This document shows, one piece after another, positions 1-64,000 of a stretch of 64,000 nt of DNA (position 1 is the first letter of the stretch; each line of letters starts with the position of its first letter). Position numbers and translations under genes: made by a program. The stretch covers positions 1 through 64,000 of the forward strand of contig NZ_LWHJ01000032.1 in assembly GCF_001652725.1 (NCBI RefSeq). The letters run 5' to 3'. The notes beneath the pieces are model-generated. The model saw nothing but the letters and a program-made list of their open reading frames with translations. It was not told where the DNA came from and did not search any database. The DNA is from Pedobacter psychrophilus (GTDB lineage: Bacteria > Bacteroidota > Bacteroidia > Sphingobacteriales > Sphingobacteriaceae).

Positions 1-432
1 TATATCTTCTTCAACCAATTGTATACCTACTTCTGTGGTATTGCTGATAATGATTTCTAAAGAATCTGAAGCAGCGAAATCTAAGATCTCGTTCCATTGT
101 TTATTTGCTGTTAAAACCCTGCTTATCGCTGATGAAACTATATTTTGCTCAATGGTGTTGCCGTTTTCTATCCCTTTAATACAAATGGTGTACAGGTTAT
201 CCTGATGATCAAACTCATCGGTACTGCCATGATCAGTAGATTTTACCACCACGATTCGCCCATTAAATATGCCTTGTCTGTTTGCCTTATCGATAAAATA
301 ATCTGGTAAACCACGAAGTAAAACCCCCGTACCAAATTGTAATACTTTTTCGGGCAAATCAAACAGACTTCGTTGTGGCTTTATCAAGCTTTCAGATGAA
401 ACCAGGCTTAAGTTTTTCTTATTTAAAATCAT
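1..432 (-). CDS. uxaB: Tagaturonate reductase (altronate oxidoreductase), 5' part, cut by window edge
   Basis: The frame reads from an ATG at 432 to the left edge without a stop, giving 144 N-terminal residues. The N-terminal motif VLQFGTGVLLRGLPDYFID, followed by NRQGIFNGRIVVVKST, is typical of the NAD-binding half of UxaB-type mannitol-dehydrogenase-family enzymes. These reduce tagaturonate to altronate in cytoplasmic galacturonate catabolism. No signal peptide is seen, as expected for a cytoplasmic enzyme. The start lies 4 bases after the stop of the GH105 gene, so the two are very probably co-transcribed and perhaps translationally coupled. This links extracellular pectin breakdown to hexuronate use. 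The C-terminal catalytic domain lies outside the window. A different polyol or hexuronate dehydrogenase of the same family is possible, but context favours UxaB. Confidence 0.85.
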   Translation of the reverse strand, partial: MILNKKNLSLVSSESLIKPQRSLFDLPEKVLQFGTGVLLRGLPDYFIDKANRQGIFNGRIVVVKSTDHGSTDEFDHQDNLYTICIKGIENGNTIEQNIVSSAISRVLTANKQWNEILDFAASDSLEIIISNTTEVGIQLVEEDI

Positions 433-436
433 GGTC

Positions 437-2389
437 TTATTTATTTGGTACTTGCTTTAAAAGCCAATACATTAATTCTTTAGCTGCTGTTAGATTCTGG
501 AAAGTATTAGGTAATTTTCTCCCATCTGTGTATTCATTATATAACCAAGGATCGCCAACGGCAAAAACTGTCCCTTTCCCCAATTTGGCTGATGCCATAA
601 TAACATCGCCTTTATTTTGAACTACTGCTCTCGCCGGAGTTGTTAAATCAAGCGTACTAATTTCTTTCAAATAAGTTTGTGGACCTGATGGAAAAACGGC
701 GTTTCCTTCGGAAATTTTTATCATTCCCATATCAAATTGAGAGCCTGTAACCGGATTTTTCAATTCGTATTTAAACTGCATTCCAAATTGCCTAGCTAAA
801 TCATTAAAATGTGGAAGTTCGCAATTGCTCGAGTCGTTAGCCATAAGTAATAAAACACCACCCTCTTTTACCCATTCAAAAATATTTTGAATATAAGGTG
901 CCATCATATAATGAGGAAATTCTGTTTCCTTTTTACTGTCTGGATCAACAATAATATAAACCGATGAGTTGGCTAAGTTGGAAGCCGTTGGCCCCTCCTT
1001 TAAAGTCTCTGTTTTTGCACCCATATTACGGATGCTTTCTCCTAAAATCCCAAACCCATTATTATCCCATTCGTTCCATACATAATGAAAACTTTCTGGC
1101 TTACCGATAATATCTTTTCTGGTTTCGTTATTGAAATAGTTATCTAACAAAACAGTTTTATTTTTACCGATTTGTTGAATATTTCTCAACTCCATTTCAT
1201 TACTTGCTAATAAAAAAGCACCCACACCTTTTGGGTCATCTTGTACTACTTTTTCACTCAAATAATATTCATAGCTTCCATCCCGATAAGGTTTGCCGCC
1301 TAAACCTGCAACGCTTACCGTTCCGTTTAAATGGAGCAAACCTTGCGCATCTCTTGCCAAAAACTCTTTTTGAATTCCTTTATATCCTTTTTCTGCAACG
1401 GCTTCATAATTATTTGACAAATAACCTAGTCTAACACCTTTTGCTAAAGCATAAACAAACATGTTAGCAGCAGATGCCTCTAAGTAATTTCCTTTTCCGT
1501 TTGGTTGGTCTAAAACTTCGTACCATAAACCAGATTTTTTATCTTGAACGTTAGCTGTAGCAGCTGCAAAGCGATTTAAAACGTCGATTAGTTCTTGTCT
1601 TTTAGGATGATCTGTCGGGAAATTTTCCAAAACATCTACTAAAGCCATTCCATACCAACCCATTGCTCTTCCCCAAAAGTTTGGCGAATTTCCGGTTGTT
1701 TTATCTGCCCAAGCTTGTTCTTTAGATTCATCCCAACCATGATAAAGTAAACCTGATTTAGGGTCTCTAGCATGCTTTTCCATGTAAATAAACTGGTTTG
1801 CTATATCATCAAAGGCTTCATTTTGATGGAAATTTTTGGCATATTCTGTATAAAAAGGTTCGCCCATGTACAAACCATCCAACCACATTTGGTAAGGGTA
1901 CACTTTTTTATGCCAAAAGCCACCTTCTTTGGTTCGTGGTTGCCCTTCCAATTGTTTTCTTAAATAAGATGCTGCTTTATAATATTTATCTTTTCCAGTA
2001 ACTTGGTATAAAAGCAATAGAGAACGACCATTTTTTATATTATCGATATTATAATCAGTTAATTTATAGCGATCAATAGTTCCATCGTTTTTAACAAAAA
2101 AGTCCATGCTTTTTTGAATGTAGGAGAAATACTTCCCCTCGCCTGTACGCTTCCAAATATTTGCGATTCCCTCTAAAACCACACCTTGGTCATAAGCCCA
2201 TTTTACCGGTTTTCCTTCTTCCATTAAAAGAGAATCGGCCCAGATAGTCATCACAGTTTTAGCCATATCTTCAGAAAGAGAAAGCTTAGCAATTTGATTT
2301 ATAATTCCCTTTTTAGACGCACATGATGAAACGATTATCATCATCGTGAAAACAGAAAAGAAAAAATATTTTTTAAATAATGGCTTCAT
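437..2389 (-). CDS. GH105 unsaturated rhamnogalacturonyl hydrolase lipoprotein with extra C-terminal domain
   Basis: The 650-residue product has a lipobox (VSSC, Cys23), so it is probably membrane-anchored. Residues about 40-405 form a GH88/GH105 alpha6/alpha6 barrel, with the segment MWLDGLYMGEPFY (Asp171 the likely catalytic acid) and FWGRAMGWYGMAL near 238-250. Such enzymes hydrate the unsaturated uronic acid that lyases leave at the non-reducing end of rhamnogalacturonan or polygalacturonate oligomers. Residues about 412-650 form a second domain (KTVLLDNYFNNE, EWVKEGGVLLLMAND, GKGTVFAVGDPWLYNEY). It resembles DUF4350/glutamine-amidotransferase-like folds, as far as can be judged by eye, and is not needed for GH105 activity in shorter family members. 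The gene directly abuts the upstream GH28 stop and precedes uxaB by 4 bases. Confidence 0.88.
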   Translation of the reverse strand: MKPLFKKYFFFSVFTMMIIVSSCASKKGIINQIAKLSLSEDMAKTVMTIWADSLLMEEGKPVKWAYDQGVVLEGIANIWKRTGEGKYFSYIQKSMDFFVKNDGTIDRYKLTDYNIDNIKNGRSLLLLYQVTGKDKYYKAASYLRKQLEGQPRTKEGGFWHKKVYPYQMWLDGLYMGEPFYTEYAKNFHQNEAFDDIANQFIYMEKHARDPKSGLLYHGWDESKEQAWADKTTGNSPNFWGRAMGWYGMALVDVLENFPTDHPKRQELIDVLNRFAAATANVQDKKSGLWYEVLDQPNGKGNYLEASAANMFVYALAKGVRLGYLSNNYEAVAEKGYKGIQKEFLARDAQGLLHLNGTVSVAGLGGKPYRDGSYEYYLSEKVVQDDPKGVGAFLLASNEMELRNIQQIGKNKTVLLDNYFNNETRKDIIGKPESFHYVWNEWDNNGFGILGESIRNMGAKTETLKEGPTASNLANSSVYIIVDPDSKKETEFPHYMMAPYIQNIFEWVKEGGVLLLMANDSSNCELPHFNDLARQFGMQFKYELKNPVTGSQFDMGMIKISEGNAVFPSGPQTYLKEISTLDLTTPARAVVQNKGDVIMASAKLGKGTVFAVGDPWLYNEYTDGRKLPNTFQNLTAAKELMYWLLKQVPNK

Positions 2390-4105
2390 TTATTTAATTG
2401 TTAATGCCTTTGAAGATGCTCCAGCAGAGTAAGTGATTTTATCTTTAGATGAGGAAATAGAAGAGTTTGAAAGCTGAACTCCTGATGTTTTATCTCCAGA
2501 AATATTCATCAATGGTTTTATATCAGTAAAAGATTTTAACCCATCAAAACTGATGTTTTTACTATTGTTGATACTAATTAATGGATTAGATTTAGCGATT
2601 AATAGGTTCAAATTTTTGATGGTGATATTGCTTGCTTCGGTCAATTCCACACCTTCATTAGCTTGTATGGTAAGGTTCTCCAAATAAATATTATCAATAT
2701 TCATTTCTGGCAAACCTCTTATAAAGATAGCTTTAGACGCTCCATCACAAGAAATATTCCTAATATGAAAATCTTTAAATTGTGGAGTTTCTTCTGTTAC
2801 CGGGATCAATTGAACTTTTGGTGCCTCTCTGATTTCTCCAGCTAATGGAACTGGATCCTTTGCGGCATAATACATATCAAAAAGTATGGCTTCGCCGGCT
2901 ATATCTTTCATGTTGATATCTGATATATAAATTTTTTCTACTACACCTCCACGTCCCCTTGTGGTTTTAAAACGCAAGCCTATATCAGTACCAATAAATG
3001 AGTTATTATAAACAAATAGGTTTCTTGCTCCTCCAGACATTTCACTACCAATTACAAAACCACCGTGAGCGTGATAAACAACATTGTTGCGGGCTATTAA
3101 ATTTTCGGTTGGCATTCCACGTTTTCTACCGTCGGCATCTCTTCCAGATTTGATGCAAATACCATCATCGCCAACATCAAACGTAGAGTTTTCAATCATT
3201 ACGTTTTTACAAGATTCTACATCAACACCATCACCATTTTGAGCGTAAAAAGGGTTTTTTGCGTAAACTCCCCTAAGTGTTAAATCTTCACACATTAACG
3301 GGTGTAAACACCAAGCTGGCGAATTTTGGAAGGTAACATCTTCTAATAAAACTTTTTTACATCTGGTTAAAACCAATAAGTTGGGCCTAAAAAAATCTTT
3401 CATATCTGCATAATCGGCCAAACTTTTGCCAGCAACTAAAACACTTGAATTTTCTGTTTTATCACCTTTTAAATAACTTGCAGATGGATACCATGTCTTA
3501 TTATCTTCGCCAACCAAACCACCAGATTTTAAAAGGTTTTTCCATTGAGATTCTGTTAGTTTATCTTTTTTAACAGATCGCCAAACATCTCCGTTTCCGT
3601 CAATTATTCCTTTTCCTGTGATAGCTATGTTTTCTAAATCTGAACCAGAGATTGGAGATTCATTTCTAACCGAAGGTTTACCTTCCCAATTTCCCTCAAT
3701 TAATTTGTATTGGCTTTTATCTTTTGTGAATTGTAGTATAGCATCTCTTTTAATGTGCAAATTCACATTGCTTTTCATGTAAATAGGGCCAGTTAACCAA
3801 ATCCCTCCTGGTACTGAAACTACACCACCACCATTATTACTACATTTTGAAATTGCATCATTAATGATTTTTGTGTTTAAGAAAATACCATCCCCTTTGG
3901 CACCAGATTTACTAATATCAAAAGTATCCTTCTTAAAAACAGGTGTTTTGATAATGGGCATTTTAACCTTAAAGTAGTTGATAAACTCTAAAGAATCTGT
4001 AATGCCTGATGAATTAGCTATTAATTTGGAACTAGTGTTTGCGCTGCATGATATTAAGATGGTTTGTGATAATAATCCTAAAAGGATGATTTTAAAATTT
4101 CTCAT
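2390..4105 (-). CDS. GH28 polygalacturonase-family lipoprotein
   Basis: The protein is 571 residues from the ATG at 4105. An in-frame ATG at 4138 would add 11 residues before the signal sequence, so the inner start is preferred. MRNFKIILLGLLSQTILISC gives a lipobox Cys20. The right-handed beta-helix carries the GH28 signatures in order: NGDGVD (about 290-295, replacing the common NTD), GDD (312-314), HGG with VIGSEMSGG (347-358), and RFK (378-380, replacing RIK). These hold the catalytic aspartates and substrate-binding Arg/Lys. The family hydrolyses galacturonan or related pectin backbones, and this NGDG form is common in exo-acting Bacteroidota members (inference). The stop codon touches the GH105 start, so this is the first gene of a GH28-GH105-uxaB operon. 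Confidence 0.88.
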   Translation of the reverse strand: MRNFKIILLGLLSQTILISCSANTSSKLIANSSGITDSLEFINYFKVKMPIIKTPVFKKDTFDISKSGAKGDGIFLNTKIINDAISKCSNNGGGVVSVPGGIWLTGPIYMKSNVNLHIKRDAILQFTKDKSQYKLIEGNWEGKPSVRNESPISGSDLENIAITGKGIIDGNGDVWRSVKKDKLTESQWKNLLKSGGLVGEDNKTWYPSASYLKGDKTENSSVLVAGKSLADYADMKDFFRPNLLVLTRCKKVLLEDVTFQNSPAWCLHPLMCEDLTLRGVYAKNPFYAQNGDGVDVESCKNVMIENSTFDVGDDGICIKSGRDADGRKRGMPTENLIARNNVVYHAHGGFVIGSEMSGGARNLFVYNNSFIGTDIGLRFKTTRGRGGVVEKIYISDINMKDIAGEAILFDMYYAAKDPVPLAGEIREAPKVQLIPVTEETPQFKDFHIRNISCDGASKAIFIRGLPEMNIDNIYLENLTIQANEGVELTEASNITIKNLNLLIAKSNPLISINNSKNISFDGLKSFTDIKPLMNISGDKTSGVQLSNSSISSSKDKITYSAGASSKALTIK

Positions 4106-4307
4106 TCGTTTATTTCTTAATATTAAATTATTCAACATTAGTAACCTTGCTAAAAAAAGATTTCTAAGTCGGATAAGTAAAAATGTAAATTTCTAAATGT
4201 AATCTTGGTTTATAAAAAACGGCATTTATTGGCTGTAGAAAACATTGTTTCTAAACAATTTTAAGGATTTTAAGCGTGGTATTTAGCCATTATGAGCTAT
4301 TTATTTG

Positions 4308-4333
4308 TGCAATCGTTACCGGCAAGGATTGCA
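4308..4333. promoter_or_regulatory. LacI-type operator candidate 1 (best palindrome)
   Basis: A 26-bp inverted repeat with half-sites TGCAATCGTTACC and GGCAAGGATTGCA, matching at 11 of 13 paired positions around a central CCGG. It lies about 200 bp upstream of the GH28 start, between the esterase stop and the GH28 gene. Its left half is shared with sites at 10144, 19590 and 30362. The symmetry and central CG are typical of LacI-family operators, and a LacI-family gene starts at 30485. Which protein binds it is inference. Confidence 0.7.
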
Positions 4334-4387
4334 TAAAAATATAAGATAAAAAAGATGTTCAAAAACTTAGGTTTCTCCTCCTTAATC

Positions 4388-5335
4388 CTATTTAAAGATT
4401 TTATTTAAGAAAGCCAATGCAAAATTATTAGTCTCATTAAACCATGGATGAAACAACCAAAAGGGGTGAGGAGTATTAGGAATTTCATGTACTTTTGAAT
4501 AAATATTATACTCGTCAAGTTTTTTAATCATGTCATCTCTACCAGCATGAAACCTGGGATTTGAACTATTAATAAATAAAATTGGAGGCGAATAGTTGGT
4601 TACATTATTTAACGCCGAAGCATCATCCCAAACTGTTGGTCTTTCCACATAAGTGCCGCCCAACCATTCTGATGCTACCTGACCTTCTGAAGATTCTGGA
4701 TGATGAAAAGACAAAACTCCATCAATATCAATAATTGCTTGCACATCATCAGAAATAAAAAGATTTTTACCACTTTGATATTTTTTTACTCCGCCAGTTG
4801 TGCCTACTAATGCAGCCAATTGTCCACCAGCCGAACGACCTAAAACTGCAATGTGATAAGGATCAATATTGTATTCTTTAGTGTGAGATCTGATCCATCT
4901 GATGGCTTCTTTAACATCTAAAACTGCTGCTGGATATTTTGCTTCGGGAGATAAACGATATTCTACTGAAACCGCCACATAACCTTTTTCAGCAAAAAAA
5001 CGAGCTTGTGGATTACACATACTTTTATCTCCTGATTTCCATCCACCACCAAATAAAAGAATCACAACAGGATAACCTCCTTTTTTTTCTTTTTTAGGAT
5101 AAGTAATATCCAGATTAAGTTTCCGATAACCCAAATCTTTAAAAGGGATATCTAGCTTTTCTAAACTGGTTTTTGATAAAGGTAATTTGGCGATTTGTAT
5201 CTTTGGAAAGTTTTTTCTTTCTTTTATAAAAGCACTATAAGTTGTAAAACTTGTATCTCTCAAAAATTTTTCTTGCGCCAATAGTGATAAGCATAGAAAA
5301 AGAGTCGATAAAAATATACTTAAAAATTTCTTCAT
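4388..5335 (-). CDS. Secreted alpha/beta-hydrolase esterase (probable pectin/xylan-type acetyl or feruloyl esterase)
   Basis: The 315-residue protein has an N-terminal signal peptide ending near LLAQ (about residue 21). An esterase/lipase fold (Abhydrolase_3, CE10-like) follows. The oxyanion segment ILLFGGGWKSGD lies near 93-103, the nucleophile motif GRSAGG places the serine at 168, a late HAGRDDM segment offers the acid (267-268), and NTPHPFW offers His290. Related proteins de-esterify plant polysaccharides or short acyl esters. The natural substrate cannot be read from sequence, but its place directly after two pectinesterases suggests removal of acetyl or other ester groups from pectin. 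It is the last gene of the GH43-PL9-CE8-CE8 operon, 38 bp after the preceding gene. Confidence 0.75.
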   Translation of the reverse strand: MKKFLSIFLSTLFLCLSLLAQEKFLRDTSFTTYSAFIKERKNFPKIQIAKLPLSKTSLEKLDIPFKDLGYRKLNLDITYPKKEKKGGYPVVILLFGGGWKSGDKSMCNPQARFFAEKGYVAVSVEYRLSPEAKYPAAVLDVKEAIRWIRSHTKEYNIDPYHIAVLGRSAGGQLAALVGTTGGVKKYQSGKNLFISDDVQAIIDIDGVLSFHHPESSEGQVASEWLGGTYVERPTVWDDASALNNVTNYSPPILFINSSNPRFHAGRDDMIKKLDEYNIYSKVHEIPNTPHPFWLFHPWFNETNNFALAFLNKIFK

Positions 5336-5373
5336 TAATATTAGTTTAATTGTCTTCCGTTAACCAAATAAAC

Positions 5374-6318
5374 CTATTCAGGTTTCCAGCCCCGTAAAAC
5401 ATTTTCCAATGTGTATTCTTTGGCTTCCGCCAATGTTAATTGACGAGACCATGAAACTCTAGTTTTTGGGTTGGCGCCTGATCCATAATTTTCGTATTCA
5501 GAAAATCTGGATAAAGCATAGGTATCTAATTGGTTCCATACTGACCAACCTTCAGCTTTGAGTTGCTCGGGTAGATAACAATGTAAAAAAGCCACATTTG
5601 CATACGGTCTCCACGGCCTGCCTAATGAAACTTTATTTAAAGAGGTATCCGCTGTAATCACGCAATTATTAAAAACATAACCAAAAGGATGCTCTTTTGG
5701 CGTGGAGGCGGCAGTAATATGAGAGTTCTTTTTGCTATGGATGTGACAGTTTTGAAACCAAGCTGTAGCCGCACCGAAAATAAAATCTGTAGTGCCTTCT
5801 ATATAACAATCCTCGTAGTATTGTCGGCTTTTCTCTGAATTTAAAAATAGGATATCCTGATTGCCAACTATCCTGCAATTCTTAAAAACAGCTTTATCTC
5901 CCCGAACTTCTAAAGCAACCGCTTGTCCGGCTGTAAAGCCTGCATCGTTTTGAAAAGTGATGTTACTAGCTTTAAAATCATTAGCTGCAATTAAAAAACT
6001 ATAAGAAGAGCGTGTGTTAATAGGGTTTCCATTTTCATCTACCTTTCCGGGATGATCATCAAAGGTTAAAATCGTTTTAAACTGATCTTCACCAATTAAA
6101 ATTACGTTGTTTTGGGTTGAATCTAAATGTAATTTTTCTTTGTAAATCCCATTTTTGACATAGATAATTATATTTTTTTTATTGTTTAACGGCACTTTAT
6201 TTAAGGCTTCTTGAACAGTTTTAAAATCACCATTACCAGCTTTAGAAACCACAAATTTGGTTTGTGAAAAAACCGAAAAACTGATTCCGGCAAGGAATAG
6301 AACAATAAAATTTCTCAT
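5374..6318 (-). CDS. Pectinesterase (CE8), first tandem copy
   Basis: A 314-residue secreted pectin methylesterase. The start at 6318 overlaps the upstream stop as ATGA and begins a clean signal peptide (MRNFIVLFLAGISFSVFSQ). An ATG at 6342 would add 8 residues inside the upstream gene. CE8 signatures are complete: NGIYKEK, GQAVALEV (Gln132), GNQDILF (Asp155), TTDFIFGAA (Asp178) and SLGRPWRPY (Arg234, Trp236). These give the two catalytic aspartates, the oxyanion Gln and the substrate-binding Arg/Trp. The enzyme removes methyl groups from homogalacturonan so that pectate lyases can act. It is paralogous to the adjacent upstream gene and to the N-terminal domain of the protein at 10227-14588. 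Confidence 0.93.
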   Translation of the reverse strand: MRNFIVLFLAGISFSVFSQTKFVVSKAGNGDFKTVQEALNKVPLNNKKNIIIYVKNGIYKEKLHLDSTQNNVILIGEDQFKTILTFDDHPGKVDENGNPINTRSSYSFLIAANDFKASNITFQNDAGFTAGQAVALEVRGDKAVFKNCRIVGNQDILFLNSEKSRQYYEDCYIEGTTDFIFGAATAWFQNCHIHSKKNSHITAASTPKEHPFGYVFNNCVITADTSLNKVSLGRPWRPYANVAFLHCYLPEQLKAEGWSVWNQLDTYALSRFSEYENYGSGANPKTRVSWSRQLTLAEAKEYTLENVLRGWKPE

Positions 6319-7298
6319 TGTTTTAAAGGATTCCAATCGCAAAAAATATTTTTTAAAGTGTATTTTTTGGCTTCCGCCGATTTAAGATGATGAGACCAAA
6401 AGGCTCTTTTTGAAGTATTTGAGCCTTCGCCTAAATTTTGATACTCAGCATAAAAAGTTATTTTTTCTTTATCAGGAAACATGTCATCGCCTTTCCATGG
6501 ATCCCAACCTATGGGCAAAATATGGGTTCCTAAATTCGATTTTATAAAAACTGTTTTGGCATACGGTCGCCAAGGCCTTCCCAAATAAACCTGATTAACG
6601 CCAGCAGCAGCAACAAGCTCACAGTTTAAAAAAACAAAACCAAATTTTTGTAGTGGAGTTGTTGATGCCGCAGTGACATAAGAATTTTGCAAACTTTTTA
6701 TGGTACAGTTTTCAAAAACTACGGTTGCTTCACCAAAAATAAAATCGGTAGTTCCTTCTATATAACAATCTTTAAAATAGTTACGTCCATCTTTTGCGAT
6801 GTATAACGTATCTTGATTGCCTAATATGTTGCAATTTTTTATGACTACTCTATCCGCTTCAACCATTAAAGCAACCGCCTGACCAACTCTGCCCGCAGTA
6901 TTTTGAATGGTTAAATTCTCTGCACTACAATCTATCGCCTCAATTAAAACTGTATAAGAAGTATAGGTACTGAACTTAGAATTTCCCGTAAAATCTCCAC
7001 CAGGAAAATCTTTACCAGAATAATCATCATTGGTAATGATGGTTTTTTCTTTGCTTTCGCCGATTAAGGCAATGTTTTTTTTCCAGGATGGGATCACTAG
7101 TTTTTCATGATAAACGCCGTTTTTTATAAAAATAGTTACCTTTTGTTGGGAGTGATCACGAACTTTATTTATTGCTTCTTGTATGGTTTTAAAATCTCCA
7201 GATCCATCTTTTGCAACCGTAAATTTGAATATTTGAGTTTGAGCTTGTAAACCCAGCATCAGCGTAAGCAAAAAAACAAGAAGGCTTAATTTTTTCAT
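6315..7298 (-). CDS. Pectinesterase (CE8), second tandem copy
   Basis: A 327-residue secreted CE8 enzyme with a signal peptide (MKKLSLLVFLLTLMLGLQAQ). Catalytic and binding motifs are intact: GQAVALMV (Gln140), GNQDTLY (Asp163), TTDFIFGEA (Asp185) and YLGRPWRPY (Arg241, Trp243). It carries a longer loop than its neighbour near residues 94-112 (SGKDFPGGDFTGNSKFS), between strands that line the substrate groove, so the two copies may differ in methylation pattern or oligomer length preference (inference). The stop overlaps the next start by four bases (ATGA), implying translational coupling. The PL9 gene ends 9 bp before its start. Confidence 0.93.
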   Translation of the reverse strand: MKKLSLLVFLLTLMLGLQAQTQIFKFTVAKDGSGDFKTIQEAINKVRDHSQQKVTIFIKNGVYHEKLVIPSWKKNIALIGESKEKTIITNDDYSGKDFPGGDFTGNSKFSTYTSYTVLIEAIDCSAENLTIQNTAGRVGQAVALMVEADRVVIKNCNILGNQDTLYIAKDGRNYFKDCYIEGTTDFIFGEATVVFENCTIKSLQNSYVTAASTTPLQKFGFVFLNCELVAAAGVNQVYLGRPWRPYAKTVFIKSNLGTHILPIGWDPWKGDDMFPDKEKITFYAEYQNLGEGSNTSKRAFWSHHLKSAEAKKYTLKNIFCDWNPLKQ

Positions 7299-7307
7299 GC
7301 GAGTTAT

Positions 7308-8447
7308 TTAGTTTTTTGGGACATTAATGTCGGGCAAACTACCATCCACTTTGCGAGGTTTAGAAAGTGTTTTTAAATCCAGATCTAAAAACTCGCTCAT
7401 CTTAAACTCTTTATCCAATTGCCAACTATTATGTTGAATTACGCTTTGATCTGCATCTAAATTACCAAGCGGACCATAAACCACACAATTTTTTACTACC
7501 AATTTTGATACTTGATTTTTACTCCCAAAGCTTAAATTTTTACCTTTATTAAAAAATGAAACACAGCTTAACAAAGCCACTGCGCCACGGTTACTATTAT
7601 GATCAAAGCCACTTTTGGTGTTTCCTGTAGAAATACAATTGATGTAAGTCGCATTGTGTTTCAATAATTTATCATCACTTCCACCTGTTTTAAATCCGTT
7701 TCCATCACCACCACTTAACTTTCCGTCTTTTAACATCCCGTTATTAAATGCCCAACAATCTTCATAAATTGTAGTGATATCATCTGTTTTTTTAAGGTAA
7801 CCATCCCAACCATCATCCAAATTTTGCCATGCCCGGCAACCTTTAAATTTATTGCCAGAACCCACATCAATTTTACAAGCGAAGCCGTCTGCATTTTCAA
7901 TTTTAGAATCGGCATTAAAATAAGAATCACAATTTAAAATAAGGTTATTTGCTGCTCCTGCAACCAATTGCAAACCTGTATCAGAACATTCTGAAAAAGA
8001 GCAAAACTCGATGGTATTATCGTGACCGCCAGTAATTAGAATACCGTTATCGCCTGCTTTAAAAATATCAATCCCTTTAATATGCCAATTACTACTCCTT
8101 AAAATAATGCCTTGGTTTGAATCTCCTTCGCTTAATGCAGAAAAATCAAATTTTGGACGTTTTGAATCTGCTGGGTTTGCTATTAAAGTTATTTTCGCGT
8201 CTTCTGTTCCGTCTGTTTTAATATCAATTCTTTGAGAGAATTTATAATCTCCGCCCTTCACTAAAATTTCATCTCCAGGTTTTGCATTTTTTATGGCTTC
8301 TAAAACTTCTTCTGGATTACTTACCATAATTTGATTTCCATTATTTCTATCTGCGAAAGCAAATGAGCAAAAACACACAAAAATCAACATCATCAAACTC
8401 TTTAATAAAAAGCTAGAATTATTCTTCTTTACATTAAACTTCATCAT
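7308..8447 (-). CDS. Pectate lyase, PL9 family
   Basis: The 379-residue protein has a signal sequence (residues about 15-32). The beta-helix carries the PL9 hallmark NADGFACKIDVGSGNKFKG followed by CRAWQNLDDGWDGY. Asp187, Asp211, Asp212 and Asp215 have exactly the spacing (0, +24, +25, +28) of the calcium-binding aspartates of Dickeya Pel9A. Lys253 in GDGNGFKTGG is the likely catalytic base. Family members cleave polygalacturonate by beta-elimination, and some act on rhamnogalacturonan. A parallel stack of Asn/Asp turns (NNTIEF, NNLILN type) fits the fold. The gene lies 10 bp after the GH43 stop and 9 bp before the pectinesterase start, so it is mid-operon. Confidence 0.88.
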   Translation of the reverse strand: MMKFNVKKNNSSFLLKSLMMLIFVCFCSFAFADRNNGNQIMVSNPEEVLEAIKNAKPGDEILVKGGDYKFSQRIDIKTDGTEDAKITLIANPADSKRPKFDFSALSEGDSNQGIILRSSNWHIKGIDIFKAGDNGILITGGHDNTIEFCSFSECSDTGLQLVAGAANNLILNCDSYFNADSKIENADGFACKIDVGSGNKFKGCRAWQNLDDGWDGYLKKTDDITTIYEDCWAFNNGMLKDGKLSGGDGNGFKTGGSDDKLLKHNATYINCISTGNTKSGFDHNSNRGAVALLSCVSFFNKGKNLSFGSKNQVSKLVVKNCVVYGPLGNLDADQSVIQHNSWQLDKEFKMSEFLDLDLKTLSKPRKVDGSLPDINVPKN

Positions 8448-8457
8448 ATTTTAATTG

Positions 8458-10062
8458 TTAATTATCTATTCTAAAAAAATCAAAATCGGCATAGCCGGTA
8501 TCATTAGATTTTTGATTTCCTAAACTATAAAGGCCTAATTTTGCACCCGTCCATTTTCCAGGTTCGGCAATAAATTCACCCTCTATTTCTTTATAAGTTT
8601 TACCATCCAAACTATAATAGAAATTACATTTTGCACCGTTTGTAACCGCAACTTTTAAATAAACTTCTGGCGATTCTAATTTTAATAGCTGCTCAGTTTT
8701 TTCAGGATTTCCTTTATCTGCTTTTTCGCAAATACCTTTCATCAGGTATAAACCATCAGCTTTGCTCTGAATAAAAATAGTCGCATAACTCCATCCTAAA
8801 ATAACCAAACCAGCCCTTTCATTCTGAACCTTTGGATTAGGCGAAAATTTTAATTTTGTGGTTACGGTAAAATTATCAGCAGGAAGTTTTTGCCCCAAAA
8901 TGTTTGGCACATCCCAAAGATTTTTAATGCTATCGGTATAAATTGCATAAAGCCTTAAATTTCCATTATGGTTTGTCATTAACCAATTTCCATTATAATT
9001 AGCTTCCCATTGCCATTGTAATCCTAATTTTTGATTGTTAAATTCATCAGATTCTAGTGGTGTTTTTATGGGATAAGATTTGCCAACATTAGGTTTTTTA
9101 AAAAAAGAAACCGGTTCTCCTTTTCCATCGCCATCTTTATCTACTCCAATAACTGGCCAATCGTTTATCCATTTCATGGGTTGCAAATGGACCACTCTTC
9201 CATAAGCGTTTTTATCCTGAAAATGTAAAAACCAATCCTCGCCAGTTTGTGTATTTACCCAAGCACCTTGATGCGGGCCATTCACTAAACTTTTACCTTG
9301 ATCCATCACCACCTTTCTTTCGTAAGGCCCTAAAATATTTTTAGATCTTAACACCAATTGCCAGCCAGTTGGTACACCACCGGCAGGAGCAAAAATGTAG
9401 TAGTAATTGTTCCTTTTATAAATTTTTGGACCTTCAATAGTTGGGTCGGTCTCATGTCCATCATAAATAATTTGGCTTTCGTCGATGACTTGAGTGCCTT
9501 CTAAATTCATGGGAGCAATGGCGATCAGGCTTTTTATGCTAGCCCTACTTCCCGCATAAGCGTGAACTAGATAAGTTTTTCCATCCTCATCCCAAAGCGG
9601 ACAAGGATCAATAATTCCTTTGCCGGGATAAACTAATATCGGTTTAGACCATTCATTATTAGGATTATCCGTTTTTACCATATAAACGCCATAATCTCCG
9701 TCTGGATAATAGATGTAAAATTCTTTATTATGATAGCGAATAGCCGGAGCCCAAACCCCATTTCCGTGTTGTGGTTTTTTGTAAACCTCAAAAGGAGGTT
9801 GCTTTTTTAAAGCGTGGTTTATGAGTGTCCAATTAACTAAATCTTTTGAATGAAGAATGGGTAAACCCGGAATGTGCTCAAAACTAGAAGATACCATATA
9901 AAAATCATCACCAACTCTTATGGCATCAGGATCAGAATAATCTGAATTTAGAATCGGATTTTTATAAGTTCCATTTCCTTGGTCAGCTACCCAAACTTTA
10001 GAAACATCTTGAGCTGATGCAAAATGAGAAATAAATAAAAGGATAATTAAGAAGTTCTTCAT
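8458..10062 (-). CDS. GH43 glycosidase with C-terminal beta-sandwich (arabinosidase/xylosidase type)
   Basis: The 534-residue protein has a signal peptide (MKNFLIILLFISHFASAQ). Residues about 32-320 form the five-bladed GH43 propeller, with the general base in YSDPDAI (Asp44), the pKa-modulating Asp152 in IIDPCPLWDEDG and the general acid Glu210 in PTIEGPKIY. Residues about 335-534 form a concanavalin-like C-terminal domain (EWEANYNGNW-like strand pattern, LGLYSLGNQKSNDTGYADFDFF) as in many beta-xylosidases and alpha-L-arabinofuranosidases. In a pectin locus it probably trims arabinose or xylose side chains (inference; substrate not determinable). It is the first gene of a five-gene operon, with an operator-like site about 80 bp upstream. 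Confidence 0.85.
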   Translation of the reverse strand: MKNFLIILLFISHFASAQDVSKVWVADQGNGTYKNPILNSDYSDPDAIRVGDDFYMVSSSFEHIPGLPILHSKDLVNWTLINHALKKQPPFEVYKKPQHGNGVWAPAIRYHNKEFYIYYPDGDYGVYMVKTDNPNNEWSKPILVYPGKGIIDPCPLWDEDGKTYLVHAYAGSRASIKSLIAIAPMNLEGTQVIDESQIIYDGHETDPTIEGPKIYKRNNYYYIFAPAGGVPTGWQLVLRSKNILGPYERKVVMDQGKSLVNGPHQGAWVNTQTGEDWFLHFQDKNAYGRVVHLQPMKWINDWPVIGVDKDGDGKGEPVSFFKKPNVGKSYPIKTPLESDEFNNQKLGLQWQWEANYNGNWLMTNHNGNLRLYAIYTDSIKNLWDVPNILGQKLPADNFTVTTKLKFSPNPKVQNERAGLVILGWSYATIFIQSKADGLYLMKGICEKADKGNPEKTEQLLKLESPEVYLKVAVTNGAKCNFYYSLDGKTYKEIEGEFIAEPGKWTGAKLGLYSLGNQKSNDTGYADFDFFRIDN

Positions 10063-10143
10063 TTCTTGGGTTTTGAAACAACTGGTATATCCAATTTTAC
10101 AAAGAAAATAAGCGGATTAAAAGCATTTGCATATATAATTCTA

Positions 10144-10168
10144 TGCAATCGATACCGAATTGAGGAAA
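10144..10168. promoter_or_regulatory. LacI-type operator candidate 2 (half-site conserved)
   Basis: The sequence starts with TGCAATCGATACCG, matching the left half of the 4308 site at 12 of 13 positions, but lacks one central G and has a poor right half. It lies about 82 bp upstream of the GH43 start, in the 164-bp gap after the terminator of the large T9SS gene. Sharing with the other three sites is the main support. Confidence 0.5.
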
Positions 10169-10169
10169 T

Positions 10170-10202
10170 AAAAAAGGATGCACCAACCAAAAGTGCATCC
10201 TT
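10170..10202 (-). terminator. Rho-independent terminator after the pectinesterase fusion gene
   Basis: A perfect 10-bp stem (AAGGATGCAC at 10174-10183 with GTGCATCCTT at 10193-10202) with a 9-nt loop. On the minus strand it is followed by a run of T. It lies 25 bp after the stop at 10227 and separates that gene from the GH43 operon. Confidence 0.85.
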
Positions 10203-10226
10203 AAACTAATTAAAATTAATCAACAA

Positions 10227-13200
10227 TTAGTTTTTTATAAATTTCAAAACTGATTGTTCATTGCCATTATCAAACATAATAAAGTAAGTTCCAGTGCTCA
10301 ATTTGGAAATATCAGTTGAAGTTTTAGAACTCTCTTTATTAACACCAATAGTATAAAGTTTTTGTCCGTTAATGTTAACAATGTTTAAAGAAGCTCCATC
10401 ATTTGCTTTAGGATGAATAACATTTAAAACAGTTGAAACAGGATTTGGATAAACACTTAAGCTAATGTTGCCTGCATTATTTACAGTTTCTACATTACTA
10501 TATTTATTTGCTCCATTTAAATCAATTTGGTTTAAACGATAATAAGCTGTTCCTGTAGCCGGATTATAATCTACAAAGTTATAATCATGAATTCCAGCTG
10601 TATTAAAAGAAGATATTGTACCAATCTTGATAAACGATACTCCGTCTATACTTCTTTCTATCTCGAATTTTGAAGTGTTTATTTCATTGGTTGTTCTCCA
10701 GTCTAACTGAACGGTAGCAGACAGACTTTTAACTAATTTTGCTTTGAAGCTGATTAAATCTAGAGGTAAAGCAGTTGGATTTCCAACGCCAAACGGACTA
10801 AAAGAAGTATAACCAGAAGCTGTAGCTAAATAAGGTGAAGCGGTTGTTCCGGCACCTGAAATAGTTGCAGTATTTGAATCCCAATTTCCTCCTGTATAAT
10901 GAAACATTGAGGTTGCACTTGCAGGATTAAACCCTGCACCCTGATCGCCAGTTAACCAACCTAAGCTTACGGTTGCATTACTTCCTCCAACAACATCCTC
11001 AGTAATATTCCATTGTTTGGTTACTGCTTTAGAAGCATCGGTTAAAGCATTATCAAACGTATTTTGAACGCTCACAGAAAAATTATCCGTTGTCCCCGCG
11101 TTATTAATAGTTACAGGAGAATAACTTGTTGCGGAAGTACCAATTGGAAAAATAACATTTGTAGCTCCTACATTATTTACCTTTAATTTTCCTAATCCGT
11201 TAGTAATTACATAGGCATCAGAAGAACCACCAGTAATAGTTGAAACTGTCAAATTATTACTACCTAAAGTGATTTTACCTGTACCAGAGAGTGCTAATGT
11301 ACCTGTATTTAAAGGTGATTGTAAAGTGTAACTTCCAGCTAAACCAATTTTAAGATTGATAAGTTTATTTGTTGCATCATTATAACTGTATTTGCTTGCA
11401 GCTCCTGTTAAGTTAATGGTAAATGTAGCTGCAGAATTAGATTCAAACGTACCACCACTTACCATAAAATCTTTACCGATATTAAAAGTACCATTAACCG
11501 TTCCGTTCTCTCTCACTAAAACCTGCCCGCCAGTTTGTTCATAACCATCTGGAAAAGTCATGGTGCCATCGGCATTGAATAATGTGATATATGTTGCCCC
11601 TGTACTTTTAACTGTAAACTTTCCTAAAACATTTGTTGATGTTAAATTTCCGCGTATCGCATAATATTTCCCAGACAATTCTCCCTGATTATCCCAAATA
11701 ATATTGGCATAGTTAATTGTACTTTTAAAAATGTCAGTTTGGCTACTAATTAGGCCTGTAATTAAAAATGTTGAACCAGTTTTCCATGTGGCTGTTGGTG
11801 CATTAGGGGAATTTGCATTATGCTGATAAACACCTGATGACTCCACCGTAAAAACATCTGTTCCATTTAAACTTATAGCATTAGAATTAACCAACTTACC
11901 ACCAACTTCAATTGCACAACTACCATTGGTGCCAAAGGTACCGTTGATATTCATATCACCATTCACTAATAAATCTATGGTGTTAGCATCTCCATCATTG
12001 GCTAATAAAAGATTGGCACCAGAATTTACAATTAATTGGCTTCCCAGTTTAACAGTTGTTAAATGAATATATCCGCTACCATTAGCCAATGTGCTAGATA
12101 CAGTTACTGTATGTCCGTTTAATATAGTTGTCTTTCCAGAGTTATTATACACTGGATAGTTAGGAGCAGGATTTATCCAAGAAGTACCATCATAACGTTC
12201 CCAAGTACTTAACGCAGTCCAATCTCCGGATTGATATGACCTAAAATCACCAGAGACTGGAGCAATGGATGATTCACCTTTAAAAGTTAAATCTTTTATT
12301 TTTCCATATCGTGGCACACCAGTACTACCACAAGAAAAGTAGAGTCTAATTTTTAAGGTACTATTTGCCGCTAAAGACACTCCAGAAGAGCTGTTTAGAG
12401 CTAATCTGTAAATAACAGATGTACTGCTTGTTTCATTTGCAAGTAATATAGGCGTTGTGAAAGCACCATTTGCACTACTTAATAGTGCGGTTCCTCCGGC
12501 AGAGCCACCAGTTACTTCGTTGATTGTTGCAAAATTATCGGTAGAATATGAAACCGCTAATTTGGTATTACTACTTGTGTTGTAAAAGGATGAAGCAAGA
12601 ATAATTGAATCTACCCTGACAATATGAGTTGCATCTGATGTAACTGTAAATTCCTCATAAAAAGTCCTGCCTAATGTGCCTCCAGGTCCACCACTTGCAG
12701 TTGTCCAAGAACCATCAGTAGTTGAAGAAGCCCCAAAAGCTTGACCATGTGCTGTAGAATATGCAGTAATTGTTGAACCCGTAGAGGCATATAAATTATT
12801 TAAAACAGGTACTGTAGCTACAATACCTACCGCTCTAACTGATGAATTATCAACATTGTCTGTTGTAAGCGGCCAATTAATTAAAGGAGTTGAAACAATT
12901 AAAGCTGAACTTTGAACTGTACCCGTTACAGCTTGATTTATAGTAACCGCACCTGTACTTGTATGTGTAATATTTCCTGAATAAGTTGCTGCAGAACTTG
13001 CGTTTAATCTTACAGAAATTATTGTACTAGCAACCGCACCGCTTACAGGCGTTAAATGAATTGGGTTAGCAGCTGTAAACCAATTAGTACCTCCGTTTGA
13101 TGAGATTTCGTATCCTGAAGGTGGAGTAATAATAATATCTGTAGTTAAATCTACAGCAGAAACTGTATAAGATTGTGAAGTTGAAGGAGTTCCTAATCCT

Positions 13201-14588
13201 TGAAGAAATGCACCTAAAGAACCTGTTACGGTTATAGTTGGTACACTAGAAATGGTTACAATATCAGATGCGTAATCTGAATATGTAGCTTTTGTTGCCT
13301 TCACATAATATTGATAACTCTGTCCCGGAGGCGGATTTGTAGCTGTATAATTAAAATTCACATTTGAAGTAGCAGAGGTTTGTGTATTAATAATTGAAAA
13401 ATTAACACCATTATCAGTACTTCTATAAACATCATACTGAACACCAGAAATTGGCCAGCTAATATTCCATTTAAAAGGAGTGGTTGTGGCTCCTTTTGTA
13501 CCTGCAAAATTAGAGACTACTAATGGTGCAGCATAAGTTGCTCCGTCCTCAAAAACTGCAGTTGGATTCCAGCCTGCAAATAGATTAGCATCTGAATAAA
13601 CTGCTGCTTGAGTTGCATCAAATTGTTTTGACCAAGAAATTCTTTGGCTCACATCAGTAGCAGTTCCGTCCGGATTTTTGCTTTGATATTCACCATAATT
13701 AATTAGCGAAACATCAGTACCAGCATCCCAAATTGCCCATCCAACAGGGTTTACTGAAGTACCTATTTTTGTATTTAAAAAAGCTGTTTGATTTCTTGAT
13801 TTTGAGGCAAAATCAAATGCTGTTTCATTTTGCCAAGGTCTTCCCAAAACATATTTGGTAACTCCAGTGTTTGCGGTTATTTCACAATCTCGAAAAACAA
13901 AACCGTAAGGCTCCGGAGATTTAGTATTTGCTGCAGTAATATAACTATTTGCTAGATTATCTTTTCTATCTTTTGGATAGATTACGCAATGGTCAAAAAC
14001 GGCCCTTGCATTTCCAAAAATAAAATCAACTACACCATCTACATAGCAATTTAAATAGTATTGTCTTAAGCCGTTATTGTTAGCTAGTAAGGTATCTTGC
14101 CCACCTAAAAATCTACAATTTTTGAATGAACAACGATCATTGTTTACGTTTATAGCTAATGCTTGTGGAGCATCACCTGTTGTGTTCTCAAAGGTTATAT
14201 TCATTGCACTAAAATCGGTTGCATTAACAATTACTGTTGCAGAATTTGAAGTACCATAAGTAGTTCCACCTCCGCCCGGAATGGCTTTTCCATTAAAATT
14301 ATTAAAGCTAATAATGGTGTTATTCACACTTTCGCCTACAAACTGAATAAAGGGTTTGTTAGAAGGAATAATCACATTCTCTACATATTTCCCATTCTTG
14401 ATAAATATCCTGTATGGAGATGTTAATCCTGTTGGAGCCGCATCAACCGCAGCTTGAACTGTTAAATAATCTCCGGATCCATCTTTTGCAACTGTTTTGT
14501 CGTAGGCTGCAAAAGCACTATGCATCATAAAAATCAATACAAAAGATAGTAAATACCTCAAGCTAATTCTGGTAATAATTGGTTTCAT
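10227..14588 (-). CDS. Multidomain T9SS-secreted pectinesterase (CE8) fusion
   Basis: A 1453-residue secreted protein. After a signal peptide (to about residue 28), residues 29-340 form a CE8 domain with Gln142 (PQALAINV), Asp165 (GGQDTLL), Asp188 (VVDFIFGNA), Arg250 and Trp252 (VLGRPW). A fibronectin-III-like domain follows (about 355-447), then an Ig-like domain (about 450-555), a beta-sandwich region (about 560-770, ending near KIKDLTFKGES), and a long beta-helix-like region beginning YQSGDWTALSTWERY. The last part has NTFDNA/KQWNI/LGW motifs, another Fn3-like segment and a T9SS type A sorting domain (LSVYPNPVSTVLNV to LKFIKN). Ordinary CE8 enzymes are about 300-350 residues. The extra 1100 residues probably bind cell wall or position the enzyme. 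The C-terminal part is homologous to the protein at 17496-19406. Confidence 0.88.
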   Translation of the reverse strand: MKPIITRISLRYLLSFVLIFMMHSAFAAYDKTVAKDGSGDYLTVQAAVDAAPTGLTSPYRIFIKNGKYVENVIIPSNKPFIQFVGESVNNTIISFNNFNGKAIPGGGGTTYGTSNSATVIVNATDFSAMNITFENTTGDAPQALAINVNNDRCSFKNCRFLGGQDTLLANNNGLRQYYLNCYVDGVVDFIFGNARAVFDHCVIYPKDRKDNLANSYITAANTKSPEPYGFVFRDCEITANTGVTKYVLGRPWQNETAFDFASKSRNQTAFLNTKIGTSVNPVGWAIWDAGTDVSLINYGEYQSKNPDGTATDVSQRISWSKQFDATQAAVYSDANLFAGWNPTAVFEDGATYAAPLVVSNFAGTKGATTTPFKWNISWPISGVQYDVYRSTDNGVNFSIINTQTSATSNVNFNYTATNPPPGQSYQYYVKATKATYSDYASDIVTISSVPTITVTGSLGAFLQGLGTPSTSQSYTVSAVDLTTDIIITPPSGYEISSNGGTNWFTAANPIHLTPVSGAVASTIISVRLNASSAATYSGNITHTSTGAVTINQAVTGTVQSSALIVSTPLINWPLTTDNVDNSSVRAVGIVATVPVLNNLYASTGSTITAYSTAHGQAFGASSTTDGSWTTASGGPGGTLGRTFYEEFTVTSDATHIVRVDSIILASSFYNTSSNTKLAVSYSTDNFATINEVTGGSAGGTALLSSANGAFTTPILLANETSSTSVIYRLALNSSSGVSLAANSTLKIRLYFSCGSTGVPRYGKIKDLTFKGESSIAPVSGDFRSYQSGDWTALSTWERYDGTSWINPAPNYPVYNNSGKTTILNGHTVTVSSTLANGSGYIHLTTVKLGSQLIVNSGANLLLANDGDANTIDLLVNGDMNINGTFGTNGSCAIEVGGKLVNSNAISLNGTDVFTVESSGVYQHNANSPNAPTATWKTGSTFLITGLISSQTDIFKSTINYANIIWDNQGELSGKYYAIRGNLTSTNVLGKFTVKSTGATYITLFNADGTMTFPDGYEQTGGQVLVRENGTVNGTFNIGKDFMVSGGTFESNSAATFTINLTGAASKYSYNDATNKLINLKIGLAGSYTLQSPLNTGTLALSGTGKITLGSNNLTVSTITGGSSDAYVITNGLGKLKVNNVGATNVIFPIGTSATSYSPVTINNAGTTDNFSVSVQNTFDNALTDASKAVTKQWNITEDVVGGSNATVSLGWLTGDQGAGFNPASATSMFHYTGGNWDSNTATISGAGTTASPYLATASGYTSFSPFGVGNPTALPLDLISFKAKLVKSLSATVQLDWRTTNEINTSKFEIERSIDGVSFIKIGTISSFNTAGIHDYNFVDYNPATGTAYYRLNQIDLNGANKYSNVETVNNAGNISLSVYPNPVSTVLNVIHPKANDGASLNIVNINGQKLYTIGVNKESSKTSTDISKLSTGTYFIMFDNGNEQSVLKFIKN

Positions 14589-14649
14589 AATTTTTAATTT
14601 ATGTTAAAAAACCCAAAAGTTTTTTAAGAAAACAGTTGGGATTAATTGG

Positions 14650-17388
14650 TTACTTTTTTATCATTTTAATGGAACTGGTATTTAGATCTGTTTGATAATT
14701 GATCATATAAATACCTGAACTAAGTTTAGAAATGTCTAATTCACTAATGGCTTGATTGGCGCTAACTAAATGATTTAATACAAGCTTTCCATTTACATCA
14801 ATTACCCTAATTAAACCTCCTTTTGAATTTAAACCATGATTCACGATAATGATATCATTTGCCGGATTTGGATAAACTGAAAGAACTTGTTCTTGAGTAA
14901 TTCCGACCTTAACAAATTCGATTTTACTTAAGGTCGCTTTTCCATCGTTATCATTTTGCTTAAGCTGATAGTAATTATTTCCGTTTAAAGGTGATTTGTC
15001 ATTAAAAGAATATTGGTGAATACCCGATTTATTAATTGCTATTTGAGTCGAAATTTTTTCGAAATCGCCAAAATCACCTTTTCTATTAATTTCAAAATCT
15101 TTGGTATTTACCTCATCTGTAGTGGTCCAGGATAATTTTACCGATGGATTTGAACTGTTTTCTAATTTAGCATCAAAAGCTAAAAGTTTTAAAGGAAGTG
15201 TTTGCGCATTTGTATTTGCTTTTGGGAAGAATTCTACAATATCGGCACCAGCCAAAAGTGGAACAACAGTTCTCACAACAGATGCGGCGATTGGCGTATA
15301 AGTATAATAACTTGATGGAGAGAATACTGCAGTAGGATTAAATTCGTCAAATTTTATTGATCGACCTCCAGGATTTAACATAGCTGGATTTATCTGAGCT
15401 GTAATTACAGGCAAACCACTATCATCATATTCATTCCCAACTTGTTTTAAACCAGTTGCCGGATAATTCCCTGTTTTAGAGGTAAAAACATCATCACTAT
15501 TATTGCCAAAAACTGCTTTAAAATCAGCATCAGTTCTATCGGCATACATCCCCCAACGGGTATTTAAAAAGAAATTGTTTTCAGCATAAACAGATGCGCT
15601 ATTTGCAGCCGCAATTCCATAAAGCTGAACCTGTTCTTCTAAATTATTTAATACATGTACCTCTCCAAAACGAATTCTAGGATTTCTAGAATTGGTATTG
15701 AAAAAGTGATTTGCATAATAGGTGATTTTTAATCTTCCGTTATCAATAACACCTTGAGCAGGATTATCTGAATGACCATTTAAGCTTGTTTTCCAACTGT
15801 ATCTAAATTTTGTCCATGAAATGGTTACATAGCTTGCGCCATCTTTAACATCAACACCACCATCAGGATGCTCGGAATCTGCTGGGAAAGCAGTTGGATG
15901 ACCAACCGTACAATGATCTACCCATACGTGATGAGTTTCTGGTTCTCCAATATTTATCCCATCATCATAATAATCCTGTATAGATATATTTCTTATCAGG
16001 ATATTAGAAGAGCGTTTAACGTTGATACCAAAGTTAATTGTAACGCCTCTACGGCCTATAATCGTTAAATTTTCTTGCTCTTGAATAGTAAGCATAGAAT
16101 TAGCCCAGATAGATTCTGTACCTCCAGCGCCAGTATAAATCCCCGGTTCTAGCACAATGGTTAATGGATTATTACTGTAGAATTTGTATTTAATCCTTTT
16201 CTGTAAAACATCACAAAGTTTAGCAAACTCTGATGGGCCATTAATATAAACAGTATCATTTGTTCTGCCAGCAATTTGCGCCATGCCACCAGTTGTTGGT
16301 CCTGTAAAACCATCGGCTGCAATTGATGCAAAGCCTACAACATTATTAAAATTTAAACTTGGAAATCCTGTTACGTTAATTGGGTTAATAATGATTGTCC
16401 ATATTTTGGTAGAATTATCTTGGGCAGTAACCGTATAACTCAATGATGTGCCAAAATTTCTTGCAGTATTTACAGCCGGACTTATAGTTGAGTTTGCAGA
16501 GGCATAAATATATTTAGGAATGATATTATTCAAATTAGCGTTATCGGGCATATTTACAGTAATTGTACCCGCCGTTTCATTAATTATTGCAATTCCTAAT
16601 TGCGAATTGGCCAGCCTAAAATCAGTAATGTTTTTCGCTGCAGAACTTACTTGAGAAACGGTTACATTCCACATTTTTATAGCACCACTTTCTGCTGTTA
16701 CTGTATAACTTACAAGGTTACCACCTGAAAAATTTCTGGTTGCGCTTGCTGTTGGACTAATGTTAGATAAGTTAGAAATGCCTATACTTAATGGTGCTAC
16801 ATTAGTTAAAGAAGTTCCGTTAAGTACATTTATAGAAATTGATCCTGTTGAAGTATTAATAACTTCATTACCAACCTGACTGTTCATTTTAAATGAAGTA
16901 ATTTCTGCAGCGCTACTTAACCCTCCTGAAATGGCAACTAAATCATGAACTTGTGTGTTGCCACTTGTTGCTTCTATTCTAATATTTATACCACTAGCTG
17001 AATTTAAAACAGGGTATAATGTGGTTAAATTGTAAGAAGCTGCAGTACTAACAGCAAGAGTAGGTGTAAGTGTGGTATAAGCCGCTTCTCCAGATTTCTT
17101 ATATTTTATAGTAACAGTTCTTGTACTTGTAGACGTAGATTTCATGTTTACCGTAAACGAGCTACAACTACTTAAAGCAGCTTCTAAATATCCTGAAGGG
17201 CTGTTGATTTGAATCATTCCCTGACTGCAAACTCCGTCGGCAGTTTTTGTAGGGCTAATGGTACCATCACTTGCTAATAAAGCAGCTAATGTTGTAGAAT
17301 TAAACTGGGTGTTGATAAGGGTAGTTTGTGCCTTTGTTATCGCTTTAAAGCTTAATAAAAAAACCACCAATAAAAGTATCTTTTTCAT
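14650..17388 (-). CDS. T9SS-secreted pectate lyase (PL1) with N-terminal accessory domains
   Basis: The protein is 912 residues from the ATG at 17388, which begins a clean signal peptide (MKKILLLVVFLLSFKAITKAQ). An ATG at 17424 would add 12 residues before it. An N-terminal beta-sandwich (about 22-155) is followed by two repeats resembling DUF5018-type domains (about 162-245 and 253-336, each ending SYTVTAxxxxxKxWxVxV/I). The PL1 beta-helix (about 375-680) has HHVWVDHCTVG, VDVKDGASYVTISWTKF and SRNPRIRFGEVH, with Arg568, Pro570 and Arg573 forming the RxPxxR catalytic motif. A Fn3-like segment and a T9SS sorting domain (LSVYPNPANDIIIV) end the protein. It should cut homogalacturonan outside the cell or on its surface. 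The next gene starts 61 bp downstream. Confidence 0.9.
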   Translation of the reverse strand: MKKILLLVVFLLSFKAITKAQTTLINTQFNSTTLAALLASDGTISPTKTADGVCSQGMIQINSPSGYLEAALSSCSSFTVNMKSTSTSTRTVTIKYKKSGEAAYTTLTPTLAVSTAASYNLTTLYPVLNSASGINIRIEATSGNTQVHDLVAISGGLSSAAEITSFKMNSQVGNEVINTSTGSISINVLNGTSLTNVAPLSIGISNLSNISPTASATRNFSGGNLVSYTVTAESGAIKMWNVTVSQVSSAAKNITDFRLANSQLGIAIINETAGTITVNMPDNANLNNIIPKYIYASANSTISPAVNTARNFGTSLSYTVTAQDNSTKIWTIIINPINVTGFPSLNFNNVVGFASIAADGFTGPTTGGMAQIAGRTNDTVYINGPSEFAKLCDVLQKRIKYKFYSNNPLTIVLEPGIYTGAGGTESIWANSMLTIQEQENLTIIGRRGVTINFGINVKRSSNILIRNISIQDYYDDGINIGEPETHHVWVDHCTVGHPTAFPADSEHPDGGVDVKDGASYVTISWTKFRYSWKTSLNGHSDNPAQGVIDNGRLKITYYANHFFNTNSRNPRIRFGEVHVLNNLEEQVQLYGIAAANSASVYAENNFFLNTRWGMYADRTDADFKAVFGNNSDDVFTSKTGNYPATGLKQVGNEYDDSGLPVITAQINPAMLNPGGRSIKFDEFNPTAVFSPSSYYTYTPIAASVVRTVVPLLAGADIVEFFPKANTNAQTLPLKLLAFDAKLENSSNPSVKLSWTTTDEVNTKDFEINRKGDFGDFEKISTQIAINKSGIHQYSFNDKSPLNGNNYYQLKQNDNDGKATLSKIEFVKVGITQEQVLSVYPNPANDIIIVNHGLNSKGGLIRVIDVNGKLVLNHLVSANQAISELDISKLSSGIYMINYQTDLNTSSIKMIKK

Positions 17389-17450
17389 AATGATGAATTT
17401 AATGTCTTGAAAAATTTTAGGCAAAACATTACAATTACGATCGTTAAATC

Positions 17451-17490
17451 GTTAAAAAAATATAAGAGAGCTTAATTAAACTCTCTTATA
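17451..17490 (-). terminator. Rho-independent terminator after the non-catalytic T9SS gene
   Basis: TATAAGAGAG (17461-17470) pairs perfectly with CTCTCTTATA (17481-17490) across a 10-nt loop. On the minus strand it is followed by seven T. It lies 5 bp past the stop at 17496, so the downstream PL1 and CE8 fusion genes probably depend on readthrough or their own promoter. Confidence 0.88.
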
Positions 17491-17495
17491 TTTCA

Positions 17496-19406
17496 CTATT
17501 TTTTAATAAATTTTAATGATGATTTTTCTGATTGGTCTTCTAATAAAATAAGATAAGAACCACTTGCCAATTGGGAAACATCTAATTGTGTTAATGTAGA
17601 ACTAGTTGATAAAGATTGTTGAAACATTGTTTTTCCATCTAAACTTAAAACTTTAATTAGAGCTTTATTTGATGCAGCTGGATGGCTAACATTTAAAGTA
17701 TTTTCTGCGGGATTTGGATAAATAGATAAGCTAATGGCAGATTTAATGTTTACAGGAACAATGCCACTAAACTTTGATTTACCGTCATTATCAACTTGAT
17801 TTAATCTATAATAGGAAGTTCCACTGTTTAAATTTGCATCAGCAAAAGAATAGTTTTGGATACCAGCTACATTTTTACTGTTAACCGTTCCTATAGTTTT
17901 AAAATCTGAAACATCAGTTCTTTTTTGAATTTCAAAATTCTTGGTATTTATCTCATTTGTTGTGCTCCAATTTAAATTTACTGTTTTTCCTAAAGCATCT
18001 GGTTTAGCTGTGAAAGAAAGGAAATCTAAAGGAAGCGTACCTGTATTTCCAACTGCAAAATTTCCGTTCGGACTTTTGATTGTAACTCCGCTAATTGTGG
18101 CGGTATAAGGTGATGTTGCACCTGAGATAGTTGCAGTAGACTCTGCCCAAGAAGTGCCAGTATATTCTCCAATTACAATTGGCATAGCTGCATCAAAAGA
18201 AGCTGCCTGATCTGCAGTTGACCATCCTAAGGTTACTGCTAAATTTGATCCAGTTGTTGAAGGGATAATGTTCCATTGCTTATTTACAACCTGTGTAGGT
18301 TGAGAAGGAGCATTGTCAAAGGTATTTTTTACTTTCACAGAAATATCTGATAAAGTACCAGAATTGTTTAAAGTAACCGGATTGTAAGCAGTTGAAGTTC
18401 CAACAGGAAATAAAACATCAGAATTACCAACTTTTCTTTTTAATGCCCCTAAAGCTTTAAACCATGTATCGGTTGTTGTCAAATCTGTGGTCAGACTAGC
18501 GTCAAAAATTCCATTTGTGTTAATTTGTAAATTTGCTGTACCGGTAGTTCCGGTCGCTTTAAAAAATGCTCCAGCTTTTATTAAACCATTTACATTTAAA
18601 TTAACCACACCACCGCCAGTTACATTAATTTGAGAGACATTAGCTAATGTTTGAGTAGATGCGCTTAAATCTAAAGTTCCATTGATGTTATAAGTATAAG
18701 TTCCTGCAGAAGATCCATTATTGTGAAAATAACCTGATGCATCTGATACTGTTATAGTCTTACCAGTATTAATTGTGATAGTATAATTATCTGTACCCGT
18801 TGGTGTATATATCGCAGATAATGCATAATTCCCAGATTGTGTGAAAGTAACATCCTGATCTAATGTAAAACTAGCTATTCCACCAGCAGCACTTCCTGCT
18901 CCACCAAGCATTCTTAATCTACCTACTATAGAAGTTCCTGAACCTGTTAATGTTATATTTCTAGCATTTACTGGAGTTTCAAAATATATTCCGTCTCCGG
19001 GACCACCAATTGTTCCATTATTTGTAATGGTAACATCAATTGGATAGGTAAAGCCAGTCCCACCTGTTGCAAATTGTATCCTTCTTGCGGCAGCTTCATT
19101 AGCCCATAATTTACCATTATTTTCAATAGTCATTGAATAACAAGACCTATTAGAACCAAACATACTGATAATATGATTAGCTCTAATATAAATAGAATGA
19201 GTTCCAGACGGGGTAGCAGAAGTGGCCGTTCCACTTCCTATTGCCATTGTTGAAATATCAGTTCCAGCGTTGTAAGTTTCCCATACATCCGTTGATCCAC
19301 TCCAGTTTCCAGATTTTTTACTGGCATATATAGTTTGGGAAATTGCGTTGTTTGCTACTAAAAAAAATAAGGAGTAAACAAATAAATAAAGTAATTTTCT
19401 TTTCAT
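17496..19406 (-). CDS. T9SS-secreted protein without recognised catalytic domain (pectin locus)
   Basis: A 636-residue secreted protein with a signal peptide (MKRKLLYLFVYSLFFLVANNAISQ). It is Ser/Thr/Gly/Asn-rich and repetitive, suggesting a beta-helix or stacked beta-sandwiches. It starts SGNWSGSTDVWETY and continues with short strands such as ITVTGGGVVNLNVNG. Residues about 330-425 (FPVGTSTAYNPVTLNN, VKNTFDNAPSQPTQVVNKQW) closely match the equivalent part of the CE8 fusion protein. A Fn3-like segment (LDFLSFTAKPDALGKTVNLN) and a T9SS sorting domain (LSIYPNPAENTLNVSHP to LKFIKK) follow. No lyase, esterase or hydrolase motif is visible. It may be a cell-surface glycan-binding or structural partner of the pectinases, or an unrecognised enzyme. 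It is first after an operator-like site and has its own terminator. Confidence 0.8.
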   Translation of the reverse strand: MKRKLLYLFVYSLFFLVANNAISQTIYASKKSGNWSGSTDVWETYNAGTDISTMAIGSGTATSATPSGTHSIYIRANHIISMFGSNRSCYSMTIENNGKLWANEAAARRIQFATGGTGFTYPIDVTITNNGTIGGPGDGIYFETPVNARNITLTGSGTSIVGRLRMLGGAGSAAGGIASFTLDQDVTFTQSGNYALSAIYTPTGTDNYTITINTGKTITVSDASGYFHNNGSSAGTYTYNINGTLDLSASTQTLANVSQINVTGGGVVNLNVNGLIKAGAFFKATGTTGTANLQINTNGIFDASLTTDLTTTDTWFKALGALKRKVGNSDVLFPVGTSTAYNPVTLNNSGTLSDISVKVKNTFDNAPSQPTQVVNKQWNIIPSTTGSNLAVTLGWSTADQAASFDAAMPIVIGEYTGTSWAESTATISGATSPYTATISGVTIKSPNGNFAVGNTGTLPLDFLSFTAKPDALGKTVNLNWSTTNEINTKNFEIQKRTDVSDFKTIGTVNSKNVAGIQNYSFADANLNSGTSYYRLNQVDNDGKSKFSGIVPVNIKSAISLSIYPNPAENTLNVSHPAASNKALIKVLSLDGKTMFQQSLSTSSTLTQLDVSQLASGSYLILLEDQSEKSSLKFIKK

Positions 19407-19784
19407 AATGATTGATTTTAAATAGTTTAAATAAAATTATAGCTATAAATAAAAATCGAAAAGTTGGATTAGCTTAATGGAGTATCTTCATTGAGAATAA
19501 TTATCCAGAAATTTCCTTCTATTTATAATTGGTTAAATAAACTTAAACAGTTTATCTCTGTGTTTTAATTAATTAGCCAATTAAAAATGTGCAATCGTTG
19601 CCGCATCGATGCCGAAAATTTAGCTTTGAATACTTAAGAAGAAAATTATCGTTAATAATTAGGTAGAATAAAAAACTGAATTTTATGATGTGATAAAGAC
19701 ATCATTTCTTAAGGATTATATAATTTAAAATTTAGGTTTTTAAGTAGTTAACAATACGATAGCGAATTTTATGTTAACTTCTGT
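19407..19784. other. Intergenic region (378 bp) between the CE12 gene and the T9SS transcription unit
   Basis: AT-rich, no credible gene on either strand. It holds the operator-like site at 19590-19614 and a 7-bp hairpin at 19685-19705 (ATGATGT with ACATCAT). A weak inverted repeat (GTTAAC arms near 19757-19780) follows the CE12 stop and could help end the SusC operon, but has no clear T-run. No promoter matching the phylum consensus could be placed with confidence. Confidence 0.6.
19590..19614. promoter_or_regulatory. LacI-type operator candidate 3
   Basis: The site reads TGCAATCGTTGCC followed by GCATCGATGCCG. The left half is identical to the site at 30362, and the right half is similar to that site but lacks one central G. 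It lies 184 bp upstream of the start at 19406. Confidence 0.58.
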
Positions 19785-20534
19785 TTAATGCTTTACGATG
19801 TGGTTTTTTAATGGTAATTCTATTTCTTTAATCCCTTCTAAAACTAATTGTGCCATTTTTCTGGCGCCTAACTCATTAAAATGAGTATCGTCTTTTTTTC
19901 CATCTGGATAATTGGGATTTTCGCCAGGTTGTAAATGATTATATAAAAGCATGGATTTATCTGAACCTAATTCTTGAATTAAAGCCATGCTTTTTTGCGA
20001 GAGATCAATTAATGGAACGTTTAATTCTTTAGAAACTTTTCTTACCAATTGTGCATAAATTTTATGGGTATCAATCACTTTTCCGTTTTCATCAAAAGAT
20101 CTGCGGGCAACCGGTGTAATTAAGATTGGAAAAGCTCCTTTTGCGCTCGTTTCATTTGAGTATTTTTTAAGATACATCACAAAATCATTTTCTGTGGTGT
20201 AAGTTTTTTTAGTGGAAACTTCATCATTATGCCCAAATTGAATCAAGACGTAATCTCCAGGTTTTATTGAATCTAAAACCGGTTGCCATCTATTTTCTTC
20301 TAAAAAGCTTTTTGTACTTCTCCCATTTTTCGCTAAATTTTTTACATTAACTTGGTCATTAAAAAACCAGGCAAAAGGCATTTCCCATCCAGTTTCTGGG
20401 TAAGCTTTTACTTCTTTAATTGATAGGGTAGAATCGCCAATTAAATAAACTGTAATTATTGGTTTGCTTTTAAAAGCAAATAATATTGACACTAAACCTA
20501 AAAGAAAGAAAATCTTAAGCTTCGTCATCTTCAT
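19785..20534 (-). CDS. Rhamnogalacturonan acetylesterase (CE12, SGNH/GDSL)
   Basis: A 249-residue secreted SGNH hydrolase with a hydrophobic N-terminus (about residues 5-23). All four blocks are visible: IGDSTLS with the serine nucleophile near residue 34, the VNVKNLAKNGRSTKSF block with Gly/Asn of the oxyanion hole, QFGHNDE, and DDTHFNELGA with the Asp-x-x-His dyad. The order and spacing match rhamnogalacturonan acetylesterases, which remove acetyl groups from the rhamnogalacturonan I backbone and let lyases and hydrolases act. The start overlaps the upstream PL1 stop by four bases (ATGA), so it is translationally coupled and ends the SusC operon. A second in-frame ATG two codons inside is equally possible. 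Confidence 0.9.
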   Translation of the reverse strand: MKMTKLKIFFLLGLVSILFAFKSKPIITVYLIGDSTLSIKEVKAYPETGWEMPFAWFFNDQVNVKNLAKNGRSTKSFLEENRWQPVLDSIKPGDYVLIQFGHNDEVSTKKTYTTENDFVMYLKKYSNETSAKGAFPILITPVARRSFDENGKVIDTHKIYAQLVRKVSKELNVPLIDLSQKSMALIQELGSDKSMLLYNHLQPGENPNYPDGKKDDTHFNELGARKMAQLVLEGIKEIELPLKNHIVKH

Positions 20535-21952
20535 TTTATATCGACCAAAGAATTAATATAAACTTCTATGTTGGTATAATTTTTTTCTACATTAAACTCA
20601 GCAGAATCATTTTTAGCTGGATTTAATTTATTCTTAATTTCCCAATTATCAGGCATACCATCAAGATCGGAATCTTTTAAAGGAGGCAAACTTAGTAAAT
20701 TAGGCCATGCCACTTTAGATATTTCATAAGGCGTACCATGCTTAAAGCCGCCTTGCACATCAATCATTTTTCCTGTTCTGGTTTTTACCGCATTAATCAC
20801 ACGTTGATCTAAAGTGTCTCTTTTTGGTAGTATAGCGCCTACATATTTTAAAACATCATCATATGCTTTATTTGCAGAACTAGTAGGAATTGACATTACT
20901 GACATTGGTGTTTTAGAAATCGCTTTTTCTTTATCGCTTTCCTCAAACTCTTTATCTAGTTGTACTCCAAGCATATTATCTCTTGTAACTTCCGGAAAAC
21001 CATCTACAAAATTGTCAGAAATATAAAATTTACCAAAACCAACATCCTTTAAAAAACTAGGATTTACGATACGATTTTTAACATTTTTGCTAGTTGATGG
21101 ACCATATTTGTAGTAATTAGCTACCATGTTATATTCACCACCTTCACCACCGTAAGAAGTGTTGTGTCCCCAATCATAGATTACATTATTTCTAAAATCA
21201 GCTAGTTCTTTCGTTGCTCCTAACCTTGCACCATTCCATCTCGGGTTTCTGCTTCCACAATGAGCGAACAAATTATGATGCGCAGAAAAATGCTCCCCAC
21301 CCCAAATTCCTCCATAACCGTGATGCTCAAAATCTTTGTCTCCTTCTTCAAAATGATAACTGTAATTAAGCGGTTCTTCTATTAAGTTCCATTGCAATGT
21401 TGTGCTATCTCCACGATAAACAGAGAAAACCTCATCCGTACTCCAACTAATGCTACAATGATCAATAATGATATTATTTTTTTTTGATCCTCCAAAAGCA
21501 TCATCGGCACCAGCTTTATCAATCATTCCTTTATTCTGATATCTATCGCCCATTCTAAATCTCATAAACCTAATGATGATATTATCTCCTCCTAACATTA
21601 CTGGATAATCTGCTAAACAAATTCCGCCTCCAGGTGCAGTTTGCCCTGCAATAGTTACGTTTTTACTAATAGATAATTCTGATTTTAAATGAATGGTTCC
21701 TGAAATTGAAAATACAATTATCCTCGGATGTTTTGCTGTAACTGCCTGCCTAAAACTACCATCTCCATCGTCTTCTAAATTATTAACCACATAAATTTTT
21801 CCTCCTCTACCGCCTGTTGTATATTTTCCAAAACCTTCTGCATTTGGAAAAGCAACTGGCGTTGTATCCGCATCTACGGCGGTAACTGTTTTTTTAACAG
21901 TACATGCTAAAAGTATAATGGTTATGAGGATGAAACTTAAATATTTTAACAT
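20531..21952 (-). CDS. PL1-family pectate lyase lipoprotein, copy 1
   Basis: A 473-residue lipoprotein (lipobox LLAC, Cys17). The sequence FPNAEGFGKYTTGGRGGKIY near the N-terminus and VTIAGQTAPGGGIC are typical of the Bacteroidota PL1-like branch. Beta-helix motifs follow: IIIDHCSISWSTDEVFS, HHGYGGIWGGEHFSAHHN and SRNPRWNGARLG, with the RNPR arginines probably catalytic. The C-terminus has a DSDLDGMPDNWE calcium-binding-like repeat that is frequent in such lyases. It probably cleaves polygalacturonan at the cell surface. It follows the second PL1 gene by 9 bp and overlaps the CE12 gene. The two neighbouring PL1 proteins are clear paralogues. Confidence 0.88.
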   Translation of the reverse strand: MLKYLSFILITIILLACTVKKTVTAVDADTTPVAFPNAEGFGKYTTGGRGGKIYVVNNLEDDGDGSFRQAVTAKHPRIIVFSISGTIHLKSELSISKNVTIAGQTAPGGGICLADYPVMLGGDNIIIRFMRFRMGDRYQNKGMIDKAGADDAFGGSKKNNIIIDHCSISWSTDEVFSVYRGDSTTLQWNLIEEPLNYSYHFEEGDKDFEHHGYGGIWGGEHFSAHHNLFAHCGSRNPRWNGARLGATKELADFRNNVIYDWGHNTSYGGEGGEYNMVANYYKYGPSTSKNVKNRIVNPSFLKDVGFGKFYISDNFVDGFPEVTRDNMLGVQLDKEFEESDKEKAISKTPMSVMSIPTSSANKAYDDVLKYVGAILPKRDTLDQRVINAVKTRTGKMIDVQGGFKHGTPYEISKVAWPNLLSLPPLKDSDLDGMPDNWEIKNKLNPAKNDSAEFNVEKNYTNIEVYINSLVDIK

Positions 21953-21961
21953 AATTGAGTT

Positions 21962-23473
21962 TTATTTAGCTTGGTTATCTGTAATATCCTTTACCAAAGA
22001 GTTTAAATAAACTTCAATATTTTCATAACCTGTACTTAAATCATGTCCGTTTGGATTTGCAACTTTTGGGTCTAACTTATTTGCGGTTTCCCAAGCGTCT
22101 GGCATTCCGTCTCCATCTGTATCTAATGGGGTTGTTGTTTGCATCAATAAAGGCCAACCGCCAACATCAGTTTGGGTGTCAATTATTCCGGGTAATTTAC
22201 TTATTGAACCAGTAAACGTTGCTGTTCCATTCTTTACATCAGTAGTTACTCTTGTATCAACAGCATCTCTCTTTAAACTAGCTCCCACGTACAACAATAC
22301 AGCATCATAAGCTTGTTGTGCTGTATGTTCAGGTATTTCTGTTGATGGAAAAGCAGTGGTTTTTTGAACCATTGCCTGGGTAACTCCTGAATCATAATCT
22401 ACTCCACCATTCCAATTATTTGTAGTTACCGCGGTGTTGCCAACAACATAATTACCTACAATATAGAATGTTCCGTAACCTACTCCATAAGCTGCAGGAT
22501 TAGACGCTCCAGTAGTCACATCTTTAGTGACTTGCATAATTCTTTTATTTTTACTTGTTGGAGTTGCTGGACCAGCTTTATAATAATTATTAACCATATT
22601 ATATTCCCCATTTTCGCCACCATAAGCACTATTGCTGCTCCAATTATAAATTACGTTATTTCGATAATCTACTTTATCAATCCCATATTTACCTATCATC
22701 GTTCCGCTACCGGCACTATATCTTAATCCTCCGTCAAATCTTGGGTTTCTACTGGTGTGATTAGCTAATAAATTGTGATGAAAGGTTGCTGGACTACCTC
22801 CCCAAATACCACCATAACCATGAGCACCTTTTACATGACCAGAATTTGTCATGCTTTCTGAAATGATACACCACTGCATAGTAAAGTTTTTATTATGATA
22901 AAAAGACGCAGTCTCGTCTATAGACCAGCTCATAGAACAATGATCAATCATCACACTTTCAATATCCCTGCCTCCAAAAGCATCACTTTCTATCGTTGCA
23001 ACATTAGTTGCACCTAATCTAAAACGCATATATCTTATAATCACGTTATTTGCATTGATTAAGAAATCATAATCTTGAATGCAGATACCATCACCCGGAG
23101 CAGTTTGTCCTGCAATGGTAACATTAGCGTTCTTTATTTGGAGACTACTTTTCAATTTGATGTTTCCAGAAACTTCAAATACAATTATTCTTGCACCGGT
23201 TTGTCCTATGGCGTCTCTTAAACTTCCTGAACCTGAATCATTAAGGTTAATAACTTTAATTATTTTGCCACCACGTCCACCTGTTGTGTTTTTTCCAGCT
23301 CCTTCGGCACCTGCAAATGCATAGGCAGTTTCTGTTATTTTGATTGGGGTTTCTACAATCGGAGGAATAACTATTGGAGGTGTTGAATCAGAATTCTTTG
23401 TTTTCTTGCAGGAAATTGTCCCTATTGAAAACAGTATCCCTATTAAAAAACAGATTTTATATTGCTTACTCAT
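21962..23473 (-). CDS. PL1-family pectate lyase lipoprotein, copy 2
   Basis: A 503-residue lipoprotein (MSKQYKICFLIGILFSIGTISC, Cys22) followed by a proline-rich tether (TPPIVIPPIVETP) that would hold the enzyme off the membrane. The beta-helix has AFAGAEGAGKNTTGGRGGKI, VTIAGQTAPGDGIC, IDHCSMSWSIDETAS, HGYGGIWGGSPATFHHN and SRNPRFDGGLRY. Near the C-terminus DTDGDGMPDAWE is a calcium-binding-like loop. Function is as for its downstream paralogue: beta-elimination of homogalacturonan, probably on the cell surface. It follows the DUF4957-like gene by 65 bp, which contains a terminator-like hairpin, so its expression may be lower than that of the SusCD genes. Confidence 0.88.
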   Translation of the reverse strand: MSKQYKICFLIGILFSIGTISCKKTKNSDSTPPIVIPPIVETPIKITETAYAFAGAEGAGKNTTGGRGGKIIKVINLNDSGSGSLRDAIGQTGARIIVFEVSGNIKLKSSLQIKNANVTIAGQTAPGDGICIQDYDFLINANNVIIRYMRFRLGATNVATIESDAFGGRDIESVMIDHCSMSWSIDETASFYHNKNFTMQWCIISESMTNSGHVKGAHGYGGIWGGSPATFHHNLLANHTSRNPRFDGGLRYSAGSGTMIGKYGIDKVDYRNNVIYNWSSNSAYGGENGEYNMVNNYYKAGPATPTSKNKRIMQVTKDVTTGASNPAAYGVGYGTFYIVGNYVVGNTAVTTNNWNGGVDYDSGVTQAMVQKTTAFPSTEIPEHTAQQAYDAVLLYVGASLKRDAVDTRVTTDVKNGTATFTGSISKLPGIIDTQTDVGGWPLLMQTTTPLDTDGDGMPDAWETANKLDPKVANPNGHDLSTGYENIEVYLNSLVKDITDNQAK

Positions 23474-23484
23474 ATTGTTTTAAT

Positions 23485-23513
23485 CAAAAATGGACGGTTA
23501 TTTTACCGTCCAT
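23485..23513 (-). terminator. Intra-operon terminator-like hairpin
   Basis: ATGGACGGT (23490-23498) pairs perfectly with ACCGTCCAT (23505-23513) across a 6-nt loop, and on the minus strand TTTTT follows. It sits between the surface lipoprotein gene and the two PL1 genes and may attenuate transcription of the enzyme genes relative to susCD. Confidence 0.7.
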
Positions 23514-23538
23514 GTAGTTGTAATTGATAAGATTTATC

Positions 23539-25167
23539 TTAATGCCATCTTGGGTCACCAATTGGATCATTTGCAGTTCCAGAGGTTCTCAATTCAGAAG
23601 TTGCTGGTAATGTAAATGTAGTTGTGGTATTTGTCCAGCCTAAACTTATTGTTTTATTATTTGCTGCTGCTACAGAAGTGCTCAGCGTAACTAAATTACC
23701 GTCTCCTGTATTAAGGTTAAAATAATTGTTATTATTAAAATTTAGCGTTCCACCTCCTTTAATTGCATTGGTTCCAACTGTTTGTCCTGTTATTGGTGTA
23801 TTTGCAATGATAGAATTTGTCATGTTAAAAGTAACAGGGTTTGTATTAGCATCTAAAAAGATATTGTTTTTAGCTCCAGATCCAAAACCATTTAAAGTGA
23901 TATGATCAATCGTAATTAAAGGTGTTTGAGCCGCTGTGATATTTGTGGCCCAACTTATTAACTGTCTTGCAGAATTGTAAATGGTAGAATTTGTTATACT
24001 TAATGTTTTAAACTCAGCTTTATCCATCATGAAATAACTATATGAAGAAATGCCGTTATCATAAAGGATATCATTTTCAAACTTTATATCGTCAAATTTA
24101 TGACCATTGTTTCCTGCTCTATTGGCTCTAATCAGGCAATTTTTTGTTGAATGTACTTTAGAGTTTTCTACAATGATGGATTTAAAAGTGGCTGCATCGC
24201 CATCTGCGTTTAATCCTACCACATTAATAAAATAATCAGCTACTGTTGTTCCGTCAAATTCGATTCCTGAAAATTTTAACCCCGCTCCAGAACCTTTAAG
24301 ATTAAACTGCTTAAAATTAATTTTGGTGTTATTTGGGTTTTTCGATACTGATTGTAGCGTAATAGTTTTTGCGATTATATCCGTATTGTTACCAGATGAT
24401 GCTAAATCATAAGTGCCTGGTTGAAGAGCAATAACTGCATTATTAGGCGCATTTGCTATTATAGTTGCTAAATCATCAGCGGTGGTAACAGTTTGTGTAG
24501 CAATTGATGTTGCCATTGTTGTAAATGTTAACCTACCTCTTGATACTGTTCCTGAGTATATTTTGGCTTCATAATTAGTGTTTTGAACTAAGCCTGTCGC
24601 AGTAATTTGTCCTGCACTTGCTGCAGTTGCATCTACCGGAACTGTTACGGCCGTTCCAGATGTTACAGGTGTAACAACAATTCTGGTAATTCCTGTAGTT
24701 ACTTTCCACTTAAATAATGCAGTTGTTTCTGTAATTTGGGAAGAATAAAGAGGTAAAAATATTTGTTCTACTCCTGTTTTAAAGGTGGTGGTTACAAACT
24801 TAGAATCTTGAGTTCCGTTAGTTCCTAAAGCTTTCAATCTTACAGAATAAGTCGTGTTACCTTCAAAACCTTCGGCAGTATAAGGTAGTTGATTTAATTT
24901 AATGCCTTCTATAGTTTTATAAGGAGTACCTGAAAAATTAAGGTTAGCATTATCAAAAAATTCTAAAGTATAAGATTCTGCTTTACCAATTTGCTTCCAT
25001 GTAAGCCTAGGTTGAGTTACATTGACAATACTTACAGTTAAGCCGGTAGGAGATAAGGCGCTATCTAAATTTAATGTTTTTATTTCCTTTAGTTCATCTT
25101 TACAGCTAGCTATAATAGCTAAGCCTAAAAAGAAAAAGAATGTCTTGAATATTTTTTTAGTTTTCAT
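23539..25167 (-). CDS. DUF4957-like surface lipoprotein (putative pectin-binding SusE/SGBP-type)
   Basis: A 542-residue lipoprotein (lipobox IIASC, Cys22). Residues about 38-215 look like two fibronectin-III-type sandwiches (LTVSIVNVTQPRLTWKQIG, TTYSVRLKALG, and TTALFKWKV to TNYEAKIYSG). From about 225 a right-handed beta-helix follows (TADDLATIIANAPNNAVIAL, then ITLQSVSKNPNNTKINF and stacked N-rich turns), as in DUF4957/DUF5123 proteins of Bacteroidota. It lies directly downstream of SusD (19 bp gap), the usual place of SusE/F-type glycan-binding lipoproteins, and a beta-helix fold is shared with pectinases. No RxPxxR or PL9-type Asp cluster is visible, so a binding role is favoured, but an uncharacterised lyase cannot be excluded. 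Confidence 0.72.
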   Translation of the reverse strand: MKTKKIFKTFFFFLGLAIIASCKDELKEIKTLNLDSALSPTGLTVSIVNVTQPRLTWKQIGKAESYTLEFFDNANLNFSGTPYKTIEGIKLNQLPYTAEGFEGNTTYSVRLKALGTNGTQDSKFVTTTFKTGVEQIFLPLYSSQITETTALFKWKVTTGITRIVVTPVTSGTAVTVPVDATAASAGQITATGLVQNTNYEAKIYSGTVSRGRLTFTTMATSIATQTVTTADDLATIIANAPNNAVIALQPGTYDLASSGNNTDIIAKTITLQSVSKNPNNTKINFKQFNLKGSGAGLKFSGIEFDGTTVADYFINVVGLNADGDAATFKSIIVENSKVHSTKNCLIRANRAGNNGHKFDDIKFENDILYDNGISSYSYFMMDKAEFKTLSITNSTIYNSARQLISWATNITAAQTPLITIDHITLNGFGSGAKNNIFLDANTNPVTFNMTNSIIANTPITGQTVGTNAIKGGGTLNFNNNNYFNLNTGDGNLVTLSTSVAAANNKTISLGWTNTTTTFTLPATSELRTSGTANDPIGDPRWH

Positions 25168-25186
25168 TGTTATAGTTTATAGAAAA

Positions 25187-26959
25187 TTAAAAGTTATCGT
25201 TATTTAAAGTACCGTTAGAATTCTCGATAAAAAACTGCCAAATAGGCCAAACTGGTTGGGTACTTGGGTCTCTTACAAAAAGAGCATTCCAATATGTTGA
25301 CTGATCTGCAGTAGAAACTAGTGTCCAAGTTTTGTTTTCTGTATAACCTCCTGCTAATCCTGCAGCATCGGTATCGCCAAAATTTAATCCATAAATTTGT
25401 ACAGTTTCATTATTTGCCAAAGTTTTGAAATAAATTTTAGCAGGTAAAGCAGCATATTTGCCAGTCCTGGCTTCTAATTGCTGTAATTTTATCTTGTTTT
25501 CATTTAATTTTGAAGTCAATAAGTTCCAACGAATCAAATCTGCTTTACGCAACATTTCACCGCAAAACTCTAAAGCTCTTTCATCAACGATGGCGTCAGA
25601 AAATATTTTTTTAGAAACAACAACTTGGGTCATAAATGCATCAACTTTTGCCGGATTGTTTGGAAAAGCTCTTGTACGTATTCTTTTTAAATATGGAGCG
25701 GCAGCAACAGCGCCTTCTAATTCATTGATAGCTTCTGCTGCCATTAAAAACACATCTGAATACCTCATGTATATCCAGTTTAAACCATCATCATTTGTAG
25801 AAACAACTTTTCTATTCATCCACTCATAACGGTATTTTCCAAAGTATAATCGACTTAAAGCTGAAGGTACTTGAATCCCGTTAGTCCATTCATAAGGCAC
25901 AACCGAAACATCCCTTCTAACATCGTCTTTATCGTAATCATAAAACAGAGCAGGATTTGGTCCATCTGTTCCGCCTTTATTTTGTGCTGTATATTTATCA
26001 ACGGTAGTGTGTCTTACACCTAGATCAAAAATCACCCTTCCTCTACCTTCGGCAAATGGAATTTCCCACATTGATTCTAATCCGGCTTTATTGGTTTCCT
26101 GGTTTAATGTTCTAAATGTTTGTTCAAAACCTGGTAAGGTTAATTTACCGCTATTGATAATTTCTAAGCATTCTTTCTTAGCAATTTCATACATTTTTTG
26201 AGAAGCCAAATCGGGATCTGTGCTTAAACGGGTTTGTCCATCTAAGTGTTTAGAATAACCACCTGCATAAAGTGCTAACCTAGCTCTTAACCCTTTTGCA
26301 AATGCTTTATTTACACGCTCAACAGTACTAGTAATCGCAGTTTCATTTGGCCATGGCAATAATGTAGCTGCCTCGTCCAAATCTGCAATTAATTGCTTGT
26401 ATATAACGTCTTTATCACTTCTTGGTAAGTATTGTGTTTCAGTTGTAATAGGTTCAAAACGAGCAGGAACATTTCCCCATCCTTTTACTAAATCGTTATA
26501 AAGAACTGCTCTTAACGTTAAAACTTCGCCTAATATTTGAGCAAGTTGAGGGTTACTTTGTACATTACCGTAAGTCTTTAAGCCTACAATTGCCAAATTT
26601 GCCCTTTCTATAGCTTCATAAAACTTAGCCCATGCATTATTATCGGTATTCATTTGGCCATTATCAACATTGGTATTGTAATTAGCTAGCCTTGCTTTAT
26701 CATCAGTAGTGTTTTTTAAACTGTTATAAACTTCTACATCTGTATTTATTCCATAATTAACCAAGTATCTTCCTCTGTAAGAATTGGTTTCTCCAAATGA
26801 TTGTAAAATACCTGCAACTGCGGTTTCTGCTAAGGCAGGTGTAGAATATACTACAGATGCATCTAAAGCAGACTCGTTAGGGGCGTCAAAAACATTTTTA
26901 CAAGAGCTAATAATCCCAGTAACTGTAATGATGAATAAAATATATAGTGTCTTTTTCAT
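25187..26959 (-). CDS. SusD/RagB-family outer-membrane lipoprotein
   Basis: A 590-residue lipoprotein (MKKTLYILFIITVTGIISSC, Cys20) with the SusD N-terminal signature NVFDAPNESALDASVVYSTP and helical TPR-like segments. It has the characteristic block LTLRAVLYNDLVKGWGNVP and the late WIYMRYSDVFLMAAEAINEL, both hallmarks of the family. SusD proteins cap the SusC barrel and help capture oligosaccharides. Substrate specificity is inferred from the surrounding pectinases. The gene lies 21 bp after the SusC stop and 19 bp before the DUF4957-like gene. Confidence 0.95.
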   Translation of the reverse strand: MKKTLYILFIITVTGIISSCKNVFDAPNESALDASVVYSTPALAETAVAGILQSFGETNSYRGRYLVNYGINTDVEVYNSLKNTTDDKARLANYNTNVDNGQMNTDNNAWAKFYEAIERANLAIVGLKTYGNVQSNPQLAQILGEVLTLRAVLYNDLVKGWGNVPARFEPITTETQYLPRSDKDVIYKQLIADLDEAATLLPWPNETAITSTVERVNKAFAKGLRARLALYAGGYSKHLDGQTRLSTDPDLASQKMYEIAKKECLEIINSGKLTLPGFEQTFRTLNQETNKAGLESMWEIPFAEGRGRVIFDLGVRHTTVDKYTAQNKGGTDGPNPALFYDYDKDDVRRDVSVVPYEWTNGIQVPSALSRLYFGKYRYEWMNRKVVSTNDDGLNWIYMRYSDVFLMAAEAINELEGAVAAAPYLKRIRTRAFPNNPAKVDAFMTQVVVSKKIFSDAIVDERALEFCGEMLRKADLIRWNLLTSKLNENKIKLQQLEARTGKYAALPAKIYFKTLANNETVQIYGLNFGDTDAAGLAGGYTENKTWTLVSTADQSTYWNALFVRDPSTQPVWPIWQFFIENSNGTLNNDNF

Positions 26960-26980
26960 ATCTTTTAATCTATTTCGTCT

Positions 26981-29900
26981 TTAAAAATTAACGTTAAGTC
27001 CTAAAACAAAAGTTTTACTTTTTGGATAAGCAGAATAATCTACTCCCGGTGTTAATGGATCTTTTCGTCTGGTAGAAACTTCAGGATCAAAACCTGAATA
27101 ATTTGTAAGTAACAATAAATTATAAGCAGAGCCATAAAATCTTAAATCTTTCATTTTTAATTTAGATGAGATCGCTTTTGGTAAAGTATATCCTAACGTT
27201 AAAGTTCCTAATCTTAAAAAAGATGCATCTTCAACCGCCCAGTCACTTAAAACATATTTAGACATGTATGGAGACCAAAGCGTGGTATTTGCATTCATTG
27301 CAGTTAATTCAGCAGCATCATTACTTAAAGTACCATCAGATTTTAGGTTTGTCCAACGATTTCCTGATGCCATAATATCAATCATGTTTCTAGAGCTGTA
27401 CTTACTTGTAGATGTATATTCTATTTTGTTGGCATTATATACATCATTTCCATAACTCCAATTAAAATAAGCACCTAAATCAAAATTAAATACTCTTGAA
27501 GTAATGGAAAAACCACCTGTATTTAAAGGGTTTGCATTACCAATAATTGCTCTATCAGATGTATTCACGGTACCTTCTCCTGTTAAATCCTTTAGTTTCA
27601 TAGATCCTGGTCTAAGTGTTCCGATAACAGAACTTGCATCGGCAACACCAGGTTTTAAAATCCATTTGCTACCATCATAACTAGAAAAATCTGATACTTC
27701 GTATCGACCATCACTTTTGTAGCCATAAATTTGACCTACTGCAGAGCCTTCGGCAACTAAATAATCTGTATTAATTTCTGTAGATGCCCAGCCAGATGCC
27801 GCAGGATAATTTACTAATCCGCCAAGTGAATTAACTTTGTTTCTGTTAAAGCTGATGTTTGCGTTAACGTTTAAATCAAAATTGGTTTTTCTAATGGCAT
27901 TCCAGTTTACCGAGAATTCTAAACCTTTGTTTTGCGTTTCTCCAACATTTCGATATTGATTATCATAGCCCGTACCTGCAACTGGGAATAAAATCAATAA
28001 ATCTTTTGTTTTATTTAAATAGGCTTCTACTGTACCTGTAATTTTAGAGTTAAGTAGAGAAAAGTCTAATCCAATATTTTTGGTAATGGTTGTTTCCCAC
28101 TTCAAATCAGGATTAGCCATTGTTTTAGAAGGTGCTAAGAAATTAGCAAATCCGTTTGAGTAAACAGGTGTTGTGCCGTTAGGTACTAATAATTGAACAG
28201 TTTGGCCTGTTGGGATATTATTGTTCCCTGCAGAACCGTAACTTCCTCTCAATTTTAAATCATCTAACCAAGATTTTGTTTTCTCTAAAAAGTTTTCTGC
28301 CGATAATCTCCAAGCTCCAGAAACTGATGGGAAATATCCCCAACGATTACCGTCTGTAAATTTTGAAGATCCATCAGCCCTAAAAGTGGCACTTAAAAGA
28401 TATTTGCCTTTATAATCATAATTTGCTCTACTGAAATAAGAAAGCAGAATATCATCTGGACTATAAACCTTAGCTGATTTACTTTCTTTAGCTTGTCCAG
28501 ATAATTTTCTAGTATCCTCAAAGCCAAAACTAGAAGGAAAACCATCTAATTGAGTAACGTATTGATCTTGCTTTCTAATGATATATTCCTGCCCCAATAA
28601 AAAATTTAGATTATTGTTTTTACTTAAAAACTTTTTAAAATCGTAATTTAAAGTATTAGTATTTCTTATAATATTTCTAGTGTCATTGGTAAATATTATA
28701 GCTGGTAAACCTTGGTATATGGCAGTTTGAACATTGTTATTTACAAAATAGGTAGTTGTGCCATAATAACGATCCTGGTCATTTTTATAACTATCATAAC
28801 CTATATCAGATCTAAACTTAAGATTTTTTAATACCTCATAAGTTAAGCCTCCGTTTAAGTTGTAAGTTTTTCTTTTTACAAATTGATCATTATCATTGAT
28901 GGCTTCTAAAGGATTATATAAATTAAAATCTGGATCTGTAAGATCATTATCTGTTAAATCTCCAACAGGAAAAGGAGGATAAATAACAGCATATTTTAAT
29001 CTGGAATCTGCAGAAGATTTTTCATTTTGCTCATTTGCTCCACCGCCTTCAGTTTGTGCATCGGCATATCTAAAACCAAAATCTAATGTCAGTTTATCAT
29101 ATAATTTATGATTTACCTTAAAATTTAGGTTTTGTCTTTGATAACCAGAGCTCACCATTATTGCTTTATCTTTAACAAAGCTGTGGCTTAAGCTAAATTT
29201 AGTTTTCTCGCCACCACCGCTAATATTTAAGTTTTGATTAAAAGTGGTCCCTGTTCTTCCAAACACTATATTTTGCCAATCGTTAGGTACTACGTTTGCA
29301 TAAAGATCAATATCCTGATAGTTACCAAAATATTTGGTATAATCTTCAGGTTTGTTTGCTAAGAGAGATCTTTCATACTGCCAAGTAGCGTAATCTAAAG
29401 GAGTTAATAAATCTAAGGTGTTAGATATGTTTCTGATACCAGTAAATGTATTAAGACTAATAGTAGTTTTACCGTCTTTACTGTTTTTAGTAGTTACCAA
29501 AATAACGCCATTTGCACCTCTAGACCCATATATTGCTGTAGAAGATGCATCTTTTAGAATATCTATAGATTCAATATCCTGTGGCGCAATATCCGTAATT
29601 GAATTAACAGGAAAACCATCAACAATATAAAGAGGAGAATTATCACCAGTAATTGAGCCACCCCCTCTCACCCTAACAGTTAGTTCTGCGTCTGGAGAGC
29701 CTTCAGTAGCAGAAATATTAACACCAGAAACCCTTCCTTGAATAGCTTGTAAAGCAGATGAAACTGGTTGGGCTGCAATTGTTTCTGCACTAACGGAAGA
29801 TACTGCTCCGGTTAAATCTTTTTTTCTTACAGTACCATATCCAATGGCAACAACTTCGTTTAATAGCTTAGAATCATTCTCTAAAACTATATTCAAAATT

Positions 29901-30166
29901 TTCTGATCGGCTATTTTAATATTTCTAACCTTAAAACCTATGTAAGTAAATGAAAGCGTTGCACCATTTGCAACGTTAATTTTGTAATTCCCGTTTACAT
30001 CTGTTTGAGTTCCAGTTTTTGTGCCAACAACTGATACAGATACACCTATTAACGTTTCACCTGTTGTAGCATCTGTAACTTTACCAGTAATAAGTTTAAC
30101 CTGAGCCAAAGCGGCGCTAATAGCAAGGCCAATTACTAATAAAAAAAGTAAAATTGTTTTTCTCAT
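26981..30166 (-). CDS. SusC/RagA-family TonB-dependent transporter
   Basis: A 1061-residue outer-membrane protein. The signal peptide (to about residue 21) is followed by a carboxypeptidase-regulatory-like domain (VTDATTGETLIGVSVSVVG), a TonB-box-like segment (NEVVAIGYGTVRKKDLTGAV) and a plug with the SusC signature SSTAIYGSRGANGVILVTTK. The barrel ends in an aromatic C-terminus (TFVLGLNVNF). It imports oligosaccharides across the outer membrane using TonB energy, here presumably pectic oligomers. It is first gene of a six-gene minus-strand unit (SusC, SusD, DUF4957-like, PL1, PL1, CE12) and is divergent from the LacI-family regulator, with an operator-like site in between. No N-terminal STN or anti-sigma signalling domain is present. 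Confidence 0.96.
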   Translation of the reverse strand: MRKTILLFLLVIGLAISAALAQVKLITGKVTDATTGETLIGVSVSVVGTKTGTQTDVNGNYKINVANGATLSFTYIGFKVRNIKIADQKILNIVLENDSKLLNEVVAIGYGTVRKKDLTGAVSSVSAETIAAQPVSSALQAIQGRVSGVNISATEGSPDAELTVRVRGGGSITGDNSPLYIVDGFPVNSITDIAPQDIESIDILKDASSTAIYGSRGANGVILVTTKNSKDGKTTISLNTFTGIRNISNTLDLLTPLDYATWQYERSLLANKPEDYTKYFGNYQDIDLYANVVPNDWQNIVFGRTGTTFNQNLNISGGGEKTKFSLSHSFVKDKAIMVSSGYQRQNLNFKVNHKLYDKLTLDFGFRYADAQTEGGGANEQNEKSSADSRLKYAVIYPPFPVGDLTDNDLTDPDFNLYNPLEAINDNDQFVKRKTYNLNGGLTYEVLKNLKFRSDIGYDSYKNDQDRYYGTTTYFVNNNVQTAIYQGLPAIIFTNDTRNIIRNTNTLNYDFKKFLSKNNNLNFLLGQEYIIRKQDQYVTQLDGFPSSFGFEDTRKLSGQAKESKSAKVYSPDDILLSYFSRANYDYKGKYLLSATFRADGSSKFTDGNRWGYFPSVSGAWRLSAENFLEKTKSWLDDLKLRGSYGSAGNNNIPTGQTVQLLVPNGTTPVYSNGFANFLAPSKTMANPDLKWETTITKNIGLDFSLLNSKITGTVEAYLNKTKDLLILFPVAGTGYDNQYRNVGETQNKGLEFSVNWNAIRKTNFDLNVNANISFNRNKVNSLGGLVNYPAASGWASTEINTDYLVAEGSAVGQIYGYKSDGRYEVSDFSSYDGSKWILKPGVADASSVIGTLRPGSMKLKDLTGEGTVNTSDRAIIGNANPLNTGGFSITSRVFNFDLGAYFNWSYGNDVYNANKIEYTSTSKYSSRNMIDIMASGNRWTNLKSDGTLSNDAAELTAMNANTTLWSPYMSKYVLSDWAVEDASFLRLGTLTLGYTLPKAISSKLKMKDLRFYGSAYNLLLLTNYSGFDPEVSTRRKDPLTPGVDYSAYPKSKTFVLGLNVNF

Positions 30167-30484
30167 AATAAGAATTGTTATTAAAATTTAGATAATGCTA
30201 AACTAATTCTTGATTTAAAATATTTAGAAAATCACATTCTCCCTTGTAAAAGGATATTTTAAACTCTGTAAAACAGTTGAATATGTTTAAATTATTTAAT
30301 TGGTTTAAGCAATGTTAACGAGATTTAACTCAATAAAGAAGCATATCAAGCTAAATAACTGTGCAATCGTTGCCGGCATCGTTATCGTTTTGATTTTAGT
30401 TTATTTGTTATTCTTTAACTGAAGGATTATTGATTCTAATTACTTATTTTAGCAATCAATGGCAATCTTGAAATTTAATTAAGC
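30167..30484. other. Divergent regulatory region between susC-like gene and LacI-family gene
   Basis: 318 bp of AT-rich sequence with no gene. It contains one operator-like site at 30362-30387, about 196 bp from the SusC start and about 98 bp from the regulator start, so one site could control both directions. No clear TAnnTTTG box was placed for SusC. The long SusC-side stretch may be a 5' untranslated leader. Confidence 0.7.
30362..30387. promoter_or_regulatory. LacI-type operator candidate 4 (divergent region)
   Basis: Left half TGCAATCGTTGCC is followed by GGCATCGTTATCG. The centre keeps CCGG as at 4308, but the right half is degenerate. Its position between the regulator and the transporter supports autoregulation and control of the SusC operon. 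Confidence 0.65.
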
Positions 30485-31492
30485 ATGTTTAAACCAGTTA
30501 CCATAAAAGATATTGCTAAAGCATTAAATCTTTCTACTTCTACAGTTTCGAGGGCATTAAGGGGAGGGTATGAAATTAGTGAAGAAACCAAGAAAATAGT
30601 TCTTGATTATGCCGAAAAAATCAACTTTACTCGTAATCCTATAGCTTTAAGCTTAAAAGAAAGAAGAAGCTATTCTATTGGGATAATCGTATGCGAGGTT
30701 GCTAATGTATTTTTTTCACAGGCAATTGATGGGATAGAATCTATTGCTTATAATAAAGGTTATCATGTTGTTATCTCTCAAAGTCATGATCAATATGAAA
30801 GAGAAGTAACAAATATTCAACATTTAGCTAATAGGTCTGTTGATGGGATTATTATTTCTTTAGCGGCCGAAACCAAAGATTATTCTCACATAGAAAAATT
30901 ACATGCTCAAGGATTGCCGATTGTTTTTTTCGATAGAATATTAGAATCAATGAATACGCACAAAGTGACCAGTAATAATACTCAAGGAGCTTTTGATGCA
31001 ACCGAATACTTAATTAGCAAAGGGGTTAAAAAAATCGCCCATCTTGCTAACGCAAAACAATTGTCCATTACTGAGCAAAGAAAAATTGGTTATTTAAAAG
31101 CATTAGAAAAACATGATATTCCATTTGACGAAAATTATGTTAAATATTGCGAACATGGAGGAAGTAAAAAGGGGGAAGTTGATACTGCAATTAAGGAATT
31201 ATTAGATTTGCAAGTAAAACCTGATGCTATTTTTGTGGCTAGTGATAGACTAAGTATTGGATGTTTAGAGGCGTTAAAAAAATATAATCCTAAAAATGAT
31301 GTTCTAATAGCTGGTTTCAGTAATTCTGATGTGGTAAATTTATTAAAGCCATCTTTATCTTATGTTAGGCAACCGGCATTTGAAATGGGAAGAATAGCTA
31401 CTGAAATGTTAATAAACCTTATCGAAAGTAAATACCCTGTTGAGGAGTTTGAGACGAAAATTTTAGATACAACTTTTCATATTAACGAATAA
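30485..31492 (+). CDS. LacI-family transcriptional regulator of the pectin locus
   Basis: The 335-residue protein has an N-terminal LacI helix-turn-helix (VTIKDIAKALNLSTSTVSRALRG split at residues about 5-27, with the TVSRAL recognition helix), a hinge around RNPIALSLKERRS, and a periplasmic-binding-protein-like effector domain (SIGIIVCEVANVFFSQAIDG, GLPIVFFDRI, PDAIFVASDRLSIGCLEALK). Such proteins bind palindromic operators and respond to a sugar or sugar acid. The likely ligand is a pectin breakdown product such as galacturonate or a keto-deoxy sugar, but that is inference. It is divergent from the SusC operon. Four operator-like palindromes across the locus are candidates for its binding sites. 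It converges with the kinase gene 3 bp away. Confidence 0.92.
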   Translation: MFKPVTIKDIAKALNLSTSTVSRALRGGYEISEETKKIVLDYAEKINFTRNPIALSLKERRSYSIGIIVCEVANVFFSQAIDGIESIAYNKGYHVVISQSHDQYEREVTNIQHLANRSVDGIIISLAAETKDYSHIEKLHAQGLPIVFFDRILESMNTHKVTSNNTQGAFDATEYLISKGVKKIAHLANAKQLSITEQRKIGYLKALEKHDIPFDENYVKYCEHGGSKKGEVDTAIKELLDLQVKPDAIFVASDRLSIGCLEALKKYNPKNDVLIAGFSNSDVVNLLKPSLSYVRQPAFEMGRIATEMLINLIESKYPVEEFETKILDTTFHINE

Positions 31493-31495
31493 ATA

Positions 31496-32263
31496 TTAGT
31501 CGGAAAGTGGAAGCATAAACTCACAAGTAGTTCCGCTACCAAAATCAGAATTAATTTTAAATTCGCCGCCAATAGTTTTCATCCTTGATGCCATATTGGT
31601 TAAACCTGCAGATTTTTTAGTTCTTTCTACATCAAAGCCTAAACCGTTATCTACTATTTTAATAATTAAAGCTTGTTTTTGTGTCTCGCCGAAAAATGTG
31701 ATTTCATTAGCATCTGCATATTTAATAATATTTTGAATTGCTTCCTGTACACATCTTAAAATAATGATTTTTTTATTGTTTGATAATTCTAAATCTTGGA
31801 TAGTTAAATGATTCTTAAGTATAAAAAAACCCGGTTTTTCTAATTTTTTATATTCTAATTCTAAAAGATCGTAAAGGTTGGTATCTTTTGCCCATTCTAG
31901 ATTTAAGCGATGCGAAAGTTCTCGTACCTCATCTATTGCATTTTGAACCAGTTCTCTGGTATACTTCGTTTTTTCATCTTTTTGGTGAGCAAGTTGCAGT
32001 TTTACTAATGATAATAATTGCCCAACGTTATCATGCAAATCCGCACCAGTATCTTTTAAAGTTTGTTCTTTAACCTCTAATTGCGCATTAAGTATATTCC
32101 TTTCATTTTCTAGTTTTAGCCTATCTTGCTCTTTTAAATGTTTTATGTATTTTTTTTGATAAGTAAAAAGTAAGATCAACACAAAAACTCCTAAGGCAGC
32201 GAAAGCAATGGTTACAAAAATTACAGTTCCTATTAATTCTCCTGTTGTTGAGGTTTGTGACAT
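31496..32263 (-). CDS. Single-TM NarL-type sensor histidine kinase, no adjacent response regulator
   Basis: A 255-residue kinase. One membrane helix (about 11-34) follows a very short N-terminus, then a coiled-coil linker (about 40-72), a HisKA_3 dimerisation/phosphoacceptor region with DLHDNVGQLLSL (His77), and an HATPase_c domain with CVQEAIQNIIKYA (N box) and IVDNGLGFD (G1). It has almost no extracellular sensor of its own. Its start lies 31 bp inside the upstream membrane-protein gene, so the two are co-translated and the membrane protein may supply the sensing. No response regulator gene is within reach, so the partner is elsewhere or missing. Confidence 0.88.
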   Translation of the reverse strand: MSQTSTTGELIGTVIFVTIAFAALGVFVLILLFTYQKKYIKHLKEQDRLKLENERNILNAQLEVKEQTLKDTGADLHDNVGQLLSLVKLQLAHQKDEKTKYTRELVQNAIDEVRELSHRLNLEWAKDTNLYDLLELEYKKLEKPGFFILKNHLTIQDLELSNNKKIIILRCVQEAIQNIIKYADANEITFFGETQKQALIIKIVDNGLGFDVERTKKSAGLTNMASRMKTIGGEFKINSDFGSGTTCEFMLPLSD

Positions 32264-32880
32264 AAATATCCAACGATATAAAAACTATATAATCCCATTG
32301 CCAAGAATTTTATTGTATCTGTTTTATAGTATTTGAGTAACTCGCTTTTTAATTCTACCATATAATTTAAAGCACTTAACAATACGGTGGAAGTTAGGTA
32401 AAAAAAGAATATTCCGATAACAATCCAAAAATCTGCTTTGTGGATCAGATTTTCCTCGGGCTTTGTAAAATCAAATAGATTATAGAAATATAACAATGAA
32501 AAAACAACTAAATTAAACCCCATTAAACTGCGTGAATAAGAAAGGTACTCGCCATTGTTTTGTATAAAAAAGCGATTAATAAAATAAAAGATAATAAAAA
32601 GAATAGTCATATAAATAACTGTTCTTTTGAAATTTACTTTTTCTAATAATTGATAAAATAGAAAAGATATACAGATGGTATCGAAAACCATGAAAATGTT
32701 ATAAACCCATAAGTTATTTCCAAAATGGAAAATTTTAGAAGTAAACAAAATATTTAAAAATTGAATTAACAAAAAAACAGGAAAGAATTTTAATCCCCTG
32801 TTTTTTATGATCTTAATTCTTAAAAATCCTGATAAAACAGCAATGAAATTAATTGCAAAAGCTAGGTAAGAAAGAAACAT
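32233..32880 (-). CDS. Multi-pass membrane protein of unknown function, kinase-linked
   Basis: A 215-residue protein with about six to seven hydrophobic helices (around residues 3-20, 31-47, 56-78, 86-107, 118-135, 149-172 and 192-206), few charged loops and no signal peptide. The family was not recognised. The stop overlaps the start of a NarL-type kinase, and its own ATG directly follows the stop of the preceding gene (TAAATG). The arrangement suggests it is the sensory or stabilising membrane partner of the kinase, comparable in layout to integral-membrane sensory domains that are usually fused to kinases (inference). Confidence 0.75.
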   Translation of the reverse strand: MFLSYLAFAINFIAVLSGFLRIKIIKNRGLKFFPVFLLIQFLNILFTSKIFHFGNNLWVYNIFMVFDTICISFLFYQLLEKVNFKRTVIYMTILFIIFYFINRFFIQNNGEYLSYSRSLMGFNLVVFSLLYFYNLFDFTKPEENLIHKADFWIVIGIFFFYLTSTVLLSALNYMVELKSELLKYYKTDTIKFLAMGLYSFYIVGYLCHKPQQQEN

Positions 32881-33339
32881 TTACAGAATTTCTATACCCT
32901 TACACTTCCCAGACGGAGGAGGACATATTTCGTAATCATCTTCACCATAACCTTCCTCACCACCAAAAACAAATACCTCTCCATCATTAAGAAATTTGTC
33001 ATTATTTAATTTAAAATTATCGTTATAAACCATTATGTTTTTTTTGCCAGGTTGAACTATTGTTGGCACTAATATCAAATTTGTTTGATTTTCATACCCA
33101 GACCTACATCTGTAATCTTCGATAACGCCAGTACTGCCAAAATAAATTCTTATACCAGTAGCATTTTCATTTGCTTTTAAAAACTCAACCATTTCATCCC
33201 TAGAAATCCATACGCTTTCTGTATCATCTTTGAGGCTTCCGTCTACATCTTTTACTCTTCTTTGCAGCAGTTTATATCTTTCTGTCATTGCTTTTAAAGT
33301 GGATGCTTTTAATTTCATGCTCTTTCTTTGGTTTTCCAT
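32881..33339 (-). CDS. Conserved-looking hypothetical soluble protein at head of kinase operon
   Basis: A 152-residue protein without signal peptide or membrane segment. The basic N-terminus (KLKASTLKAMTERYKLLQRR) is probably helical. An ESVWISRDEMVEFLKANENATGIRIYFG stretch (residues about 42-69, quoted in part: SVWISRDEMVEFL, GIRIYFG) looks like a compact alpha/beta domain. The acidic tail EEGYGEDDYEICPPPSGKC has two cysteines that might bind a metal or form a disulfide. No family could be assigned. It directly abuts the membrane-protein gene, giving a three-gene unit with the kinase. A role as a soluble sensor or modulator of that kinase is possible but unproven. Confidence 0.7.
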   Translation of the reverse strand: MENQRKSMKLKASTLKAMTERYKLLQRRVKDVDGSLKDDTESVWISRDEMVEFLKANENATGIRIYFGSTGVIEDYRCRSGYENQTNLILVPTIVQPGKKNIMVYNDNFKLNNDKFLNDGEVFVFGGEEGYGEDDYEICPPPSGKCKGIEIL

Positions 33340-33416
33340 AATTTTAAGTTTTTTCTTTAAAAGTAAAAAATCATGCTGAACAAAAAAATACTTAATATCT
33401 GGTATTTTTCATTTAA

Positions 33417-33442
33417 TAAAAAAAGGAAATCTCTCGATTTCC
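33417..33442 (-). terminator. Rho-independent terminator after the MaoC-like gene
   Basis: GGAAATC (33425-33431) pairs with GATTTCC (33436-33442) over a 4-nt loop, followed on the minus strand by a run of T. It ends the single-gene unit at 33473. Confidence 0.82.
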
Positions 33443-33472
33443 CCTATTTGAAATATGATGTACCTAATATTT

Positions 33473-33934
33473 CTAATCCTCAAAATGGTACAAGAAAACC
33501 ACCTCACCTGTAAAGGCAGGTTTTTTTTCGTCTTTTATTTCTAAAGATATGCCAATATTAGCCTTAGTCACGCCTCTTAAATTCACTATTGAAGCAAGTT
33601 TCACCTTTAATCTAACCTCGCTATTTACAACCACCGCTTGTGCAAACCTTAAACTTTCTATACCATAGTTTATCTCCATTTTTAAATTTTGAATTTTAAC
33701 TATCTGCTTCCATAAAAAAGGGATCAACGATAATGTTAAATAACCATGTGCTATAGTTTTTTGAAAAGGACTATCTGTTTTAGCTTTTTCTGGATCGGTA
33801 TGTATCCATTGATGATCTAGCGTTGCATCTGCAAAAAGATTAATTTGGGCTTGGTCTATTTTGTGCCAATCAGATAAACCCATTTCCTTTCCTAAATGAC
33901 TTTCAAACTCTGCGTAATTATTAATGATAACCAT
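33473..33934 (-). CDS. MaoC-like hot-dog dehydratase / (R)-specific enoyl-CoA hydratase
   Basis: A 153-residue single hot-dog domain. The hydratase motif is visible: FADATLDHQWIHTDPEKA contains the catalytic Asp and His (about residues 31-41), followed by FQKTIAHGYLTLSL. Members hydrate (R)-specific enoyl-CoA thioesters in fatty-acid or related metabolism. Length is normal for the family (about 140-160), and no signal peptide is seen. It is transcribed alone, divergently from the TetR-family regulator 187 bp away, with the nearer TetR-type palindrome about 80 bp upstream, so joint control is possible. The physiological substrate is unknown. Confidence 0.88.
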   Translation of the reverse strand: MVIINNYAEFESHLGKEMGLSDWHKIDQAQINLFADATLDHQWIHTDPEKAKTDSPFQKTIAHGYLTLSLIPFLWKQIVKIQNLKMEINYGIESLRFAQAVVVNSEVRLKVKLASIVNLRGVTKANIGISLEIKDEKKPAFTGEVVFLYHFED

Positions 33935-33956
33935 CGGTTTCTGTTTAATTAAAACC

Positions 33957-33964
33957 CAAATTTA
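33957..33964 (-). promoter_or_regulatory. -7 promoter box of the MaoC-like gene
   Basis: On the minus strand the sequence is TAAATTTG, matching the Bacteroidota -7 consensus TAnnTTTG, 22 bp from the start codon. No good -33 TTTG was found at the usual distance, so confidence is moderate. Confidence 0.42.
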
Positions 33965-34012
33965 TAAAATATAGTGATAATAAAATCACATCACTTTTTC
34001 TTACAAAGTACG

Positions 34013-34038
34013 TTAAATTAATCAATTGATTAATTTAA
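34013..34038. promoter_or_regulatory. TetR-type operator candidate A (perfect 26-bp palindrome)
   Basis: The core ATTAATCAATTGATTAAT (34017-34034) is a perfect palindrome that extends to 26 bp. It lies between the MaoC-like gene and the TetR gene. A near-identical core occurs 70 bp to the right. Confidence 0.7.
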
Positions 34039-34082
34039 AACATTAGAAATCAAAAGGTTGTGAAATATTATTTTAATCTGAC

Positions 34083-34112
34083 ATTAATTAATCAATCGAT
34101 TAATTAATTTTG
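34083..34112 (+). promoter_or_regulatory. TetR-type operator candidate B overlapping a -7 box
   Basis: The core ATTAATCAATCGATTAAT (34087-34104) differs from site A at one base, and the symmetric arms reach 34083-34108. The -7-like box TAATTTTG (34105-34112) overlaps its right arm, so a bound repressor would block polymerase. Only 9 bp separate the box from the TetR start codon, implying a very short leader. Confidence 0.68.
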
Positions 34113-34121
34113 CTTTTGTAA

Positions 34122-34766
34122 ATGACAGAAGAAAAACAGGATAAGAAAGATCATATACTAGAAGTTGCAGAAAAATTATTTGCAGAATTGGGATATGATG
34201 GGGCATCCACCAGGTTAATTGCTCAAGAAGCTGCTGTAAATATGGCAATGCTAAACTATTATTTTGGAGGTAAAGAAGGGCTCTATTTTGCTATTTTTCA
34301 AAAGCATGTAAGTGAGCAGAAACTAAGACTGCAAAATCTTAATAACGAAGAGATTTCATCATTTGAAAAATTAGAAAAATGTATTGATAACTATGCTGAT
34401 AAAATGATGTCGAACTGTGCTTTCCAAAAAATTATCTACAGGGAGATGAGCCTTTCACAAAGGTCAGATATCAATAAAAAGATTATTTCCTTAATCTCAC
34501 AAAATGCATTAGAAGTAAAAAAGATTATTTCTGAAGGTATAAATAATGGGAGTTTTAATCCTGAGGCTGATTCGGATATGCTAGTGGCGTCATTATTTGG
34601 CACTAAAAGCTATTTAATTAATGCTGCTGAAATGTCGTCTTTATTGATTGGTGAAGACGTTACTGATCCTGATGTTATAGAAAAAACAGTTAAACCACGC
34701 TTAAAAAATCATATGAAAAAAATGTTTAGTGCTTATCTAATAAATCACAATGGAAATAAAAAATAA
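34122..34766 (+). CDS. TetR/AcrR-family repressor of the efflux operon
   Basis: The 214-residue protein has an N-terminal TetR helix-turn-helix (HILEVAEKLFAELGYDGAS, then TRLIAQEAAVNMAMLNYYFG, about residues 10-55) and an all-helical C-terminal ligand domain. The start at 34122 is required to keep the first helix whole. The gene is followed, with a 17-bp overlap, by TolC-, EmrA- and EmrB-like genes, so it very probably represses this efflux operon and itself. Two near-identical palindromes lie directly upstream. Inducing compounds are unknown. Confidence 0.92.
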   Translation: MTEEKQDKKDHILEVAEKLFAELGYDGASTRLIAQEAAVNMAMLNYYFGGKEGLYFAIFQKHVSEQKLRLQNLNNEEISSFEKLEKCIDNYADKMMSNCAFQKIIYREMSLSQRSDINKKIISLISQNALEVKKIISEGINNGSFNPEADSDMLVASLFGTKSYLINAAEMSSLLIGEDVTDPDVIEKTVKPRLKNHMKKMFSAYLINHNGNKK

Positions 34767-36111
34767 CTTAAAAAATAATTCATCAATTTATCAAACAGCA
34801 AAAATTTTAGGCTTTCTATTGTTGCTAATTGCTACTAATCCTTTAGCATTTTCACAAGAGTTAAAAACACTAAGTATCAATGAGGCGATTTCGTTAGGAT
34901 TATCAAATAGCAAAACTTTACAATTATCAAGATCTAGAGTAGAAAAAGCCATTTCTGTATATAATCAAACTTTAGATAAAGCTTTGCCATCTATAAAAGC
35001 AAATGCAATTTATAACCATGCAGAAATTCCAAACAATGTTCTTGAGATAGGTTCAGGAAACCCAATTACTTTACCAAAAAGAGCAGATGCTATTCTCGGA
35101 ACCTTTTCTATTGAAGAATTAATTTTTGCAGGAAATAAATTAAAGTACGCCAAAGAAAGCACAGATTTATTAAAAAAGATAGCTGAATTGGATGTTGATA
35201 AAAGCAAAGAGGATGTTTCTTTGGCAATTGTTAATTCTTACTTAAGCCTTTACAAGCTGGATAATAGTAAAGTGGTCATCAATCAAAATTTAACAGCCTT
35301 AGATACTCAACTAAAACAAACAAATAGATTTTTTGAGCAAGGACTAGTAACTAAAAATGATGTTTTAAGATTGCAACTACAACGTTCTAATGTAGAATTA
35401 ACAGGTTTAGATATAGATAAGAACAGAAATATTGTTAATTACAATCTTGATATTTTATTAGGCCTTAATGAAAGCACCATTTTAAAAACGGATAATATTA
35501 ATGTAGCAGATAACCAAAAGATTGCCTTTAAATCTTATTTAGATAGTGCATTAAATAGTAGGGTAGAAATTAAACAAATAGATTACAGAGCTGCTGTAAA
35601 TGATAAAAATATTCTATCTATAAAAGCGGATAGGTTACCAATATTAGGTGCTGGAGCAAATGCTTATTATTTAAATCCGAATGGAGCATTTATTCCGAGT
35701 GGAAATCAATTTGTAACCCCTTTAACAATTGGCGCAACATTATCATGGAATATCAGTAATTTATTTACAAATAAGAACAAAGTTGCCGAAGCCACTTTTG
35801 AAAAAAACGAGACTTTAGTTAATAAAAGCATCTTAATAGATAACATTAAATTAGATGTAAATAGAAATTACGAGTCTTATCTACAATCTATAAAAAAAAT
35901 AGATGTAATTGATGCATCTATAAATCAAGCTCAAGAAAACAATAAAATAGTAGTTTCTAAATATCAAAATAGTATAGCTTCTATTACAGATAGAATAGAT
36001 GCCGATACGCAGCTATTTCAAGCAAAAATTAATTTAGAAATAGCTAAAGCTGATGCTCAAATAGCCTATTATAATTTATTAAGATCTGCTGGAATTCAAT
36101 TAAATCGTTAA
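34750..36111 (+). CDS. TolC-like outer-membrane efflux protein
   Basis: A 453-residue protein with a late signal peptide (hydrophobic about 18-33, ending AFSQ). The rest is mostly long amphipathic helices with two outer-membrane efflux protein (OEP) repeats. Signatures include ELKTLSINEAISLGLSNSK at the N-terminus, RFFEQGLVTKNDVLRLQLQR mid-way and a matching IDADTQLFQAKINLEIAKAD in the second repeat. It should form the outer-membrane channel of a tripartite pump with the next two gene products. The start overlaps the TetR gene by 17 bp. The next gene follows after 20 bp. Confidence 0.92.
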   Translation: MEIKNNLKNNSSIYQTAKILGFLLLLIATNPLAFSQELKTLSINEAISLGLSNSKTLQLSRSRVEKAISVYNQTLDKALPSIKANAIYNHAEIPNNVLEIGSGNPITLPKRADAILGTFSIEELIFAGNKLKYAKESTDLLKKIAELDVDKSKEDVSLAIVNSYLSLYKLDNSKVVINQNLTALDTQLKQTNRFFEQGLVTKNDVLRLQLQRSNVELTGLDIDKNRNIVNYNLDILLGLNESTILKTDNINVADNQKIAFKSYLDSALNSRVEIKQIDYRAAVNDKNILSIKADRLPILGAGANAYYLNPNGAFIPSGNQFVTPLTIGATLSWNISNLFTNKNKVAEATFEKNETLVNKSILIDNIKLDVNRNYESYLQSIKKIDVIDASINQAQENNKIVVSKYQNSIASITDRIDADTQLFQAKINLEIAKADAQIAYYNLLRSAGIQLNR

Positions 36112-36131
36112 AAAAACACTCATATATTAAA

Positions 36132-37178
36132 ATGGAAAATAACAACGTACCAAAATCTAAATCAAAAAAAGTAATCCCGATTATATTAGGTGTAATTTTA
36201 ATAATTGGAGGTTATTTTGGAGTAAAGGAATACATTTATTTTAGCAATCATATTGATACAGATGACGCTCAAATTGATGGGGATATTAGTCCAGTAGTAT
36301 CTCGGGTAGGAGGATATATAGATTCTATCTATTTTGAGGAAAATCAACATATTGATGCTGGTAAAATCTTAGTTAAATTAGACGATAGAGATTTTAAGAT
36401 TAAGTTAGAGCAAGCGCAATCCGGCAAACAATCTGCCTTAGCAAATGTAAATGTAAGTGAAAGTGTAGTAAATTCTACAGCTGCAAACATCGCAACAGCT
36501 AAAGCAAATGTGGTAGCAGCGCAAGCAAAATCTGATAAGGCTAACAAAGATTTTGCCCGTTACCAAAATCTAATCAAAGATGGTTCTATTACACAACAAC
36601 AATTTGATCAGGCAAATGCCGAAAAACAAACTGCAAATGCCCAATTACAAGCAATGCAAGCTCAGTATACGGCTGCTCAAAAGCAAGTAAACACTAGCCA
36701 ATCTCAAGTAAGTGCTGCAAGTTCAAACATTTCTGCAAAAACTGCTGATATAGATTTTGCAAAATTGCAGCTCTCGTATACAAAAATCGTAGCGCCTGCA
36801 ACAGGGATAATTTCTAATAAGAACATTCAAATTGGTCAACTTATACAGCCTGGCCAATCTTTATTTGCGATTGTAAATGATAATAGTTTGTATGTAAAAG
36901 CAAATTTTAAAGAAACTCAGTTAGAAAAATTAAAGGAAGGTCAACTAGTTGATGTTGAAATTGACGCCTATCCAAATGCTGAATTAAAAGGACATATTTA
37001 TAATTTCTCTCCTGCAACGGGAGCAAAATTTTCTTTACTTCCTCCGGATAATGCTACAGGTAATTATGTAAAAGTTATTCAAAGGGTTCCTGTAAAAATA
37101 AAACTAGATAAAAATAAAATCTTTGATAAAATACGTCCTGGAATGAGTGTTAAAGTTTCGGTTCACGTTTCTGAATAA
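36132..37178 (+). CDS. HlyD/EmrA-type membrane fusion protein
   Basis: A 348-residue adaptor with a short cytoplasmic N-terminus, one membrane anchor (about 14-33), then the biotinyl-lipoyl-like half-motif DTDDAQIDGDISPVVSRVGG and YFEENQHIDAGKILVKLDD. A long Ala/Gln-rich coiled-coil hairpin lies at about 90-205 (QFDQANAEKQTANAQLQAM). The second lipoyl half and beta-barrel follow (YTKIVAPATGIISNKNIQIG, SLYVKANFKETQLEKL). It bridges the inner-membrane EmrB-like transporter to the TolC-like channel. Gaps of 20 bp and 6 bp to the flanking genes show a tight operon. Confidence 0.94.
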   Translation: MENNNVPKSKSKKVIPIILGVILIIGGYFGVKEYIYFSNHIDTDDAQIDGDISPVVSRVGGYIDSIYFEENQHIDAGKILVKLDDRDFKIKLEQAQSGKQSALANVNVSESVVNSTAANIATAKANVVAAQAKSDKANKDFARYQNLIKDGSITQQQFDQANAEKQTANAQLQAMQAQYTAAQKQVNTSQSQVSAASSNISAKTADIDFAKLQLSYTKIVAPATGIISNKNIQIGQLIQPGQSLFAIVNDNSLYVKANFKETQLEKLKEGQLVDVEIDAYPNAELKGHIYNFSPATGAKFSLLPPDNATGNYVKVIQRVPVKIKLDKNKIFDKIRPGMSVKVSVHVSE

Positions 37179-37184
37179 TTTACC

Positions 37185-38732
37185 ATGGCAGAAAAAGGTT
37201 TAAAAAAGTGGGTAATTACCATCACTGTAATTACTGCTGCACTTTTAGAATTAATAGATACAACTATTGTAAATGTTTCTTTACCTCAAATTCAAGGGAA
37301 TTTAGGAGCAACATTAGAAGATATTGCTTGGATAACTACGGGTTACGCAGTTGCCAACGTAATTATTTTACCCATGTCGGGCTGGTTAGGAGAAACCTTT
37401 GGCAGAAAAAACTATTTTTTATTCTCTATAATTATATTTACGATTGCTTCTTTTTTATGCGGAAATGCAACTTCTTTAGAGCAATTAGTTGCTTTTAGAA
37501 TATTGCAAGGTTTAGCGGGTGGGGGTTTAATTTCTACCGGACAAGCAATTTTATTAGAGACCTGGCCTCCAGAAGAAGTAGGTATTGCTACCGCAATGTT
37601 TGGATTAGGAGCGGTTGTTGGCCCAACTTTAGGTCCAACTATTGGAGGTTACATCACAGAACATTTTTCTTGGCCTTGGATTTTTTACGTGAATATTCCT
37701 GTTGGTATTATTGCCGCGTTTGCCGCTTACCTCGTTATTAAAGAGACTCCCAAAACAGCAAAAGGGCGACCTATTGATTGGTGGGGAATTATTTTATTAG
37801 CCTTAACTGTTGGTAGTTTACAAACTGTTTTAGAAAAAGGGGAGAGTGAAGACTGGTTTGCTACTTCTTATATATTGATATTATCAGTAGTATCCGTTCT
37901 TGGATTTCTATTATTTATATGGAGAGAAAAAAGTATTGAATACCCAATCGTTAATCTAAATATTTTAAAGAAGCGAAGTTTTTCTGTGGGGATGTTCTTT
38001 AGTTTTATTTTAGGTTTTGGTTTGTATGGTTCGGTATTTATATTTCCTATTTTCTGTCAAAATTTACTTGGTTTTTCGGCCTTACAAACTGGGGAAATAT
38101 TTCTTCCCGGCGGAATTGCAACTATTGTTTTAATGCCTTTTATAGGCATAATGCTAAAAAAAGGAGTTCCTGCGCAATTTATGGCTGCTCTTGGAATGTT
38201 TCTCTTTTTCATATTCTCTTATATGTTAAGCAAATCTACCTTATCTTCTGGCACCGGAGATTTCTTTTGGCCTTTGATTATTAGAGGTGTTGGAATGGCG
38301 TTTTTATTTGTTCCATTAACAACTTTAGCCATACAAGATTTAAGAGGAAAGGAAATTGGACAAGGAACGGGCTTAAACAATATGGGTAGGCAATTAGGAG
38401 GTTCTTTTGGTATTGCCGCTTTAACTACTCTAATTCATATAAGAAATGGTGTGCATAGAAGTAATCTTTTAAATAATATTAATGATTATAACTCTGCATT
38501 TACCCAAAAATTAGAATTGATTACAAGAAGTTTTGTAGCAAAAGGATATACTTATTTGGACGCCCAGCATGTGGCCATGAAAGCTATTGATGGAATGGTG
38601 ATGAAGCAAACTTTTCTCTTAACTTATACTGATGCTTATTGGTTAGTTGGATATACAATGTTATTTTCTATACCATTATTGGCTCTTCAAAAATTTAAGA
38701 AAAATACAGAAATTCCGGCAGATGTTCATTAA
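37185..38732 (+). CDS. DHA2-family MFS multidrug transporter (EmrB/QacA type)
   Basis: A 515-residue inner-membrane protein with about 14 predicted helices. The first helix has LIDTTIVNVSLPQIQGNLG, a DHA2 signature with a membrane-embedded Asp. Motif A appears as GWLGETFGRKNYF, and antiporter motif C as GLGAVVGPTLGPTIGGY. It should export hydrophobic drugs or related compounds in exchange for protons together with the preceding adaptor and channel. It is last in the TetR operon and followed by a hairpin terminator. The substrate is not predictable from sequence. Confidence 0.94.
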   Translation: MAEKGLKKWVITITVITAALLELIDTTIVNVSLPQIQGNLGATLEDIAWITTGYAVANVIILPMSGWLGETFGRKNYFLFSIIIFTIASFLCGNATSLEQLVAFRILQGLAGGGLISTGQAILLETWPPEEVGIATAMFGLGAVVGPTLGPTIGGYITEHFSWPWIFYVNIPVGIIAAFAAYLVIKETPKTAKGRPIDWWGIILLALTVGSLQTVLEKGESEDWFATSYILILSVVSVLGFLLFIWREKSIEYPIVNLNILKKRSFSVGMFFSFILGFGLYGSVFIFPIFCQNLLGFSALQTGEIFLPGGIATIVLMPFIGIMLKKGVPAQFMAALGMFLFFIFSYMLSKSTLSSGTGDFFWPLIIRGVGMAFLFVPLTTLAIQDLRGKEIGQGTGLNNMGRQLGGSFGIAALTTLIHIRNGVHRSNLLNNINDYNSAFTQKLELITRSFVAKGYTYLDAQHVAMKAIDGMVMKQTFLLTYTDAYWLVGYTMLFSIPLLALQKFKKNTEIPADVH

Positions 38733-38738
38733 ATAAAT

Positions 38739-38766
38739 AAGGCTGCTTTTTTTTAAAAGCAGCCTT
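38739..38766 (+). terminator. Hairpin terminator of the efflux operon
   Basis: AAGGCTGCTTTT (38739-38750) pairs perfectly with AAAAGCAGCCTT (38755-38766) over TTTT. The T-rich part lies in the loop rather than after the stem, so termination strength is uncertain. It starts 6 bp after the MFS stop. Confidence 0.65.
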
Positions 38767-38952
38767 ATAATTAACAATTAAAACCTATTAAATCCTAAAA
38801 GACTGGTTAAATACTTTTAGGGTTGATTAACCTTATTACTAATTTAATAAATAATAATTATAAAAAGCAAATTTAAAGTGAATATTATATGATATATTTT
38901 TAATGATTGTCAATTATTGAAAAAATATTAACTTTTAAAAATTTTGTTTGCC

Positions 38953-39534
38953 TTAATAGATAATTTTACCTGTTGCTGTAACCAATGATGCTATCCTAAC
39001 AGCGTCAAAAATTCGTTCTTCTTTGGTCTCTAATTTTATTAAAGAATCTTCATGAGCGTTAACACACATCTCGCATCCGTTAACTGCTGAAATTGCCAAA
39101 CTCATTAACTCAAAAAACTCCTTACTAGTTACCGGCTTCATCATTATTTGCATTCTAATGCGAGCTGGAATTTGAGTATATTTTTCTTTTTGTGTAAAAT
39201 GACGAAATCTGTAAAAAATATTATTTGATGCTAACAAAGAGGCACATGAAACGGCTTCTGCCAATTCATCTTCTGTTGCACCAAATTTTATGGAGTAATT
39301 TTTATAAAAAGAAATTAATATAGCATTTTGATTGTTTGTTGCAACTGACAATCCTAACAATCCACATTCTTTTTCACTTATAAATTCTGATGTTAAAGTG
39401 CTATTAAAGTTTAATTTTAAATCTCTCAAATATTTAAAATCAGTAGCGTTTAAAAGTTCTAAAGCTTTATTATTTATATTTTCATTACCAAAAATTGCTA
39501 ATAATTCTTGGGTTGTTTCTGATATCTTTTCCAT
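38953..39534 (-). CDS. AhpD-like carboxymuconolactone-decarboxylase-family peroxidase component
   Basis: The 193-residue protein has the AhpD signature near its C-terminus: SAVNGCEMCVNAHEDSL with Cys154, Cys157 and His161, plus an upstream EAVSCASLL helix. AhpD-type proteins reduce alkyl hydroperoxides or recycle AhpC using the CxxC pair. It lies downstream of the AhpC gene on the same strand, which fits a shared role in peroxide defence, although a terminator hairpin stands between them. It is longer than minimal CMD-domain proteins and close to AhpD length (about 175-195). Confidence 0.86.
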   Translation of the reverse strand: MEKISETTQELLAIFGNENINNKALELLNATDFKYLRDLKLNFNSTLTSEFISEKECGLLGLSVATNNQNAILISFYKNYSIKFGATEDELAEAVSCASLLASNNIFYRFRHFTQKEKYTQIPARIRMQIMMKPVTSKEFFELMSLAISAVNGCEMCVNAHEDSLIKLETKEERIFDAVRIASLVTATGKIIY

Positions 39535-39565
39535 TATGTTATTATTAAATTATAAATTTTTTAGA

Positions 39566-39608
39566 CACAAAAAACCCCTTAACGCTCATTAAAAAACAAT
39601 AAGGGGTT
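39566..39608 (-). terminator. Terminator between the AhpC and AhpD-like genes
   Basis: AACCCCTTA (39573-39581) pairs with TAAGGGGTT (39600-39608) with an 18-nt loop, followed on the minus strand by TTTTTTG. It probably limits readthrough from ahpC into the AhpD-like gene. Confidence 0.72.
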
Positions 39609-39617
39609 CATACCTAA

Positions 39618-40175
39618 TTAAGCCTCTAAAGCAGAAGTTAAAGTTTCTTCTCCTTTTTCCCAATTACAAGGACATAATTCGTCAGTTTGTAAACCATCTA
39701 ATACACGTAAAACTTCTTTAACATTTCTTCCTACGTTTAAATCGTTTACACAAACCCATCTGATAATTCCTTGAGGATCAATAATAAAAGTTGCTCTGTA
39801 AGCTACTTTTTCACCTGCTACTAAAATACCTAAATCTTCAGCCAAAGATTTTGATGTATCTGCAATCATCGGAAATTTTAAACCTCTTAAATCATCATGA
39901 TTATTTCTCCAGGCTAAATGAACAAATTCAGAATCTGTAGATGCTCCTAATAAAGTAGTATCCCTATCTCTAAATTCACCATAGTTGTTGTTAAATTCGG
40001 CTATCTCTGTTGGGCAAACAAATGTGAAATCCTTTGGCCACCAAAACATTACTGTCCACTTGTTGTCATCGTTAATAAAAGAAGAAGATGAAACATTTTC
40101 AAATTCTTTTCCTTTATCTAAACTTACTACCGCGATTTTATCAAAATCTGGAAATTTTTCTCCTATACCAATCAT
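39618..40175 (-). CDS. ahpC: Peroxiredoxin AhpC/TSA family
   Basis: A 185-residue cytoplasmic peroxiredoxin. The peroxidatic site FVCPTEI places Cys54 in PxxxF/TxxC context (WWPKDFTFVCPTEI), and Cys168/Cys170 in DELCPCNWEKG are resolving candidates near the C-terminus. Arg140-region residues (PQGIIRWVCVNDLNVGR) complete the active site. It reduces hydrogen peroxide and alkyl hydroperoxides. The electron donor here may be the AhpD-like protein encoded next, since no ahpF is nearby (inference). The CxC near the C-terminus is a small departure from classical 2-Cys AhpC. Confidence 0.93.
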   Translation of the reverse strand: MIGIGEKFPDFDKIAVVSLDKGKEFENVSSSSFINDDNKWTVMFWWPKDFTFVCPTEIAEFNNNYGEFRDRDTTLLGASTDSEFVHLAWRNNHDDLRGLKFPMIADTSKSLAEDLGILVAGEKVAYRATFIIDPQGIIRWVCVNDLNVGRNVKEVLRVLDGLQTDELCPCNWEKGEETLTSALEA

Positions 40176-40212
40176 TATTTTAAATTTTAAATGTTTATTT
40201 TTATTGTTGACA

Positions 40213-40220
40213 CAAATATA
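40213..40220 (-). promoter_or_regulatory. -7 promoter box of ahpC
   Basis: Reads TATATTTG on the minus strand, an exact TAnnTTTG match, 37 bp from the ahpC start. No convincing -33 TTTG was found. Confidence 0.5.
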
Positions 40221-40297
40221 AGGCTAAGCATTTGTTTATAAAAGGATAATGCCTTCATTTAACTCTATTGCCTTATAGACAAAAGCTATTTATAATA

Positions 40298-40305
40298 TAA
40301 GTTTG
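40298..40305 (+). promoter_or_regulatory. -7 promoter box of the small membrane protein gene
   Basis: TAAGTTTG matches the TAnnTTTG consensus and lies 23 bp before the start codon at 40329, supporting that this short frame is expressed. Confidence 0.4.
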
Positions 40306-40328
40306 ATAGAGCAACCCTTTATTATATA

Positions 40329-40544
40329 ATGAAAAAAAATTTATCTAAGAATCAAGTAATTGGAATAATCGCAATTTGTATTATAGGCAATATAATGTTG
40401 TTACTTTCAATTACTGACTTTTTCACAACATCTTTTTTTAAAGGAAAATATTTGCTTTTATATTTTATAATGGCGGGTTCAATGTTTACAACTTACAAAG
40501 TGGCTATAAATTATCGTAGAAAAGTTATACAAGAGAAAAATTGA
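40329..40544 (+). CDS. Small two-helix membrane protein, unknown function
   Basis: A 71-residue protein with a basic N-terminus (MKKNLSKNQ), two hydrophobic helices (about 9-31 and 40-57) and a basic tail (YRRKVIQEKN), giving an N-in/C-in topology by the positive-inside rule. A -7-like promoter box lies just upstream. The frame stops 1 bp before the convergent next gene, so it fills an otherwise empty gap. No family recognised. A chance frame is possible but less likely given promoter and topology. Confidence 0.58.
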   Translation: MKKNLSKNQVIGIIAICIIGNIMLLLSITDFFTTSFFKGKYLLLYFIMAGSMFTTYKVAINYRRKVIQEKN

Positions 40545-40545
40545 T

Positions 40546-41295
40546 TTATCTAATTTCTATTAGTCTCAAATCTGAAATATCCTGTAGGTTTGGATTCATT
40601 TGAAATCGCATGTAGGTAATTTTGATGTATGAAACTAAATCATAATCTTTGGCTTTAACCGCAAAACTATATGACGGGCGATAATTTATCATAAATATTA
40701 ATAATTTGTCGCCTTTTAATCCTGTCACCCTTTTAACTAATTCCTTATTAAAGATTTGATCTATCAAAGAATTTTGATAGTCACGCTCCATAATTTCCAT
40801 CAATTTTCTGGCATTTTTACCTTCTCTGCTAAAACTGCTCCAAATAGATTCAATACTTAAACCTGCGCCAGAAGGGCCAACGCTTATCAAATCTTTATTA
40901 TTACCCAATCTTACCGCTTTATTAAATGATTTTTTGGTTTCTTCGTATTTGGCTTTCGCCGATAGAACCGAGTCTTTAAAAACCACTTCCGGCAAAGGAA
41001 TGGAAAGTCTTTTCAAATAAATAATCAAAGATGTTTGGCCAGCAAACTTTAAAGTATCACTCTTATATCCTTGTAGTTTACTGATTAAAATGTCTCCAAC
41101 CTTTGCCTTAATAAAAAATTCTCCCTTAGTATTGTTAAAAACAGACTCGTTGGTATTTAAGTTAGTAATTACGACTCTATTTATCCTAAATCTGGTATCT
41201 AGGTCAAAAACAATTCCTCCAACTTGTGCAGTAGTTTGCGAATATGCAGCAAAAGAAAATATCAGAAAGATTAGGGCGCAGATGATCTGTTTCAA
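40546..41295 (-). CDS. Secreted protein with carboxypeptidase-regulatory-like domain
   Basis: A 249-residue protein with a signal peptide (MKQIICALIFLIFSFAAYSQ). Residues about 25-95 form a CarboxypepD_reg-like beta-sandwich (VGGIVFDLDTRFRINRVVI, KGEFFIKAKVGDILISKLQG). The rest is a helical region (YEETKKSFNKAVRLGNNKDL, IESIWSSFSREGKNARKLM) without enzyme motifs. Such proteins are common in the Bacteroidota envelope and their role is mostly unknown. It lies 1 bp after the LysM glucosaminidase gene stop region and is probably co-transcribed with the two downstream-of-promoter LysM genes. Confidence 0.75.
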   Translation of the reverse strand: MKQIICALIFLIFSFAAYSQTTAQVGGIVFDLDTRFRINRVVITNLNTNESVFNNTKGEFFIKAKVGDILISKLQGYKSDTLKFAGQTSLIIYLKRLSIPLPEVVFKDSVLSAKAKYEETKKSFNKAVRLGNNKDLISVGPSGAGLSIESIWSSFSREGKNARKLMEIMERDYQNSLIDQIFNKELVKRVTGLKGDKLLIFMINYRPSYSFAVKAKDYDLVSYIKITYMRFQMNPNLQDISDLRLIEIR

Positions 41296-41296
41296 A

Positions 41297-42124
41297 TTAT
41301 TTTTTAATGGTTATTTCTTGTCCTAATTTAATAGTATTATCAACCATATTATTAAGCGCCTTAAGTTCATCAACAGTTAATCCAAAACGTTTTGAAATAT
41401 TATAAAGTGTATCGCCTTGTTGCACAATATATTTATTGCCAGTAATAACAGTTGGAGCATCTGTTTTACGATCTTTATATTTTTCTTGAGGGATATTTTT
41501 ATTGATGTCAGAAAGTACCCTATCTTCTCTTTTTATCTTATCAATCTCGCCCTCTCTCTTATCATATTGATGTAAGTCATACTTATTAATAATTCCAATC
41601 AACAAATCTGGATATTTTGGGTTTGTTGCATAACCGGCTTGTTTTAAACCTTTTGCCCAGCCCTCATAATCATCTTTATCCAACTCAAATAAAAACGCAT
41701 AGCGCTTTCTTTTTAAAAATTCCGAATGGTCTTTAAAACTTTCTTCAGGATTTTTGTAAACCCTAAAACAGTCATCTTTTTGATCATCATCCTTATAGTA
41801 TCCTTTTCCAGCCCAATCACTTGTGCATTTTATACCAAAATGATTATTGGCATATTTAGCCAAATCACTATTTCCAGTTCCAGATTCTAAAAGGGCTTGA
41901 GCCAAGGTAATACTAGCCGGGATACCAAACTTATTCATTTCGGTAATTGCAATTGTTTTAAAACGATTGATGTAGGATACAGTATTAAAAGAGGTGTAAT
42001 TACCACCAGAGGATTTATTAGCGCTTTGCTCTATTTTTTTGTTTTCCTTTTGATAGATTTTCTTTTTAGATGCACAAGAAGTTAATAAGATTATCAGCGA
42101 AAGCGATAAAAGTAAATTTTTCAT
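41297..42124 (-). CDS. Glucosaminidase-LysM lipoprotein
   Basis: A 275-residue lipoprotein (LLTSC, Cys17). Residues about 50-190 form a glucosaminidase/lysozyme-like domain with the catalytic-Glu segment LAQALLESGTGNSDLAKYAN followed by NNHFGIKC. A C-terminal LysM domain (about 228-273) reads IVQQGDTLYNISKRFGLTVD. It should cleave peptidoglycan glycan strands at the cell surface or in the periplasm. The ATG overlaps the stop of the upstream paralogue by four bases. The two proteins share the domain order but differ in anchoring: this one is lipid-modified, the other soluble. Confidence 0.88.
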   Translation of the reverse strand: MKNLLLSLSLIILLTSCASKKKIYQKENKKIEQSANKSSGGNYTSFNTVSYINRFKTIAITEMNKFGIPASITLAQALLESGTGNSDLAKYANNHFGIKCTSDWAGKGYYKDDDQKDDCFRVYKNPEESFKDHSEFLKRKRYAFLFELDKDDYEGWAKGLKQAGYATNPKYPDLLIGIINKYDLHQYDKREGEIDKIKREDRVLSDINKNIPQEKYKDRKTDAPTVITGNKYIVQQGDTLYNISKRFGLTVDELKALNNMVDNTIKLGQEITIKK

Positions 42125-42774
42125 TTAATTTTTAATTTTTGACCAATGCGTAACACGGTAGAATTTAAATTATTTATTGTCTTCAGGCTTTTAACAGTAG
42201 TATGATATTTTTTAGATATTTCTCCTAAAGTATCACCCTTTTTCACATTATAAAAAACGCTAACATTTACGGCTTCAATAGGTTCCAAATATTCATCAGG
42301 CCGATTATCATATTCATAAAGTTTGTGTTTTTTTATCAATCCAATTACTTGCGAAGCCCATGTTTTGCTAGCAGCATAACCTCCACTTTGAATCCCATAA
42401 GCCCAAGAGCGATAATCGTAATCAGTATATTTATCAAACAAAGTTTTAAATTTAGACCTGCTTTGTAGCATGTCTATAAAGTTTAGATAAGAATCTTCAA
42501 CAATTTCAAAACCTTTATAAGATGAATTAATTTGAGTGTTACTATTGGGGCCTTTTATGCCAAAATGGTTATTTAAATATCTTGCTATTTTGCTGGTTCC
42601 ACTTGCAGATTCATGAATTGCAACTGCCAATATTATACTCGCAGGTACATGATATTTATTCATTAATTGGATAGAAAAATCTTTATTCTCTTCAATATAA
42701 TTTTGGGTTACAGATTGAGCAAAACAAAATGATGAGACAAGAAACAATACAATTACAAAACAAAATCTTTTCAA
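42121..42774 (-). CDS. Secreted glucosaminidase-LysM protein
   Basis: A 217-residue exported protein with a signal peptide (MKRFCFVIVLFLVSSFCFAQ), a glucosaminidase domain (about 28-160, AVAIHESASGTSKIARYLNN with the likely catalytic Glu), and one C-terminal LysM (VKKGDTLGEISKKYHTTVKS). It is a tandem paralogue of the next, translationally coupled gene. Both likely act in peptidoglycan turnover or cell separation. It is the first gene of a three-gene unit that ends with the protein at 40546. Confidence 0.88.
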   Translation of the reverse strand: MKRFCFVIVLFLVSSFCFAQSVTQNYIEENKDFSIQLMNKYHVPASIILAVAIHESASGTSKIARYLNNHFGIKGPNSNTQINSSYKGFEIVEDSYLNFIDMLQSRSKFKTLFDKYTDYDYRSWAYGIQSGGYAASKTWASQVIGLIKKHKLYEYDNRPDEYLEPIEAVNVSVFYNVKKGDTLGEISKKYHTTVKSLKTINNLNSTVLRIGQKLKIK

Positions 42775-42818
42775 TATTTTGATGCTTTTTAAATTTTAAA
42801 ACTAAATATAAACCTTAA

Positions 42819-43454
42819 TTATTTTTTCCTAATTACAAATATACCGTCTCTAATTGGCAAAATCAGCTTTTCAACTCTGGTGTCATTAGTAACCTTTTGG
42901 TTAAAAGTACTAATATTTGATGTATCAGTATCGTTAATGTTTGTTAAAACCTTTCCGCTCCATAAAACATTATCTACTAATATAATTCCTCCACTTTTTA
43001 GTTTATCAAAAACTAAATCGTAATAAACGCCATTATTTTTTTTATCAGCATCTATAAAAACCAAATCAAATTCTTCATTTATATCATGAATTAACTCAAC
43101 AGCGTTTCCAATAAGATAATCAATTTTATGAGCTAAACCTGATTCTAAAAAATATCCTCTAACCTTATCCTCTAGTTCTTCATTTATATCTATCGTGATT
43201 ATCTTTCCATCATTGGCCAATCCTTCTGCCAAACAAATAGTTGCATAACCTGTAAAAGTCCCAACTTCTAAAATACGTTTTGGGTTAAGCATTTTAGATA
43301 ACATACACAAAACCCTGCCTTGATAATGACCAGAAATCATTCTTGGCATTAATACCTCTAACTGAGTTTCCCTATCTATTTTTGTTAATAACTCGTTCTC
43401 ATTTTCACAGGTCGTAGAAAGATAATGATTTAGTTCTTCTGAGATAATTTGCAT
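42819..43454 (-). CDS. SAM-dependent O-methyltransferase (caffeoyl-CoA-OMT-like family)
   Basis: A 211-residue class I methyltransferase. The SAM motif is EVGTFTGYATICLAEGL (about 60-76), followed by IITIDINEE (acidic Asp binding ribose) and the metal-binding LVFIDADKKNNGVYYDLV and GGIILVDNVLWSG blocks typical of cation-dependent O-methyltransferases. The natural acceptor in bacteria of this kind is unknown. It lies between L25 and the LysM genes but with gaps of 125 and 44 bp, so operon membership is unclear. Confidence 0.9.
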   Translation of the reverse strand: MQIISEELNHYLSTTCENENELLTKIDRETQLEVLMPRMISGHYQGRVLCMLSKMLNPKRILEVGTFTGYATICLAEGLANDGKIITIDINEELEDKVRGYFLESGLAHKIDYLIGNAVELIHDINEEFDLVFIDADKKNNGVYYDLVFDKLKSGGIILVDNVLWSGKVLTNINDTDTSNISTFNQKVTNDTRVEKLILPIRDGIFVIRKK

Positions 43455-43522
43455 TCGGCAAAGATAAGGATAGATTTAAAATGAGGGAATGGACATTTAA
43501 TACGTTTCAAATAAAAACAATC

Positions 43523-43560
43523 AAAAAAAAAAATCCCCAATGTTATAAACATTAGGGATT
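43523..43560 (-). terminator. Rho-independent terminator of the prs-rplY unit
   Basis: AATCCCCAATG (43532-43542) pairs with CATTAGGGATT (43550-43560), one G-T wobble, 7-nt loop, followed on the minus strand by about ten T. It lies 20 bp after the L25 stop. Confidence 0.88.
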
Positions 43561-43579
43561 CAAAATTTTGTTAATTAAA

Positions 43580-44164
43580 TTATTTTTTAGTGGTTGCAGC
43601 TTGTTGTTCTGCTTGTTTTAATGCTCTAGACATGATTACAGAAACAACTGTATCTTCTTTCACGTTAGTTATTGCATAACCTTTTGCTTCTAAATCACGA
43701 ACTCTAACAGATTTACCTACCGTTAAAGACTCTAATGAAACCTCAACATATTGAGGCATATCCTTAGGAAATGCTTTTACTTTAAGTTTACGTAATTTTT
43801 GAACTAATTTACCACCTTCTTTTACACCCGGAGAAGTTCCTGTTAATTTTACAGGTATTTCCATTGTTACTTGTTTATCATCAAATAATTGAAGAAAATC
43901 AATGTGAACAATTTTTTCTGTTAGTGGGTGTATTTGAATGTCTTGCATAATTGCGTTAAAAGTTTTACCGCTTACATTAATCTCAGCAAAGTTAACTTCT
44001 GCTGTGTAAACTAAATCTTTTAATGCCGGTGCATCTATAGCAAAGTGTATTTGCTCCTTACCACCATAAAGTACTGCTGGCACTTTACCTTCGTAACGCA
44101 ATTCCTTTGCGTCGCGTTTCCCTACGTTCTCTCTTGGAGAACCGCTAATTGCGATTGATTTCAT
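43580..44164 (-). CDS. rplY: Ribosomal protein L25 (general stress protein Ctc form)
   Basis: A 194-residue two-domain L25/TL5/Ctc protein. The N-terminal 5S-rRNA-binding domain has SIAISGSPRENVGKRDAKEL and KVPAVLYGGKEQIHF. The C-terminal TL5 domain (about 95-180) has IPVKLTGTSPGVKEGGKLVQ and FPKDMPQYVEVSLESL. The protein ends in a short Ala/Gln-rich tail. Length is usual for the long form (180-220). It follows prs by 18 bp, a pairing common in bacteria, and ends at a strong terminator. Confidence 0.96.
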   Translation of the reverse strand: MKSIAISGSPRENVGKRDAKELRYEGKVPAVLYGGKEQIHFAIDAPALKDLVYTAEVNFAEINVSGKTFNAIMQDIQIHPLTEKIVHIDFLQLFDDKQVTMEIPVKLTGTSPGVKEGGKLVQKLRKLKVKAFPKDMPQYVEVSLESLTVGKSVRVRDLEAKGYAITNVKEDTVVSVIMSRALKQAEQQAATTKK

Positions 44165-44182
44165 GTTTGTTTTTATTTATTG

Positions 44183-45124
44183 TTAAATTTTAAAAAGTTC
44201 ACTTATTGAAGCATGTTCATTAACGTTAGCAATCGCTTTTGAAAATAAATCTGCAGTTGATAAAACCCTAATCTTTGGGCTATCATGTTTTAATGGTATA
44301 GTATTAGTAACAATAAGTTCCGTCAAAGCTGAATTTTCTATTGTTTCATATGCTTTCCCAGATAATACAGCATGCGTACAAACTGCTCTTACGCTATTTG
44401 CTCCTTTTTCCATAATTAATCCAGCGGCTTTTGAAAGCGTACCTGCTGTATCAATAATATCATCAATTAAAACTATGTCTTGCCCGGTTACATCACCAAT
44501 AATAGACATAGATTCTATCTCATTTGCTCTTTTTCTTCTTTTATCACAAATTACAACCTCTGCATTAAAATACTTTGCAAAAGTTCTAGCTCGGTAAGAA
44601 CCTCCCATATCTGGCGAGGCAATGGTTAAATTTTCAAGTCCTAAACTTTTAATATAAGGAACAAAAATTACCGATGCATCTAAATGATCTACGGGTATAT
44701 CAAAAAAACCTTGAATTTGCGCAGCATGTAAATCCATAGTCATTATACGATGAATACCAGCGGCTACTAACAAATTGGCTACTAATTTTGCCCCAATTGC
44801 TACTCTTGGCTTGTCTTTTCTATCCTGTCTTGCTAAACCAAAATAGGGGATAACTGCAGTAATGTAATGTGCCGAAGCTCTCTTAGCAGCATCGATAAGC
44901 ATCAAAAGCTCAACCAAATTATCGTTTGGTTGGCAAGTAGATTGAATTATAAAAACATCACAACCACGTATAGATTCATCATAATGTGGTTGAAACTCTC
45001 CATCAGAAAACCTGGAAAGAATTACTTTTCCTAAATCTTTTCCATAACACTTGGCAATTTTTTCTGACAGGTCTATTGTGCCTGAGCCTGAAAAAAGTTT
45101 TACAGTATTAAAAGTTGAAGGCAT
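44183..45124 (-). CDS. prs: Ribose-phosphate pyrophosphokinase
   Basis: The 313-residue enzyme makes PRPP from ribose 5-phosphate and ATP for nucleotide, His and Trp synthesis. Visible family blocks are RFSDGEFQPHYDESIRGCD, MTMDLHAAQIQGFFDIPVDH (metal/ATP site), IASPDMGGSYRA, and the PRPP-binding loop DIVLIDDIIDTAGTLS. Length matches class I enzymes (about 310-320). It lies 72 bp downstream of tRNA-Gln, with a terminator hairpin between them, and 18 bp upstream of rplY. Confidence 0.97.
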   Translation of the reverse strand: MPSTFNTVKLFSGSGTIDLSEKIAKCYGKDLGKVILSRFSDGEFQPHYDESIRGCDVFIIQSTCQPNDNLVELLMLIDAAKRASAHYITAVIPYFGLARQDRKDKPRVAIGAKLVANLLVAAGIHRIMTMDLHAAQIQGFFDIPVDHLDASVIFVPYIKSLGLENLTIASPDMGGSYRARTFAKYFNAEVVICDKRRKRANEIESMSIIGDVTGQDIVLIDDIIDTAGTLSKAAGLIMEKGANSVRAVCTHAVLSGKAYETIENSALTELIVTNTIPLKHDSPKIRVLSTADLFSKAIANVNEHASISELFKI

Positions 45125-45155
45125 TAGCTTTTACTTTTGGAGTAGTTTAAAATGA

Positions 45156-45190
45156 AAAAATTCGGAAATTAATGCAACTTCCGAATTTTT
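45156..45190 (-). terminator. Terminator hairpin between tRNA-Gln and prs
   Basis: AAAAATTCGGAA (45156-45167) pairs perfectly with TTCCGAATTTTT (45179-45190) over an 11-nt loop, with T-runs in both directions. On the minus strand it directly follows the tRNA 3' end. Confidence 0.8.
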
Positions 45191-45196
45191 CTTAAG

Positions 45197-45267
45197 TTGC
45201 CCGACCAGGATTCGAACCTAGACAGACGGTACCAAAAACCGTTGTACTACCATTATACTATCGGGCA
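45197..45267 (-). tRNA. tRNA-Gln (TTG)
   Basis: A 71-nt cloverleaf on the minus strand. The acceptor TGCCCGA pairs with TCGGGCA and the discriminator is A. The anticodon arm ACGGT-TTTTGGT-ACCGT has TTG at 34-36, and the T arm carries GGTTCGAATCC. CCA is not encoded. A well-placed promoter lies upstream and a hairpin downstream. Confidence 0.95.
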
Positions 45268-45305
45268 ATCTTGTCTCAAGAGATATATTTCCTTGAAATG
45301 GAATG

Positions 45306-45336
45306 CAAATATAGGGCATTAAATAAATGATACAAA
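45306..45336 (-). promoter_or_regulatory. Bacteroidota-type promoter of tRNA-Gln
   Basis: On the minus strand TTTG (45333-45336), then 19 bases, then TATATTTG (45306-45313), an exact fit to the -33/-7 consensus of the phylum. The tRNA 5' end is about 38 bp downstream. Confidence 0.82.
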
Positions 45337-45690
45337 TTTATTTTACATTAAAGTTTAATCTACCAGAATCTTAGGCATGTGATCTCAAGTTTTTTAATTC
45401 TTAAAGGTGAGAGAAATCCTAGAAGATTTACACACTTTGTTTAAGAGAAGGTAGAAAAAATCTTTATTAATTTGGGCGTTTTAAAAAACGGACAATTTAT
45501 CTTTTTGCATCCTAGGAAAGGAAAAAGCAAAGATAGATAGCCTTTTCTGTCATTAAAGGCTATTATTAATAGATAAAAATTATTTAGCCAGATCAACTTC
45601 CAAATCTAATCTCGGGTTAATAAATGTTAAAATACCTTTAATTTGATTTCAAATAGTTATTTTCGGCGGTTTAAAGATTATTTTCAGGAA
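45337..45690. other. Intergenic region upstream of the DUF2723 gene
   Basis: About 350 bp without a credible gene. A degraded copy of the palindromic repeat that flanks the Tex gene seems to lie at 45472-45536 (TTGGGCGTTTTAA, TATCTTTTTG). A 9-bp hairpin (ATAGCCTTT with AAAGGCTAT, 45537-45563) follows it. A weak -7-like TATTTTCG at 45658-45665 would suit the ATG at 45691. Confidence 0.5.
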
Positions 45691-48600
45691 ATGACCTATT
45701 CAAAAATTAACAACCTTTTTGGTTGGCTAACCTTTTTAATTGCTTCTACGGTTTATATTTTAACATTAGAGCCTACTGCAAGTTACTGGGATTGTGGCGA
45801 GTTTATCTCTGCAGCCTATAAACTACAAATTGTTCATCAACCTGGTGCACCTCTATTTTTAATGATTGGTAAAATCTTTAGTTTATTTGCCAGCGATCCT
45901 AAAATGATAGCTTATTGTGTAAACATAAGTTCAGCTTTATCAAGTGGCGCAACCATTATGTTTCTTTTTTGGACAATTACGGCTCTAGGTAAAAAGGTAG
46001 CTCTTAAATCAGGGGAAATGCCAGATAGCTACCATTTAACTGCAATTATGGGAGCAGGTTTGGTTGGTGCATTGGCTTACGCTTTTTCAGATTCATTTTG
46101 GTTTTCTGCGGTAGAAGCAGAGGTTTATGCAATGTCTTCTTTATCAACAGCAGTGGTTTTTTGGGCAATTTTAAAATGGGATGCACATGCAGACGAACCT
46201 TTTGCAGATAAGTGGTTGCTTTTTATTGCTTATGTAATGGGTCTTTCTATTGGGGTGCATTTATTAAACTTATTGGCTATTCCTGCAATGGCGGTGGTTT
46301 ATTATTTTAGAAGAACCAAAACAGCAACTACAAAAGGAATTTTCATTTCATTATTATTAGGGATTGTAATCTTAGGTGTTATCCAGTATGGTATTATTCA
46401 ATACATGATTAAAATAGCAGCTAACTTTGATTTACTGTTTGTTAATTCTTTTGGATTTGGTTTTGGATCAGGAGTAATATTCTTTGCTTTATTGATGTTA
46501 GGCATCACAATTTACCTAACCTATTACTCTATCAAAAAAAATAAGCCTGTTTTAAACATGGCAATGCTTTCTTTTATCTTAATAATTTTTGGTTACAGTT
46601 CTTTTGCAATGATAGTAATCAGGGCAAAAGCCAACCCTACATTAAATAACAGTAATCCTCATGATGCGTTTTCTTTTTTAAGTTATTTAAATAGAGAGCA
46701 ATATGGTGATAGACCTTTAGCTTACGGACAGTATTTTGATTCTAAACCCATAGAAACCGTTACAGGAGCTAATCAATATAGAAAAGGTGAATCTAAATAT
46801 GAAGTAACAGGGCAAAAGCAATCTTATGAATACGATAGAAATACCTTATTTCCTAGGATGTATAGTGATGACAGTAATCATCCGGCAGTTTATAGAGACT
46901 GGATGCAATTAGGACCGCAAGAAAGCCCAACATTTGCCACCAATTTAGGCTGGTTTGCAACCTATCAAATTGGTTTTATGTACATGCGTTATTTTTTATG
47001 GGATTTCGCCGGTCGTCAAAATGACAGCCAAGGTATTGGAAATTACACTGACGGAAATTGGATAAGCGGGATTAAGTTTATAGATGCTTTGCGTCTTGGC
47101 GATCAATCGGCTTTGCCAGAAAGTGTTTTAAAGAACAAAGCATACAACAGACTTTTCTTTTTACCATTAATATTAGGTTTATTAGGTGCATTTTGGCATT
47201 TTAAAAATAGCCAAAAAGATGCGGGCATAGTTGCTTTGCTATTTTTCTTTACGGGCTTAGCAATTGTAATTTATCTAAACCAAACACCTAGCCAACCCAG
47301 AGAGAGAGATTACGCATACGTTGGTTCTTTCTATGCTTTTGCGATATGGATCGGTTTAGGCGTTTTTGCTGTAATGGATTGGCTGCGTAAAGTAGTCACG
47401 CCTAAAATGGCGGCAGGTATTGCAACTGTAATTTGTTTATTGGCAGCCCCAATTTTAATGGCAAGTCAAGAGTGGGACGATCATGATAGATCTGGAAAAT
47501 CTACAGCAAGGGATTATGCTAAAAATTATTTAGCTAGCTGCGCCCCGAATGCCATATTGTTTACATACGGTGATAATGATACATATCCACTTTGGTATGT
47601 GCAGGAAGTAGAAAATTTTAGACCAGATATTAGGATTGTTAACTTAAGTTTATTTGATACTGATTGGTATATTGATCAATTGAGGAGACCATTCAATGGT
47701 TCTGCTCCTTTACCAATTACCATGAAGCCTAATATGTATCAAACAGGTACAAGGGATGTGCTTTTTTATCAAGACTTTAACTTGGAAGGACCTCAAGAAT
47801 TAAAGGATATCTTCGAATTTATTACTTCAGATAATGCAGAAGCAAAAGTTCAATATCAAAGCGGAAAGTCTGAAAACTTTCTGCCTACCAAAAACTTCAA
47901 AATGACTATTAATCCGGCTACAGTTTTATCCACTAAAACCGTTAATCCTGCTAACAGAAGTGAAATAGTACCAGAAATGGATTGGACGTTTAGTGGCAGT
48001 TATTTAACAAAAGGACAGTTAGCGATTTTAGATATGTTGGTTCATAACAATTGGGAAAGACCAATTTACTTTGCTTTTACGGTACCAAATAGTAACTTTT
48101 TAGGCTTAGATAATTATTTATTTAATGAAGGTTTTGCTTTAAGATTAATCCCTAAAATTAAAGGCAAAATAGAATCATCAGGACCACTTGGAGAAACCGA
48201 GGTAGTAAACTCAAGTGAAATGTATAACAACATGATGCATAAATTTGATTGGGGAACTATTAAATCTGCTCCTTATTTAGATCCGGAATCTCAAAAAATG
48301 GTATTCTTATCTGTAAATAAGTTTAATGAATTAGCAAAAAATCTAATTCACGAGGGTAAGGTAGATAGTGCTAGAAATGTGATGAAAGAGTGTTTGAAAG
48401 TGTTGCCAATAACTACAACATATGACCCAAACTTTGCGCTAAGTAAGTTTGAGATGATATCAAATATGTATGCTTTAGGAATGAAACAACAAGCAACAGA
48501 TTTATTGAAGCAAAGCGAGAAATTGATTCAACAAGAATTGGATTATCACGCAAGCCTTAATAAAAACAAAGAAAACTTAGCAGGTAGAGATATCCAGTTA

Positions 48601-48720
48601 AATCTTTTTGTAATGTCTCAATTTGTAGAGATGACCAACAAATATGGAGAGCCAGCTTTGCATAAAGAATTAGAAAGTAAAATGAAGAATTATGAGGCTA
48701 AATTCCAAATGGCGAGGTAG
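45691..48720 (+). CDS. DUF2723 (TMEM260-like) integral membrane protein
   Basis: The protein is 1009 residues from the ATG at 45691. A TTG at 45643 would extend it by 16 residues, but the inner ATG is preferred because the first helix and family start (NNLFGWLTFLIASTVYILTL) follow it directly. The N-terminal half carries ten or more helices with the conserved LEPTASYWDCGEFISAAYKL and HQPGAPLFLMIGK motifs, like GT-C-fold protein O-glycosyltransferases. The C-terminal half is soluble with FTYGDNDTYPLWYVQE and a helical, TPR-like end. A role in extracytoplasmic protein glycosylation is suggested by family resemblance only. The gene stands alone and ends at a strong terminator. Confidence 0.88.
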   Translation: MTYSKINNLFGWLTFLIASTVYILTLEPTASYWDCGEFISAAYKLQIVHQPGAPLFLMIGKIFSLFASDPKMIAYCVNISSALSSGATIMFLFWTITALGKKVALKSGEMPDSYHLTAIMGAGLVGALAYAFSDSFWFSAVEAEVYAMSSLSTAVVFWAILKWDAHADEPFADKWLLFIAYVMGLSIGVHLLNLLAIPAMAVVYYFRRTKTATTKGIFISLLLGIVILGVIQYGIIQYMIKIAANFDLLFVNSFGFGFGSGVIFFALLMLGITIYLTYYSIKKNKPVLNMAMLSFILIIFGYSSFAMIVIRAKANPTLNNSNPHDAFSFLSYLNREQYGDRPLAYGQYFDSKPIETVTGANQYRKGESKYEVTGQKQSYEYDRNTLFPRMYSDDSNHPAVYRDWMQLGPQESPTFATNLGWFATYQIGFMYMRYFLWDFAGRQNDSQGIGNYTDGNWISGIKFIDALRLGDQSALPESVLKNKAYNRLFFLPLILGLLGAFWHFKNSQKDAGIVALLFFFTGLAIVIYLNQTPSQPRERDYAYVGSFYAFAIWIGLGVFAVMDWLRKVVTPKMAAGIATVICLLAAPILMASQEWDDHDRSGKSTARDYAKNYLASCAPNAILFTYGDNDTYPLWYVQEVENFRPDIRIVNLSLFDTDWYIDQLRRPFNGSAPLPITMKPNMYQTGTRDVLFYQDFNLEGPQELKDIFEFITSDNAEAKVQYQSGKSENFLPTKNFKMTINPATVLSTKTVNPANRSEIVPEMDWTFSGSYLTKGQLAILDMLVHNNWERPIYFAFTVPNSNFLGLDNYLFNEGFALRLIPKIKGKIESSGPLGETEVVNSSEMYNNMMHKFDWGTIKSAPYLDPESQKMVFLSVNKFNELAKNLIHEGKVDSARNVMKECLKVLPITTTYDPNFALSKFEMISNMYALGMKQQATDLLKQSEKLIQQELDYHASLNKNKENLAGRDIQLNLFVMSQFVEMTNKYGEPALHKELESKMKNYEAKFQMAR

Positions 48721-48746
48721 TTTGAAATTTAAATATTAATATAATG

Positions 48747-48778
48747 AAGCACAGTTTTTAAAAGCTGTGCTTTTTTGT
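48747..48778 (+). terminator. Rho-independent terminator of the DUF2723 gene
   Basis: AAGCACAG (48747-48754) pairs with CTGTGCTT (48765-48772), loop of ten, followed by TTTTTTG. It lies 27 bp after the stop. Confidence 0.85.
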
Positions 48779-48814
48779 TTTAAAGATAAATTCATGGTGG
48801 TCAAAAATATTTAA

Positions 48815-48909
48815 TTGGCGTTTTAACACGCTTTACACTAAATCTTTTTTCCTGAAAAAGAAAAAAAGCCTGCCCAACTAACTGCGGGGATACCGCTTCA
48901 ATCGTTAAC
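48815..48909 (+). repeat. Palindromic intergenic repeat, copy A (upstream of tex)
   Basis: Contains TTTAACACGCTTT, an ATCTTTTTT stretch and GGATACCGCTTCAATCGTTA. The first and last blocks occur, inverted, at 51370-51451 on the other side of the tex gene. The interior is partly degenerate compared with that copy. Confidence 0.7.
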
Positions 48910-48995
48910 ACTCACAATTAAGAAAGTGCTATCTTTTTAAATTCATGAGTCATTTTAATTTTGGATTTCTCATCTTCGCACAACAAAATCTTAGC

Positions 48996-51287
48996 ATGGC
49001 ACAACAGCATATTTTTTTAATTGCACAAGAATTAAATTTAGGGAGCAAACAGGTAGAGACAACTTTAAACTTGTTAGATGAAGGCGCTACTGTTCCCTTT
49101 ATATCCAGATATAGGAAAGAAATGACGGGAAGTTTAGATGAAGTTCAAGTAACAAATATTCGTGATAGGGCACAGCAATTACGTGATTTGGATAAAAGAA
49201 AAGAAGCCATTTTAAAATCCATCGAAGAGCAAGGCAAATTAACTGACGAATTAAAGAAAGCGGTTTTGGCCGCCGAAACAATGACGCTTTTGGAGGATAT
49301 TTATTTGCCTTACAAACAAAAACGGAAAACTAAAGCCTCCATTGCAAAAGAAAAGGGATTAGAACCTTTAGGATTAAGCATTATTAATCAAGACCAAAAA
49401 AATCCTGAAGACGAAGCCGCTGCTTTTATCGATAAAGAAAAAGGGGTGAATACAATTGAGGAAGCTTTACAAGGAGCTAGAGATATCATAGCAGAAATTA
49501 TCTCTGAAAATGCAGATACAAGGGCAAATCTACGTCAACTATTTTTTAACAAAGGAGTTTTTAAAGCCGAAGTATTAAAAGGAAAAGAGACGGAAGGAAT
49601 TAAATACAAAGATTATTTTGATTGGAGCGAACCTATTAAAACCGCTCCGTCCCATCGTGTTTTGGCAATGCGAAGAGGAGAAAAAGAATTGATCTTGAGA
49701 TTAGATGCTTTGCCAGAAGAAGACGCTGCTTTGCAAATTTTGGATAAGCAATTCATCACCTCAAATAACAAAAAAGCACAACAGGTAAAACAAGCTTTAG
49801 AAGATAGCTATAAACGCTTATTAAAACCATCCATGGAAACAGAAACCCGCTTAAAATCTAAACAAATGGCGGATGAAGAAGCTATCAAAGTTTTTGCGGA
49901 AAATGCCCGTCAGCTTTTATTGGCAGCACCTATTGGACAAAAACGTGTTTTAGCTTTGGACCCAGGTTTTAGAACAGGATGTAAATTAGTGTGTTTAGAT
50001 GAGCAAGGCAAACTATTAGAAAACACGACAGTTTATCCTCATACAGGTGCTGGAGTTGCCAAAGAAGCTGCACAAACATTAAAACATTTATGTGAGAAAT
50101 ATAAAATTGAAGCTATTGCGATTGGGAATGGTACTGCAAGCAGAGAGACCGAAGATTTTGTTAATGCACAAGGTCTAGAGAATGTTTTGGTAGTGATGGT
50201 GAATGAAAGTGGGGCATCAATTTATTCTGCATCGCAAGCAGCAAGAGATGAATTTCCAGACTACGATATTACGGTGAGAGGTGCTGTTTCTATCGGAAGA
50301 AGAATGATGGATCCGCTTGCAGAGTTGGTTAAGATAGACCCAAAATCTATTGGAGTTGGGCAATATCAGCATGATGTTGATCAAAATAAATTGCAAACTT
50401 CTTTAGACGATACTGTGATTAGCTGTGTAAATGCAGTTGGTGTTGAGTTGAATACGGCATCTAAACAAATTTTGTCTTACGTTTCTGGTTTGGGGCCGCA
50501 GTTGGCACAAAATATTATAGATTATCGCAATTTACATGGAGCGTTTAAAAACAGAAATTCTTTAAAAAAAGTTGCCCGTTTAGGCGATAAAGCTTTTGAA
50601 CAAGCTGCAGCTTTTTTAAGGATTAGGAATAGCGAAAATCCTTTAGATGCCAGTGCAGTACATCCAGAACGTTATGCCTTGGTAGCGCAAATGGCAAAAG
50701 ATGTTAATTGCAAAGTCGCTGATTTATTAACAGACGCCACTAAAAGAGAACAAATTGATTTAAGGAAATATATTTCTGATGAGGTTGGTTTGCCGACATT
50801 AAAAGACATTATTGCAGAGTTAGCAAAACCAGGAAGAGATCCTCGTGAGCAATTTGAAGCTTTTAATTTTGCTGATGGGATTAATAAAATAGAAGATTTA
50901 AAACCTGGAATGAGACTTCCTGGAATTGTAACCAACATTACCAATTTTGGGGCTTTTGTTGATATTGGCGTTCATCAAGATGGTTTGGTACATTTAAGTC
51001 AAATGGCAGATAAGTTTATCAGCAACCCAAATGAAGTAGTAAAGGTTTCGCAAAGAGTACAAGTTACCGTTGTGGAAGTTGATACTTTAAGAAAAAGAAT
51101 TTCATTAACGATGAAATCTGGTGAGAAAAAAGAAGCTGTACAAAAACCGGTCATCAAAACGAAAACTCAAGAAAAAGAAATTGCAAAACCTATCCAAAAG
51201 CCTGTTTTTGTAAATAAAAAGGAAGATAAAGCGGCAGAAGGAGATATGCAAGATAAGTTGAAGGCGTTGATGGGAAAATTTAAATAG
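48996..51287 (+). CDS. tex: Tex-family RNA-binding transcription accessory protein
   Basis: The protein is 763 residues from the ATG at 48996. An ATG at 48945 would add 17 hydrophobic residues not found in the family, so the inner start is chosen. Domains in order are the Tex N-terminal helical region (LGSKQVETTLNLLDEGATVP, PFISRYRKEMTGSLDE), a YqgF-like RNase H fold (RVLALDPGFRTGCKLVCLD), helix-hairpin-helix repeats (YVSGLGPQLAQNIIDYRNLHG, quoted in part: GLGPQLAQNIIDYR) and an S1 domain (NFGAFVDIGVHQDGLVHLSQ). A Lys-rich tail follows. Tex proteins bind nucleic acid and influence transcription. It is flanked on both sides by inverted copies of a palindromic repeat. Confidence 0.95.
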   Translation: MAQQHIFLIAQELNLGSKQVETTLNLLDEGATVPFISRYRKEMTGSLDEVQVTNIRDRAQQLRDLDKRKEAILKSIEEQGKLTDELKKAVLAAETMTLLEDIYLPYKQKRKTKASIAKEKGLEPLGLSIINQDQKNPEDEAAAFIDKEKGVNTIEEALQGARDIIAEIISENADTRANLRQLFFNKGVFKAEVLKGKETEGIKYKDYFDWSEPIKTAPSHRVLAMRRGEKELILRLDALPEEDAALQILDKQFITSNNKKAQQVKQALEDSYKRLLKPSMETETRLKSKQMADEEAIKVFAENARQLLLAAPIGQKRVLALDPGFRTGCKLVCLDEQGKLLENTTVYPHTGAGVAKEAAQTLKHLCEKYKIEAIAIGNGTASRETEDFVNAQGLENVLVVMVNESGASIYSASQAARDEFPDYDITVRGAVSIGRRMMDPLAELVKIDPKSIGVGQYQHDVDQNKLQTSLDDTVISCVNAVGVELNTASKQILSYVSGLGPQLAQNIIDYRNLHGAFKNRNSLKKVARLGDKAFEQAAAFLRIRNSENPLDASAVHPERYALVAQMAKDVNCKVADLLTDATKREQIDLRKYISDEVGLPTLKDIIAELAKPGRDPREQFEAFNFADGINKIEDLKPGMRLPGIVTNITNFGAFVDIGVHQDGLVHLSQMADKFISNPNEVVKVSQRVQVTVVEVDTLRKRISLTMKSGEKKEAVQKPVIKTKTQEKEIAKPIQKPVFVNKKEDKAAEGDMQDKLKALMGKFK

Positions 51288-51369
51288 TGACTCATTAAAC
51301 CTGTCTCCGCAGTACCATAATGGGGAACCTGTTAAATAGCAAATGAAGTAATTATCAATTTTATAGGTT

Positions 51370-51451
51370 GCGCTAACGATTGAAGCGGCATCCTTTTTGT
51401 CCGCCAGCTGGCGGACAAAAAGATACAGCGGAAAGCGTGTTAAAGCGCCCA
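51370..51451 (-). repeat. Palindromic intergenic repeat, copy B (downstream of tex)
   Basis: Inverted relative to copy A, sharing CCGCTTCAATCGTTA and TTTAACACGCTTT on the minus strand. Its centre is a perfect 28-bp palindrome (51394-51421, arms TTTTTGTCCGCCAG and CTGGCGGACAAAAA), which would form a strong hairpin in RNA from either strand and may also serve as a tex terminator. Confidence 0.8.
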
Positions 51452-51543
51452 AATAATCATTTTTTTTATATTATTACTAAGCAGAATCCAGAAATCTTTT
51501 TTTAATACAAATTTAAGAACAGAATAAATTTTAATTTTAACAC

Positions 51544-52095
51544 ATGGCAGTATCTAAATGGAAAACACTTTCTTCAGAATATTTAGTTAAAAAACCTTGG
51601 GCAACTTTAAGGGTTGACGAATGCGAATTGCCTGACGGTAGGGTGGCAAGCGAATATTATGTGTTGGAATATCCTAATTGGGTAAATGTGGTGGCGATTA
51701 CAGAGGATGAAAAAGTGATTATGGTAAAGCAATATCGCCATAGCGGAGATATTATTTCTATTGAAATTCCGGGTGGAGTTATTGATGGCGATGAAAAACC
51801 TGTGGAAGCCGCAAAGCGTGAACTTTTAGAAGAAACTGGTTATTTATTTGAGGATTTCGAATTGGTTTCTACCATATACCCAAATCCGGCAACTTCAAAT
51901 AACCAGACTTTTTGTTTTTTAGCAAAGGGCGGTATAAAAGTGCAGGAACAAGATTTGGATGAGCATGAAGATATTGATATAGAATTTCATTCGATTGAAG
52001 AAGTAAAGCAAATGCTTTTGGAGAATAAAATTCCGCAAGCGTTACATGTTACAGGTTTAACGTATGCCTTTTTAAAGATGGGAGTTTTAAAATAA
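51544..52095 (+). CDS. Nudix hydrolase (ADP-ribose pyrophosphatase-like)
   Basis: A 183-residue protein. The Nudix box runs from Gly78 to Tyr100 (GVIDGDEKPVEAAKRELLEE then TGY) and fits Gx5Ex7REUxEExGU at every conserved position. The preceding strands (WVNVVAITEDEKVIMVKQYR, SIEIPGG) match the ADP-ribose/nucleoside-diphosphate-sugar pyrophosphatase branch. The substrate is inferred from that similarity. It converges with the flavin oxidoreductase gene, whose stop is 2 bp away. Confidence 0.9.
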   Translation: MAVSKWKTLSSEYLVKKPWATLRVDECELPDGRVASEYYVLEYPNWVNVVAITEDEKVIMVKQYRHSGDIISIEIPGGVIDGDEKPVEAAKRELLEETGYLFEDFELVSTIYPNPATSNNQTFCFLAKGGIKVQEQDLDEHEDIDIEFHSIEEVKQMLLENKIPQALHVTGLTYAFLKMGVLK

Positions 52096-52096
52096 T

Positions 52097-53473
52097 TTAT
52101 TCATCTAAAGACATAAATAAATTATTTAGCGATTCTGAAAATAGGGGATGGGCAAATATGTTATTCCGTATTTGCTCATAAGTAATTCCTCCCATCATCG
52201 CCATTTGCAAAACTGACATGATTTCACCGCCTTGTTCGCCAATAATGGATGCGCCTAAAATTTGTTTGGTTTTGGCATCTACGATTGCTTTCATGTAACC
52301 TTTTGTTTCGCCAGTTTCTAATGCCCTGGCCACATATTTCATTTCTAATTTGGCAACTTTATAGTTTAGTTTTTTCTCTTTGGCTTCATCTTCTGTAATT
52401 CCAACCCTACCTAATTGAGGATCGGTAAACATACAATACGGAACAATTCTATCTTTTATAGAGTGATTTTTACCCTTCAAAAGATTATCAACTATTACTA
52501 AATGATCATTATATGCAATCTGTGTAAATGCTGGCCCACCTTTAACATCGCCCAAAGCATAAATATTTTTGGCAGAAGTTTCTAATTTGTCATTCACCTC
52601 TATAAATCCATTATCGTCAGTTTTTACGCCAGCAAAAGACAATTTTAAATTTTTAGTTTGAGGTTCTCTTCCTGTTGCTACCAAAATATGGCTGCCAGTA
52701 AAAGTTTGTTCTTTGCCTTTAATCTTTGTGGAGACTGTTTTTCTATGATCTCCAGAAACTGCTAAAATTTCTGTAGAAGTATGGATTTCGATATTTTCAC
52801 TTTTAAAAATATCCGTAATGGCTACACAAACATCATTATCTTCATGAGGTAATAAAGTATCGCTTTTTTCTAAAATAGTCACTTTTGCTCCAAAGCGACC
52901 CATCATTTGTCCAAACTCTAAAGCAATATAGCCTCCGCCAAGGATAATTAAATGCTCAGGAATTTCTGTTAATTCCATTAAAGAAGTAGAAGTTAAATAT
53001 TGGGTTTTATCTAATCCTTTAATATTAGGGATTCTTGGAGAACAACCCGTATTGATGAAAATCGTTTCTCCATAAATATCAACTGTTTCGTTTTCTAATT
53101 CGACTTTAACATGATTTGCAGTTTCAAAATAACCCAAGCCCATAAATATGGTGATGTTTTTTTCTTTCTCTAAACCTTTTATGGCACCGTTTCTAAAAGA
53201 TTCAATTATATCGTTCTTCCTTTTTAAAACTGTTTCATAATCAATTCTAAAATTATCAGAAAGTGCTCCCCATTTTGCGCCGTTCTTAGTTAGATATGCA
53301 ACCCTCGCACTCGCAATCATAGTTTTGGTTGGTGAGCAGCCATCGTTAATACAAGTGCCACCAATCACTCTTTTTTCTATTACCGCCACTTTTTTGCCAG
53401 CTTTGGCAAACTTTTTTGCCAATGGAATTCCTGCTTGCCCAGCGCCTATAACTACTACATCAAATTTTTGCAT
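52097..53473 (-). CDS. Pyridine nucleotide-disulfide oxidoreductase (mercuric-reductase/dihydrolipoamide-dehydrogenase-like)
   Basis: A 458-residue FAD enzyme. The dinucleotide fold starts VVVIGAGQAGIPLAKKFAKA. The redox disulfide is Cys41-Cys46 in GGTCINDGCSPTK, a second NAD(P) fold has LIILGGGYIALEFGQMMGRF, and IYALGDVKGGPAFTQIAYND binds FAD. The C-terminal dimerisation domain keeps His442 and Glu447 (AHPLFSESL), as in lipoamide dehydrogenases and glutathione reductases. It lacks the C-terminal vicinal cysteines and the N-terminal HMA domain expected of classical MerA, so mercuric reductase annotation would be unsafe. The true substrate is unknown. Confidence 0.88.
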   Translation of the reverse strand: MQKFDVVVIGAGQAGIPLAKKFAKAGKKVAVIEKRVIGGTCINDGCSPTKTMIASARVAYLTKNGAKWGALSDNFRIDYETVLKRKNDIIESFRNGAIKGLEKEKNITIFMGLGYFETANHVKVELENETVDIYGETIFINTGCSPRIPNIKGLDKTQYLTSTSLMELTEIPEHLIILGGGYIALEFGQMMGRFGAKVTILEKSDTLLPHEDNDVCVAITDIFKSENIEIHTSTEILAVSGDHRKTVSTKIKGKEQTFTGSHILVATGREPQTKNLKLSFAGVKTDDNGFIEVNDKLETSAKNIYALGDVKGGPAFTQIAYNDHLVIVDNLLKGKNHSIKDRIVPYCMFTDPQLGRVGITEDEAKEKKLNYKVAKLEMKYVARALETGETKGYMKAIVDAKTKQILGASIIGEQGGEIMSVLQMAMMGGITYEQIRNNIFAHPLFSESLNNLFMSLDE

Positions 53474-53540
53474 GGTGGTTTTTTTATGAGGATAAGATTC
53501 TCTGCTTTGATGTTATCAAGCAGATAAGATGCCATTAAAT

Positions 53541-53580
53541 AAAAAAAGCCCTTGATCTTTAGTTTAGATCAAGGGCTTTT
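53541..53580 (-). terminator. Strong bidirectional terminator
   Basis: A perfect 15-bp stem (AAAAGCCCTTGATCT, 53544-53558, with AGATCAAGGGCTTTT, 53566-53580) over a 7-nt loop, with T-runs on both strands. It ends the small gene at 53594 and isolates the oxidoreductase gene downstream. Confidence 0.92.
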
Positions 53581-53593
53581 GATAAATTTTAAT

Positions 53594-53830
53594 TTATTCA
53601 CCAGCTTGAGGATGTGTTGGCTTAATATCTTGTTTTGGCTCGTTTTTAATATCCTCGAATTGTTCGTCTTGGTCGCCGTTTTTTTCTTTATAACTACCTT
53701 CGGGTTCCTCTTCTAAATTTTCGTTCCTTCTGTCGGCTTCTTCCTTTGCCCTATTGGTTTGCTCATCAGTTCTTTTGTCATTCGTTTCCTGCCTCGGACC
53801 CGATTCCCATTTTTTATCTTCTGTTCCCAT
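53594..53830 (-). CDS. Small highly charged, probably disordered protein
   Basis: A 78-residue protein made almost entirely of Glu, Asp, Lys, Arg, Asn, Gln and Pro (for example NRAKEEADRRNENLEEEPEG), with no hydrophobic core, signal or cysteine. It is therefore predicted to be intrinsically disordered. It has its own strong terminator. Similar low-complexity proteins in Bacteroidota are often stress-linked, but no family could be assigned here. Confidence 0.68.
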   Translation of the reverse strand: MGTEDKKWESGPRQETNDKRTDEQTNRAKEEADRRNENLEEEPEGSYKEKNGDQDEQFEDIKNEPKQDIKPTHPQAGE

Positions 53831-53895
53831 GGCTTTATAGTTTAATTGATTTAATAGGTTAAATCAAAATTCTTGCCAGTAGAATATAAGGTAGA

Positions 53896-54372
53896 TTATT
53901 TCAAAGTAATTTGTCTTTTAATGCTTTCTTCTAAAGAGATAAAAGTCTCGGTACGTTGTATGCCAGAAACTGCCTGTATCTCATCATTCAATACATATCG
54001 TAAATGATTGGTATCTCTACAAATAATCTTGGCGAACATAGAATAACCGCCTGTTGTGTAATGTAGCTCTACAATTTCTTTTATTTTTTTTAACTCATTA
54101 ACGGCATCATGATAGATGGAGCCTTTTTCTAGGTAAATACCCAAGAAAGCACAAATATCATAACCCACCTTTTGGGCATCAACAATTAAATTAGAACCTT
54201 TAATAATTCCTAAATCCTGCATCTTTTTCATCCTCACATGAATAGTACCACCAGAAACGATTAACTCTTTTGCTATTTCAGTATAAGCAGTAGTTGCATC
54301 GTTCATTAAAATAGACAAAATATCTATATCTAAATTATCAATTTCTAAATTAGGTCTCAATTTATCAATCAT
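53896..54372 (-). CDS. Lrp/AsnC-family transcriptional regulator
   Basis: A 158-residue regulator. The AsnC-type helix-turn-helix is at about 12-55 (LDIDILSILMNDATTAYTEI, SGGTIHVRMKKMQDLGII). A RAM ligand-binding domain follows (AFLGIYLEKGSIYHDAVNEL, VELHYTTGGYSMFAKIICRD). Such proteins sense amino acids and control their metabolism. The target is not evident from the neighbours. It is divergent from the tRNA-like gene. Confidence 0.93.
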   Translation of the reverse strand: MIDKLRPNLEIDNLDIDILSILMNDATTAYTEIAKELIVSGGTIHVRMKKMQDLGIIKGSNLIVDAQKVGYDICAFLGIYLEKGSIYHDAVNELKKIKEIVELHYTTGGYSMFAKIICRDTNHLRYVLNDEIQAVSGIQRTETFISLEESIKRQITLK

Positions 54373-54445
54373 GTTTTTATCGATTATTAATATTTAACAA
54401 GTATAAATAAAAAATTAATAAAAATTAAAATATTTTGTTGAAATA

Positions 54446-54477
54446 TTTGCAACGTATTGCCTTTTGCTTTACATTTG
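54446..54477 (+). promoter_or_regulatory. Bacteroidota-type promoter of the tRNA-like gene
   Basis: TTTG (54446-54449), 20 bases, then TACATTTG (54470-54477), an excellent match to the phylum consensus. Transcription would start near 54484, about 50 bp before the tRNA-like body. Confidence 0.8.
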
Positions 54478-54534
54478 TTCTATACAATAAGACAAACGGG
54501 CAAGCCGGATGTTTAAAATTGAAAACAAATACAC

Positions 54535-54646
54535 TGTAGGGTGGTGAAATTGGCAGACACACCTCCTTGTCTCGGTGGCGAAGATTTGGGAAATAGCCGC
54601 AAGGTGAAATAACTGCTTCGTGTAGGTTCGACTCCTACCCCTACAG
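54535..54646 (+). tRNA. Atypical tRNA-like gene: class II body with GTC (Asp) anticodon
   Basis: 112 nt. The acceptor TGTAGGG pairs with CCCTACA, discriminator G. The D arm GTG-AAATTGGCAGA-CAC has GG in the loop, as in Leu/Ser tRNAs. The T arm GTAGG-TTCGACT-CCTAC is normal. The anticodon arm is CCTCC-TTGTCTC-GGTGG: one T-T mismatch in the stem, and GTC at 54569-54571. The region between anticodon and T arms is 43 nt (54579-54621), closed by CGAAG/CTTCG, far longer than the 10-24 nt usual for Leu, Ser or Tyr tRNAs. G10, G34, T35, C36, C38 and G73 match the E. coli AspRS identity set. A strong promoter precedes it and a hairpin follows. It may be a divergent tRNA-Asp, a Leu-type tRNA that lost its identity, or a tRNA-derived RNA. 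CCA is not encoded. Confidence 0.62.
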
Positions 54647-54681
54647 CCCTTTCGTTTAATTTAGGTTTATAATTGGTTAGT

Positions 54682-54716
54682 TTAAGCTCCATTCTCCCCG
54701 TTTGGAGCTTAACTGT
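54682..54716 (+). terminator. Hairpin downstream of the tRNA-like gene
   Basis: TTAAGCTCCA (54682-54691) pairs perfectly with TGGAGCTTAA (54703-54712), 11-nt loop, followed by CTGTTTTAT. The T-tract is short, so it could be a processing or termination site. Confidence 0.6.
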
Positions 54717-54798
54717 TTTATAGGGTTTTTGTAAACTGAATAAAATTTAAATTAATCCCATTAAATATTTTATTTTTGCTCATCTACTAATTCATTTT

Positions 54799-55473
54799 AT
54801 GAAAAAGCTTTTTATTCTACTATCAATTATAATTATAGGTCTTACCGCTTGTAAAAAAGATAATTATTCTCCAATTAATGGCACACCCATAGTCATAAAT
54901 GGGCAAACATATACAACTGTTAAAATTGGTACACAAACTTGGACAAGTGTTAATTATAATGGGACGGGTGGCGTTAATTATAACAACAGTGCAAATGACC
55001 CAAGATTAGGAAAACTTTATTCTTATCCAGAACTAAGAAGTTTAGATAATTTGCCAAGTGGATGGAGGATACCTTCTATTGCTGATACTAAAATAATGAT
55101 GAATTATTTAGGTGCTACAAATGGAGAGTATCAGTCAGGTCAAGCTCCTAGATTAATTTTAAATTCTGAGAGTTGTAAAAAAATTATTATTCCTGATGGA
55201 TGGAATAACCTAACCAACGATAACAATAATAAAATTGGTCTGAATTTATATCCTACTGGTCATTACAATCCTTACTTACCTGGTTTCGATGGCAAAGGAA
55301 CAGATACAAGTTTTTGGTTATCAGATAAATTTACAATAAACGGATCTTATTTCGAAGTAAACGGATCAAGTTCATACAACTCCCTAACGCTTAAAGGAGA
55401 AATATTTACTACTGCTTTGGCTTATGACAATGCCTCAGACAAAAGAACTATTAGATTTGTAAAAGACAATTAG
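54799..55473 (+). CDS. FISUMP-domain lipoprotein
   Basis: A 224-residue lipoprotein (MKKLFILLSIIIIGLTAC, Cys18). The body matches the FISUMP (Fibrobacter succinogenes major paralogous) domain: VKIGTQTWTSVNYNGTGGVN, GKLYSYPELRS, LPSGWRIPSIADTKIMMNYL and a late TSFWLSDKFT with the C-terminal IRFVKDN. The domain is widespread in Bacteroidota surface lipoproteins and its function is not established. A -7-like TATTTTTG lies at 54771-54778, 21 bp before the start. Confidence 0.85.
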   Translation: MKKLFILLSIIIIGLTACKKDNYSPINGTPIVINGQTYTTVKIGTQTWTSVNYNGTGGVNYNNSANDPRLGKLYSYPELRSLDNLPSGWRIPSIADTKIMMNYLGATNGEYQSGQAPRLILNSESCKKIIIPDGWNNLTNDNNNKIGLNLYPTGHYNPYLPGFDGKGTDTSFWLSDKFTINGSYFEVNGSSSYNSLTLKGEIFTTALAYDNASDKRTIRFVKDN

Positions 55474-55685
55474 AGATTGTACAAGTTCTTTCAATTCTTT
55501 AGTAAATAACCAATTATTTAGCTAAATCGCAGCCAACTTAGAGGAACAACATTTGTTAATTACATTTTGAAGTCTTTAGAAGTTAATCTAAAGAGCCAAA
55601 AATTTTGCTTTAACTTTAGTACAAAAATTATTCTATTAAACCCCAGTTAGTGAAAATTCCTAAATTAGCGGAAAAAATTTTACCC

Positions 55686-56108
55686 CTAATTAGCAGCAAT
55701 CTCAGAGAAATACCATTTATCAATAACGTTTTGGCGTTGTTTAGAGGTTAGGCTATAAAACTCAGGATTCTTTTTGATGAAAGTTTTAAGCATTTCCATT
55801 TGGTTAAACCAAAGTTTTGCGTAGTCGCCCGCGTTCTTCATTCCATAACGATTTAGAAATTCGGCATAAGTTTTTTCGTTTTTAAAAATCTTTGCTTCGT
55901 TTTCTTGTAATTCTGCAACTGCTTCTTTAGACGAAGGAAGCTTAAAATCGAACTTTTTGTTATCAAAGTTTTTTCTTGCAGCTAAATAAGCGTTAAAATC
56001 TTTATCCTGATTAGCGTTGTAATAATAATATTGAAGGTCTTTTACTTGTTTTTGCGCAAACACGCTAAATGTGCAACAAACAATAATCAATGTAATCAGC
56101 TTTTTCAT
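55686..56108 (-). CDS. Exported protein of unknown function
   Basis: A 140-residue protein with a signal peptide (MKKLITLIIVCCTFSVFAQ) and a mostly helical, charged mature part rich in Lys, Tyr and Phe (VKDLQYYYYNANQDKDFNAY, AELQENEAKIFKNEKTYAEF). The family is not recognised. It follows the LMW phosphatase gene by 24 bp on the same strand and is probably the last gene of the helicase-phosphatase operon. Confidence 0.72.
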   Translation of the reverse strand: MKKLITLIIVCCTFSVFAQKQVKDLQYYYYNANQDKDFNAYLAARKNFDNKKFDFKLPSSKEAVAELQENEAKIFKNEKTYAEFLNRYGMKNAGDYAKLWFNQMEMLKTFIKKNPEFYSLTSKQRQNVIDKWYFSEIAAN

Positions 56109-56132
56109 CTCTTTTTTATTGGATGATTAAAG

Positions 56133-56579
56133 CTATCTATTTTCCTTTTTTAGGGATGTTAATAGTTTTCCACATTGTGCGTAAATCATATTGAAAGTTG
56201 GCTTAAACAAGCTGTCGTCATAATAAGGATCCGGTACAATTTCATCGGTGATAAACAACTTTACTTTTTGTTTTTCTTCATCAGAAGTTGCCAAATTAAT
56301 TACGTCCTCATAGTTATGTTTATCCATCACATAAATATGATCAAAGGTTTTAAAATCGGCTTTGATAAACTGTCGGGCTTTTTGATGGCTAATATCGATG
56401 CCGTTTTGTTGGGCAATTTTTATAGACCGAACATCTGGATGTCTGCCAATATGATAAGCGCCTGTCCCTGCAGAATCTACCTGCCAACCCAAGCCTTCTT
56501 TATCAATAAAATGTTTCATAATGCCTTCCGCCAAAGGCGAACGGCATATATTCCCTAAACAAACCATCAAAATTTTCAT
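56133..56579 (-). CDS. Low-molecular-weight protein tyrosine phosphatase
   Basis: A 148-residue enzyme. The P-loop is at the N-terminus, VCLGNICRSPLAEG, with Cys7 and Arg13 (CX5R), and the general acid is in VPDPYYDD near residue 117. Length and motif order are standard for the LMW-PTP/arsenate-reductase-like family. The arsenate-reductase type is less likely because the DPYY acid motif is intact. It dephosphorylates phosphotyrosine on proteins, often of tyrosine kinases or capsule systems, but none lies nearby. It is 13 bp downstream of the helicase gene. Confidence 0.93.
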   Translation of the reverse strand: MKILMVCLGNICRSPLAEGIMKHFIDKEGLGWQVDSAGTGAYHIGRHPDVRSIKIAQQNGIDISHQKARQFIKADFKTFDHIYVMDKHNYEDVINLATSDEEKQKVKLFITDEIVPDPYYDDSLFKPTFNMIYAQCGKLLTSLKKENR

Positions 56580-56592
56580 CTCTAAAAATTTT

Positions 56593-57903
56593 TTATCTGT
56601 TTACTTTTTGCTTAAAATATTTCTTTTTTGGTCGGTCTCCACCTTGTGTTGCTTCGGTTTGGTTTCCAGCACTTTTAGGTTTATTGCTGTTATTATTGTT
56701 TCCACCACCATGGTTATTTCTTCTTCCTCCACGGTTATCAGCAGCTTTTTTCTCTGACATAATCCCTTTAAAAGGGAATGGATGGTCTTCTATAACAGGT
56801 ATATTTTTATTGATCAATTTATGGATATCCTTTAAAAATTCCTTTTCCTCAGCATCGCAAAAAGAGATCGCGGTTCCGTTTGCGCCAGCTCTTCCAGTAC
56901 GTCCAATTCGGTGTACATAAGTTTCAGATATATTTGGGATTTCAAAGTTGATTACGTGTGCCAACTCATCAATATCAATTCCTCTTGCTGCAATATCGGT
57001 GGCAACCAAAACCCTAATACTTTGATTTTTAAAATTTTCTAAAGCATTTTGACGGGCATTTTGAGATTTATTTCCGTGGATAGCCGCAGATTTAATCCCC
57101 TCCTTTGCTAAAACTTTTACTACTTTATCTGCTCCATGTTTTGTTCTGGTAAAAACTAAAGCAGTTTTAATTTCTTTGCTATCTAACAAATGGAGCAAAA
57201 GATCATATTTATTGTTCCTATCTACATAGTATAAAAACTGGTTTATGGTTTCTGCGGTAGAAGAAACCGGCGTAACCTCAACCCTAACCGGATTATTTAA
57301 AATGGTGTTTGCCAATTGCGTAATGGCTGGAGGCATGGTAGCCGAGAAAAACAAAGATTGTCTTTGTTTTGGCAAAGCGGCAATCAGTTTTTTAACATCA
57401 TGAATAAAACCCATATCTAACATCCTATCAGCCTCGTCTAAAACAAAAAATTCTACATCTTTTAAACTCACAAAACGTTGGTTCATTAAATCTAAAAGCC
57501 TTCCTGGGGTTGCAATTAAAATATCAATACCATTGCGCAAAGCATCAGTTTGCGCTTTTTGACCAACGCCACCGAAGATAACGGTATGGTTTAAGTGTAA
57601 AAATTTACCATAATCTGCAAAGCTTTCGCCAATTTGTATGGCCAATTCTCTTGTTGGGGTAACAATTAAAGTCTTTATTTTTCTTGATCCTTTTTGTTGA
57701 GGACCTTTTTGATGTAATAATTGTAAAATTGGGATTGCAAATGCGGCAGTTTTACCTGTACCCGTTTGTGCGCAACCTAATAAATCTCTTTCCTGTAATA
57801 ATAATGGGATGGCTTGCGCTTGTATTGGAGTAGGTTTTTCGTAACCTAATAATTTTAAAGCCTTTTGTATGGGCTCAATTAATTCTAATTCTGAAAATGT
57901 CAT
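56593..57903 (-). CDS. DEAD-box RNA helicase, RhlE type
   Basis: A 436-residue helicase. Motifs in order: Q motif ([10 protein letters not shown]), I ([11 protein letters not shown]), Ia (PTRELAIQ), II ([12 protein letters not shown]), III (FFSATMP), IV-V ([27 protein letters not shown]) and VI ([15 protein letters not shown]). The C-terminal tail is basic and Gly/Asn-rich ([12 protein letters not shown]), as in RhlE proteins that bind RNA non-specifically. It probably helps ribosome assembly or RNA decay, especially in the cold. A -7 box TACCTTTG lies upstream. It heads a three-gene unit with the LMW-PTP. Confidence 0.94.
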
Positions 57904-58249
57904 AACTTTTTTTAATGGAGGGAAGCATGAAACATTTCAATTTAGAAAGCAAAGCAAACCTCTGTAATTTTTGCAAAGGTACGTTTATTATTTTGATGGT
58001 TTTTAATTGCTTATTAATTGTGAAACTATAAATGCTTTTGGCATTTAGCTTTAGGCTTTAATAAGTACGCTCTGCCAATTTTACCAAACACAACCCCACT
58101 TCATTTGTTTGCTGGTTTCTTTGGGATCTCCGTAACTTTTATTGGTGTAAAAAAAGCACTAACAAAAATGCACCAAGCCCTGCACATCCCTAGCGCAAAA
58201 AATCAAAATAACCCGATGATTTAAACCGATTAAATTTTTATTTTCGAGG
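57904..58249. other. Intergenic region upstream of the helicase operon
   Basis: 346 bp, no credible gene on either strand apart from a short shadow frame. It holds a -7 box at 57974-57981, TACCTTTG on the minus strand, about 70 bp before the helicase start, implying a leader of roughly 60 nt. The rest shows no clear repeat or riboswitch. Confidence 0.6.
57974..57981 (-). promoter_or_regulatory. -7 promoter box of the RhlE-type helicase operon
   Basis: Reads TACCTTTG on the minus strand, an exact TAnnTTTG match. A -33 TTTG at the normal distance was not seen. Confidence 0.5.
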
Positions 58250-58738
58250 ATGAAAAAACAGCTACTTATCATTTTTGGGATATTATTATTCAGCATCAAT
58301 TTCGCCAAAGCGCAAACAATAAAAGACACTATCCAAATCCGAAAAAGCACATTTGGTACTATATATTTAAAGGACGGAAAAAGCTTAAATACTGGAAGAA
58401 AACTTCATAAGCTAATAAAGTCAAATCCAGAAAACTATTCAGAAATAACAATAATAAAAACTAACTGGGTTTTCGCCACAATATTTGGCGGGGCAGCAGG
58501 ATATATTTATGGCAATCAATATGCTACCAGATACAGAAGGTCATCGCCAGATTGGGTATCACTTAGTGCTGCAACTGCTTTATTCGGATTATCTATCCCA
58601 TTTGAGATTGGAAGGGCTAAACACATTAAAAAAGCAGTTCTAATTTACAATAAAGGTTTAATGGAAACTAGTAAGAATAAAACCCTTTATAATTTCGGAA
58701 TCTCTAATAATGGGATTGGAGTTAAAATCGCTTTTTAA
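58250..58738 (+). CDS. Small exported protein with a hydrophobic hairpin, unknown function
   Basis: A 162-residue protein with a signal peptide (MKKQLLIIFGILLFSINFAKAQ). A glycine-rich hydrophobic pair of segments (VFATIFGGAAGYIYGNQYA and SLSAATALFGLSIPFEIGRA) suggests a membrane hairpin or a barrel-like insertion. The C-terminus ISNNGIGVKIAF has alternating residues and a final Phe, as in small outer-membrane barrels, but the length is short for one. No family was assigned. It stands alone before secA. Confidence 0.62.
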   Translation: MKKQLLIIFGILLFSINFAKAQTIKDTIQIRKSTFGTIYLKDGKSLNTGRKLHKLIKSNPENYSEITIIKTNWVFATIFGGAAGYIYGNQYATRYRRSSPDWVSLSAATALFGLSIPFEIGRAKHIKKAVLIYNKGLMETSKNKTLYNFGISNNGIGVKIAF

Positions 58739-58830
58739 GCTCAAAACAAGTTAAATAATATAAATATTTTAACTAAAATTTTTACACAATAACTCCCATT
58801 CAAAAATTACCTAAACCCCATATAAAATAT

Positions 58831-58838
58831 TAATTTTG
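58831..58838 (+). promoter_or_regulatory. -7 promoter box of secA
   Basis: TAATTTTG matches TAnnTTTG and lies 82 bp before the secA start, implying a leader of about 75 nt. No clear -33 element was seen. Confidence 0.42.
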
Positions 58839-58920
58839 CAGCCCAACAATGCCAATATGACTTATAAAAGCCCATGGCTTAATTGTTGATTTTAAAACGT
58901 TTTAATACAAGAAAATAACG

Positions 58921-61900
58921 ATGTTAAGTTTTATCAATAAAATATTTGGTAGTAAATCTGATAGAGATGTTAAAGCCGCCAAACCATTAGTAGAAAAAAT
59001 TAAAGCCGAGTATGAAAAATTAAGCGGTTTAAGCAATGACGAATTAAGAGCAAAAACCGCAGATTTTAGAAATAGGATAAAAGAAGGTTTAAAAGAAATT
59101 GATGATAAAATTGCCGAAATCAAAAGCAATGTTGAAGCCTCACCAGATATGCCTTTGCATGAAAAAACAGATTTTTATGATGAGGTGGATAAATTGGAGA
59201 AGGATAGGAATAAATCTTTAGAAATTATTTTATTAGAAATTCTTCCAGAAGCTTTTGCAGTAATGAAAGACACTGCGAGAAGATTTACAGAAAACGAAAC
59301 TATTGAAGTTACTGCTACGGATTTTGATCGTGAACTAGCAGCTAAAAAACCAAACGTATTGATTAAAGGCGATAAAGCCGTTCACCATAATTCTTGGTTA
59401 GCAGCCGGCACCGAAGTAAAGTGGAACATGGTGCATTACGATGTTCAGTTGATTGGTGGTATCGTATTGCATGAAGGTAAAATTGCCGAAATGGCAACTG
59501 GTGAGGGTAAAACATTGGTAGGTACGTTGCCTATTTATTTAAATGCCCTATCAGGTGAAGGTATTCATGTTGTTACTGTTAACGATTATTTAGCAAGAAG
59601 GGATAGTGAGTGGAATGGGCCAATTTTCGAGTTTCATGGTTTAGCTGTTGATTGTATTGATAAGCATCAACCAAATTCGCCACAAAGAAGAAAAGCTTAC
59701 CAAGCAGATGTAGTTTACGGAACTAATAATGAGTTTGGTTTTGATTACCTGCGTGACAATATGACACGCTCACCAGAAGAATTGGTGCAAGGCAAATTGC
59801 ATTATGCAATTGTGGATGAGGTGGATTCTGTTTTAATTGATGATGCCCGTACCCCCTTAATTATATCTGGGCCAATTCCTAAAGGTGATGAACATGAATT
59901 TTATGATTTAAAACCACGAATAGAACGTTTGGTAAATGCACAAAAAAATTATGTTCAAGGTGCGTTAAATGAAGCAAAAAAATCTATCGCTGATGGTAAA
60001 AACGGACCTGGTGAGGGCGAAGGTGGGTTAGCTTTATTTAGAGCTTATCGTGGTTTACCAAAAAATAAGGCATTAATTAAGTTTTTGAGTGAGCCAGGAA
60101 TGAAAGGTATCCTTAATAAAACCGAAAACTATTATATGCAGGATCAAAACAAAGAAATGCCTTATGCAGATCAAGAGCTTTTCTTTGTTATCGATGAAAA
60201 AAACAACCAGGTAGAACTTTCTGAAAAAGGAATTGAATTAATTACAACTTCTGGCGAAGATCCTCACTTTTTTGTGATGCCAGATGTGGGAACAGAAATT
60301 TCTGATATTGAAAAATCAGCGTTAAGCGTAGAAGAAAAAGCGATTAAGAAGGATGAATTAATCAGAGATTTCTCTATAAAATCAGAACGTATTCACTCTG
60401 TAAATCAATTGTTAAAAGCTTATACTTTATTTGAAAAAGATACAGAATATATTATTGATGAAGGTAAGGTCAAAATTGTAGATGAGCAAACAGGTCGTAT
60501 TATGGATGGCCGTCGTTATTCTGATGGTTTGCACCAGGCGATTGAAGCTAAAGAGAATGTAAAAGTGGAGGATGCTACTCAAACTTACGCCACCATTACC
60601 TTACAAAATTACTTTAGGATGTACCACAAATTAGCTGGTATGACGGGTACAGCGGTAACAGAAGCGGGAGAGCTTTGGCAAATCTATAAATTGGATGTGG
60701 TTGAAATTCCTACCAACCGTCCAATTGTGCGTGATGACAGACAGGATAAGGTTTATCGTACCATGCGAGAGAAATATAATGCTGTTGCAGAAGAGATTGT
60801 GGAATTGACAGAAGCTGGTCGCCCGGTTTTAGTGGGTACAACATCTGTAGAGATTTCTGAATTATTAAGCCGTATGCTAAAGATGAAAGGAATTAAGCAT
60901 AATGTATTAAACGCAAAACTTCATCAAAGAGAAGCTGATATTGTTGCCGAAGCAGGTAAGCCAGGTCAGGTAACTATCGCTACAAACATGGCCGGACGTG
61001 GTACGGATATTAAATTAGGAGAAGGTGTAAAAGCTTCTGGCGGTTTGGCCATTGTGGGTACAGAGCGTCACGAATCTCGCCGTGTGGATAGACAGTTGAG
61101 AGGTCGTTCTGGTCGTCAGGGAGATCCTGGTTCTACTCAATTCTTCGTTTCTTTAGAAGATAACTTAATGCGTCTTTTTGGATCAGAACGTATTGCCGGT
61201 TTAATGGTGAGAATGGGAATTGAAGAAGGAGAAGTGATTCAACATTCTATGATTACCAACTCTATTGAAAGAGCGCAAAAGAAAGTAGAAGAAAACAACT
61301 TTGGTATTCGTAAGCGATTATTAGAGTATGATGATGTGATGAATTCGCAACGAAGCGTTATTTACACCAAACGTAAAAATGCACTTTTCGGAAACCGTTT
61401 AGATGTGGATATCGAGAATATGATTTTAGATGTTGCCGATGATGTTGTTGTAGAATATAAAGAAGAAAATAATTACGAAGGCTTAAAATTAGAACTTTTA
61501 AGATTATTCGCCTTTGATACTGAAGTTACTGAGGATGAATTTACAAGTTTAAATGTAGATAAATTGTCTGATCAGGTTTTTGCGGAAGCCATGGCTTTTT
61601 ATAGACGTAAGTCAGAAGCAATTGCAAATCAGGCTTATCCGGTTTTAAAAGAAATCTATGATACCAGAGGTCAAAATATTGAAAGTATCATTGTTCCTTT
61701 TACTGATGGTTCACATGGTATCCAGGTTGCAGCACCATTAAAAAAATCTATCGAAAGTAAGGGTAAAGAAGTTGTAAAATCATTTGAAAAAACAATTACG
61801 CTTTCGCTGATAGATGATACCTGGAAAGAACATTTACGTGAAATGGACGATTTGAAACAATCAGTTCAAAATGCAGTTTATGAGCAAAAAGATCCATTAG

Positions 61901-62232
61901 TAATTTATAAAGTGGAAGCTTTTAATTTATTTAAAGGAATGCTTTCTGTAGTAAATAAAGATGTAGTGAGTTTCTTATTTAAAGGTGGAATTCCGGTACA
62001 ACAAAACGAATCTTCTTTGAAGGAAGCTCGTCCACAACCAAAAACAGATATGAGTAAATTAAAAGTTTCTAAAGCAGAAACAGCTCAAGAAAGCAATGGT
62101 GTATTAATGGAAGATACTCGTGAATTACAAAAACCACAACCTGTAAAGGCAGAGGTTAAAATTGGAAGAAACGACCCTTGCCCTTGTGGTAGTGGTAAAA
62201 AGTATAAAAGTTGTCACGGCTTAAATGCATAA
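58921..62232 (+). CDS. secA: Preprotein translocase ATPase SecA
   Basis: A 1103-residue motor that drives Sec-dependent export. NBD1 has [20 protein letters not shown] (Walker A) and [20 protein letters not shown] (Walker B). NBD2 has [17 protein letters not shown] and [20 protein letters not shown] (arginine finger). The helical scaffold follows, and the C-terminal SEC-C zinc motif [14 protein letters not shown] is intact. The length exceeds the roughly 900 residues of E. coli SecA. Much of the excess lies in an N-terminal extension and an insertion around residues 345-395 ([20 protein letters not shown]), as is usual for Bacteroidota. The gene stands alone and ends at a strong terminator. 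Confidence 0.98.
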
Positions 62233-62257
62233 ACTATTTAAATAAATTTTTGATAAC

Positions 62258-62294
62258 AAAAAAGCCCCAAGTTTTAAAACTTAGGGCTTTTTTT
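62258..62294 (+). terminator. Bidirectional terminator between secA and the collagen-like gene
   Basis: Stem arms around AAAAAGCCCCAAGTTTT and AAAACTTAGGGCTTTTT (one C-A mismatch, loop almost closed), with T-runs on both strands. It serves secA (+) and the convergent gene at 62317 (-). Confidence 0.88.
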
Positions 62295-62316
62295 ATAAGA
62301 TATTATTTTCTGAAAC

Positions 62317-63420
62317 TTATTGTAAAATGAGGGCTGAGAAAACAAGGGCAGAGGTATTTGCTTTTGAGTTTACCTTGTAACTAATAAAACTACCTGCCGG
62401 TATATAAATATTTGAAGTAGATGACCCTGTCGAATTAGCAGCAATAGTAACGGCTAGAGCGGTATCGTTCATTGAAGTGGGGCTTGTACCAACCCTTAAT
62501 GTTAAGGTTAAACTTTGTGAAGTACCATTAAAGACAGTTAGTTTTTTTGCCTTACACGCTACAGGAATTAATGATGAAACATAAGAATTTTCAGTTGCAG
62601 CATTCGAATTTGAAGAAGTTACAGATGTAAATCTACTGCTATTATTTAAATTTCTGCTTGTTGTAAATAATGTTGGGATACCTAGAGTAAATTCGCTTAT
62701 TGCATCTTCTCTTAAATAATTGTTAGAATTTGCTGCTTCAGAATTGATATTATTTGCACTAAAAGTTGTAGGACTTGTTAAACTTGTACCTACTGGTCCA
62801 GTAGTTCCGGTAGCTCCTGTAGCCCCAGTAGAACCAGCAACTCCTCCAGTTGCACCAGTTGCACCAGTTGCTCCAGTAGCGCCCGTTGCTCCAGGAGTAC
62901 CTACTATACCTGTAGCGCCGGTTGCGCCTATAGCGCCAGTAATACCAGTTGCACCAGTTGCTCCGGTAGTTCCTGTAACACCAGTTGCTCCCGTTGCTCC
63001 CGTTGCTCCTGTAGTGCCGGTAGCGCCAGTAGTTCCAATTGCTCCAGTAATACCAGTAGCACCTTGTGCTCCAGTTGCTCCCGTTGTTCCTATAGTTCCA
63101 GTAGCACCTTGTGCTCCAGTAGCGCCAGGAATGCCTTGAAGCCCTTGTGCTCCAAACAAAATCCAAGCTGATCCATTATAATAATAAAATCCAGAAGTTC
63201 CGTCTGTTTGATATATTAATAATGCTAATGCAGGATTTGTTATCGCATTTTTTTGAGCTGCTGTCATTCGTGGAATTAACATTCCTTTTGTTGTACTCTT
63301 TATATCTAAAATTGAACTATTATCTGCAGTAGAACCATCAGCATTGATGGCAATACTTTGCGCTTTTATAGTAAGTGAAGCACATAAAATGATGGCTAAG
63401 TAGAAAATTTTTATTTTCAT
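62317..63420 (-). CDS. Secreted collagen-like (Gly-X-Y) repeat protein
   Basis: A 367-residue protein with a signal peptide ([20 protein letters not shown]). A Bacteroidota-type N-terminal module follows ([30 protein letters not shown], residues about 22-88), then about 40 Gly-X-Y triplets (residues 90-211), mostly GAT, GTT and GAQ. A C-terminal beta-rich domain follows (about 220-367, [20 protein letters not shown]). Such proteins resemble phage-tail-fibre-like or surface-filament proteins that trimerise through a collagen helix. One single-residue insertion breaks the triplet register near residue 195. Its start lies 7 bp after the stop of the upstream T9SS protein, so they are co-transcribed. 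Its function is unknown. Confidence 0.85.
62788..63153 (-). repeat. Tandem Gly-X-Y coding repeat
   Basis: About 40 imperfect 9-bp units encoding [12 protein letters not shown]-type triplets inside the collagen-like gene. Codon use varies between units, so the DNA repeat is looser than the protein repeat. The strong bias keeps long antisense frames open by chance. Confidence 0.88.
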
Positions 63421-63427
63421 TTGGTAT

Positions 63428-64000
63428 TTAATTTTTAATGAATTTAAATGTTTTATTTAAGGAGTTATTAGATGCTTTTAAGAAATAAGTTCCACTTGGA
63501 ATTTGTGAAACATCTAGAGAAAAATTGTTCAATCCAGCTTCAGCAGAAAAAGATTTTGAAATTTCTATTTTACCTATGCTAGATATGATTTGAAATGTTG
63601 TCAACTGTTTGTCTACTAAATAAAATGAACAAGATAGATGATGAGTGGTGGGATTGGGATAAATAACAACCGAATTATCTATTGATAAATCATAATTTAT
63701 AGCAATAGGAGAAGAGGTGTAATTGCCGCCATCATAATCAATGGATTTAATTTGATAGTAGTTTAAACCTTTAAAAGGATTTCTATCCTCAAATTCATAA
63801 TTATTATCTCTTCTTATACTGCTTAATGAAGTGGTTTTATTGATATCAATAAATGTTTTACCATCAGTACTTTTCTGTAATATAAAATGGCTCACATTAT
63901 TTTCACCTAAAGTTGCCCATTTTAATATTATGCTATTGATATTTTGTTTAGCTGATAATTGAAGCGAAGTAATTGGTAAAGTAGTAAAGTTATTTGCTAA
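63428..64000 (-). CDS. C-terminal part of a T9SS-secreted protein, cut by window edge
   Basis: The frame is open from the right edge (about 190 residues seen). An apparent GTG start at 63895 is unlikely because the frame continues upstream with the Fn3-like [20 protein letters not shown]. The visible part has the Fn3-like segment ([20 protein letters not shown]) and a T9SS type A sorting domain ([35 protein letters not shown], ending KFIKN). The catalytic or functional N-terminus lies outside the window. It is followed after 7 bp by the collagen-like gene on the same strand. Confidence 0.85.

Follow-up and report, generated by a model that had tools for sequence, protein, structure and literature searches.

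A family of tRNA-fold RNAs with an aspartate anticodon and a Leu-like body, linked to an AsnC-like regulator and to GatCAB: a possible carrier tRNA of asparagine metabolism

The window analyzed here, the whole 64,000-nucleotide stretch of the Pedobacter psychrophilus assembly, harbors a tRNA-fold RNA gene that lies divergent from an Lrp/AsnC-family regulator gene. The features at this locus and elsewhere in the window are as follows.

51361–51446, plus strand: Flavo-1 RNA (RF01705), 59.2 bits
53896–54372, minus strand: Lrp/AsnC-family regulator of 158 aa, nearest to AsnC (from profile models and a PDB match)
54428–54448, no strand assigned: palindrome AAATATTTTGTTGAAATATTT, overlapping the −33 element, candidate operator for the regulator
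54446–54477, plus strand: promoter TTTG-N20-TACATTTG, read by eye
54535–54646, plus strand: tRNA-fold RNA gene with a Leu-like class II body and a 43-nt variable domain (from the R1 model, RF00005 and covariation)
54567–54573, plus strand: anticodon loop UUGUCUC (G34 U35 C36 U37 C38), from the sequence; GUC in 59 of 60 parsed host model matches of the family
54579–54621, plus strand: variable domain closed by the outer stem CGAAG/CTTCG; inside it, as judged by eye, a 5′ bulge, a short helix and an asymmetric internal loop lead to an inner hairpin
54682–54712, plus strand: 3′ hairpin with a CUCCCCG loop, conserved in the genus, its tip pairs covarying (by eye)
62317–63420, minus strand: protein with a long collagen-like repeat

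The RNA gene is 112 nt long and forms a complete cloverleaf. The initial annotation had described acceptor, D and T arms, a GTC anticodon, a T-T mismatch and a 43-nt region closed by CGAAG/CTTCG, and the sequence confirms each of these. The acceptor stem, TGTAGGG/CCCTACA, is followed by U8 G9 and a D arm of the Leu-like type, GTGAAATTGGCAGACAC; the anticodon arm, CCTCC-TTGTCTC-GGTGG, holds the single T-T mismatch in its stem, and the T arm reads GTAGG-TTCGACT-CCTAC. The first and last acceptor bases are U1 and A72, followed by G73, and the CCA end is not encoded. The covariance-model scan proposed with the initial annotation was carried out in two ways: the Rfam tRNA model RF00005 gave 35.3 bits (gathering threshold 29) when a 401-base stretch around the RNA was searched, and R1, a covariance model that we built from 28 members of the family described below, gave 112 bits (E 5e-28). 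The RNA at 54535–54646 was not reported by RF00005 in a scan of the whole window or in a search of the source genome in which 150 of 429 candidates were scored, and ARAGORN missed it in the window. With a z-score of −0.55, its folding energy alone is no evidence for structure.

The score over the gathering threshold and the covarying cloverleaf place the RNA within the tRNA fold. Elongator tRNAs generally have U33 and a purine at position 37, and the window RNA has U33 with U37 instead of the purine. It is not a tRNA-Asp, as judged by G1-C72 and a short variable loop, having U1-A72 and the 43-nt variable region in their place, nor a tRNA-Leu, as judged by A73 and a Leu anticodon, having G73 and GUC. 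The long arm and G73 expected of tRNA-Ser are both present, though the D arm is Leu-like. All five AspRS determinants (G34, U35, C36, C38 and G73) are present, and among the GatCAB determinants U1-A72 is present and U20a is absent (D loop GGCAGA, numbered by eye).

DNA similarity identified the RNA in 15 of 18 genomes of the genus, the source genome counted; its presence in close relatives, which had been raised with the initial annotation, thereby rejects the idea of a Leu tRNA damaged in one strain. A search pattern taken from the window RNA (D arm plus UGUC, with U1 and G73 not fixed) matched in 124 of 399 Sphingobacteriaceae genomes, from 8 of 25 genera, at least one of these matches being due to chance (L067), and the reversed control pattern gave no match among the genomes listed in that search. 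Of the 295 genomes of the class, 48 have R1 copies of at least 72 bits; they belong to 19 families. The R1 scores were bimodal, with members at 72–112 bits and 107–195 nt, and matches below 70 bits, among those listed (down to about 60 bits), were mostly 80–86 nt; these are presumably ordinary tRNA-Leu, and the one that was read (L185) is a tRNA-Leu. A genome was called a carrier if it had an R1 match of at least 72 bits and longer than 100 nt (48 genomes); the R1 search scored 10 candidates per genome, so non-carrier status is provisional.

To support the structure, an alignment of 28 diverse members (A2) was evaluated under a hand-written structure, in which 93.8% of cells pair and both sides change in 22 of the 28 pairs. 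Neither value was reached by any of 500 shuffles, and slid controls pair in 43–58%. Together with the R1 matches across the class, this covariation rejects a chance structure. The acceptor, anticodon, variable and T stems all show strong covariation; within the acceptor, free covariation extends from pair 3-70 to pair 7-66, and 1-72 and 2-71 are unchanging. A2 holds 28 of the 31 dereplicated pattern copies, and U1-A72 in 28 of 28 is partly a matter of choice because L092 (G1, A73) and L123 (A1-U72) were omitted, as was L084. The first two come from viral contigs and are Leu-like tRNAs with GUC but with A73 (L092 203–292) or A1-U72 (L123 470–565), possibly separate inventions. At gathering thresholds, Rfam, RF00005 included, gave nothing in six loci of other family members, which have long variable domains or G33/C33; BLAST against phage records returned no match or short ones only, and against plasmids short ones only. 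No earlier account of such an RNA was found in the open-licence literature, and we know of none.

Several arrangements within the family are recorded here as observations. Two or three RNA copies occur in tandem arrays (L136 1241–1609; L134, L135, L144, L147, L148 and L152), and in genus g14 the arrays combine two types with variable domains of about 40 nt and about 74 nt. Additional hairpin-like insertions are found in the D loop of L179, L180 and L181. In a 122-kb viral contig (L051 6234–7505), the RNA is followed by Leu, Leu, Ser, Tyr and Trp tRNAs.

The same search pattern identified 45 stretches in viral contigs, of which about 35 were judged to be members and 10 were not. The contigs holding copies reach about 139 kb, and in one of 108 kb the RNA has phage-type neighbors, which would suit a tRNA that phages spread as a selfish or decoy element, for example one resisting host anticodon nucleases. 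Such an origin fits neither the link to GatCAB nor the chromosomal association with a single regulator seen in 15 of 19 families, both given below, and we consider it highly unlikely.

The bases of the RNA fall into two groups by their conservation. U1-A72 and G73 are found in 61 of 61 host R1 matches, R1 itself encoding these bases, and among the 60 of 61 matches whose loop could be parsed GUC and C38 occur in 59 each, under a parse template that required U35 and C36; parsed without a template, 57 of 61 have GUC. These counts lean toward the bases of R1 because the model was built from UGUC-selected copies. A less biased count comes from the copies found by the search pattern: 85 of 87 have U1 and G73, as do 29 of the 31 left after dereplication. 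By comparison, position 37 is a pyrimidine in 52 of the 60 parsed host copies, and U33 is retained in 49, the window RNA among them, and replaced by G or C in 11; the purine missing from 52 copies and the U33 missing from 11 indicate that the decoding features have decayed. Dereplication at less than 90% identity gives GUC in 39 of 40, C38 in 39 of 40, a pyrimidine at 37 in 34 of 40 and a base other than U33 in 8 of 40. The loop recount covers 88 of 89 members, L182 alone being unparsed. Of the six AspRS bases named in the initial annotation, all are present in the window RNA; G10 varies across the family and the other five are kept. The argument for AspRS identity is strengthened by the retention of G34, U35, C36, C38 and G73 while the stems, the body and the variable domain diverge. 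Within one genus, two copies have a changed base 34 and keep U35 and C36: L184 (genome G455), which has AUC and a short arm, and L169 (G581), which has CUC.

In PMC9976931, the strong Asp determinants are given as G73, G34, U35, C36 and C38. Amidation of Asp-tRNA is there described as conferred by U1-A72 and blocked by G1-C72 and U20a, and bacterial tRNA-Asp as normally having G1-C72, which aids E. coli AspRS. Because G1-C72 helps the E. coli enzyme in that account, U1-A72 may weaken charging of the RNA. A lack of ordinary tRNA-Asp in the source genome was considered and rejected: the count suggested with the initial annotation shows that one exists, and it carries both amidation blocks, G1-C72 and U20a. 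Among the 30 of 34 source-genome tRNA matches examined, U1-A72 is limited to Asn and Gln tRNAs. Judging from these bases, the RNA seems to retain what two enzymes would read and to loosen what the ribosome needs.

A tRNA that still decodes would explain part of this pattern. It would be charged with Asp or, after GatCAB, with Asn and read on GAC/GAU, producing regulated Asp-to-Asn miscoding or serving as an extra phage tRNA-Asp. The majority retention of U33, the tRNA-Asp-like loop UGUCAC in two members of A2 and A3 and the ARAGORN labels of tRNA-Asp for short-arm phage copies in L048, L051 and L054 speak for such a role. The pyrimidine at 37, G33 or C33, the mismatched anticodon stem of the window lineage and the ordinary tRNA-Asp already available in the source genome speak against it, and plain Asp decoding leaves GatCAB without a role; we judge a decoding function to be unlikely. 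A serine carrier, recognized by SerRS through its class II arm and G73 whatever its anticodon, is very improbable. SerRS is not known to need the anticodon, and yet GUC and C38 are retained in 59 of 60 host copies; GatCAB would also have no role.

The regulator scored 173.6 bits against the AsnC model (NF008384) and 69.7 against the next family, and its best PDB match was 2cg4, AsnC of E. coli. The score lies below the equivalog cut-off of 227, so the protein is not formally an AsnC equivalog. Of the 94 host loci fetched, with two genomes counted twice, 71 have an AsnC-like gene head-to-head with the RNA, divergent in every case; at class level, 31 of 49 loci, from 15 of 19 families, show this arrangement. 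No AsnC-like gene was found in the fetched flanks of 23 of the 94 loci, in families f3, f63, f64 and f66 (flanks of up to 1.5 kb fetched), or at any phage locus in the fetched parts of viral contigs. According to PMC4482635, asnA of E. coli is activated by AsnC, an effect that Asn abolishes. As a separate observation, genome G008 has a diverged copy (L046 1501–1593, loop TTATAAT) adjoining an AsnC-like gene, and an intact copy (L044 1501–1612) about 35.6 kb off with no AsnC-like gene in its flanks, perhaps after an insertion or rearrangement.

Between the two genes, TTTG (54446–54449) and TACATTTG (54470–54477) were read by eye and presumably form a Bacteroidetes-type promoter. The consensus promoter of the initial annotation stands in this form only, as a sigma-70 promoter scan finds none at 54446–54477. 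The palindrome AAATATTTTGTTGAAATATTT, imperfect in several relatives, is a candidate operator through which the AsnC-like regulator could act. A boxA-like GTTCTT(T) lies between promoter and RNA in the leaders of many of L069–L089 and in L175 and L179–L181; boxA-like motifs occur in rRNA leaders, which suggests stable-RNA style transcription. Downstream of the RNA, the 3′ hairpin reported initially is real (arms 54682–54691 and 54703–54712), and a T-run terminator looked for there in the window was not found.

The variable domain ranges from 15 to 123 nt across the family. A common plan, read by eye from sequences and single folds, starts with an outer stem of 4–5 pairs and a 5′ bulge, often of 4 nt and AUAA-like. 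Next come a helix of three pairs and an internal loop that is asymmetric, often GAUAAA / CUAA, and an inner hairpin completes the domain. The 3-pair helix covaries and, pairing in 70.8% of A2 cells, is the weakest element. This structured domain with its recurring bulge and internal loop, the GGUUGACCA-like motif in 31 of 88 parsed members and the adjacent AsnC-like regulator would be expected of a regulatory RNA. Nitrogen or Asn status would then be reported either by what the RNA carries (nothing, Asp or Asn) or by its variable domain, and the AsnC-like protein or some other partner might bind it. In four phage copies, however, the domain has shrunk to 15–26 nt, and the tracking of the RNA by GatCAB is not explained by regulation itself unless Asn-RNA is the signal. 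We regard this explanation, which the initial annotation had also raised, as improbable.

The source genome has gatB, glnS, asnS and a bacterial-type AspRS. To compare carriers with other genomes, gatB, glnS, asnS and AsnB-type synthetases were surveyed in a hand-picked, non-random sample of 41 carriers (of 48) and 39 non-carriers (of 247). A gatB match over the cut-off was found in 41 of 41 carriers versus 21 of 39 non-carriers (Fisher P 1.8e-7, kinship ignored). Among the 42 genomes with glnS, the figures are 23 of 23 carriers versus 1 of 19 non-carriers (P 5e-11, kinship ignored), and all 23 of these carriers also have asnS. gatB is present in all 38 genomes without glnS (18 carriers and 20 non-carriers), as it should be if these depend on GatCAB for Gln-tRNA. 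Within-family contrasts are confined to four families: in f1, f2 and f36, carriers have gatB and the sampled non-carriers with glnS are without it (the three f1 non-carriers were known beforehand to lack it), and in one f16 genus the carrier has gatB and two non-carriers are without a full copy. In 55 Sphingobacteriaceae genomes, gatB is present in 19 of 19 pattern carriers, and the pattern is absent from 13 of 13 genomes without gatB. The other 23 have gatB without the strict pattern; three of these were also searched with the model and are carriers, and the remaining 20 may be exceptions, the pattern being less sensitive than the model. A few assignments bear on these counts. Non-carrier G554 holds a variant or decayed copy (L183) with an adjacent AsnC-like gene 40% identical, and non-carrier G455 holds L184, likewise variant or decayed. 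The copy in G514 (L182) is damaged, and this genome lies outside the enzyme survey. G456 has a partial gatB match and was counted as absent, and G409, the sole non-carrier with both glnS and gatB, has a weak gatB match in a 1120-aa frame.

An AsnB-type synthetase is over the cut-off in 72 of the 80 genomes, the source genome included; carriers G399, G679 and G633 fall below it by E-values. A simple replacement of a missing asparagine synthetase is rejected, as most carriers have the AsnB type over the cut-off, and a route through the RNA would be redundant or additional. E. coli itself has two asparagine synthetases. PMC4206432 attributes the presence of GatCAB in some bacteria that have AsnRS and GlnRS to a non-discriminating AspRS, which acts on tRNA-Asn. 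The source AspRS has the motif RDLGG, as in 1c0a and 1efw, and the Asp/Asn ligase 4wj3 has RDHGG; its closest structure, 6wom, has Lys at the Leu/His position of this RD-x-GG motif. Leu rather than His in this anticodon-domain motif generally marks a discriminating AspRS, which suggests, weakly and from one residue, that the source enzyme is discriminating and would not charge tRNA-Asn. With an AspRS that is seemingly discriminating, the RNA would be a natural substrate for GatCAB.

The initial proposal of a charged Asp-tRNA with a novel shape is borne out in its AspRS identity and misses U1-A72, the decay of U33 and purine 37, the AsnC-like gene and the co-occurrence with GatCAB. Our best reading, to which we give about an even chance, is that the RNA serves asparagine metabolism as a carrier tRNA that mostly does not decode, Asn being made on it by AspRS and GatCAB. 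From the RNA family, its conserved determinants, its regulator linkage and its co-occurrence with GatCAB, we infer a route of charging, amidation, ribosome avoidance, Asn sensing and end use. AspRS would charge the RNA with Asp, reading G34, U35, C36, C38 and G73, and GatCAB would recognize U1-A72 and use Gln to amidate Asp to Asn. The odd anticodon loop and the bulky variable domain may keep the Asn-RNA off the ribosome, and Asn would be freed as free Asn or passed to another acceptor, a use as a signal also being possible. Release of free Asn would be the simplest end because the regulator resembles the governor of E. coli asparagine synthetase A. The AsnC-like regulator would tune transcription of the RNA, probably responding to Asn as E. 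coli AsnC does on asnA. Phage copies may boost Asn supply or act as tRNA.

More tentatively, and with somewhat less than an even chance, the dedicated carrier RNA, retained by many members of the class and by some phages, can be seen as a nucleic-acid cofactor on which Asp is loaded, made into Asn, and released or given to a non-ribosomal acceptor. If so, an enzyme system that makes asparagine, controlled by an AsnC-type regulator, would have taken in a tRNA as one of its parts. This could explain why GatCAB is retained in some bacteria having both GlnRS and AsnRS, would add a widespread RNA family, and would show a tRNA evolved into a metabolic carrier, its enzyme-read bases conserved and its decoding bases drifting.

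Both tRNA-dependent amidation and tRNAs diverted from translation are known; what appears to be new is their combination, together with the class II body and the link to the regulator. A close known system is tRNA-dependent Asn synthesis by a non-discriminating AspRS and GatCAB, which likewise involves amidation of an Asp-RNA, U1-A72 and G73 (PMC4206432 and PMC9976931). That system uses a decoding tRNA-Asn(GUU) and a relaxed AspRS; the window RNA has GUC and combines a class II body with a large variable domain, and the AspRS here looks discriminating. The E. coli asnC-asnA pair, whose layout is divergent, likewise places an AsnC-like regulator beside a gene of Asn supply, with control by the regulator inferred here; the neighbor is asparagine synthetase A in E. 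coli and the RNA in our case. The S. aureus cell-wall tRNA-Gly has an ordinary class I shape and, unlike the proposal for the window RNA, no amidation step. As in our proposal, this tRNA-Gly of the cell-wall bridge is a tRNA paralogue diverted from translation (PMC8007984). The tRNA-Leu of the same organisms shares the D arm and overall body with the RNA and differs in A73, other anticodons and a short arm. Finally, tRNA-Asp(GUC) has all five strong AspRS determinants in common with the RNA, and the ordinary tRNA-Asp of the source genome differs from it in G1-C72, U20a, A37 and a short variable loop.
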